NCBI GenBank assembly: GCA_947462765.1
Contig: CANHQK010000017.1
Coordinates: 1 to 37,609, forward strand
Source: Bdellovibrionales bacterium
Lineage (GTDB): Bacteria; Bdellovibrionota; UBA1018; CAIMNF01
Length of the DNA: 37,609 bases
Direction of reading: 5' to 3'
In this document: positions 1-37,609 of the stretch, one piece after another
How positions within the stretch are numbered: the first letter of the stretch is position 1
How the letters are laid out: every line of letters starts with the position of its first letter
Position numbers and translations under genes: made by a program
The notes under the pieces: model-generated
Seen by the model: only the letters and a program-made list of their open reading frames with translations
What the model was told of the DNA's origin: nothing
The model's database searches: none

Positions 1-84
1 AAGTACAATCAGCTGATTCGTCTTGAACAAGCCCTGGGGACCCGTGCTAAATTCAAAGGCAGGGAGACATTCAAGTCCTGGTGA
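1..84 (+). CDS. eno: Enolase, C-terminal end (5' truncated by window)
   Basis: The first 28 codons read KYNQLIRLEQALG... and end GRETFKSW before a TGA. This is the conserved C-terminus of enolase (2-phosphoglycerate to phosphoenolpyruvate, glycolysis), where KYNQL-R-E-LG is followed by a short G-R-x-x-F tail. Only this end lies in the window, so no catalytic residue is visible. The stop overlaps the GTG start of the next gene (GTGA), and eno followed by ftsB is a common order in proteobacteria, which supports both calls. Confidence 0.85.
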   Translation, partial: KYNQLIRLEQALGTRAKFKGRETFKSW

Positions 85-383
85 GCCTTCGGAAAAAGAT
101 CGACATCAATCGTATTTGGCTCGGATTCTTCGGAGTTTGGCTCATCCTCCTGAGCGGGCTCCTTGATTTCTGGTTGAAAAGTCCGGGCCTCAAGCAATGG
201 TATCGGGTGGCCTCGGCGCTTTCAGATCGCCGCCAGGAGATTGGCGCCATCGAGGATCGCTCGACCACTCTCCAGCACATTGCCCGTGAACTCGAGTCGA
301 ATCCCCTGGCTCAGGAGCGGGAAGTGCGCAAAGTGCTCGGGTATTTGGGTGAGCATGAGGCTGTTTTCGAATTTTATCCCTGA
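81..383 (+). CDS. ftsB: FtsB/DivIC-type septum formation initiator
   Basis: This 100-residue bitopic membrane protein has a short cytoplasmic N-terminus, one transmembrane segment at about residues 13-32, and a periplasmic part with heptad-like spacing. It ends with the LGYLGEHEAVFEFYP pattern typical of the FtsB/DivIC family (LG-x-x-x-x-x-E-x-V-F). Family members bridge FtsQ and FtsL in the divisome. The GTG start overlaps the eno stop, so translation is probably coupled. Length and neighbour fit FtsB. Sequence conservation in this family is low, so the gene name rests on architecture and context. Confidence 0.72.
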   Translation: MSLRKKIDINRIWLGFFGVWLILLSGLLDFWLKSPGLKQWYRVASALSDRRQEIGAIEDRSTTLQHIARELESNPLAQEREVRKVLGYLGEHEAVFEFYP

Positions 384-399
384 TGGCGCGTTTCGTTGT

Positions 400-429
400 T
401 TGACAGTTCCCCTCGATTTCCGTCAAAAT
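400..429 (+). promoter_or_regulatory. Sigma-70-type promoter of the cold-shock gene
   Basis: A perfect -35 box TTGACA (400-405) is followed 18 bases later by CAAAAT (424-429), a 4/6 match to the -10 box. Transcription would start near 436. This places the upstream ATG at 428 inside the promoter and favours the ATG at 455 as the real start of the cold-shock gene. Confidence 0.5.
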
Positions 430-454
430 GAAAGCGGGGAGGCATCAGGGGACG

Positions 455-658
455 ATGCATATCGGGCATGTGGTGTGGTTCAATGATTCGAAGGGATTCG
501 GCATCATCGAGATCGAGGACGGACAGACTGTGTTCGTTCATTACAACGATATCCAGGGCGCCGGGTTTAGGAGTTTGAAGCAAGGTCAGAAGGTCGAGTT
601 CGACTTATACGAGGACGATGCCAAAGGTTACCTTGCACGGAATGTGATTTCCTGTTGA
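455..658 (+). CDS. Cold-shock domain protein (CspA family)
   Basis: This 67-residue single cold-shock domain is expected to act as a cytoplasmic RNA chaperone. Both nucleic-acid binding motifs are visible: RNP1-like KGFGII (usually KGFGFI) and RNP2-like VFVHY, followed by [17 protein letters not shown], the standard C-terminal half of the fold. I chose ATG 455 because the alternative ATG at 428 lies in the -10 box and adds residues outside the domain; AGGGG sits just upstream. The gene stands alone with its own promoter and a strong terminator. Which Csp paralogue it is cannot be told from one copy. Confidence 0.88.
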
Positions 659-662
659 ATGC

Positions 663-699
663 AAAAACCCCCACCCGGAGGACTCGGGCAGGGGTTTTT
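663..699. terminator. Bidirectional intrinsic terminator
   Basis: AAAAACCCC (663-671) pairs with GGGGTTTTT (691-699), and an inner CCCG/CGGG extends the stem. The A-run before and the T-run after make it work on both strands. It sits just after the cold-shock stop and before the end of the convergent lipoprotein gene, so it probably ends both transcripts. Confidence 0.85.
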
Positions 700-735
700 C
701 GAGAGAGAGTTCGTGGACTTACTTTCGGAGGGCGA

Positions 736-1455
736 TCAGAATTCGAAGGGTCCGATCGGGGTACCGTTATTGAGGTAGAGGTAAACCATCGCCCTCAGGA
801 TTTGACCCGTACCACCGGCCATGCCGATTTGATTGTTCATCCCGCCGTAGGGGTTGTAGCCTCCGTACGGATTGGTCTGGTTCAAAATCACGTTTTGTAC
901 AGCACGGATGGCGATGGAACTCACGCAAGGTCCTGCGGTGTTCTGGGGCATGCCTGTATTCGGCATTCCATTGGTCGGCATGCCGTTCATGCCACCAAAG
1001 CCTCCTCCCCACATGCCGCCTGAAGCGTACATGACGGTTTGGATCACAGAAGGAGCCAGTTGAATCATACCGGTCACATTGGCCTGACCGCTCTGATTGA
1101 CGGTGGCTCCGAGTTGAATGGTTCCGTTCGGGCTTTGCTTGGGTTGATACTGGATCATTCCCGCGCCCATTCCGCCGAGCGAGGTTCCGCCCATGGCGAC
1201 CTGACCGAATTGACCGGCACCGGGAACGTTTCCGGCATACAAGGCGCCGAGATTCATGCTGGCGTTATTGGCAGAAAATCCGAATGAGCCGGTCTGGAGG
1301 GGAACGCAACCTCCTTGAGTGGGGATTTGCCCCATGCCGGTTCCGTTATTATTGAATCCGAACTGATTGTAGTTCAGGGGTTGCGGATTTTGTCCGCAAG
1401 CAGATAGGGCCAGTGCAGTTACAGCCAAACTGAAATATCGGGTAAAGGTTTTCAT
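736..1455 (-). CDS. Met/Asn/Gly-rich lipoprotein, function unknown
   Basis: This 239-residue protein has a short basic N-terminus, a hydrophobic stretch and a lipobox LSAC with the lipidated cysteine at residue 20. The mature part is low complexity and very rich in Gly, Asn, Gln and Met, with G-M-P-N-T-G-M-P type repeats and GG-YNPYGGMN in the C-terminal half. I recognise no domain. The start is set by AGGA just upstream of ATG 1455; upstream in-frame ATGs lack a ribosome site and would hide the lipobox. The gene is monocistronic, with a sigma-54 element about 50 bases upstream. A surface or envelope role is inferred only from the lipobox and composition. Confidence 0.75.
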   Translation of the reverse strand: MKTFTRYFSLAVTALALSACGQNPQPLNYNQFGFNNNGTGMGQIPTQGGCVPLQTGSFGFSANNASMNLGALYAGNVPGAGQFGQVAMGGTSLGGMGAGMIQYQPKQSPNGTIQLGATVNQSGQANVTGMIQLAPSVIQTVMYASGGMWGGGFGGMNGMPTNGMPNTGMPQNTAGPCVSSIAIRAVQNVILNQTNPYGGYNPYGGMNNQIGMAGGTGQILRAMVYLYLNNGTPIGPFEF

Positions 1456-1502
1456 TGTCCTCATTTCCTTTCGCATAAATGAACTCTCTACTCGGGTAAG
1501 GT

Positions 1503-1517
1503 GCAAAAGGAGTGCCA
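1503..1517 (-). promoter_or_regulatory. Sigma-54 (RpoN) promoter of the lipoprotein gene
   Basis: On the minus strand TTGGCAC, five bases, then TTGCA matches the -24/-12 consensus TGGCAC-N5-TTGC exactly. GG and GC are spaced 10 bases apart. Transcription would start near 1491, giving a leader of about 35 nt that contains the AGGA ribosome site before ATG 1455. Expression would then need an enhancer-binding activator, which is not encoded in the window. Confidence 0.68.
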
Positions 1518-1570
1518 ATGGAGGAGTGTTTGAGTTTGCTATCTTAAATTATTGTTTTTATTTACAAAAA

Positions 1571-1641
1571 TGCAACAACTCCCCAGAAGTGGGGGATCGG
1601 GGCTCTGATCTGGTCTCGAAAAGACCGTATAAATTTTATAC
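1571..1641 (-). terminator. Hairpins downstream of cysteine synthase, weak terminator
   Basis: Downstream of the cysteine synthase stop on the minus strand lie three inverted repeats. A 7+1+7 palindrome with core AAATTTT covers 1627-1641, GGTCT/AGACC covers 1612-1626, and CCCCA/TGGGG (1581-1594) is followed by a T-rich stretch. The last is the best terminator candidate, but the T-run is interrupted. The rest of 1518-1653 shows no gene. Confidence 0.35.
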
Positions 1642-1653
1642 AGCTGTCGGGTT

Positions 1654-2670
1654 TCAGCCGAGCAGGCGATCCAGGGCCGGAAAGAGGTCTTCCGGAAGGG
1701 AGCTCGCACGGAGTCCCTTGGAAGCGAGAAAGGCTGGATTATATACCTTCGAAACATACTTTTGGCCCGAGTCGCACAGGATCGAGACCACTTTTTTTCC
1801 AGGTCCGAGTGTTTTGGCCAGCAAGTAGGCCGCACACAGGTTGGCCCCCGAAGAGGTTCCGAGGAAAATCCCTTCCTTTTGTACGATAAAATGAACCATG
1901 TTCAGGATGGTTTGATCGTCCAGACGGTGGGACTGGTCGACAAGGCAGGGCCGTACGTTCGCAGTCACGGCCCCTTGTCCGATCCCTTCTGTGATGGATT
2001 CCCCGGGGCTGACTTCCGCGATGCCTCGGGTGAAGTAGTCGTGCATGGCTGAACCGACCGGGTCCACGCAACCAATCCGGACCGAGGGGTTTTTTTCCTT
2101 CAGGTACATCGAAACTCCAGCGAGTGTTCCTCCCGAGCCGATCGCACATGCAAAACCGTCGACAGTGCCTTCCGTCTGATTCCAGATTTCAGGACCGGTG
2201 GTGCGGTAGTGGGCCAGATAGTTGGCCTCATTCTCAAATTGATTGATGTAATAGGCCCCCTCTTCTTCAGCCATCCGCGCGGCGATGATGCGGTAATTTT
2301 TCGGGTCGGGATAGGGAGCGGGTGGCACCACGATCACCTCGGCACCCATGCCCCGGAGCGTGTCGATTTTCTCCTGGGATTGGCTGCTCGGGACGAGGAG
2401 CTTCACTTTGTATCCCTTGATGTTTCCGATCAATGCGAGACCGATCCCCGTATTGCCGGCAGTTCCTTCGATGATCACCGACCCGGGCCGGATCAGGCCT
2501 TTTCTTTCGGCATCCTCGATCATCCCCAGAGCGGCACGGTCTTTCACCGATCCGCCCGGATTCATGAATTCGGCTTTTCCGTAGATCTCGCAGCCGGTCA
2601 GGGCGGAGAGGGATTTCAGGTAGATGAGAGGGGTGTTACCGATGCTGGCGATGAAGTCTTTTTTTTCCAT
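1654..2670 (-). CDS. cysK: Cysteine synthase family, PLP-dependent
   Basis: This is a fold-type II PLP enzyme of 338 residues, expected to make cysteine from O-acetylserine and sulfide. The N-terminus IGNTPL, the Schiff-base lysine K43 in NPGGSVKDRA, the phosphate/substrate loop EGTAGNTG (68-75) and the CDSGQKYVSK region are all present. EGTAGNTG instead of the classical TSGNTG points to the broader CysK-like subfamily, so a cystathionine beta-synthase-like donor is possible. Two starts compete: ATG 2670, preceded by GAGGA, and ATG 2685, which overlaps the stop of the upstream gene as ATGA. I chose 2670 for the ribosome site and family alignment. It follows the UppP-like gene in an operon. 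Confidence 0.85.
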   Translation of the reverse strand: MEKKDFIASIGNTPLIYLKSLSALTGCEIYGKAEFMNPGGSVKDRAALGMIEDAERKGLIRPGSVIIEGTAGNTGIGLALIGNIKGYKVKLLVPSSQSQEKIDTLRGMGAEVIVVPPAPYPDPKNYRIIAARMAEEEGAYYINQFENEANYLAHYRTTGPEIWNQTEGTVDGFACAIGSGGTLAGVSMYLKEKNPSVRIGCVDPVGSAMHDYFTRGIAEVSPGESITEGIGQGAVTANVRPCLVDQSHRLDDQTILNMVHFIVQKEGIFLGTSSGANLCAAYLLAKTLGPGKKVVSILCDSGQKYVSKVYNPAFLASKGLRASSLPEDLFPALDRLLG

Positions 2671-2681
2671 GGTCTCAATCC

Positions 2682-3518
2682 TCATGTGGGAAGAAAATAA
2701 AGTACGGTGAAAAAGACTGCGACCAGCACATTGACCCACTGGAAGGTCTTGAAAGTCGTCTCAGACAGGGTCTTTTGAAGGTGCTCAAGCCCGATCCAGA
2801 ACACGCTGAAGCTGAGGACCAGGATCGCCAGCGCGTTCAATACCCCGAGTTGCTCGAATGCCGTCTTCAATCCGGTGTGGCCGAGGAGTCCAAGGGTTTG
2901 AAACAGCAGGTGGAGACCGAGGGTCAGCATGGAATACTTGAAGACCGCTTCGTAATGGTAATTGGTGAGGGCGAATCCGATCCAGAGCAGTCCGATCAGC
3001 GGGAAAGCCGGGTGAGCGCAAAGGAGCGCCAGTCCGGCGATGAGCAGACCATGCACCAGTTTCAGATGGTTCAAACCGAAAATCCGTTTGTTCCAACGGT
3101 GGGAGAATCGAAAGAGGAATGCGAGTACCAGTGAAAGGCTTCCTGAGAAAAGGGGGTGGGAAAACGTTTCATGCTCCTGGAAGAGTGGCCGGACAAAATG
3201 AGAAACCAGAAAGGAAGGAATGAACACCAAGGCGAGAAACATCAGGGTGTGTTGATCGAGGGTCCTCCGCTCAGGACTCAGACTGAAGGGGCGCGCGAGA
3301 GTGGTCAGACCGGCAGACAGCATTCCGAGCCAGTCGTAACGGAAAAAAACGAGGAAGGCGATCGAACCGGTGAGCAAGACCAGGAATTCAAGTTCCTGTA
3401 CCGGCAACGACCAATGCAGCAGACGGTGCGCCAGGCTCTCGTTGACGGCCGGAGAAAGCGGGATGAGACGGGTGAGGGCGAGGAAGAGCGCTTCCATCAA
3501 AACCTGGAATGTAGTCAT
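2682..3518 (-). CDS. UppP/BacA-like membrane protein lacking catalytic motifs
   Basis: This 278-residue protein has about eight hydrophobic segments and the layout of undecaprenyl-diphosphate phosphatase. An N-terminal helix aligns with the E-G-x-T-E-F-L-P motif, and FLVLLTGSIAFLVFFR resembles the V-I-Q-L-G-A-I-L-A helix. The last 45 residues match the family C-terminus well. The active-site motifs are not kept: LTRLIPLSPAVNES stands where EGLTEFLPVSSTGH is expected, and AHPAFPLIG stands where WPGxSRSG is expected. True UppP recycles the C55 lipid carrier. This copy is probably inactive as a phosphatase or has another substrate. It is first in an operon with the cysteine synthase gene. Confidence 0.6.
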   Translation of the reverse strand: MTTFQVLMEALFLALTRLIPLSPAVNESLAHRLLHWSLPVQELEFLVLLTGSIAFLVFFRYDWLGMLSAGLTTLARPFSLSPERRTLDQHTLMFLALVFIPSFLVSHFVRPLFQEHETFSHPLFSGSLSLVLAFLFRFSHRWNKRIFGLNHLKLVHGLLIAGLALLCAHPAFPLIGLLWIGFALTNYHYEAVFKYSMLTLGLHLLFQTLGLLGHTGLKTAFEQLGVLNALAILVLSFSVFWIGLEHLQKTLSETTFKTFQWVNVLVAVFFTVLYFLPT

Positions 3519-3627
3519 GATTACCCGACCTTATCACGGACTCTGTCCGAGGATCAGAAAAAAGCACTTACAGAAGACTTACGTTGCGTTGCTTCAGCTT
3601 TCCGGCTGTCTGTGGTCTTCTGGATCC

Positions 3628-5837
<2,210 letters not shown>

Positions 5838-5851
5838 TCGGAGAGCATCGA

Positions 5852-7000
5852 ATGAGCGACACCTGGTTTGGCATTGAAAAGCGGAATATTAAAATGGGCG
5901 TATCGGCTTTTTCAGTCGTGCTCCTGGTGAGCATGCTGGCCTTGAAACCCTGGTTGCCGAAGGCGGTTTATCATAATTTTGCGGCCATCGACGATTACCG
6001 GATTTTCGAGAATCGGACTGTCGCCGCAGGGGCCGCACGGGTTCCGTTTCCGGTTTCTGAAAAGCGGATGGCCGGTCCCTCTGATGAACTGGCCCGTCAA
6101 CTCCGGGACCTCGAAACGACCGCGCTCCTCGTTCTCGAGGACGGCAAGATCGTGTACGAGAGCTATGAGCTCGATGGGGGCGAGGGGGTGCTTTCCGGTT
6201 CGTTTTCGATGGCCAAGAGTGTGGTGGCCCTGCTTGCGGGAGTGGCCCGTCAGGAAGGTAAAATCAAATCCTTGGATGAGTCCATCGACCACTATTTGCC
6301 CGAGTGGCAAGGCCGAGAAGAGGGGCGGGTAACCCTCCGGCAGTTGCTGACCATGACCGGTGGATACAATTGGGATGAAAGTTATTGGAATCCTTTCTCG
6401 ATCACAACAGAGGCGTATTATGGAAGCGATCTTCTCCGGACCGCATTCAAACAACGATTGGTCGCACCGGCTGGTAGCCGATTCTCTTATCAAAGCGGAA
6501 CCACCCAGTTGCTCGGAATGATCGTTTCCCGTGCGGTCAATGAGAGTCTCTCGAGCTATGCCTCCCGGAAGTTATGGGTTCCGCTCGAGGCCGAGGCTGA
6601 TGCCCTTTGGTCCCTCGACCGCCCGGACGGTCTCGAGAAAGCTTATTGTTGCTTCAACGCCAAAGCGCGTGATTTCGCCAGAATCGGCGAACTGGTCCGT
6701 CTCGGAGGAACCTGGGGGGCGAACCGGGTGGTGGATCCGGAATACATCCGTGAGATGATCCGGCCCCACGGTGTTCCGAATTCCGATGGAAAACCCGTGG
6801 ACTACTACGGATTCCAGTGGTGGGTCCTGAAGACTTCCGAAGGCGATGTCCCTTATGCTCGAGGAATCCTCGGGCAATACATCGCTGTGATTCCGTCAAA
6901 AAAACGGGTGGTGGTCCGGCTCGGTAAGAAAACCGGCGAACGGACCGATCACCACCCTGTGGAGCTGAGAGCACTGGTCGAGTGGGCTTCCCGCTCATGA
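5852..7000 (+). CDS. Membrane-anchored serine hydrolase, beta-lactamase/PBP class C family
   Basis: This 382-residue protein has one N-terminal transmembrane anchor (about 15-32) and a periplasmic serine-hydrolase domain. The nucleophile motif SMAK (S119 to K122), the second motif YQS (213-215) and the third motif GILGQ (338-342) are in the expected order and spacing. The family includes class C beta-lactamases, D-amino-acid peptidases and esterases; substrate cannot be read from sequence. GGAG lies eight bases before ATG 5852. The stop overlaps the dctA start as ATGA. Confidence 0.85.
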   Translation: MSDTWFGIEKRNIKMGVSAFSVVLLVSMLALKPWLPKAVYHNFAAIDDYRIFENRTVAAGAARVPFPVSEKRMAGPSDELARQLRDLETTALLVLEDGKIVYESYELDGGEGVLSGSFSMAKSVVALLAGVARQEGKIKSLDESIDHYLPEWQGREEGRVTLRQLLTMTGGYNWDESYWNPFSITTEAYYGSDLLRTAFKQRLVAPAGSRFSYQSGTTQLLGMIVSRAVNESLSSYASRKLWVPLEAEADALWSLDRPDGLEKAYCCFNAKARDFARIGELVRLGGTWGANRVVDPEYIREMIRPHGVPNSDGKPVDYYGFQWWVLKTSEGDVPYARGILGQYIAVIPSKKRVVVRLGKKTGERTDHHPVELRALVEWASRS

Positions 7001-8229
7001 GTCGCTGGTTTCGGTCCCTGTATTTCTGGGTGATTTTCGCGATTGTGGGCGGGGCACTGCTCGGCATCCTTTCTCCGTCGGTCGGGACTTCCGTTCAGCC
7101 ACTCGCGGACGGTTTTGTTCGGATCATCAAGTTGCTGGTTGGACCCGTGATTTTCTGTTCGGTGGCTCTCGGGATTGCCGGATCGGATAGCAAGAAGGAC
7201 GCGGGACGGATCGCTTTCAAGGCCTTTGTCTATTTCGAGGTGGTCTCCACTCTGGCCCTCGGTATCGGACTGCTCGTGGCGAATGTCCTGAAACCGGGCG
7301 TGAATTTTCCACTCGATCCTTCACGCCTCGACGCTGGTCTGGTTGCGGCCTACACTTCGCCCCGGGGGCATCTCCTCAATCCTCTCGATGGAGTCAATCT
7401 GATCCAGGTTCTTCTGCTCTCGATCGTTTCGGGGGTCATGCTTCTTTTTGCTCCGGTCGGATTCCGCGCGATTGCGGTTTCAAGACTCAAGAAGTGGAAC
7501 CACATACTTTTCGGCTGGATGGGAAAAGTGATGCTTCTGGCGCCCATCGGTGCGGGCGCTGCGATGGCTTACACCACGGGTAAATTCGGGGCTGACTCGC
7601 TCCGTCCGCTCCTGTTTTTGATGTTTTGTTTTTACCTGACCTGCGCCTTGTTCATTTTCGGAGTGCTCGGAGCGGTGGCCAAGATGTGCGGAATTCCGAT
7701 TCTGGCCTACCTCCGTTACCTCAAAGCCGAGATCCTTCTGGTACTCGGGACCTCTTCGTCGGAAAGTGCTTTGGCCCCCTTGATGGAGAAACTCGAGCGG
7801 CTGGGGTGTCCGCGGTCTGTCGTAGGACTGGTGGTACCGACCGGGTATTCTTTCAATTTAGACGGGACCAATATCTACCTGACCTTGGCGGCAGTGTTCA
7901 TCGCCCAGGCTTTCGGAATCGATTTGACCCTCACCCAGCAGATGGGAATTCTTCTCGTGGCCATGGTGTCCTCCAAGGGTGCTTCAGGAGTTACCGGTGC
8001 CGGATTCATCACACTCGCTGCAACGCTTGCGATTGTTCCCGAGATTCCGGTTGCCGGTCTGACTTTGATTCTCGGTGTCGATCGCTTCATGTCTGAAGCG
8101 CGTGCCCTCACGAATATGCTTGGAAATGGCATCGCCACCTTAGTGGTCTCGCGTTGGGAGGGGCGTCTTGATTCGGCCCGGATGATCGAGGAGCTCGGAC
8201 ATCCGCATCGGGGAATGCTCGATGCTTGA
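6997..8229 (+). CDS. dctA: C4-dicarboxylate/proton or sodium symporter (DctA, DAACS family)
   Basis: This 410-residue transporter of the glutamate-carrier (DAACS) fold imports succinate, fumarate or malate. Recognisable elements are the N-terminal KLLVGPVIFCSVALGIAG region, the re-entrant loop 1 serines in LGTSSSESALAPL, VPTGYSFNLDGT in TM7, and re-entrant loop 2 SSKGASGVTGAGF followed by LILGVDRFMSEARALTN. These match DctA better than GltP. ATG 6997 overlaps the hydrolase stop; a GTG 15 bases upstream is less likely. The usual dctBD sensor-regulator pair is absent here. Confidence 0.9.
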   Translation: MSRWFRSLYFWVIFAIVGGALLGILSPSVGTSVQPLADGFVRIIKLLVGPVIFCSVALGIAGSDSKKDAGRIAFKAFVYFEVVSTLALGIGLLVANVLKPGVNFPLDPSRLDAGLVAAYTSPRGHLLNPLDGVNLIQVLLLSIVSGVMLLFAPVGFRAIAVSRLKKWNHILFGWMGKVMLLAPIGAGAAMAYTTGKFGADSLRPLLFLMFCFYLTCALFIFGVLGAVAKMCGIPILAYLRYLKAEILLVLGTSSSESALAPLMEKLERLGCPRSVVGLVVPTGYSFNLDGTNIYLTLAAVFIAQAFGIDLTLTQQMGILLVAMVSSKGASGVTGAGFITLAATLAIVPEIPVAGLTLILGVDRFMSEARALTNMLGNGIATLVVSRWEGRLDSARMIEELGHPHRGMLDA

Positions 8230-8686
8230 GGCGCTTCCGGTTTGGGGCCCCCTGGCAGTCGGGGGACTCTTATGGTTTCTCTCCCTTCGGGCCGGTGAAG
8301 CGTCGGTATTCATGAGGTCGTGGATTCCATCCTGGCGGTTTTTCGAGAACATAGGCCCCGTTCCTTTGCTCGAATACTGTTTGGAGGGCCAGGGGGGTAC
8401 CAACAACTGGGAAACAGTACCGAACCCGAGCGGTTCCGAGAGTGCCAGACTGTTTTTCAGTCCGGACTCCAATTCATTTCACGCCTTCGAGAGCCTGGTT
8501 TTAGATTTCAGTCTGGATCCCGGCCATCCGGATCTTGAACATGCCTTGGTGGAAGAGGCGATTCATCGGATACGGAGCGTTCATCCTGGCGTGAGTGGAA
8601 TCCGGTTGCGGGTGAGGTGGAGGAATGAGGGGGAGAGCCTTTCATTTCCCCTTTGGGAGCGGACATGGAATTCACCCAACTCTTGA
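8222..8686 (+). CDS. Small bitopic membrane protein, possible SdpA-like partner of the HTTM protein
   Basis: This 154-residue protein has one N-terminal hydrophobic segment (about 5-22), then RSWIPSWRFFENIGPVPLLEY and a soluble C-terminal part of mixed strand/helix character. I do not recognise it by strict motifs. The arrangement (one TM helix, then a W-x-F-F motif, then a small soluble domain), directly before an HTTM gene and overlapping it, recalls SdpA (about 158 residues) next to SdpB, and the DUF5819-type partners of other HTTM proteins. Its start overlaps the dctA stop by 8 bases and its end overlaps the next start by 22, so it is a tightly coupled gene. Confidence 0.6.
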   Translation: MLEALPVWGPLAVGGLLWFLSLRAGEASVFMRSWIPSWRFFENIGPVPLLEYCLEGQGGTNNWETVPNPSGSESARLFFSPDSNSFHAFESLVLDFSLDPGHPDLEHALVEEAIHRIRSVHPGVSGIRLRVRWRNEGESLSFPLWERTWNSPNS

Positions 8687-9441
8687 TCCGGATCCAGGAG
8701 ATATTCCTGGCGGCCTGTCTGATGGTTCAGAGTCTCGAGTCGGTCATTCAGGGTGACGGGATGTCTTACAGTCCGGGGTTCACCCGGTTTCCCGCGTGGG
8801 CGAGGCCGGGACTGCGGGCCTTGAGTTCCCCTTCTGGATTCCGAATTTTACACGGAATGCGAGTGATCGGAGCGGTGGCGCTGGTATGGTTTCCGGCTCA
8901 TCTCCCTGTGCTGGCGGGATTGTTGGCTCTTCAGTTCATCCTTCCTTTCCGCCACCGGGGCGCCTTCAACGGCGGGAGTGATTTCATGACCGCACAGGTG
9001 CTTGGAGCCAACTTCGCCCTGAGAGCGATCGGTTCGCATCCGGGCCAGGTCCGTGTGATTCTTTGCTACCTCGGGCTTCAAACCATCTTGTCGTACTGGA
9101 TTTCCGGTTGGCACAAACTCCGTCATGCGTCCTGGCGGAACGGTGAGGCTCTTCAGATTTTTTTGAGGAACAACCGCTACGGTACACCCGGGCCAATTCT
9201 GGACCTGGTCCGCTATCCTGGTTTAATGAAAGTGTCGGTCTGGGGTCTTCTGGCTTTTGAGCTTCTGTTTCCGTTTTCCATTGCCGGTCCCCGGGTGGCA
9301 TTGATGTTCATGGGGGTCGGCTTGGTATTTCACTACGCGGTGTTCAGGGTCTTCGGTCTCAATCGCTTTTTCTGGGCGTGGCTCGCAGCTTATCCATCTG
9401 TCTACTTTGTTTCGGTCCAGGGTTGGATGGTTGCACCTTGA
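8665..9441 (+). CDS. HTTM-domain (vitamin K-dependent carboxylase-like) membrane protein
   Basis: This 258-residue protein has about six hydrophobic helices. NGGSDFM, then SYWISGWHKLRHASWRNGEAL, FLRNNRYG and finally GLNRFFWAWLAAYPSVYF follow the order of conserved blocks in HTTM proteins (horizontally transferred transmembrane domain; SdpB and gamma-glutamyl carboxylases belong here). Function in bacteria is mostly unknown; SdpB matures a toxin peptide. The start at 8665 has GGGAG six bases upstream. I see no SdpC-like toxin gene nearby, so a role in peptide export is only a hypothesis. Confidence 0.65.
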   Translation: MEFTQLLIRIQEIFLAACLMVQSLESVIQGDGMSYSPGFTRFPAWARPGLRALSSPSGFRILHGMRVIGAVALVWFPAHLPVLAGLLALQFILPFRHRGAFNGGSDFMTAQVLGANFALRAIGSHPGQVRVILCYLGLQTILSYWISGWHKLRHASWRNGEALQIFLRNNRYGTPGPILDLVRYPGLMKVSVWGLLAFELLFPFSIAGPRVALMFMGVGLVFHYAVFRVFGLNRFFWAWLAAYPSVYFVSVQGWMVAP

Positions 9442-9466
9442 TTCGGTTTCCGTTTATACTCGGGGA

Positions 9467-10819
9467 ATGGGCACCAGGAAATCTTATAGGATTTCAGCAC
9501 GATTCAAGGAAATTCTGGATGTCTTGATCCGTGCGCGCCGGGAGGGTTCGAATCACCTTTGGAAGTCGAGTCGTCGCAAACTGGTTCCACTTTCGATCGT
9601 CAAACTCGACCCCGAGGCCAATCTGATCCAGGTGGTGATCGATTCGAAGCCGGATCTCAAACTGCAAAAGGGGGATACGGTCTACCTCAAGTTGGAGATC
9701 CGTGATTCCGCCTTCAAGACCGAGATTGCGGGATTGCAGGACAATCATTTGGTGCTCCATTTTCCAGAGGAAATTGCGCTCACCGAAAATCGCGCTGAAA
9801 AGCGCGTTTATTTTCACCCCACCGATCAGAAACAGGTTTTGATCCGTAAGGTAAGACCCGGGGCCTTGATGGTGCCGCAGAGAACCCTGTCCGTCACCCT
9901 GGCCGATATCAGTCAAACCGGGCTTTCGTTGATTCTGAGTCCTCAGCAGTCGACTGCGATCCAGCTTCGAGACAGGATCAGTCTCGAAATGCTTGGTCCT
10001 TACCGGATCCATCCTCCCATCCAGGGGGAGATTGTTTTCAAGATCGAACATCAGTCGCGTGGTACGCTCGGGGGACTGGAGTTCGGGTCGAAGGTCGGGA
10101 TCCATCTTGAACGCCGAATCGCGAAGGCGACTTTTGAGTCGTTTTGTGTCCGTGATCCCGCTTTTGACATATCGGAGATCCAGCTTGTCCGGGATCAGGC
10201 TTTCCGGCGTGATGTGCGGGAAAAAATGGGAGCTTTCACCAAGCAGATGCAGAGACGCAAAACGGGTGCATCCCTGATCGAACGGTTTGAGCGCGGGAGC
10301 AAAAGTTCTCCCTACCTGAAGAAGCATGTCGAGCTTTTGTGTGAGGTGATGTGCGGGCTCGGAACCCGGCTCGGGTGGGTTTCGAATGCCACGATCGATA
10401 AGCTCATTTATGTCGCTTACCTGCATGATGCCCGTTACTTCGGCTTACCGGCTCTTGCCCGGATTCGGGATCTTGGCGAGTTCCAGCGCGTGCGGGGAGC
10501 TCTCAGCCCTGAAGAGCAGCGCGCGTATCTCGAGGGTCCCGCCTATGCAGCTGAGCTAGCCCGTCAGGACAGCGAGTCCCACCCGGATGCGAGCAAGATC
10601 CTGTTGCAACAGAAAGAAATGCCCGATGGTTCCGGGTTTCCCGGTAAGCTGACGGGCCACCAGATCCTGCCACTCAGCTGTTTGTTCATCGTCAGTCATG
10701 CGTTCGTCGACTACGTCTATGACCATCCGGATTGGAGTCTCCAGGATTTCGTCAAAACCCACCGAAAGATCTACAAAGGGGCTTATTTTCAGAAGATTTT
10801 CCAGACGATGTTGGAGTGA
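9467..10819 (+). CDS. PilZ domain protein with C-terminal degenerate HD-GYP domain
   Basis: This cytoplasmic protein has 450 residues. The PilZ domain, about residues 105-215, has the c-di-GMP binding motif R109-AEK-R113 and DISQTG (147-152, the D/NxSxxG motif). The N-terminal 100 residues resemble the beta-barrel partner of YcgR-type proteins. Residues 285-450 follow an HD-GYP phosphodiesterase outline: HD at 320-321 is kept, but QQKEMPDGSGFP (381-392) replaces HHExxDGxGYP, so metal-binding histidines are lost. It may sense c-di-GMP with one domain and signal through a dead enzyme domain with the other. It is last in the plus-strand operon. Confidence 0.78.
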   Translation: MGTRKSYRISARFKEILDVLIRARREGSNHLWKSSRRKLVPLSIVKLDPEANLIQVVIDSKPDLKLQKGDTVYLKLEIRDSAFKTEIAGLQDNHLVLHFPEEIALTENRAEKRVYFHPTDQKQVLIRKVRPGALMVPQRTLSVTLADISQTGLSLILSPQQSTAIQLRDRISLEMLGPYRIHPPIQGEIVFKIEHQSRGTLGGLEFGSKVGIHLERRIAKATFESFCVRDPAFDISEIQLVRDQAFRRDVREKMGAFTKQMQRRKTGASLIERFERGSKSSPYLKKHVELLCEVMCGLGTRLGWVSNATIDKLIYVAYLHDARYFGLPALARIRDLGEFQRVRGALSPEEQRAYLEGPAYAAELARQDSESHPDASKILLQQKEMPDGSGFPGKLTGHQILPLSCLFIVSHAFVDYVYDHPDWSLQDFVKTHRKIYKGAYFQKIFQTMLE

Positions 10820-10820
10820 A

Positions 10821-10841
10821 TGGTGGCTCAGGGCAGACTTG
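10821..10841 (-). repeat. Partial copy of the tRNA-Met 3' end (att-like direct repeat)
   Basis: These 21 bases match the 3' part of the tRNA-Met gene, from the T loop through the encoded CCA (11034-11054), at 20 of 21 positions in the same orientation, 213 bases away. The sequence 5' of the repeat is not tRNA-like. This is what is left when an element integrates at a tRNA 3' end and later decays, or a remnant of a second tRNA copy. Confidence 0.55.
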
Positions 10842-10890
10842 GCGTTCACCTTCTCGCTCCTGCTCGGAGGCTCCGCATGGACAATTTTCT

Positions 10891-10913
10891 CTGTCACACA
10901 TCCTGTGTGACAG
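10891..10913. repeat. Perfect 10-bp inverted repeat with 3-base loop
   Basis: CTGTCACACA (10891-10900) and TGTGTGACAG (10904-10913) form a perfect stem around TCC. There is no T-run on either side, so it is not a canonical terminator. It lies between the two tRNA-end repeats and may belong to the decayed element, or be an operator. The surrounding 10842-11033 holds no gene I can support. Confidence 0.55.
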
Positions 10914-11033
10914 GCCACTTCAAACGCTTCTGAAGGTCGCGTTCTCCGCGGCCGAAAATTCTCGTTCAAGCCTGCTTACTTCGATTGATTGGAAGGCATG
11001 CCAGACAAAAGGTGGCTTGTGAGGAATTTGAAG

Positions 11034-11110
11034 TGGTGGCTCGGGGCAGACTTGAACTGCCGACCCCCGCGTTATGAATGCGGTGCTCTAACCAGCTGAG
11101 CTACCGAGCC
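11034..11110 (-). tRNA. tRNA-Met (anticodon CAT), elongator type
   Basis: A full 77-nt cloverleaf is present. The acceptor stem GGCTCGG/CCGAGCC is followed by discriminator A and an encoded CCA, the D arm is GCTC...GAGC, the T arm is GGCAG-TTCAAGT-CTGCC, and the anticodon loop is TTCATAA with CAT. A normal G1-C72 pair excludes the initiator tRNA. The closing position of the anticodon stem is an A-C apposition. A lysidine-modified tRNA-Ile(CAU) is the main alternative, because the anticodon is the same; similarity to elongator Met is stronger. Confidence 0.9.
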
Positions 11111-11144
11111 TCTCGAGAACGGGAATAGGGTAGATTTAACTGGA

Positions 11145-11179
11145 AACGCCCCCTACGGCAAGCCCCTTTTAGGGGCGTT
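11145..11179 (-). terminator. Hairpin overlapping the end of the aminopeptidase gene
   Basis: AACGCCCC (11145-11152) pairs with GGGGCGTT (11172-11179), enclosing a second small CCCC/GGGG pairing. The TAA stop of the aminopeptidase gene (11169-11171) lies inside the hairpin. The following T-run on the minus strand is short, so termination before the tRNA may be partial. Confidence 0.4.
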
Positions 11180-12134
11180 CTGCAAACCGGTCGGTTGCTG
11201 CCACCAGGGCCCGGGCATTTCCGGGTTCCCGGGAAGCATGGCCGGCGTCCGGAGTCAGGTGGAGCTTGGCCTCCGGCCAGGCCCGATAAAGGTCCCAGGC
11301 GCTTTTGGGTGGGCAGACCACGTCATAACGTCCCTGGACAATCACGGTCGGAATGTGGCGGATCCGGCCGATCCGATTCAGGATCCAGTCATCTTCCGGA
11401 AAGAATCCACCATGAATGAAGTAGTGGCACTCGATCCGCGCGAACTTGATGGCGAAGTCGTCTGTCACCATGGTGTCTATCAACTCTTTCGGCGTGTGGA
11501 GTCTCGAAGTCGACATCTCCCAGAGGGTCCAGGGACGGGCTGCGGCCATGCGGACCGCAGGATCCGGGTCGGTCAGTCGGCGATAGTATGCCTTCACGAA
11601 GTCATGCCGCTCGGACTCAGGAATATGATCCCGGTACTGCTCCCAAACATCCGGGAACATGAAAGACGCACCTTCCTGGTAGTACCAGTCGATTTCCTGC
11701 TTCCGGATCATGAAGATCCCGCGAAGGACCAGTTCGGTCACCCGTTCCGGATGTTCGATGGCATAGGTCAGGGCAAGAGTACTTCCCCATGAACCGCCAA
11801 ATACCATCCATTTTTCGATCCCGAGATGTCCTCGCAGTGTTTCGATGTCCCGGACCAGGTCCCAAGTGGTGTTTTCTTCCAGGCTTGCGGCAGGAATGCT
11901 TTTGCCGGCGCCTCTCTGGTCGAACAAGATGATCCGGTAACATTCAGGATTGAAGAATCTCCGGTCCTGAGGTCCGCTTCCGCCCCCCGGGCCACCATGA
12001 ATGAAGACCACGGGCTTTCCTTTGGGATTGCCGCATTCTTCGAAATAAAGGGTATGAACGGTTGAAACCGCAAGGGTTCCGGTCCGGTAAGGTTCGATTT
12101 CGGGGTAGAGCCAGGTTTGTGGATCAGGAATCAT
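11169..12134 (-). CDS. pip: Prolyl aminopeptidase (alpha/beta hydrolase, family S33)
   Basis: This 321-residue cytoplasmic peptidase removes N-terminal proline. The oxyanion motif HGGPGGGS is followed by FDQRGAGKS, the nucleophile elbow GGSWGSTLAL and the C-terminal catalytic aspartate and histidine in GRYDVVCPP and DAGHAS. The cap signature of family S33 (WE...E.H-YF-HGGFF) is present. ATG 12134 is chosen because GGAGG lies seven bases upstream; the TTG at 12140 is not needed. The start overlaps the stop of the PilZ gene as ATGA. Confidence 0.93.
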   Translation of the reverse strand: MIPDPQTWLYPEIEPYRTGTLAVSTVHTLYFEECGNPKGKPVVFIHGGPGGGSGPQDRRFFNPECYRIILFDQRGAGKSIPAASLEENTTWDLVRDIETLRGHLGIEKWMVFGGSWGSTLALTYAIEHPERVTELVLRGIFMIRKQEIDWYYQEGASFMFPDVWEQYRDHIPESERHDFVKAYYRRLTDPDPAVRMAAARPWTLWEMSTSRLHTPKELIDTMVTDDFAIKFARIECHYFIHGGFFPEDDWILNRIGRIRHIPTVIVQGRYDVVCPPKSAWDLYRAWPEAKLHLTPDAGHASREPGNARALVAATDRFAERP

Positions 12135-12823
12135 TTCCAAGCCTCCAGGTAATAGGCGCGCAGGGCCTCGATCAGAAACTGTTTGATCTCCGTCCGGATA
12201 TTCTCATTCAATCCGGCGAAACGGGAGCCAGATCCTTTTTCTGTCCGATGGGTGAGGGTGGCGGTGAATTCCGGGGTACTGATCACCCATCCGTTCAGGA
12301 TCAGTTCACAACCCGTCAGCTCATGCAACTTCCGGCTTTGCTCCGGATCGAGCACGATCCGGGCGCCGCCGACGCTCAGGTCTTCGATGGCGAAAGTTCC
12401 TTCGTTCGTTCTGAGCTTTCCGATGCCCCGAGCGAGCGGAACTCTGAGTGCGCCCCGTTTTTGTTGTTTGTACAACTCTTGCGGGAAGCGGTAGTGGTAA
12501 CTCCCGTCCGGGAGCCTTCTGACCGCGTCGGCACGGAATACGAGCTGGGTCGTGAATAAACTGACTTTGAAGTAACTTCGGAGGCCGGCGCTCGCTCCCG
12601 TTCGATGGTGAAAACTGTCGGAGAGAGAATCCCATTTGACGGTGAAGGCCTTGCGCTGGGGGTTCCATTCGGTGATTCTTCCGACGAGAACCTCATGTGA
12701 ACCTTCAAGGCTCACTTCCGCTTTGGGTTTGATCTTGATGAGCTCCTGGATCAGCCGCGCCCTCTCGTTGGGATCCTCGACCCGGGCGAAGCTCGGGGCC
12801 TCATGGACTCTTCTTGTACTCAT
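12131..12823 (-). CDS. YcgR-like PilZ domain protein (c-di-GMP effector)
   Basis: This 230-residue cytoplasmic protein has an N-terminal YcgR-like beta-barrel region (about 30-115) followed by a PilZ domain (about 120-225). The binding motifs are intact: R123-GAL-R127 (RxxxR) and DLSVGG (148-153, DxSxxG). YcgR proteins slow or steer flagellar motors when c-di-GMP is high; other members act on secretion or enzymes. It sits between a ROK kinase and an aminopeptidase gene with ATGA overlaps on both sides, so it is made with them, but the context does not reveal its target. Confidence 0.85.
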   Translation of the reverse strand: MSTRRVHEAPSFARVEDPNERARLIQELIKIKPKAEVSLEGSHEVLVGRITEWNPQRKAFTVKWDSLSDSFHHRTGASAGLRSYFKVSLFTTQLVFRADAVRRLPDGSYHYRFPQELYKQQKRGALRVPLARGIGKLRTNEGTFAIEDLSVGGARIVLDPEQSRKLHELTGCELILNGWVISTPEFTATLTHRTEKGSGSRFAGLNENIRTEIKQFLIEALRAYYLEAWK

Positions 12824-13797
12824 TCTTCCTCCGTTTCATGTGCCAGAAGGGCGGCTCCGATCATTCCGGCCGAATCTCCGATTCGGTGTTTCAGGATAGA
12901 AGGCGGATTCTCGGTCAGGAAGCAGGCCTCCTTGAGGCGTTCTTCGAGCCCGGTGTAGAGCCGGTCCTGGGTGCTCAAACCGCCTCCGAGCACAATGACG
13001 TGCGGATCGAGGATATTTGAGACGTTGGATAAAAAGGTGGTGAGGTCCTCCCGGTAGGATTCGAATGTGGCCAAGGCGAAAGGATTGGCCTCATCGAGGC
13101 GACGGAAGATCTCCCGCGCAGAGAGACGTTCCTGGCCTGAGGTGCGTGCAAAATAGGATTGTTCGAATCCGCCCCCTGAGAGGTACTGTTCGGCACACCC
13201 CAGTTTCCGGCAGTAGCAAGGACGCCCGGAAGGGAATAGGGTGGAATGACCGATTTCGCCAGCCCCGCCTCTCTTGCCTCGGATCAATCGACCGTTCATG
13301 ATGATTCCCCCTCCGACCCCGGTGCCGAGAGTCACCCCGAGCATGCATAGGTCTTCCTGGCGGACCCCGTTCTGATCAGCCCATTCGGCCCCGGCTCCGA
13401 GACGGGCTTCAGCGAGCGCAAAACAGTTGGCATCGTTATCGAGAACCACCGGTCCCATCTCCGGCAGGGCCGTTTCAAAAACCGCTTTCAGGGGGAGTCC
13501 GGACAGAAAGGGGATGCTCGATTGCGAAAGCACCCCGCTCAAAGGGTGAAGAGCCCCCGGCACACCGATCCCGATGGCCCGAATGCTCTTCCGTTCGAGA
13601 CCCTGTTCCTCAAATAGTCGATCGATTTGCGTGGATACCCGGCGTAGGAAAGACTCGAGGCCGGAATGGGGCTCGGTTGGAATGCGCCGGGATCCGAGGA
13701 GCTCATATCCGGTTACCGAGCGCCCCGCGGGCAAGCGAACCAGGCAAAGCTCCGTTTTGGTCCCGCCGATGTCCAGTCCGAGGAGAGTGTCCCGCAT
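12820..13797 (-). CDS. ROK-family sugar kinase
   Basis: This 325-residue cytosolic kinase begins with the phosphate-binding motif DIGGTKTE (9-16). The catalytic aspartate lies in DNDAN (120-124). The ROK signature and zinc site follow: GHSTLFPSGRPCYCRKLGC, with H184, C194, C196 and C201, where the usual CxCGxxGC has R in place of G. Likely substrates are glucose, N-acetylglucosamine or fructose. The absence of an N-terminal DNA-binding domain makes it a kinase rather than a ROK repressor. It is the first gene of a three-gene operon with TATAAT only six bases before its ATG. Confidence 0.87.
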   Translation of the reverse strand: MRDTLLGLDIGGTKTELCLVRLPAGRSVTGYELLGSRRIPTEPHSGLESFLRRVSTQIDRLFEEQGLERKSIRAIGIGVPGALHPLSGVLSQSSIPFLSGLPLKAVFETALPEMGPVVLDNDANCFALAEARLGAGAEWADQNGVRQEDLCMLGVTLGTGVGGGIIMNGRLIRGKRGGAGEIGHSTLFPSGRPCYCRKLGCAEQYLSGGGFEQSYFARTSGQERLSAREIFRRLDEANPFALATFESYREDLTTFLSNVSNILDPHVIVLGGGLSTQDRLYTGLEERLKEACFLTENPPSILKHRIGDSAGMIGAALLAHETEEE

Positions 13798-13803
13798 GGC
13801 CCG

Positions 13804-13809
13804 ATTATA
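13804..13809 (-). promoter_or_regulatory. TATAAT -10 box directly before the ROK kinase start
   Basis: A perfect TATAAT on the minus strand ends at 13804, seven bases from the A of ATG 13797. Transcription would begin at or next to the start codon, giving a leaderless mRNA. No good -35 box is found at 17 bases. No ribosome site is present before the ATG, which agrees with leaderless translation. Confidence 0.45.
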
Positions 13810-13899
13810 TGCTAATCGCTTGGAATTGCCCTTCTTTTATTGGATTGCGCAACGCTTACAAATGCATTATCTTGCCGAAAAACCGTTCCTGGGGGGGAT

Positions 13900-15108
13900 A
13901 TGAACCGTTTGGCATTTCAATTCGGACTACTTTCAACTGGTCTTATTCTGCTCGCATCCATCCCCGCATCTGCACAGGGTAGTTCAGGGTCTCTGGTCCG
14001 GATCCAGGGTGCCCAAATTCCTCGATTCGAGATGGATGATGCCGACCAAGGAGCTTTCGAGGCCGGGTCCAGGGAAGGATTGAAACTTGCCCTGACTCGC
14101 CAGTTGGATCGCTGCAAAGACGACAAAGCAGTCTGGAATTTTGCGGGGAAAAAAATCTCCCAGAAGCGCTGGTGTACCGATACGGCCAATTGGTTCCTCT
14201 CGAAACTGTCGCAGGTGAACAGTCTGAACGAGTTGCTTGCTCTCGCAAGAGTCGAGCTCGAATGGTACCGGTCTACTGGAAAGCCTGATTCCGGAGAAGT
14301 CCAGTTCACCGGGTATTTCAATCCGATCCATAAGGCCAAGGCCAAGCGAGAAGGGGCCTATCAGTATCCGATCTACCGTCTTCCCTCCGATTTACGGAGC
14401 CCTTATTTCACGAGAGAACAGATCGAGAAGGGGGCGCTTTCCGGGAAAGGGCTCGAGCTCGCTTGGCTGGATAATCCTGTGGATCCCTTTATCATGCAGG
14501 TTCAAGGATCCGGTACCATCCTGATGGATCAGGGTGATGGCAAAGAGGTGCGTCTCAATATCAATTATGCTGGCGAAAACGGGCACCCTTATGTCTCGCT
14601 CGGTAAGGTGATGCGCGCGGCCGGGATTCCCGAGGAGTACATCAGTCTGCAGGGGATTCGGAAGTATTTCCTCGAGGTGCATCCCGAGGAGTGGTCGAAG
14701 TATTCCAATCAGAATCCGAGTTATGTCTTCTTCAAACAGGATGCCGACGGGCCCTACGGGTACTCAGGAGCGATCCTGACGCCGAAGCATTCGATTGCCG
14801 TGGATAAGGCGGTGTTTCCGATGGGGGCGATCGGATTGATCCAAACCGAAAGGCCCTCTGTGGTTTCAGGCGATCAAGCGGTGGCTTGGAAGCAGTTTTC
14901 GCAATTCATTGTGGCCCAGGATACGGGTGGCGCCATCAAAACCCCCGGTCGGGTCGATGTGTACTGGGGCGAAGGGGCTTACGCAGAGGTGGCCGCTGGC
15001 CGCACCGACCGGCTCGGGAGCCTTTATTTCATGTTGGTTCCCGGAAATAAAAAGAAACTCAGCCTCGGATCCCGTGGCGTTCCAGTTCCGCATCCAGGCC
15101 GCCGCTGA
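13900..15108 (+). CDS. mltA: Membrane-bound lytic murein transglycosylase A
   Basis: This 402-residue exported enzyme has a signal peptide ending SIPASA-QG near residue 26; there is no lipobox, unlike E. coli MltA. Conserved MltA blocks are FTGYFNP, the VDPFIMQVQGSG region, and the C-terminal 3D domain IVAQDTGGAIKTPGRVDVYWGEG, which carries the catalytic aspartates. It cleaves glycan strands to 1,6-anhydromuropeptides. The start has a GGGGGG ribosome site six bases upstream; an upstream ATG would put the signal peptide too far inside. Its 3' end overlaps a convergent gene by 50 bases. Confidence 0.93.
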   Translation: MNRLAFQFGLLSTGLILLASIPASAQGSSGSLVRIQGAQIPRFEMDDADQGAFEAGSREGLKLALTRQLDRCKDDKAVWNFAGKKISQKRWCTDTANWFLSKLSQVNSLNELLALARVELEWYRSTGKPDSGEVQFTGYFNPIHKAKAKREGAYQYPIYRLPSDLRSPYFTREQIEKGALSGKGLELAWLDNPVDPFIMQVQGSGTILMDQGDGKEVRLNINYAGENGHPYVSLGKVMRAAGIPEEYISLQGIRKYFLEVHPEEWSKYSNQNPSYVFFKQDADGPYGYSGAILTPKHSIAVDKAVFPMGAIGLIQTERPSVVSGDQAVAWKQFSQFIVAQDTGGAIKTPGRVDVYWGEGAYAEVAAGRTDRLGSLYFMLVPGNKKKLSLGSRGVPVPHPGRR

Positions 15109-15391
15109 AGAACAGCAGCATCATCTTGAAGTCCGCGATGAAAGACCATTTCGGGTACTTGAAGGTGGCCGGGCGGTTTTTCTCAAAACCGAAATGTCCG
15201 GTCCAGGCAAAACCGTAACCGATCACGGGAGCAAGAAGGATCCAGGCCGGAGTCTGTCGGATGAGGCAGACCGTGAGCCAGATCAGTGCGAGCAGGGTTC
15301 CGATGACATGCAGACGTCTGCAAATGTCATTGGAGTGTTGAGACAGGTAGAAGGGCCAGAATTCTTCAAAGCTTTGGTAGTCCTTGCTCAT
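15059..15391 (-). CDS. DUF962/Mpo1-like small membrane protein
   Basis: This 110-residue protein has two to three hydrophobic segments. The pattern FWPFYLSQHSNDICRRLHVIGT, then GYGFAWTGHFGFEKNRPATFKYPKWS and FKM, is diagnostic for the DUF962/YGL010w family, with conserved histidines in H-x-x-x-x-x-R-x-x-H and GHF. Yeast Mpo1 in this family is an Fe(II) dioxygenase that shortens 2-hydroxy fatty acids; the bacterial function is unproven. The end overlaps mltA by 50 bases on the opposite strand. Its start lies seven bases from a TAGACT box in a symmetric divergent promoter shared with tgt. Confidence 0.85.
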   Translation of the reverse strand: MSKDYQSFEEFWPFYLSQHSNDICRRLHVIGTLLALIWLTVCLIRQTPAWILLAPVIGYGFAWTGHFGFEKNRPATFKYPKWSFIADFKMMLLFFSGGLDAELERHGIRG

Positions 15392-15397
15392 GGAGTC

Positions 15398-16700
<1,303 letters not shown>

Positions 16701-16703
16701 ATC

Positions 16704-17168
16704 ATGAAAACTGTTACAGCACTCGTGTTTTTCATCGGTCTTGTTCATTTGAATCCGGCTCTTGCCGGTGAAGGTCAGGTCTCGGCTCCGAACGTCGTGG
16801 CTCCGGCCACCGCCACTACCGCCACCGCTTCGACCGCTGCTGAGGGTGCCGCGGCCGCCCCGGGGCAGACTCTCGGTGCCCAGCCTCAGCCGAGTCTTCT
16901 CGGAATGGCCATGCCATTTCTGATCATGCTTGGAATCATGTATTTTCTGATGATCCGTCCGCAGCAGAAGCGCATGAAAGAGCACCAGGCGCTCATGTCG
17001 GGATTGAAGAAGGGCGACCAAGTGGTTACGTCCGCAGGGATTTTCGGCACGATTTCCGAGCTTGACGAGAAGACCGTCATGCTCGACGTCTCGAAAAACG
17101 TCTCTATGAAGGTCCTGAAGAGTCAGGTCAATCAGGTCGTTACCGGCCCCGTCCGCGAAATCCAGTAA
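16704..17168 (+). CDS. yajC: Preprotein translocase subunit YajC with extended N-terminus
   Basis: This 154-residue protein has a YajC core at residues 70-150: the TM helix FLIMLGIMYFLMIRPQQKR followed by KKGDQVVTSAGIFGTI. Upstream is an extra 65-residue part with a signal-peptide-like start ending ALAG (about residue 22) and an Ala/Thr/Pro-rich linker. Typical YajC is about 110 residues. YajC associates with SecDF at the inner membrane. Its position between tgt and secD is the standard order. Whether the N-terminal segment is cleaved or makes a second membrane anchor cannot be told. Confidence 0.94.
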   Translation: MKTVTALVFFIGLVHLNPALAGEGQVSAPNVVAPATATTATASTAAEGAAAAPGQTLGAQPQPSLLGMAMPFLIMLGIMYFLMIRPQQKRMKEHQALMSGLKKGDQVVTSAGIFGTISELDEKTVMLDVSKNVSMKVLKSQVNQVVTGPVREIQ

Positions 17169-17191
17169 TCCCCGCTCCAAGGAGTCCAGAA

Positions 17192-18895
17192 ATGTCTAAG
17201 AAATGGTGGGTGAAGTTCACCCTTCTCATCGTGGTTACCCTTTTCTCGGTCGCTTATGTGCTGCCGTCCTTCCAGAAAACCTCTCCATCGAAGGGAGCGT
17301 TGTTTTCAAAGAAAATCAACCTCGGCCTCGATCTCCAGGGCGGGCTTTACCTTGTCATGGGAGTCGATTTCAACAAGGTGTTCAAGGAAATCGCCGACCG
17401 TCAATCCGGTTCGATCGTTGATCGTTTCAAGGACAAGAGCATCAACTTGGTCGAGAGCAAGGTTCGGACTGAAGGGGTTCCCGGAGATGATCCGAGGATT
17501 GTGATCCGATTCGCTCCAAACCAAAAGAAAGATGTCGGTGAGTTGCTGTCCAAGGAGTTTCCGAACCTCCGGATCACCGAGGACAAAACCGACTGGTACG
17601 AGCTCGGATTGTCGAACGACTATCGGAACGATGTCCGTGAGAAAACGGTCAACCAGAGCATCGAGGTGATCCGTAACCGGATCGACGAGTTCGGTGTGTC
17701 CGAACCCCAGATCTCGTCCCAAGGGAATGATCGTGTGGTCGTCGAGCTCCCGGGGATCAAGGATGTCGACCGAGCCAAGGATTTGATCGGTCGGACGGCC
17801 AAGCTCGAATTCAAGATGGTGGATGAGGACGGATCGAGGAATCTGATCGTTTCCGATCTGGTCGCCCAGATTGAGAAAGAGAAGAATTTGAAATACGAGG
17901 AGGGGGGTACCCTCAAGTTCTCGGAATATGTCCGTCAGATCAACGAGGCTGCCAAGGCAAAGATTCCGGCCGGAGATGAGATCGCTTTCGAAAAGTCGGC
18001 GATGGGGCGGATTCCCCTTCTGCTGAAGTCCAAGGCCGAGGTCACTGGTAACGATCTTCAGGATGCCCAGGTCTCTTTCAATCAGGAGTCCCGCAGGCCT
18101 GAAGTGTCTTTTGAGCTCAATCCCAGGGGTGCGGTGAACTTCGAAAAACTGACCGGTGAGAACGTCGGCAAGCGTTTGGCCATTGTTCTGGACGGGATCG
18201 TGCACTCTGCGCCGAACATCAATTCGAAGATCGGTGCTCGTGGTGTCATCACCACCGGTCGGGGGGGATATGACGAAGCGCTTCGCGAGTCGAAGGATCT
18301 CGCCATCGTACTGCGTGCCGGTGCTCTTCCTGCCCAGCTGGAGCTCATGGAGCAACGCGTGGTCGGTCCGAGTCTCGGTGCCGATTCCGTTTCCAAAGGC
18401 GCTTTCGCGAGTGTGCTCGGAATTCTCGCGGTGTTCCTGCTGGCTGCCGTCTACTACCGCATTTCGGGTCTGATTGCCGTGATGTCACTGATGATGAACG
18501 TGGTTCTGGTGCTGGCGATTCTGGTCTGGCTTGAGGCCACTCTCACCCTGCCCGGCATCGCCGGTATCGCTCTGACAGTGGGGATCGCGGTCGATTCGAA
18601 CGTCGTCATTTATGAGAGGATCCGTGAGGAGCTCGGTCTCGGCAAAACGATCGGGGCTTCTGTTGAAGCCGGATTCGACAAGGCTTTCAAGACCATTCTC
18701 GACGCCAACGTGGCGAACGGAATCGCGGCAATCATCTTGATGATGTACGGTACGGGACCTGTGAAGGGCTTTGCCGTGACCATGATGATCGGGATTGTCA
18801 CCACCCTGTTCACTGCGGTGTTCGTATGCCGGGTACTGTTCGATTTTTACCTGAAGCGCATGGAAGACCGTGGCGCCAAAACCCTGAGTATCTGA
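17192..18895 (+). CDS. secD: Protein translocase subunit SecD
   Basis: This 567-residue RND-family protein has an N-terminal TM helix, then the hallmark LGLDLQGGLYLVMGVD, a large periplasmic P1 domain with RNRIDEFGVSEP and VVELPGIKD, and five C-terminal TM helices with AVDSNVVIYERIREEL. With SecF it uses the proton gradient to pull exported proteins out of the Sec channel. An AAGGAG ribosome site lies nine bases before ATG 17192. Length is normal for the SecD-only form. Confidence 0.97.
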   Translation: MSKKWWVKFTLLIVVTLFSVAYVLPSFQKTSPSKGALFSKKINLGLDLQGGLYLVMGVDFNKVFKEIADRQSGSIVDRFKDKSINLVESKVRTEGVPGDDPRIVIRFAPNQKKDVGELLSKEFPNLRITEDKTDWYELGLSNDYRNDVREKTVNQSIEVIRNRIDEFGVSEPQISSQGNDRVVVELPGIKDVDRAKDLIGRTAKLEFKMVDEDGSRNLIVSDLVAQIEKEKNLKYEEGGTLKFSEYVRQINEAAKAKIPAGDEIAFEKSAMGRIPLLLKSKAEVTGNDLQDAQVSFNQESRRPEVSFELNPRGAVNFEKLTGENVGKRLAIVLDGIVHSAPNINSKIGARGVITTGRGGYDEALRESKDLAIVLRAGALPAQLELMEQRVVGPSLGADSVSKGAFASVLGILAVFLLAAVYYRISGLIAVMSLMMNVVLVLAILVWLEATLTLPGIAGIALTVGIAVDSNVVIYERIREELGLGKTIGASVEAGFDKAFKTILDANVANGIAAIILMMYGTGPVKGFAVTMMIGIVTTLFTAVFVCRVLFDFYLKRMEDRGAKTLSI

Positions 18896-18913
18896 TACGG
18901 GAGGATTCAACAC

Positions 18914-19885
18914 ATGTTTCATCTAGTACGTCCTGATTCGAATATCGATTTCGTCGGCAATAGGAAGATCTGGCTCGGCATGTCCGTCGTCATGATCCTT
19001 GCCACCTTCGCCTTGTTGTTCACCAAGGGGCTCAACTACGGCATCGACTTCACCGGTGGTGCGGAAGTGAAGGTCCGTGTGCCTCAGACCTGGGATACGG
19101 GCAAACTCCGTACGGTCCTTGAAAAAGGCGAAGTCACCGGGTTGAAGATTCTCGCTCTCGGAGATCCGAAAGAGAGTGAATTCATGATCCGTACCCAGCA
19201 ACAAGAGGGCAAGGATCTGAATGAAGCAGTCAAAAAGATTGGCACCATCCTGGGTGCCGAGTTGAAGGCAGGGGAGTTCGAGATCAAATCGGCTGACATC
19301 GTCGGTCCTTCTGCGGGTGGGTTGCTCCGGAAGAACGGTTTTCTGGCCATGTTCTATTCCCTGATCGCGATTCTCCTTTATGTCGCAATCCGGTTCGATT
19401 TCCGATATGCCCCTGGCGCGATTCTCGCTTTGTTTCACGATGCCGTGATTGTGATCGGTATCTTCATCCTGACCGGCAAGGAGTTCGATCTGACCGTTCT
19501 GGCGGCGATTCTGGCTCTGATGGGGTACTCAAACAACGATACGATCATTGTCTATGACCGGGTCCGCGAGACCCTGAAAATGAACCCTTCGGCTTCGATC
19601 GAGGCCATCGTCAACCAGTCGGTGAACCAGACTCTCGGTCGTACGATCATGACCTCGCTTTCCACCTTTGTGAGTGTGGCCATGCTTTGGGTGTTTGGCG
19701 GGCATGTGCTCGAGCCCTTCGCCTTTGCATTGATGTGCGGGATTGTCGTCGGTACCTACTCCTCGGTATTCATCGCTTCTTCGATGGTGATTGTTCTGAC
19801 TCATTATCGCGAGAATCAAAAGCGTAGTGGCGGTCGGAAGCGCCGGGAGGTGAAACTCTCCCCGGAAGCCCACATCGGGATCTGA
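18914..19885 (+). CDS. secF: Protein translocase subunit SecF
   Basis: This 323-residue partner of SecD has the first TM helix, then YGIDFTGGAEVKV (the SecF form of the D-x-x-G-G motif), a small periplasmic domain, and five TM helices with NNDTIIVYDRVRE. GGGAGGA lies seven bases before ATG 18914. The last residues are basic and cytoplasmic. A strong terminator for this operon follows inside the next gene. Confidence 0.97.
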   Translation: MFHLVRPDSNIDFVGNRKIWLGMSVVMILATFALLFTKGLNYGIDFTGGAEVKVRVPQTWDTGKLRTVLEKGEVTGLKILALGDPKESEFMIRTQQQEGKDLNEAVKKIGTILGAELKAGEFEIKSADIVGPSAGGLLRKNGFLAMFYSLIAILLYVAIRFDFRYAPGAILALFHDAVIVIGIFILTGKEFDLTVLAAILALMGYSNNDTIIVYDRVRETLKMNPSASIEAIVNQSVNQTLGRTIMTSLSTFVSVAMLWVFGGHVLEPFAFALMCGIVVGTYSSVFIASSMVIVLTHYRENQKRSGGRKRREVKLSPEAHIGI

Positions 19886-19897
19886 TCCGGAATCCAC

Positions 19898-21676
19898 ATG
19901 CTCCAACACGAATGGATTTTTGCCGAATCCTCGGAAAAGGGGCCGCCCGATGAGGCGGCCCTTTTTTTGTCGAAGAGCACCGGGCTCGGTCGATTGGCTG
20001 CGACGGTTTGTGTTAACCGTGGGATTGCCACCCCCGAGGCTGTGAAGACGTTCTTGAATCCAAGGCTCGATTCACTGACCCACCCGTTTCAAATCCGGGA
20101 CATGCAGTTGGCAGCGCAGGAGATCCTCGCAAGTCAGGAGCGATCCGAGCCGGCCCGGTTGAGGGTGTTCACAGACTACGATGTCGATGGCACCACCGGA
20201 GCGGCATTGCTCACCTGGTTCTTCCGTGACCTCGGATTCCGTTTCGATGTCGTCCAACCGGATCGATTCCGGGACGGTTATGGTTTGCAGGTTCGTGCGG
20301 TCGAAGAAGCCCATCGGGACGGGGTGGAGATTCTGATCACGGTGGATTGCGGGATCACCAGTTTTGACGCTGCAGAAAAAGCACGCGAACTGGGAATCCG
20401 TCTGATCATTGTCGATCACCATCAAATCGATCCCGCCAAGGGGTTGCCATCGGCCTTTGCAATCGTCGATCCACAGCGATCAGACGATGAGTCCGGGCTC
20501 AAGCAGCTATGCGGGTGCGCACTGGCGTTCTATCTTTGCATGGGTGTCAGGATGCTCGGGCGGGAGAGCGGTTTCTTTGCGTCTCGTGGTTTGTCGGAAC
20601 CCAACCTGAAATCCTTGCTCGATCTGGTGGTGATCGCGACCGCGGCCGACATGGTTCCCCTCACCGGAGACAATCGTACCCTGGTCAAGCACGGTCTCGA
20701 CGTGCTCAGGAACACTGAAAAACCCGGTCTCCGTGAGCTGATGAAGGTGGCTGGAATCGAAGTCAAGAGTGTCGGTCCCTCGAATCTCGGTTTCGCACTC
20801 GGGCCCAGGATCAACGCTTCAGGTCGGATGGGATCTGCGGAGACGGCTTATCGGGTCCTCACCACGAAGGATCCCGAAGAAGGCCGGAGGTTGGCGCTCG
20901 AACTCGAAGGTGTGAATACCGAGCGGGCCGAGTTGCAAAACCGGATCTGGGACGAGGTGCGTTCCCGAGTTGAAACAGGTTTGGAGAAGGGTCTCTTTTC
21001 ACATTCTGTGGTGGTCGGGGATCCTGGTTGGCATGAGGGTGTGGTCGGGATTGTTGCATCTAAGGTCACGGAACATTTCCATCGACCGGCCGTGATCCTC
21101 GCCATACGTGAGGATGGAATCGCCAAAGGGAGCGTGCGGTCCTACGGTGGCTGCAATATTCTCGAGGTCTTGCATCTCTCGAAGGGGCATTTACTCGGTT
21201 ACGGTGGCCACAAGTATGCAGCCGGCCTTTCTCTTCGTCCGGAGCAAATCGAAACCTTTGCTGCGGACTTCAACAGCACGGTTGCCAGTCAGGTCCCCGA
21301 GGAGAGGAAACATCCGATCCGGATTGAATCCTACTGTGAACTCGAGGAACTCGACTTGAAGGCTCTCGAGGAGATCGAGCGCCTGGCTCCTTTCGGGCCC
21401 GGTCATCCCGAGCCTGTTTTCGCCGTTCGCGCAAAGGTCGAGCAACAAAGCATCCTGAAGGGGCGTCACGTGAAGCTCCGGCTCGGTTCTGCCCGGACCC
21501 GCGGGTTCGAGGGAATCTGGTTCAATGCCGCGGAGAGGCTAGATGACACGTTGCTGATGGAAAAATCTGCCCAGAGCGGAAATCCTTGTGAGTTCGCTGG
21601 CATACCCGAGATCAACCGTTTCCTGGGCAAATCCAGCCCAACCTTGAGGATCAAGTCGGCCCGCAGGGTTGAATAG
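19898..21676 (+). CDS. recJ: Single-stranded-DNA-specific exonuclease RecJ
   Basis: This 592-residue DHH-family 5'-3' exonuclease acts in recombination and mismatch repair. Motifs in order are FTDYDVDGTTGAALL (motif I), TVDCGITS (II), DHHQIDPAKGLPSAFAIVDPQ (III, DHH), GCALAFYL and DMVPL (IV), GPRINASGRMG and, in the C-terminal part, GGHKYAAGLSL and the OB-fold. The start at 19898 gives the usual N-terminal W-x-x and VNRGI-TPE blocks, although the ribosome site is weak. An intrinsic terminator lies in codons 15-24. A TTG at 19967 just after it could allow an alternative shorter product. Confidence 0.92.
   Translation: MLQHEWIFAESSEKGPPDEAALFLSKSTGLGRLAATVCVNRGIATPEAVKTFLNPRLDSLTHPFQIRDMQLAAQEILASQERSEPARLRVFTDYDVDGTTGAALLTWFFRDLGFRFDVVQPDRFRDGYGLQVRAVEEAHRDGVEILITVDCGITSFDAAEKARELGIRLIIVDHHQIDPAKGLPSAFAIVDPQRSDDESGLKQLCGCALAFYLCMGVRMLGRESGFFASRGLSEPNLKSLLDLVVIATAADMVPLTGDNRTLVKHGLDVLRNTEKPGLRELMKVAGIEVKSVGPSNLGFALGPRINASGRMGSAETAYRVLTTKDPEEGRRLALELEGVNTERAELQNRIWDEVRSRVETGLEKGLFSHSVVVGDPGWHEGVVGIVASKVTEHFHRPAVILAIREDGIAKGSVRSYGGCNILEVLHLSKGHLLGYGGHKYAAGLSLRPEQIETFAADFNSTVASQVPEERKHPIRIESYCELEELDLKALEEIERLAPFGPGHPEPVFAVRAKVEQQSILKGRHVKLRLGSARTRGFEGIWFNAAERLDDTLLMEKSAQSGNPCEFAGIPEINRFLGKSSPTLRIKSARRVE
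19940..19968 (+). terminator. Intrinsic terminator inside recJ (end of tgt-yajC-secDF)
   Basis: GGGCCGCC (19940-19947) and GGCGGCCC (19954-19961) form a perfect 8-bp GC stem with loop CGATGA, followed at once by seven T. It is the best-formed plus-strand terminator in the window and lies 55-80 bases after the secF stop, but within the recJ reading frame. It should end most secDF transcripts and make recJ depend on read-through. Confidence 0.85.
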
Positions 21677-21710
21677 AGCTTGTTTAATTAATCCGGATCG
21701 GGTCTCCTGA

Positions 21711-21730
21711 AAGCACTAGTATTAGTGTTT
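21711..21730 (+). terminator. Weak hairpin after recJ
   Basis: AAGCACTA and TAGTGTTT pair over eight positions with one G-T wobble around loop GTAT, ending in three T. It lies between recJ and the subtilase gene, 34 bases after the recJ stop. The stem is AT-rich and the T-run short, so it may be a partial terminator, or an operator for the following gene. Confidence 0.4.
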
Positions 21731-21756
21731 CAACCCTTGTTCATGGAGGAACAGGA

Positions 21757-23382
21757 ATGGCTCGTTTCAGGATTCCCAAATTATTGCTCGTTTTGGCCAC
21801 GCTGATGTTCACGGCGCTCTCCAGCTTTGCAGCGGGCGTTTCTTATCCGGTTCGCCCGGGTGAATACGTCGTCCGTGTTCGCCCCGAGGCTCTGAAATCA
21901 TCGGGCAACCCCTTTCAGGCCGTTTCCGAGCGTCTGAGCCGCCTCATGGGCATGAAGGATGCTGTTCGGTTCTCTCGCTTCAGCACCAGCGATGATTTCG
22001 CGACCTTCAAGGTCTCGGGTGCTCCGACTCGTGAGACTCTCGAAGCACTCCGTCAGGACCCGGCCGTTTTGTATGCCGAGCCGAATTACATCTTTAAAGC
22101 ACTCGGTCGTGGCGAGCAGAACCCGAATGATGCGCAATTCGGTGGTCTTTGGGGTCTGAAGAACGTCGGCCAGGCCGATGCCGCCGGACAGGTGGGTAAA
22201 GCCGGTGCCGACATCCGTGTCGTACCTGTTTGGAATGAGGGAATCACCGGTGACAGGAGGATCCGGGTTGCCGTGATCGATACCGGTGTGGATTACAATC
22301 ACCCGGACCTGAAGGCGAATATGGATGCGGCGAGTGGTTACAATTTCGTAGGAAACAACGCTGACGCTCGCGATGACCACAACCACGGTACTCACTGCGC
22401 CGGGACGATCGGCGGGGTCGGGAACAACGGTGTCGGCGTGACCGGTGTAAACTGGAATGTGACCATCATCCCGATCAAATTTTTGGATGCCAATGGGAGT
22501 GGCTCACTGGCTGGCGCCGTACAGTCGATCCAGCATGCGACCAAGCTCGGTGTGGACATCATGAGCAACAGCTGGGGTGGAGGTCCATTCACCCAATCGC
22601 TCTATGATGCGATCATGGAGTCCAGAAACAAAGGGATTCTGTTCGTCGCAGCCGCAGGTAACGATTCGAATGACAATGATGGTCGGGCAACTTATCCTGC
22701 CGGCTATCAGATCGACAACGTTCTCTCGGTTGCAGCTACTGACAACCAGGACAAGATCGCGAATTTCTCGAACTACGGCCGCCGATCGGTTCATGTGGCG
22801 GCTCCGGGTGTGAAGATTCTCTCCACTCTGAAGAACGGTGGTTACGGTGCGATGAGTGGAACTTCGATGGCCACTCCTCACGTTGCCGGAATTGCCGCTC
22901 TCATGCGTTCTGCGAACCCTTCACTCACTTATTCCCAGATCAAGGATCTTCTGATCCGCTCAAGTGATAAGGTACGAGCCCTTTCTCGCAAGAGTGTGTC
23001 GGGTGGCCGGGTGAACGTTTACAACGCACTTCACGGGATTTTCCCTGTGGATGACGCTCCCGCGGAGAATGCCTGGAAAGACGTTTCCATGAGCATCGAG
23101 TCGGCTCATCCTTACGAGAATGGACAAGTGAAGAGCTATCCGATCAAGGTACCGGGCGCCCGTTTCATCCGGGTGGTGATCGATCAGCTCGACACCGAAG
23201 CTGGATATGATGTGGTGGAAACCGTGGCAGCCGATGGAACCGTAGTGGACAGCGTGAGCGGAACCCGGAACGGGCATGTGACGGACTACTTCAGCGGATC
23301 AGAGGGACGGATTGTCCTCAAGACCGACGGAAGTGTGAACAAGTGGGGCTTTAAAATCACCCGCGTTCAAGCGGTCTACTGA
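21757..23382 (+). CDS. Secreted subtilisin-like serine protease (S8) with pro-domain and C-terminal beta domain
   Basis: This 541-residue protein has a signal peptide ending SSFA-AG (about 25), an inhibitor I9-like pro-domain (about 35-115, ending YAEPNYIF), and a subtilase domain (about 150-435). The catalytic triad is D175 in VIDTG, H210 in HNHGTH, and S370 in GTSMATPHVAG, with oxyanion N302 in AAGNDS. Residues 450-541 look like a beta-sandwich resembling CUB or P-domains that often follow subtilases. AGGAACAGGA precedes ATG 21757. It should be exported and autoprocessed. A role in prey or protein digestion is inference. Confidence 0.94.
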   Translation: MARFRIPKLLLVLATLMFTALSSFAAGVSYPVRPGEYVVRVRPEALKSSGNPFQAVSERLSRLMGMKDAVRFSRFSTSDDFATFKVSGAPTRETLEALRQDPAVLYAEPNYIFKALGRGEQNPNDAQFGGLWGLKNVGQADAAGQVGKAGADIRVVPVWNEGITGDRRIRVAVIDTGVDYNHPDLKANMDAASGYNFVGNNADARDDHNHGTHCAGTIGGVGNNGVGVTGVNWNVTIIPIKFLDANGSGSLAGAVQSIQHATKLGVDIMSNSWGGGPFTQSLYDAIMESRNKGILFVAAAGNDSNDNDGRATYPAGYQIDNVLSVAATDNQDKIANFSNYGRRSVHVAAPGVKILSTLKNGGYGAMSGTSMATPHVAGIAALMRSANPSLTYSQIKDLLIRSSDKVRALSRKSVSGGRVNVYNALHGIFPVDDAPAENAWKDVSMSIESAHPYENGQVKSYPIKVPGARFIRVVIDQLDTEAGYDVVETVAADGTVVDSVSGTRNGHVTDYFSGSEGRIVLKTDGSVNKWGFKITRVQAVY

Positions 23383-23390
23383 GGTCGTTC

Positions 23391-23927
23391 ATGAGAATCC
23401 CGGCTGGATGGATCGGATTCGAACTGTTGCGAGCCGGAATGGCATTTGCCGGGGAAGGGGTAGAAACCCCTTCCCCGGGGCCAACTGTGACGGCCACACC
23501 CGTCGCCACTCCCGAGGGGCCATTATCCGAAGATGAGCGTCGGAAGCTCCGCATGGAGTTCCGGTCCGCACTGAGGTCGGCAGAGCGGGCTTTCGAACAT
23601 CAAGAGCGGTCCTCCCTTCGGGAATTTCAGGCTTCGCAGGCCGTTGAGGCCAGGCAATGGAAGGAAAAGGAGCGATTGGCCCGGAGGAAGTATTTTGAAA
23701 AACACCCGACCGGACCTGAACAACGCAAATACGTTCTCGGTTTTGTGGAGCGTAAGAAGGAGTTCGATGCGAGTCAGATTCTCCAATTCCAAGCCGAGCG
23801 CAAGTCCTGGCGTGACAAGCGTGAGGCACACAAGGAAAAGCTGAAAGAGCGCTTGAAACGCTTTTTAGCGGAACTTGAGTCGGGAAAGCGTCCTTCCCGC
23901 GAACTTTGGGAGAATCTCCAGTTTTAG
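23391..23927 (+). CDS. Coiled-coil protein of unknown function
   Basis: This 178-residue protein is not recognised. A weak hydrophobic N-terminus (WIGFELLRAGMAFAGEG) may be a poor signal peptide. A Pro/Thr-rich linker follows, then residues 45-165 are highly charged (Arg, Lys, Glu) with heptad spacing, predicting a long coiled coil. GAGG lies eight bases before ATG 23391, and the gene starts eight bases after the subtilase stop, so the two are probably co-transcribed. A 13-bp perfect hairpin lies in codons 20-30. The last four bases overlap queE tail to tail. Confidence 0.6.
   Translation: MRIPAGWIGFELLRAGMAFAGEGVETPSPGPTVTATPVATPEGPLSEDERRKLRMEFRSALRSAERAFEHQERSSLREFQASQAVEARQWKEKERLARRKYFEKHPTGPEQRKYVLGFVERKKEFDASQILQFQAERKSWRDKREAHKEKLKERLKRFLAELESGKRPSRELWENLQF
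23449..23478 (+). repeat. 13-bp perfect stem with AGAA loop inside the coiled-coil gene
   Basis: Two Gs and Cs extend an 11-base perfect inverted repeat (23451-23461 with 23466-23476) to 13 pairs, closing at 23449 and 23478. The loop is AGAA. It is very GC-rich and would form a stable mRNA hairpin about 60 bases after the start codon. No T-run follows, so it is not an intrinsic terminator. Confidence 0.7.
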
Positions 23928-24598
23928 ACCCCGCGGGTGTCGGCGCCCCAGAGCAGTTTATGGAGTTGAAGTTGGAATCGTACTTCGAGGCGATCTTTCA
24001 GGATCCATTCAGCGAGGTCTCTCGGTTCGACTCCCTCGTATTTTCCGGGAGATTCTTTTACCTGCATGACCGGAGAAAAAAGGATTTCACGGACCGGTAG
24101 ATTTCCGGAGAGAACCCATTCTCGGGCCCACTCGTAGTCGGCCCTTGAGGTGATCACGAATTTGATTTCATCCTCCGGTTTCAGATCCTTCAGGTTTTCA
24201 CGGAAACGTTCCCTGCACATTCCCGAGCCGGGTGTTTTCACATCCATGATGATCCGGGCGAGGGAGCTGGCCTCCCGGATGGGCACTTCTCCGTGGGTTT
24301 CGATGGACACCCGATAACCTTCTGCACGGAGTGTCTGGATTAGAGGCAGGGTCCCCCGTTGAAGCAAGGGTTCTCCACCAGTCAGGAGGACTTCTTTGGC
24401 TCCGTTCTGACGCACTTTTTCCATCACATCACCCTGGCTCATCCGTGTGCCACCCTTGAACGCATAAGAGGAGTCACAGTAGACACAGCGGAGGTTGCAG
24501 CCAGTCAATCGAATGAAGGTAAAGGGCACTCCGGACAAGGAGGTCTCTCCCTGAAGAGAGTGAAAGATTTCAGTGACCAATAGCCCCTCGAATGCCAT
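23924..24598 (-). CDS. queE: 7-carboxy-7-deazaguanine synthase (radical SAM)
   Basis: This 224-residue radical SAM enzyme makes 7-carboxy-7-deazaguanine from carboxytetrahydropterin, an early step to preQ0/preQ1 and queuosine. The N-terminus EIFHSLQGE, the cluster motif C34-NLR-C38-VY-C41, LTGGEPLLQ and IETHGEV are characteristic. The start is uncertain: ATG 24598 has no ribosome site, and TTG 24580 has GAGGGG just before it. Only about 24 bases separate the upstream RNA terminator from the ATG, so queE may be controlled by read-through. tgt, which uses the end product, lies 7 kb away. Confidence 0.94.
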   Translation of the reverse strand: MAFEGLLVTEIFHSLQGETSLSGVPFTFIRLTGCNLRCVYCDSSYAFKGGTRMSQGDVMEKVRQNGAKEVLLTGGEPLLQRGTLPLIQTLRAEGYRVSIETHGEVPIREASSLARIIMDVKTPGSGMCRERFRENLKDLKPEDEIKFVITSRADYEWAREWVLSGNLPVREILFSPVMQVKESPGKYEGVEPRDLAEWILKDRLEVRFQLQLHKLLWGADTRGV

Positions 24599-24621
24599 GG
24601 GCAGGGTTTTAGCTCATCCCG

Positions 24622-24663
24622 GAAAAATAAGAAAGGTGTGACCGGGTTCACCGGCCACACCTT
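24622..24663 (-). terminator. Intrinsic terminator of the c-di-GMP-aptamer RNA
   Basis: On the minus strand AAGGTGTG, G-T wobble and CCGG pair with CCGG and CACACCTT around a five-base loop (24633-24663), followed by TCTTATTTTT. The stem is 13 pairs. It ends the RNA that starts upstream of the aptamer and lies directly before queE. Confidence 0.85.
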
Positions 24664-24761
24664 CCAAAATGAAGAGGGGGTCCATTGCGCATGATTTACC
24701 GGGGTAGAGTAAATCCTGGGTTGTTTCGGGACCCCCCTTGAAAGCTTTTTAGGCTTCCTCA

Positions 24762-24860
24762 CCTTTGGCAGCCCAGCCAGCGTAGACCTTCGGGGTAAAA
24801 GGCCCTTAGCTCTGTGGTTTTGCGTCTCCGACGTTTCCGTCGGGTTGCCCTTTTCAAAGG
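24762..24860 (-). promoter_or_regulatory. c-di-GMP-I (GEMM) riboswitch aptamer
   Basis: Reading the minus strand, GGGCAAC is followed by the P2 hairpin CCGACG-GAAA-CGTCGG with its GNRA tetraloop. AGACGCAAAACCAC (the GACGCAAAGCC core), GCTAAGGGCC...GGTCTACG (tetraloop-receptor side of P3), and GGGCTGCC closing P1 with GGCA come next. CCTTT/AAAGG extends P1. Order and spacing match the GEMM-I consensus; G in GCAAAGCC is A here. The ligand should be cyclic di-GMP, consistent with two PilZ proteins in the window. Confidence 0.82.
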
Positions 24861-24942
24861 GGGTTAGAGTATCTCCCGCCTCTTCACGAGCCCCGTTCCT
24901 TCGGAGCTCTTAAATTTTTCATCTGTTTCTTCGGTCTCCTGA

Positions 24943-24969
24943 TTCTCGAAATCCCCGTGCTCTGACTTA
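24943..24969 (-). promoter_or_regulatory. Sigma-28-like promoter candidate for the structured RNA
   Basis: TAAG (24969-24966), 15 bases, then TTCGAGAA (24950-24943) resembles the FliA consensus TAAA-N15-GCCGATAA: 3/4 and 5/8 with exact spacing. Transcription would begin near 24935. It lies inside a set of nested inverted repeats (24940-24997), which makes the assignment uncertain. Confidence 0.35.
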
Positions 24970-25057
24970 AATTTTAACGCAGAGCATTAGAGAATCAAGG
25001 AGTTTTCGCTACTTTTTTTCTGAAGTCCCCGACAAATCACGGTACGTTCATTCCATT

Positions 25058-26167
25058 GTGAAGTGGAGTCAATGGCTTGCATTGAGCTGGATTTTATTCG
25101 GTTTTTTTCAGGAAGCCCACGGAGCTCAGTCCTTTCAAAGTGAGGTGGAGCAGGATGTGCTCATGACCCGTCGTCTTCCCCTTTATCTGCTTCATCAGTT
25201 GGGTGACGTCAAGATCAGTGGAACCGTCCAGGATCGTATTCGGGTGAAGTTGAGGTTTCAGGTTCAGTCGGAAACTCGCGAAGAGGCGGAACAGGCGTTC
25301 AAGAATCTCGGACTCGTGACCTTCGAAACACGTGAGCGTTTTGAAATCCGGGTCGGTCATGCGCGGGGTCAGGATCTGGTCACCAAGATGAGGTCGAAAT
25401 CCAAGCACGCGGTACGGGTGGACCTGGAGATCCGCGCCCCCTATCAAAGTGATCTCACTTTGCTCCTGGGAGAGGGGAGATCCCTCAAGGTCGATCACTG
25501 GAGGGGCGGGTTGACTCTCAGCGGGATGAATTCGACTGTCGAACTCCAGCGCCTCGAAATGAACAAGCCCTTGATCGTAAATTGTGCGAAATGCCCGGTG
25601 ACACTCAGGGACTCCCGGGTGAATGGACGTTTGGTCGTCGGATCCAAGCCCGTATTGATTGAACGGGTGGAATCGTCGGGAGAGCTGGCCATTGATCAGG
25701 GATCGGAAGAAGTCCGGGTCCTGAAGAGCCGAGGTTTGTTGAGTGTGCACAGTGGTTCCGGTCCCTTGACGGTCGAGGGGTATTCCGGTGTGGTCAATTT
25801 TCAAAGTGATGAAGGCGGGGCCTTTCTTTCGCAGATCGAAGGGGCGTCGAATGTTCGAACTCAATCGGGCCAGGTCATGCTCGATTTTGAGACATTGAAG
25901 GGGCCGGTACATGTGGATACTGAGCGGGGAGACGTTCAGATTGCTCTTCATCCGGCATTCGAGGGAACCCTCGATCTCATGAGCCTGAGAGGCGAAGTGA
26001 TGGTGCAGTTTCCCTACGAAGTCCGCAAGGGTGCAAGTCAGGTACTTTATGGCCCGGTTTCGCCCGGTCGGGTCGACGCACGCGTCGGTTCGCATCAGGG
26101 GCATTATATCCATGCCTACACCAGGCAGGGCGGAGTCAGGATCTTGAGAAAGGCTCCATCCAAATGA
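25058..26167 (+). CDS. Exported DUF4097-like beta-repeat protein
   Basis: This 369-residue protein has a signal peptide ending EAHG-AQ (about 23). The mature part consists of short beta-strand repeats alternating hydrophobic and polar residues (GGLTLSG, GRLVVGS, GELAIDQG, GLLSVHSGSGPLTVEG). It ends in a regular beta region with VDTERGDVQIAL and TRQGGVRIL. This is the pattern of DUF4097/YvlB-type putative adhesins, often a right-handed beta-helix. Function is unknown. The GTG start lacks a good ribosome site. The stop overlaps the next start (ATGA), linking it to LPS glycosyltransferases. Confidence 0.68.
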   Translation: MKWSQWLALSWILFGFFQEAHGAQSFQSEVEQDVLMTRRLPLYLLHQLGDVKISGTVQDRIRVKLRFQVQSETREEAEQAFKNLGLVTFETRERFEIRVGHARGQDLVTKMRSKSKHAVRVDLEIRAPYQSDLTLLLGEGRSLKVDHWRGGLTLSGMNSTVELQRLEMNKPLIVNCAKCPVTLRDSRVNGRLVVGSKPVLIERVESSGELAIDQGSEEVRVLKSRGLLSVHSGSGPLTVEGYSGVVNFQSDEGGAFLSQIEGASNVRTQSGQVMLDFETLKGPVHVDTERGDVQIALHPAFEGTLDLMSLRGEVMVQFPYEVRKGASQVLYGPVSPGRVDARVGSHQGHYIHAYTRQGGVRILRKAPSK

Positions 26168-27204
26168 GGATTCTCGTGATCCGATTGAGCAGTCTCGGAG
26201 ACGTCATCTTGGCTACCGCCTTTCTCCAGAATCTGCCGCTCGGGATTGAAGTCGATTGGGTGATTGCACGGGAGTTCGCTTTTGCTTTAGAGGGACACCC
26301 TCGCATCAGGAAGCTCTGGGTATATGATAAGCGCAGCGGGATCCGGGGCTGGCTCGGTTTATGTCGTGAAATCCATTCGGCCGGCCATACCGTCCGCGTG
26401 GATCTGCATCGAACGCTCAGGAGCCGACTGGCTTTTCTTTTTTTCAGGATCAGCGATCTTTCCAGGTTCCGAATCCTGACTCCTCAACTTTCGATCTCCA
26501 AGCAGCGCTCCAGGAATCTTGCTCTTCTGGTTTTGAAGAGTGCCTGTCCCCGCGCATGGTTGCCAGTCCCTTATTGGAGACGGTTTGCGGCGATCGCCAC
26601 CAAGCTAGCAGGTTCGGAGCCGGAACGCCTGAATCCGCCCGATTACTCCTCGTTTCTGCCGCCTTTGGATCAAGAGCGGGCGGTGCTTGAGCGTTATGGC
26701 CTGCAGTCGAAACAGTATGTTGCAGTGATGCCAGCTTCGAGGTGGGCCTCGAAGGAGTGGGGCATAGAGGGTTATCTGCAGGTTCTTTCGGATCTCTACC
26801 GGAAACGTCGATGGATTCCGTTGGTATTGGGTCGCAGATCGGATCGTCCTTGCGCGGAGTTGGTCAAACGCCTGGGTGAGTCCGGACTTCCTGTGTCACA
26901 GGCACTCGAGGAACCCGAGTTCAGGAACACCGCTGTTCTCTTGAAACATGCCGTTTCTTACCTGGGCAGTGACACCGGTCTGGCTCACTTGGCTGAATCA
27001 GTGGGGACTCCGAGTCGGGTGATCTTCGGCCCGACCCGGCCCGAATTGGGTTTCGGTCCCTGGCGATCCGAGAGCCGTTCGATTTCGATTCCATTGTCCT
27101 GTGCTCCCTGTTCAAAAGACGGAAGACATTGCTACCGTATCACCGATCCTTACCGTTGTATGCGCGGCCTCAATCCCGGGCATGTGGAGGAGTCCTTCGA
27201 GTGA
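26164..27204 (+). CDS. Family 9 glycosyltransferase (heptosyltransferase)
   Basis: This 346-residue GT-B fold enzyme starts MRILVIRLSSLGDVILATAFL, the GT9 N-terminal signature. The C-terminal donor site is VSYLGSDTGLAHLAESVGTPSRVIFGPTRP, and the Cys-rich end CAPC...CMRGL is also typical. Members add heptose to the Kdo-lipid A core (WaaC, WaaF). Specificity cannot be fixed. It starts by ATGA overlap with the preceding gene and ends by GTGA overlap with the Kdo transferase gene, so all three are translated together. Confidence 0.9.
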   Translation: MRILVIRLSSLGDVILATAFLQNLPLGIEVDWVIAREFAFALEGHPRIRKLWVYDKRSGIRGWLGLCREIHSAGHTVRVDLHRTLRSRLAFLFFRISDLSRFRILTPQLSISKQRSRNLALLVLKSACPRAWLPVPYWRRFAAIATKLAGSEPERLNPPDYSSFLPPLDQERAVLERYGLQSKQYVAVMPASRWASKEWGIEGYLQVLSDLYRKRRWIPLVLGRRSDRPCAELVKRLGESGLPVSQALEEPEFRNTAVLLKHAVSYLGSDTGLAHLAESVGTPSRVIFGPTRPELGFGPWRSESRSISIPLSCAPCSKDGRHCYRITDPYRCMRGLNPGHVEESFE

Positions 27205-28361
27205 TTGCCCGGATGCTTTCGAAAGTCATCGATTTGATTGAAGTGGGCGTAATCCCGCTTCCGGGGATTCTGAGTGAAGAGCGAAGAGCGGCCTTTCGCT
27301 CGAGGGAATGGGAGCTTTCGCCGGTGGCCGAGGCGCCAGTCTGGTTTCATGCCGCAAGTCTCGGAGAGCTTGAAATGCTCATGCCCCTGATCGAGGATTT
27401 TGGTTCTGACGGGACTGGATTTTGCGTCAGTTGTTTTTCAAAGTCCGGAATGTCGGGAGTCCACAAGCTGAGAGGGCGGGCGGGCTACGCGGGTTTTTCG
27501 CCTCGGGAGTCCGAATGGGAGCACGCCTTTCGACGTTTCGGTACTCGTGTGCTGGTGGTCGCAAAATACGATCTTTGGCCCGGAGCTCTGATTGCGGCCG
27601 AGCGTCTGGGTATACGGGTGGTGGTCGTGAATGCCCAAGCCCGTTCCTCTTTAGGATGGATCGCAAGAATTTTTCCGCGCCGATCACTTCCGGATCTTGT
27701 ATTTTTCACCGATCGCCCTGAGTCCGTGACGGCTCTCAGAAGATGGTTTCCGGATGCTCAAGTGGAAAACGGGAGTGATCCACGCTACGAGCGTGTGGCA
27801 CGGAGGATCGGGGGGGTGCCGGAGGCTCGCGTCAGGATGTGGCGCGAACGCATTCTCTCCCTGCCCGGGCCGAGAGGGCTAGTGGGAAGCGCCTGGCCTG
27901 CTGATTTGAGGGAACTATTGAAATCTTCCGGAGGAATTCCAGGCAGTCTTGTGGTGGTGCCTCATGATTTGAGTCCGGCGAACTTGAGCAGGATCCGTTC
28001 GGATCTCGAGCGTGCTCTGCCCGGGCGCCATTTGCTGGTCGATGAAATGGGTGTTCTCGTCGAATTGTATCCGGTTGCGGATTGGGCATTCGTCGGCGGA
28101 GGCTTTCATGAGGGGATTCACTCCACGATCGAACCCGCAGTAGCAGGCTTGCCGGTCATCTGTGGGCCTCGGAATAGTGATCGGTTTCCCGAGGTAGCTG
28201 AGCTGATTCAAGCCGGAATCCTGACGGTTTGCAGAAGCTCGGATGATCTGGTCACTTGGTTGAAAGGTGAGCCATGGAATCGTGAGCGGAGTTTACCGTT
28301 TCTTGAGCAGAAGCGACAGGCGTATGCCCGACTCCTTGAAAGCTGTCGATCCATCCGGTAG
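27201..28361 (+). CDS. waaA: 3-deoxy-D-manno-octulosonic acid (Kdo) transferase
   Basis: This 386-residue GT30 enzyme adds Kdo to lipid IVA. The catalytic glutamate motif WFHAASLGE is present, followed by YDLWPGALIAAERLGIRVVVVNAQAR, where most homologues have ETELWP. VGSAWPADL and the GGGFHEGIHSTIEPA...PVICGPRNSDRFPE block form the CMP-Kdo site. There is no strong N-terminal TM anchor, only a short hydrophobic region near residues 8-22. GTG 27201, with GGAGGAG nine bases before it, overlaps the preceding stop. Confidence 0.88.
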   Translation: MIARMLSKVIDLIEVGVIPLPGILSEERRAAFRSREWELSPVAEAPVWFHAASLGELEMLMPLIEDFGSDGTGFCVSCFSKSGMSGVHKLRGRAGYAGFSPRESEWEHAFRRFGTRVLVVAKYDLWPGALIAAERLGIRVVVVNAQARSSLGWIARIFPRRSLPDLVFFTDRPESVTALRRWFPDAQVENGSDPRYERVARRIGGVPEARVRMWRERILSLPGPRGLVGSAWPADLRELLKSSGGIPGSLVVVPHDLSPANLSRIRSDLERALPGRHLLVDEMGVLVELYPVADWAFVGGGFHEGIHSTIEPAVAGLPVICGPRNSDRFPEVAELIQAGILTVCRSSDDLVTWLKGEPWNRERSLPFLEQKRQAYARLLESCRSIR

Positions 28362-28372
28362 TCTTGAGGGGA

Positions 28373-29584
28373 ATGGAGTTTTTCGCCCAGTACGACTTTG
28401 TAGTCCTCGGAGAGCATCCGGCCGCCCTCTGGGCTGCTCGCAAGCTCTTGTTGTCCGATGCGCGCGTACTCATTCTTCCTCTTGGCACCCACTCGGGATC
28501 GAATGTCCTCCCGAGGAGTGTCCTCGCTGATTTTGACTGGCAGCTTTCCTCTTGGCCTGACCGTGATCGGGATCCGATTCAAATCCTGACTCCAGGAAGA
28601 CGGTTCCGGGTCGTTTCGGACGATGAGGAGCGAAAAGAAGAATTCAGATTTCATTTCGGTCGCGACCCTTTTCCCGGCGCCCGGACAGGCGGTGATTTCA
28701 TCCGGGGACTCCGCTGTCTTGAGTTAGGACGCGATCCGGGAGAAGTGCCGGATGCTGATCCATCGGGAGTAGACCTCCTGGACCGTGTGAACGGGACAGT
28801 GTACCATGATGGCGAGAGTGGGTGGGTGGTCCGGAAGCTGCTCTCACGTTTACAGGATTGGGGGGCACATGTGGCCCGACCGGGACAACTCCGAAGGATT
28901 TTTCTTGATCGGAAGAACTTCGTGGGGGTTCAGTTACTAGGAACTTCACGGATGGTGGCTGCCCGTTACGGCATCCTGGGCTCACAGGTCGATCATCTTC
29001 GATCGATGATGAGTGAGGAGATCACCTTGAAGTCACGTCCTGCTGGATGGACTTTTGATGTGCGCTTCGAGTGCGCGCCCGAGGTGATTCCTCCGGGCCT
29101 CGGGACCCGGATGCTGGTGATCGGGTCGGGTGCTCCCGTATTGGAGATACTGAGGGAGGGCAGGGGCCAATTCCGATTGCGTGTCACCTTGCCGATGCAA
29201 GAGGCTTTCCTCGCTCGTGACGAGCAGCGCCGTATCGCTGAGAGGATGCTCGCTGTTTGCCAGAAACTGATCCCGGATCTCGAGTACAATCTGAGAAAAG
29301 TGGTGCCGGATGTCAGAGATCCCGAGCGGGCTGAAACAGTGGATCTCCCGAGACTGCATCCTTTCGATGATCTGAGTCGGATTCCACTGGACCGTCTGAT
29401 TTACAATGAGTCCTCGACGCTCCCGCTCGAGACAGGTGTTCCCAACCTATTTGTAGTGGGAGAGGAGTCCCTGCCCGCCGCGGGCATCCATGGGGGCTTC
29501 GAAGCGGCCAAGAAAATGTTCGAGTTGCTGGCAAAGCGCGAGCAACGTCCGGACCTGGGGCAAGTCATTTCCACCCGGAGTTGA
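28373..29584 (+). CDS. FAD-fold oxidoreductase-like protein with degenerate nucleotide motif
   Basis: This 403-residue protein begins YDFVVLGEHPAALWAARKLL, which sits where FAD proteins have GxGxxG, but the second and third glycines are lost. Its C-terminal NLFVVGEESLPAAGIHGGFEAAKKMF is a good match to the FAD C-terminal signature of amine-oxidase and phytoene-desaturase-like proteins. The middle part shows no motif I can name. It may bind another ligand or have lost its cofactor. Start 28373 has GAGGGG very close upstream; TTG 28364 is the alternative. It follows waaA by 11 bases in the same operon. Confidence 0.6.
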   Translation: MEFFAQYDFVVLGEHPAALWAARKLLLSDARVLILPLGTHSGSNVLPRSVLADFDWQLSSWPDRDRDPIQILTPGRRFRVVSDDEERKEEFRFHFGRDPFPGARTGGDFIRGLRCLELGRDPGEVPDADPSGVDLLDRVNGTVYHDGESGWVVRKLLSRLQDWGAHVARPGQLRRIFLDRKNFVGVQLLGTSRMVAARYGILGSQVDHLRSMMSEEITLKSRPAGWTFDVRFECAPEVIPPGLGTRMLVIGSGAPVLEILREGRGQFRLRVTLPMQEAFLARDEQRRIAERMLAVCQKLIPDLEYNLRKVVPDVRDPERAETVDLPRLHPFDDLSRIPLDRLIYNESSTLPLETGVPNLFVVGEESLPAAGIHGGFEAAKKMFELLAKREQRPDLGQVISTRS

Positions 29585-29605
29585 TCGTACCGAACCGGTT
29601 CTTGC

Positions 29606-30265
29606 ATGAGCCGGCATGTGAGGTTTCTCCGGGTCCTTTCAGTATTATTGTCATGGTTGTTGATTTCGACGCCGGAAAGAGGGGCATGGGCCTACGAGTG
29701 GACCTATGGTGTCGAAACCGAGGCAGCTCCCCGCTTGCGGTTTCATCTGGGAGGGCGGGTCGAGTCGCAATCCATGCTTGGGGTTCAGGCGGTTGCCGAG
29801 CTTCCCGGATTCAGAAGTGGCTGGGAGGGAGGGGTCCGTTGGGGAGCGTGGATTCAGGCCTTTGTGATCCGAGAGACCCAGACTCAGGATTTCTGGTTTG
29901 ACGGATTTGGTCCGGTGTACCGGAGCTCCGCCCAGGCCTGGAGCCTCGGTGGCCGGGTCTTTCCTTTTGGCAGGTTGTCAGGTCTCGAACCCTTTTTGAG
30001 TGGTGGTTTCCGTTGGATCAAAGGGTCTCTCGAGTCAACACAGTTTCAGTCGGCTTGGGAGGGCAACGAAGGGTTCGCCGGGGCCGGCCTCTGGTATTCT
30101 TGGGAGCGACTGCTCTCGGCGTGGCTCGATCTCAGGTTCCATTCGGGAGACAAAGGGTCGAACGACTATTCGGTCTCGGGCGCTCCGGCGGGTTGGGACT
30201 CAGCTCTCTCTCTGAGTCGGAGTGCGTCATGGTCGGTCGGGGCCGGTGTGGGCATTTACTTCTAA
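29606..30265 (+). CDS. Probable outer-membrane beta-barrel protein
   Basis: This 219-residue protein has a signal peptide ending RGAWA-YE (about residue 29). It then shows alternating Gly/aromatic strands such as FHLGGRVES, WSLGGRVFPFG, FLSGGFRWIKGS and LSAWLDLRFHSG, and a terminal GVGIYF whose C-terminal Phe is the BAM signal of outer-membrane proteins. The strand count, about eight, fits a small OmpA/OmpW-like barrel. Function is unknown. The last bases of its frame overlap no other real gene, and fadJ starts 26 bases later. Confidence 0.65.
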   Translation: MSRHVRFLRVLSVLLSWLLISTPERGAWAYEWTYGVETEAAPRLRFHLGGRVESQSMLGVQAVAELPGFRSGWEGGVRWGAWIQAFVIRETQTQDFWFDGFGPVYRSSAQAWSLGGRVFPFGRLSGLEPFLSGGFRWIKGSLESTQFQSAWEGNEGFAGAGLWYSWERLLSAWLDLRFHSGDKGSNDYSVSGAPAGWDSALSLSRSASWSVGAGVGIYF

Positions 30266-30291
30266 TCCCGGAGAGCCTAAGCTTTCGGAAT

Positions 30292-32487
30292 ATGAATCAT
30301 TTTGATCTGCAAGTGCGCCAGGTTTCGGGCCGTTCCCTCGCTTTTCTCCGATTTGATCTGAAAGGCGAAAAGGTGAACAAATTCAACCGGGAGGTGATGG
30401 CCGAGTTCGAGGCATTGATTCCGCTTTTGAAATCCAAGGCCTCAGAGATCGAGGCCTTGATCCTGGTCTCAGGCAAACCTGGGAATTTCATTGCCGGAGC
30501 AGACATCACGCTCTTCCAAGCCGCAAAAACAGCCACAGAGGCGCAAGCTCTCTCAGAAGCAGGCCAAAAGCTCCTGAATGAGTGGGAAGATCTCCCGTTC
30601 CCGCGAGTGGTCGCGATCAATGGTTCTTGCATGGGTGGCGGTTGCGAGCTTTCTCTGGCCAGTTCCGCGATTGTGATGTCAAACGATCCTGCCGCAAGAA
30701 TCGGACTTCCTGAAACCCTGCTCGGAGTCATCCCCGGGATGGGCGGGTGTGTTCGGATGCCTTGGAAAGTTGGGCTCGCCACCGCGCTGGATCTCATCCT
30801 TTCAGGAAAAACTCTGACCGGAGAAAAGGCGGAAAAAGCGGGTCTGGCCGATGCCTGTTTGGCCAAAGAAGATTTTGAAGAGAATGCCACCGCCTGGGTG
30901 ATCCGGAATCTGGATCGTCTGAAGCGTGGCGATCGGATTGCCCGTGAGCCGAAGTTCGGCGGTATGGGCGGGATTGCGGGCAAGTTGCTCGAGAACAATC
31001 CCATCGGGCGCAGTGTTGTTTTCAAAAAAGCACGCGAAGGTGTGCTCTCCAAGACCAAGGGAAAGTATCCGGCCCCTCTGGAGGCGATCCAGGTGATCGA
31101 GGAAACGGGTACCGGATTCGGAGCCGATTTCCGCGGCTCCCGCCGCGAGGAGGCCATGAAACGTGAAGCCCGCGGTTTCGGCGAAATGGCCGCCACTTCT
31201 GTTTCAAAAAACTGCATCCGGATTTTCTTCATGACCGAAGGAGTGAAGAAAGCGACCGGTTTGCCCGAGGGGCGCACCGCCGAGACCAAGAAGATCCAGA
31301 ATGCAGCGGTGCTCGGTGCAGGGGTGATGGGTGGCGGGATCGCCCATCTTTTGGCTGACAAAGGCGTGAGCGTCAGGATGAAGGACATCGGCTTACCTGG
31401 ACTCGAAATCGGTATCCAGTCCGCGCTGGCACTTTTCAAGAAAAGCCTGAAGCGGAGGTCGATCACATCCAGGCAGTTTGACCAGAAATTGGCACGGATC
31501 GCACCGACCACGACTTATGACGGGTTTCGGTCTTCGGAAGTCGTGATCGAGGCAGTCGTCGAGCGCATGGACGTGAAGCAATCCGTCCTGAAGGAGCTGG
31601 AAGGTCATGTCTCCGACGATTGCGTGATTGCGACCAACACGTCCTCGCTCCCGGTGAGTCAGATGCAATCCGTGATGAAGCACCCCGAGCGTTTTTGCGG
31701 CATGCACTTTTTCAATCCTGTGCACAAGATGCCCTTGGTAGAGGTCATCCGCGGCGAAAAGTCCTCGGATCAGGCAGTGTCACAGATTTTCCAATTCTCA
31801 AAACAGATCGGAAAGACCCCGATTGTGGTGAAGGACGGACCGGGCTTTCTGGTGAATCGACTCCTGATGCCCTATTTGACCGAGGCAGCCATCATGGTGT
31901 CTGACGGGGTTCGGATCGAGGAACTCGATCGGGCGATGCTCGATTTCGGTATGCCGATGGGCCCCATCGAGCTCATTGACGAGGTTGGCCTCGATGTCGG
32001 CGACAAGGTCGGGCACATTCTTCATGATGCTTTTGGAGAGCGGATGTCCCCGCCCCGGACCTTCGAGAAGCTATTGAACGAGAAGCGTCTCGGTAGGAAG
32101 TCCGGTGCAGGGTTTTACCTCTATGAAGGCAAGGACCGTTCGGAGCGTAAATTCGATACTGGAATCTATGACCTCCTGGGAATCACCCCGGTCGACGGAA
32201 AGATCTCCACGGAGGAGATGGTGGACCGTTGCGTGCTCAGCATGGTCAATGAAGCCGCCCGTTGCCTGGATGAGGGGGTGGTCGAGTCCGCTCATGATGT
32301 GGACCTCGGAATGATCATGGGAACCGGGTTTCCGCCTTTCCGGGGTGGATTGCTCCGTTACGCCTATGATCGCGGCTTGAAGAAAATCGTGGAGCGCCTG
32401 GACGAGCTTTCAAAGATTTACGGGATGCGTTTCGAACCGAGTGATGCCCTGCGGAGATTCGCCGAGCGCGGCTCGTTTCACAGATGA
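30292..32487 (+). CDS. fadJ: Fatty acid beta-oxidation multienzyme, alpha subunit (FadJ/FadB-like)
   Basis: This 731-residue bifunctional enzyme has an N-terminal enoyl-CoA hydratase domain (1-190; oxyanion FIAGADI, catalytic glutamates in GGGCELSLA and GLPETLLG, GMGGCVRMP). Two 3-hydroxyacyl-CoA dehydrogenase domains follow, with AAVLGAGVMGGGIAHLLA for NAD, NTSSLP, catalytic H in GMHFFNPVHKMPLVEVI, and PGFLVNRLL. Length fits FadJ. It degrades acyl-CoA; the partner thiolase (FadI/FadA) is not in the window. I start at ATG 30292, where the crotonase fold begins; the longer upstream frame has no ribosome site. Confidence 0.92.
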   Translation: MNHFDLQVRQVSGRSLAFLRFDLKGEKVNKFNREVMAEFEALIPLLKSKASEIEALILVSGKPGNFIAGADITLFQAAKTATEAQALSEAGQKLLNEWEDLPFPRVVAINGSCMGGGCELSLASSAIVMSNDPAARIGLPETLLGVIPGMGGCVRMPWKVGLATALDLILSGKTLTGEKAEKAGLADACLAKEDFEENATAWVIRNLDRLKRGDRIAREPKFGGMGGIAGKLLENNPIGRSVVFKKAREGVLSKTKGKYPAPLEAIQVIEETGTGFGADFRGSRREEAMKREARGFGEMAATSVSKNCIRIFFMTEGVKKATGLPEGRTAETKKIQNAAVLGAGVMGGGIAHLLADKGVSVRMKDIGLPGLEIGIQSALALFKKSLKRRSITSRQFDQKLARIAPTTTYDGFRSSEVVIEAVVERMDVKQSVLKELEGHVSDDCVIATNTSSLPVSQMQSVMKHPERFCGMHFFNPVHKMPLVEVIRGEKSSDQAVSQIFQFSKQIGKTPIVVKDGPGFLVNRLLMPYLTEAAIMVSDGVRIEELDRAMLDFGMPMGPIELIDEVGLDVGDKVGHILHDAFGERMSPPRTFEKLLNEKRLGRKSGAGFYLYEGKDRSERKFDTGIYDLLGITPVDGKISTEEMVDRCVLSMVNEAARCLDEGVVESAHDVDLGMIMGTGFPPFRGGLLRYAYDRGLKKIVERLDELSKIYGMRFEPSDALRRFAERGSFHR

Positions 32488-33755
32488 GCGGTTCCATGAA
32501 TTGGATCCGTTGGGTAGCCGGACGCTATCTCCGGGCAAAGCGCAACACCCGGTTTCTGAGCCTGAGCACAGCACTCTCTATGGGCGGGGTGGGGCTGGGT
32601 GTGGCTGCCATCATTATCGTGCTGGCGGTGATGAACGGGTTCGAGAAGCAGTTGCGGGAGAAACTGGTTTCAAGCGATTTACATGTATTGATGCATCCGA
32701 CTCCCGATCTGGAAGGTTTCGATCAGGGTCTGGTTCCCCGGGCTTCTGTTTTGCAGATTCCGGCTGTCGCATCGATGGTCTCGAGCAAGGAAGTCGAATT
32801 TGTGAGTTGGGTTCTCGGGAGTGAGGTCGTGATCCGGGCCGGTAACAAGGTTTCAGGGATCAAGATCCAGGGAGTTGAACCTGAACGGCTCGTGCGTCTG
32901 AAAAAGAGTCTGGTCGAGGAAGCGCTTCCTCAGATGCTGGTGGATCGTGAAGGCCCCGAAGCCATCCGTCATCCCGGTATTTTCATAGGTAAGGAACTCG
33001 CATACGAACTCGGTTTGATTCCGGGCGATTTCGTCACGCTGATCTCGCCTTCTCAAATGGACGGGCCTTTCAATAATATCCCAAGGATCAAGCGCTTCAT
33101 AGTTGAGGGGATTTATCACCAGGGCGTCCCCGAGCAGGAGAGTCACATCGCTTTCACATCTCTCGGGTCCATGGAGTCTTTTTTACGTAAAAAAGCCGTG
33201 ATCAGCGAAGTCCAGATCACGCTGAAAGATGCTTCGGTCTCGGAAGCCTTCACGGATCGCTACCGCAGGGAGCTGAAGGGTATCCGCATCCGCGACTGGA
33301 ATGAGCTCAACCAGAACCTGTTTGCTTCGATGCGGCTCGAGCGGATCGCGATGTTTTTGATCCTTCTGTTCACGGTGGTGATCTCGAGTCTCAATATCGT
33401 TTCCACGCTCACTCTCCTGGTTCAGGAGAAGCTGAAAGAGATTGCGATTTTCCGGACCATGGGAGCCAGGGCTTCCGACATCAGGGGGATTTTTCTCTGG
33501 AAGGGGCTTCTGATCGGAGGGGCCGGAGTCGTTACCGGAACGGTCGGAGCATTCGTAGTGTGCGTTCTCCTGAAGCGTTTTCAGTTCATTTCTCTTCCGG
33601 ATGTTTATTATGACAGGACCTTACCCGTCGTGTTCGATGTCTGGGTATTCGCGGGTGTGCCACTGGTTTCGTTTTTGATCGTGGGGCTGGCGTCCTGGTA
33701 CCCGGCTCATGGAGCCTCACGTCTGACCCCGCTTCAGGGGATGAGGGAATACTGA
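32484..33755 (+). CDS. LolC/LolE-family lipoprotein-releasing ABC permease
   Basis: This 423-residue inner-membrane protein has the MacB/LolC layout: RYLRAKRNTRFLSLST before TM1 (about 28-52), a periplasmic domain (55-280), and three C-terminal TM helices starting MFLILLFTVVISSLNIVSTLTLLV. LVQEKLKEIAIFRTMGA forms the coupling loop, and the tail is YPAHGASRLTPLQGMREY. It would extract lipoproteins from the inner membrane with LolD, which is not next to it. The start overlaps fadJ by ATGA. Only one permease is present, which could form a homodimer (LolF-like). Confidence 0.85.
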   Translation: MSGSMNWIRWVAGRYLRAKRNTRFLSLSTALSMGGVGLGVAAIIIVLAVMNGFEKQLREKLVSSDLHVLMHPTPDLEGFDQGLVPRASVLQIPAVASMVSSKEVEFVSWVLGSEVVIRAGNKVSGIKIQGVEPERLVRLKKSLVEEALPQMLVDREGPEAIRHPGIFIGKELAYELGLIPGDFVTLISPSQMDGPFNNIPRIKRFIVEGIYHQGVPEQESHIAFTSLGSMESFLRKKAVISEVQITLKDASVSEAFTDRYRRELKGIRIRDWNELNQNLFASMRLERIAMFLILLFTVVISSLNIVSTLTLLVQEKLKEIAIFRTMGARASDIRGIFLWKGLLIGGAGVVTGTVGAFVVCVLLKRFQFISLPDVYYDRTLPVVFDVWVFAGVPLVSFLIVGLASWYPAHGASRLTPLQGMREY

Positions 33756-34373
33756 ATGTTCACAGGAATCATCCAGAAAACCGCAACCGTTGTTTCACTG
33801 AGCCCGACAGGGGCCCGGAGTTACCGGTTGACTCTGTCGAATCCCTACCGTTTGGAAGCGGAGAAGGATCCTTTGGTTCTGGGTGAGAGTATCGCCGTAA
33901 ACGGGGTGTGTTTGACCGTGGTGGGCACCGGCCCCGAGCGGATCGAATTCGACGTCAGTCCGGAGACTGTCGAACGCACTTCCTTGTCGAGGTGCACGTC
34001 TGGCAAACGGGTGAATTTGGAAAGGGCTCTCCGAATGGGGGATCGCCTTTCGGGGCATTGGGTGCAGGGACATGTGGATGGAACAGCAAGGGTTACGAGA
34101 GTTGCGACGGCGGAATCAGGGTATACGGATCTCGACATTGAGTTCATGGAATCCGGTCTTCTCAAGTATTGCGTCCTGAAGGGCTCGATTTGCCTCGACG
34201 GGATTTCACTGACCATTCACCGTTTGTCGGATCGGGTTGCTGGGTTCCAGCTGATCCCCCACACCTGGAACGAGACCGCCCTTCCGGAATTAGTCACTGG
34301 TGATTTGGTGAATATTGAGGTAGATATCCTTGCCAAGTACCTGGAAAGAATGAAGGTGTATGAGCAAGCTTGA
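33756..34373 (+). CDS. ribE: Riboflavin synthase alpha chain
   Basis: This 205-residue protein has the two tandem lumazine-binding beta-barrels. It starts MFTGIIQ, and SIAVNGVCLTV with the matching SICLDGISLTI are the two repeated cores. GHWVQGHVDG links the halves, and an amphipathic C-terminal helix ends LAKYLER. It dismutates two 6,7-dimethyl-8-ribityllumazine to riboflavin. The start directly follows the Lol permease stop. It overlaps ribBA by 14 bases. No FMN riboswitch is present. Confidence 0.95.
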   Translation: MFTGIIQKTATVVSLSPTGARSYRLTLSNPYRLEAEKDPLVLGESIAVNGVCLTVVGTGPERIEFDVSPETVERTSLSRCTSGKRVNLERALRMGDRLSGHWVQGHVDGTARVTRVATAESGYTDLDIEFMESGLLKYCVLKGSICLDGISLTIHRLSDRVAGFQLIPHTWNETALPELVTGDLVNIEVDILAKYLERMKVYEQA

Positions 34374-35580
34374 TGTCGCAATCGAAGCATTGAAGCGTGG
34401 GGATATGGTGATCCTCGTAGACAGCGAAGACCGGGAGAACGAGGGTGACCTGGTGCTCGCTGCGCAGTTTGCAAACGCCGAGAAGATCAACTTTCTCATT
34501 CGTCAGGCCTGTGGCCTGGTCTGTTTGGCTCTGGAGGCGGAACAAGTGGAGCGCCTCGCGTTGCCTCCGATGGTTCAAGAGAACGCAAGTCCGAGGAAGA
34601 CCGCTTTCACCGTTTCGATTGAGGCTGCGCGGGGTGTGTCGACCGGAATTTCGGCGGCGGATCGTGCGCACACCATCCTGACTGCCTCGAATCCTGCAGC
34701 GACCCGGGAAGACCTGGTGAGCCCCGGGCATATTTTCCCTTTGAAGGCGGTTCGTGGCGGAGTGCTGGAGCGAGCAGGTCATACCGAAGGGTCGATCGAG
34801 TTGTGCAAGCTGGCGGGATTGCTCCCTTCTGCTGTGATTTGCGAGATCATCAATGAAGATGGCTCGATGGCACGCAAGCCGGACCTCGAGAGGTTTTCTG
34901 AGCGATTCGGGATCCCGATTGTCACCATCGAAGACCTCATCCGTCATCAGATTTCATGCGCAGACTGGATGGACCGCAGTCGTTCTGCCGATTTCCCGAA
35001 CCGGCACATCCCGGATGACGGGCGTTCCTGGAAAATCAGCAGTTTCAGGAACCGGATCACAGGTGCGGAGCATGCCCTGATCGAACTCCCTCCCAAGGAG
35101 GGATCTGATGGTTCTCCTTTGGTCCGGATTCATTCCGAATGCCTGACAGGGGACGCTCTTGGATCTCTTCGTTGTGACTGTGGATTCCAGCTCGATCAGG
35201 CTCTCGAGCGAATCACGGCGGATCCGGCGGGTGGGGCCGTCGTTTATCTCAAGAACCATGAAGGACGTGGGATCGGCCTTTTCAACAAGATCGAGGCTTA
35301 TGCCTTGCAGGATGCCGGACGCGATACCTTTGACGCGAATTTAGATCTCGGGTTCCAACCCGATGAGCGCAATTATTGGGATGCGGTCAAGATCCTTACC
35401 AGTGCCGGGATGACTCGCATTAGGCTGATGACTCACAATCCGGCGAAAGCCCGTCAGCTAGCCGAGTTCGGTATCCGGGTAGATGAACGCGTTCAGCTCG
35501 ATGCGCGAGTGACTCCCGAGAACCGCCGTTACCTTCAGACCAAGCGCGATCGGTTCAGTCACGATCTGGGGAATGTATGA
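34360..35580 (+). CDS. ribBA: Bifunctional DHBP synthase / GTP cyclohydrolase II
   Basis: This 406-residue protein has an N-terminal RibB domain (1-200; acidic loop [44 protein letters not shown]) and a C-terminal RibA domain (210-406). The zinc cysteines of RibA are in [20 protein letters not shown], the GTP site is [19 protein letters not shown], and LMTHNPAK is typical. It supplies both precursors of riboflavin. The ATG lies inside the ribE end and the stop overlaps ribH (ATGA). Confidence 0.95.
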
Positions 35581-36017
35581 GTGAACCACGTATTGCGATG
35601 GTGGTGAGTTCTTTCAACGAGGAAGTTACCGGTGGGCTGGCTCGCGGAGCACGTGATGTCTTGCGTGAGCGGGGTGTCCGGGATTGGAAAGAGTTTCGAG
35701 CGCCTGGAGCATTCGAGCTTCCGCTTCTTGCCAAAACGCTTGCACGGAGCGGGTCCGTCGACGGGGTCATCTGTCTTGGATGTGTGATCAAGGGTGACAC
35801 GGCCCATTTCGAGTTCATCAGTCTCGGAACAGCGGTCGGTATCCAGCAGGTGAGTCTCGAAACCGGAGTGCCAATCTCTTTCGGTGTCCTCACGACCTAC
35901 ACTGACGAACAGGCGATTCTTCGTTCCCGCGATGATGCCCACAACAAGGGCCGTGAAGCTGCGATCGCAACACTTGAATCGATCCGTTTGATCCGGGAAA
36001 TCAAAGGCGCACATTGA
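35577..36017 (+). CDS. ribH: 6,7-dimethyl-8-ribityllumazine synthase
   Basis: This 146-residue enzyme condenses DHBP with the ribitylaminopyrimidine. Conserved features are FNEEVTGGLARGA, the PGAFELPL substrate loop, GCVIKGDTAHFEFI with the catalytic histidine, FGVLTTYTDEQA, and the C-terminal NKGREAA. It starts by ATGA overlap and completes ribE-ribBA-ribH; ribD, the remaining deaminase-reductase, is elsewhere. A terminator follows within ten bases of the stop. Confidence 0.95.
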   Translation: MSEPRIAMVVSSFNEEVTGGLARGARDVLRERGVRDWKEFRAPGAFELPLLAKTLARSGSVDGVICLGCVIKGDTAHFEFISLGTAVGIQQVSLETGVPISFGVLTTYTDEQAILRSRDDAHNKGREAAIATLESIRLIREIKGAH

Positions 36018-36022
36018 ATGAA

Positions 36023-36057
36023 AAACGCGCTCCGGGAGCGTTCCCCGAAGCGCGTTT
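36023..36057. terminator. Bidirectional terminator between ribH and hpf
   Basis: ACGCGCT pairs with AGCGCGT over seven bases, with four more pairs after one mismatch (CGGG/CCCG). Five T follow on the minus strand, three on the plus strand. It should end both the riboflavin operon and the convergent hpf transcript. Confidence 0.75.
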
Positions 36058-36079
36058 GGATGACTTCATTTAGGCAGGG

Positions 36080-36403
36080 TCAAGCTGCGCGGGGAACCGG
36101 AACCTTCGATTGACCTTTGTGGTTCCGTACCTGTTCTTTATTCCGCTTCACTTGGCGCTCGAGGTGATGAATCACCTCGTCGATTGCGGCATAGAGATTT
36201 TCCGTCGTGGCCTCCGCGAAAAATTCAATGTGATCACCGGTCAGATGGCAATGGGCCACATGCGCATGCTTTTCGACCGCGAAGTTCCAGTCGAGATTCA
36301 GCTTCCCCTTGAAGTACTTTTTCAGTTTTTCAGATTTTTTACGGGTGACTTGATCGATCCCGTCGGTGGAAGACAGATGTTTGTAGGTGATTTTCACATT
36401 CAT
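36080..36403 (-). CDS. hpf: Ribosome hibernation promoting factor, short form
   Basis: This 107-residue protein of the HPF/RaiA family has the beta-alpha-beta-beta-beta-alpha fold: MNVKITYKHL, a first helix GIDQVTRKKSEKLKKYF, VEKHAHVAHCHL, FFAEATTENLYAAIDEVIHHLERQVKR. The tail is basic. It binds the 30S subunit and makes inactive 100S ribosomes in resting cells. ATG 36403 has AGGA upstream; a longer frame from 36475 adds residues outside the fold. A sigma-28-like promoter lies 70 bases upstream, which would fit expression in motile, non-growing cells. Confidence 0.92.
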   Translation of the reverse strand: MNVKITYKHLSSTDGIDQVTRKKSEKLKKYFKGKLNLDWNFAVEKHAHVAHCHLTGDHIEFFAEATTENLYAAIDEVIHHLERQVKRNKEQVRNHKGQSKVPVPRAA

Positions 36404-36471
36404 GATGTCCTGACTCCTTTTCCGGACCCCACTTGGGAATCCTTCTTTACTAATTTTACTCCTGATTTGTC

Positions 36472-36498
36472 CCATCGGAAGAGGGGGAGTTAAATTTA
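36472..36498 (-). promoter_or_regulatory. Sigma-28 (FliA)-like promoter of hpf
   Basis: On the minus strand TAAA (36498-36495), 15 bases, then TCCGATGG (36479-36472) matches TAAA-N15-GCCGATAA: 4/4 at -35 and 5/8 at -10, including the CCGAT core. Transcription would start near 36464, leaving a 60-nt leader. A sigma-70 alternative (TTCCGA-N16-TAAAAT) overlaps it. Confidence 0.45.
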
Positions 36499-36512
36499 AT
36501 TTGTAGAATTAT

Positions 36513-36527
36513 TGGCACGGGAGTTGC
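36513..36527 (+). promoter_or_regulatory. Sigma-54 (RpoN) promoter, pointing into the metalloprotease 3' end
   Basis: TTGGCACG, four bases, TTGC fits the consensus TGGCAC-N5-TTGC exactly on the plus strand. Transcription would start near 36539 and run into a strong inverted repeat and then antisense to the metalloprotease gene. There is no plus-strand coding frame downstream. Confidence 0.6.
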
Positions 36528-36546
36528 CGACCCGTTATATGCGCAA

Positions 36547-36621
36547 GGAGGAGCCGGACCGGGTTCCGGGGCGGAGTGACGCAGTCGTGCCGACTCCGAT
36601 TTCGCCCCGGAACCCTCCTCC
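36547..36621 (+). repeat. Large GC-rich inverted repeat, possible structured RNA
   Basis: A 13-bp perfect stem pairs 36561-36573 with 36603-36615. It is extended outside by GGAGGA/TCCTCC and inside by GAGT/ACTC. CCCTCC/GGAGGG just after offers a mutually exclusive fold. It begins eight bases after the start predicted from the sigma-54 element. On the minus strand it lies 33 bases after the metalloprotease stop and could act in ending that transcript, although no T-run follows. Confidence 0.6.
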
Positions 36622-36653
36622 GGGGGAGGGAGGAACCGTTCCAGCTCGGTATT

Positions 36654-37367
36654 TTATTGAGATTGAGTCCTCATCATGGCGGTCCAGTAACGGGTGTTGG
36701 TTTCGCGTGCGATTTCGCATTGGCTTCGGTTCAGCGCTTCTGTACCGGTTCCGATGTAGGGATTCATCAGATTGCTGGTATCCCGGATGTGATAGAGACC
36801 CATGTAGTGGCCGAGCTCATGTCCCACCGTGAGTTCATTGGTGGCGTAGTCCTCCTCGACCAGGACTCCGTAGGGTCCTGTCCCGGGCATTTGGGTGACT
36901 GCAATCGTGCTGATGTTCCAAGGACCCACTGCGACGACCAGGAACCGTTCCCGGTCTCCGAAGGTTTCACGGATTCTTTGAGATTCTGTCCTCCAGTCTG
37001 GGCTGTAGGCGAGACGGTAGGCGGCGGGGTCCACGGTCTCAAATATTTCTAAGGTGAAACCGATCCCGCATGGGCGCCAGACCCGGTTCATTCCTACCAC
37101 CAGGGCATCGGCTTCAATCTTTTCCAGTGTCGGATCAAGGCTGCCATTCCGATAGGTGATCATCTTCAGGGCCATGCAGTGGATGACCGTCGGATCTTCC
37201 GAGCAATCCCCACTGACGATGACGGGTGGCGGTGTGGGGGCTGCGCCTCCGTCACCGGTTGGGGGCGGGTTATCGGTTGTCGGGAGAGTTCCATCATAGG
37301 GATTGTAGAGATTACAGGCAGACAGCAACAGGGTGATGCTCGCAGCCTTCAGGAGTGGTTTCTTCAT
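36654..37367 (-). CDS. Metzincin-type zinc metalloprotease lipoprotein
   Basis: This 237-residue lipoprotein has lipobox LLSAC with C18, then a Pro/Gly/Asp-rich linker (20-55). The catalytic domain carries HELGHYMGLYH (H183, E184, H187, H193), the HExxHxxGxxH zinc motif, and M201 in SNLMNP as the Met-turn. These define metzincins; the small size and the NLMNP turn are like archaemetzincin/pappalysin relatives, but the subfamily is uncertain. Cysteines at 55, 64 and 100 could form disulfides. ATG 37367 has GGAGGAA upstream. It should act in the envelope or at the cell surface. Confidence 0.85.
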   Translation of the reverse strand: MKKPLLKAASITLLLSACNLYNPYDGTLPTTDNPPPTGDGGAAPTPPPVIVSGDCSEDPTVIHCMALKMITYRNGSLDPTLEKIEADALVVGMNRVWRPCGIGFTLEIFETVDPAAYRLAYSPDWRTESQRIRETFGDRERFLVVAVGPWNISTIAVTQMPGTGPYGVLVEEDYATNELTVGHELGHYMGLYHIRDTSNLMNPYIGTGTEALNRSQCEIARETNTRYWTAMMRTQSQ

Positions 37368-37443
37368 CGGGTTTGTTCCTCCGTTCACAGGAACACCCTA
37401 GGGAAGGCCGGGGCGCATAAGCGAGAAAAAAATTCCATCGCCT

Positions 37444-37460
37444 CGGGCCAAAAAGGCCCG
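37444..37460. repeat. 6-bp GC hairpin upstream of the metalloprotease
   Basis: CGGGCC and GGCCCG pair around AAAAA. On the minus strand a seven-T run follows ten bases later, too far for a standard terminator. The surrounding 37368-37519 shows no gene. Confidence 0.4.
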
Positions 37461-37519
37461 ACACCCGCAGTCTATCGCTCACAGTCACTCACGATTGCGC
37501 GGACTTCGTTCTGCGCGAC

Positions 37520-37609
37520 ATGAGTGGAAAAAAAGTCCGGTTCGTGGGCCACATTCCGATGAGAAGTGTGATCATGACCCATTCAAACCAGGGGATGTTC
37601 ATTGTGAAC
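37520..37609 (+). CDS. Possible start of an unidentified gene (cut by window end)
   Basis: An open frame from ATG 37520 runs 30 codons to the window end (MSGKKVRFVGHIPMRSVIM...). There is no clear ribosome site and no recognised motif. It is kept only because it is open to the end and transcribed away from the metalloprotease gene. Confidence 0.25.
   Translation, partial: MSGKKVRFVGHIPMRSVIMTHSNQGMFIVN

Follow-up and report, generated by a model that had tools for sequence, protein, structure and literature searches.

The window analysed here is a 37,609-nt stretch of a contig from a Bdellovibrionales bacterium, and its minus strand carries a full-length match to the c-di-GMP-I (GEMM-I) riboswitch family RF01051 at 24764..24859 (model positions 1-87, E 3.1e-11). 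The covariance-model score of 67.3 bits is well above the gathering score of 35, so that the Rfam search proposed in the initial annotation bears out the GEMM-I core that it had described on this strand, and every motif it quoted is present. This is the only RF01051 copy in the 2.33-Mb assembly. Downstream on the same strand lies queE (23924..24598, -), encoding 7-carboxy-7-deazaguanine synthase; its product scores 249.3 bits with the best model, TIGR04349, below that model's cut-off of 300, and QueE models take the first four places. The upstream neighbour is divergent (25058..26167, +) and was identified as a DUF4097 gene by a Pfam search on the window's copy only. The list for the window's order comprises 55 genomes, of which 40 have an RF01051 match, and 35 of these 40 RNAs were aligned, the exceptions being L021, L030 and L113, which lack the conserved boxes, and L117 and L119, which contain N. 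All 35 aligned members have an invariant G at the putative ligand-contact position, which corresponds to G20 of Vc2. A class-I aptamer with G20A has been described bound to cGAMP (PMC6274999). We considered cGAMP as the ligand in place of c-di-GMP and rejected it, the contact base being G in 35/35. The genome has three GGDEF and eight PilZ matches, and c-di-GMP signalling is therefore likely present in the organism. One PilZ-domain match (27.7 bits, 9791-10135, +, within the ORF 9407..10819) is on the same contig as the RNA.

The aptamer appears to be framed by its own transcription signals. Since the upstream gene is divergent, an RNA starting here should need its own promoter, and a sigma-70-type pattern, TTGATT-16-TAAAAT, is present at 24971..24998 (-). 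In a scan of the window alone this pattern is not significant by itself (one site vs. 0.5 expected), and its support comes from relatives: an alignment of 15 upstream regions (the window and 14 relatives) has a common TTG...TA...T block, and an order-wide scan finds TTGN3-16/17-TAN3T in 34 of 37 order loci, against 3.8 expected from mononucleotide shuffles, with the three f3 loci L021, L030 and L113 left out. As the pattern was chosen after viewing the 15-locus alignment, the 22 remaining loci are the more telling set; 19 of them have it, vs. approximately 1.8 expected (summed), as do all 15 defining loci. Across the order loci, the -10 box precedes the first conserved helix (helix A, below) by 40 to 115 nt. 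From the position of the promoter pattern we infer a transcription start near 24964 and an RNA of approximately 340 nt, so that the 5' end likely lies further upstream than position 24935, where it had been placed initially. At the other end, the strong terminator that had been proposed is indeed there: an intrinsic terminator at 24622..24665 (-) consists of a 15-bp hairpin (24665-24631) followed by a U-rich tail that ends around 24622, the probable 3' end of the RNA. Hairpins of at least 13 predicted pairs are found in all 35 folded order loci, with L026 lacking a clear U-run. Judged by sequence, the RNA thus has both a promoter and a terminator of its own, as expected of a merRNA-type RNA. 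The earlier statement that the RNA contains no open frame needs correction, because a mechanically called 85-aa frame with a GTG start (24762..24505) overlaps its 3' part. A coding role was considered and rejected, this mechanical call being the sole overlapping frame listed.

GEMM-I members are typically cis-regulatory leaders, and the Rfam type of RF01051 is Cis-reg. This raises the question as to whether the RNA is an ordinary c-di-GMP riboswitch whose terminator controls queE. In 34 of the 40 order loci a QueE match begins no more than 310 nt downstream of the aptamer, and the gap between terminator and queE is small, with 23 nt from the U-tract to the queE start in the window and short distances in most of the 23 measured loci. 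A separate promoter would hardly fit there, and read-through may therefore feed queE. On the other hand, five order loci (L012, L023, L111, L112 and L120) keep the conserved core and the terminator without queE directly behind them; in L023 queE is 1,256 nt away, and in L111 507 nt of contig remain. In one further locus of the 40, L011, the contig ends before queE could be judged. Outside the order, where 96 loci have an aptamer match, none of the 50 fetched has a QueE match in the stretch obtained, which reached approximately 130 to 2,500 nt downstream. The RNA itself also argues against such a control: roughly 100 nt of conserved structure separate aptamer and terminator in the window, and the 5' arm of the terminator has no upstream partner better than chance (mean z +0.5, one locus of 35 below -2). 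An antiterminator for queE control, as expected of a transcriptional riboswitch, was accordingly rejected for the 35 order loci. Given the five order loci and 50 outside loci without adjacent queE, the RNA need not be a queE leader, and we regard the cis-acting reading as unlikely, while a cis effect on queE within the window's order is possible. The lack of a fixed downstream gene is what would be expected of a merRNA-type RNA, even though 34 of the 40 order loci do have queE behind the RNA.

Other neighbours vary as well. A protein of the same sequence cluster as the DUF4097 protein is encoded upstream and divergently in 19 of 40 order loci. In L111 (genome G012) a tRNA-like gene, recognised by eye, follows the terminator in the place of queE. 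Outside the order, the downstream mechanical ORF (at least 70 aa) is convergent in 32 of the 48 loci that have one. In L126, L127, L131, L134, L138, L142-L145, L150, L155, L159, L160, L166 and L167 a convergent gene downstream encodes a LysM-containing, lytic-transglycosylase-like protein, and in L148, L150, L151, L155, L157, L159, L161-L166 and L170 an Mrp-like P-loop ATPase is encoded upstream (both named by eye from sequence). The three family f3 loci, L021, L030 and L113, have the aptamer before queE with a gap of 257-310 nt to the gene and a differing 3' part (CCCCCCUCA...GGGUGGU or similar); in these three the RNA may be built differently or may truly be a queE leader.

The RNA is predicted to be highly structured. 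The region 24960..24620 (341 nt) folds with -129.5 kcal/mol (z -4.7, with none of 100 shuffles as good), and the 3' part folded alone has a z of -4.3 (0/200 shuffles as good). From 5' to 3', the aligned order RNAs consist of GAAGAGG, a variable hairpin, CCCCCUUUGAAA, the aptamer with an ACCCC P3 loop, CAAAGG, a variable part, UUUCAAAGGGGGG, UCC...GGACCCCC and CUCUUC, with a hairpin H0 preceding this core and the terminator following it. In the window, H0 is a predicted 8-bp hairpin with the loop AAGGAA (24888..24909, -); among order loci an A-N-(G)GA-like loop is often retained in H0 on stems of differing sequence. Helix A joins GAAGAGG (24879..24885, -) to CCUCUUC (24671..24677, -), both strands identified from the order alignment. 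Helix B has its 5' strand, CCCCCUUUGAAA, at the 5' edge of the aptamer (24852..24863, -; alignment and predicted pairing) and its 3' strand, UUUCAAGGGGGG, at 24732..24743 (-; alignment, shuffle test and pairing). The P3 loop UACCCC is at 24792..24797 (-), and the A and C columns of its conserved ACCCC are each kept in 32-34 of the 35 order RNAs. The proximal CAAAGG, the 3' strand of P1, was located by the order alignment at 24762..24767 (-), and the 3' hairpin H2, GGGGGGUCC ... GGACCCCC with an inner stem, at 24676..24737 (-) by folding of the 3' part and by RNAalifold. Helix A, helix B, H2 and the ACCCC loop are common to nearly all 35 aligned order RNAs, in agreement with the earlier suggestion of a lineage-specific 3' extension. 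A model built on the order RNAs also agrees with it, since it gives the window 180 bits and the 30 loci searched outside the order 19-73 bits. The stem GGGGGUCC/GGACCCCC that had been proposed for this extension is order-specific, and it does form, enclosing a second stem, when the 3' part is folded alone; it is lost in the lowest-energy fold of the whole RNA, in which the G-run pairs with the C-run preceding the aptamer and not with GGACCCCC.

For the 35 order RNAs, RNAalifold recovers helix A, helix B and part of H2 in addition to the aptamer stems. Changes kept on both strands are seen in one sequence for helix A, one for helix B and two for H2. Helices A and B are both nearly invariant within the order (99.6% and 94.5% paired cells, respectively), and their covariation within the order does not clearly exceed that of shuffled controls, the paired percentage being reached in 107 of 500. 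The case for helix B therefore rests on comparison between families. In 37 of 88 loci, no more than five of 100 shuffles pair with the strand preceding the aptamer as well as the native sequence does, where approximately five such loci would be expected. This support comes from 19 of 35 order loci and eight of 23 loci of the Bdellovibrio family, and further from families f14-15 (3/5), f16 (2/7) and f18 (5/10); families f3, f7, f20 and f9 have no supportive locus among eight in this shuffle test. In the window 3/100 shuffles are as good, whereas for Bdellovibrio bacteriovorus HD100 alone the number is 24/100, which is not significant. Strand pairs differ between loci and yet are complementary, for example UACUUCC/GGAAGUA, CCUCUCU/AGAGAGG and UAACCUUCCU/GGGAAGGUUA (without shuffle control), and the longest complementary run lies 20 to 56 nt 3' of the aptamer in 36 of 47 outside loci (also without shuffle control). 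At the level of predicted pairing, changed but complementary strands in other families thus support helix B.

Several of the conserved strands have more than one potential partner. CCUUUG, just before the aptamer, can form standard pairs with the proximal CAAAGG (24767-24762) in 33-35 of 35 RNAs per pair, and with a distal CAAAGG in at least 30 of 35 per position. The G-run can pair either with the strand preceding the aptamer or within H2. A pseudoknot in which the ACCCC of the P3 loop is the partner of the G-run is suggestive only; in L026 the G-run is interrupted and the ACCCC loop is missing. When the aptamer stems are imposed as constraints, 33 of 35 RNAs prefer the helix B state to the P1 state, by a median of -4.3 kcal/mol in energies that ignore tertiary contacts and the ligand, and L025 and L026 prefer the P1 state. 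Ligand binding could plausibly overcome this calculated difference; alternatively, the aptamer might accept c-di-GMP while helix B replaces P1. The competing partners of the G-run suggest a ligand-driven switch, and such a conformational change is plausible on these models. In the scheme that we propose, the ligand-free RNA would prefer the long helix B. The RNA would bind c-di-GMP, as the invariance of the putative ligand-contact guanine suggests, and binding would favour the local P1, formed by CCUUUG and the proximal CAAAGG; this would free the distal G-run and allow H2 to form. The outcome could be buffering and release of c-di-GMP, as proposed for merRNA by its discoverers, or an altered surface for a partner, and cis control of a gene would not be required.

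Two rival readings were also weighed. In the first, the RNA would be a c-di-GMP-gated trans-acting sRNA, the ligand shifting the C-rich CCCCCUCUUC or another segment between a paired and a free state, and the free strand pairing with ribosome-binding sites of mRNAs. In favour of it, the C-rich 3' strand hardly varies within the order, the energies of the competing helices differ little, and UUCCCCUUA stands just before the terminator in 15 of 21 aligned Bdellovibrio-family RNAs (an alignment that was cut at the UUCCCCUUA-type box and leaves out L141, which lacks the box). However, helix A and H2 already explain the C-rich 3' strand, and we give this tentative, bolder reading a modest probability. 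In the second, the RNA would be a c-di-GMP-gated sponge for the RNA-binding protein CsrA. GGA is found in the H0 loop of 24 of 35 order loci vs. 6.2 expected, and GGA-bearing hairpin loops per RNA exceed those in shuffles both in the order (1.43 vs. 0.65) and in the Bdellovibrio family (1.83 vs. 0.94). The window's H0 loop, AAGGAA, fits the ANGGAN hexaloop (PMC7652899), CsrA is present in 40/40 order genomes searched, and there is a precedent in the riboswitch-controlled sRNAs EutX and Rli55 (PMC7602753). Strict hexaloops occur in seven of 36 order loci (1.9 expected), two of three f3 loci (0.1 expected) and five of 24 f14-f20 loci (1.3 expected), but this also means that 29 of the 36 order loci lack one, and in the Bdellovibrio family their number is at chance (2/23 vs. 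1.4 expected). Moreover, the order RNAs have no excess of GGA overall (7.1 vs. 8.0 in shuffles), the seven of the 40 searched genomes that lack the RNA have CsrA too, and each positive order locus has a single ANGGAN hairpin loop, where RNAs of the CsrB/RsmY type have several. We therefore rejected the sponge, since its strict binding hairpin is not widely conserved despite the GGA-rich H0 loops, and consider it very improbable.

The RNA has relatives well beyond the order. A phylum-wide search found an RF01051 match in 136 of 368 genomes, one each and 135 of them above the cut-off, with stricter filters, so that weak matches may be missed. Single-copy c-di-GMP-I RNAs thus appear to extend to many families of the phylum, for most of which only the aptamer was compared in detail. 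One of these matches, in genome G172 (1073868-1073951, -), falls inside the published merRNA coordinates of B. bacteriovorus HD100 (1,073,741-1,074,185, -), and for this reason we take G172 to be HD100, which belongs to the same phylum as the window's organism but not to the same class. HD100 merRNA has this aptamer too, in a similar arrangement, in line with the merRNA likeness claimed in the initial annotation, and its transcript end as published from RNA-seq falls 5 nt past the U-run of the terminator that follows the aptamer. Upstream there is no clear parallel: the best promoter pattern near the published HD100 start has a spacing of 18 and ends 16 nt before that start. The order model scores HD100 lower than the aptamer model does (45.1 vs. 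60.8 bits), and the 3' domain is therefore lineage-specific in sequence, with no shared extension visible. Within the order, 15 of the 55 genomes have no RF01051 match (e.g. G020, G022, G030, G032 and G036). Seven of the 15 are more than 90% complete, and all seven have GGDEF and PilZ matches; the missing RNA may reflect loss or, for some genomes, assembly gaps. A cryptic RNA in these 15 genomes was also considered and rejected, the order model finding nothing in 11 and weak matches in four (E 0.001 to 0.97). The four weak-match stretches have no QueE match, and no conserved core was seen by eye in the parts inspected.

Taken together, a genuine aptamer framed by promoter and terminator patterns and followed by differing downstream genes makes it probable that this locus encodes a merRNA-type small RNA, approximately 340 nt long, that stands alone and binds c-di-GMP, much as first proposed. 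A broader and more speculative idea, which we think has only a modest chance of being right, is that merRNA belongs to an old family spanning much of the Bdellovibrio phylum and acts as a c-di-GMP-gated, trans-acting conformational switch instead of a passive reservoir. Under this idea, c-di-GMP would move the pre-aptamer strand from its distal to its proximal partner, and the re-paired G-run would make the C-rich 3' strand accessible or inaccessible to partner mRNAs or proteins. The reservoir role of merRNA has so far been speculation about one genus. What selection has kept is the aptamer, the competing pairings and, in many of the families, a helix flanking the aptamer, while neighbour genes change; single-copy relatives with kept RNA features and changing neighbours argue for a function in the RNA itself. 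The conserved pairings name positions to mutate in HD100.

Among known systems, the closest is merRNA of B. bacteriovorus HD100, which is massively expressed in attack phase and for which a c-di-GMP storage role has been proposed (PMC3627812); it is downregulated in stator-gene mutants (PMC11323537). The merRNA authors saw no sign that it is conserved beyond the Bdellovibrio lineage (PMC3627812), and in the open PubMed Central literature, which leaves out most subscription papers, we found no description of merRNA outside the genus Bdellovibrio. Both merRNA (PMC3627812) and the window RNA are non-coding, with a single-copy c-di-GMP-I aptamer and their own terminator, and both have a C-rich strand just before that terminator. 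An aptamer-flanking helix as in the window RNA is possible in merRNA, being supported in its family but not in HD100 alone. The two differ in that merRNA is 445 nt long with a 234-nt 5' part (PMC3627812), vs. a probable length of approximately 340 nt for the window RNA, and in that the order-specific 3' domain (H2 and the G-run), the ACCCC P3 loop and the place before queE are found for the window RNA only; expression is known for merRNA only. With the RF01051 family at large the window RNA shares the full-length match and the conserved core, but unlike typical RF01051 leaders it has no gene expression platform that we could recognise. EutX and Rli55 likewise contain a small-molecule aptamer, in their case joined to a trans-acting RNA, and vitamin B12 causes transcription to end early, so that the sRNA is not made (PMC7602753). 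In the window RNA, by contrast, aptamer and terminator seem independent, and the full RNA should therefore form with or without ligand.
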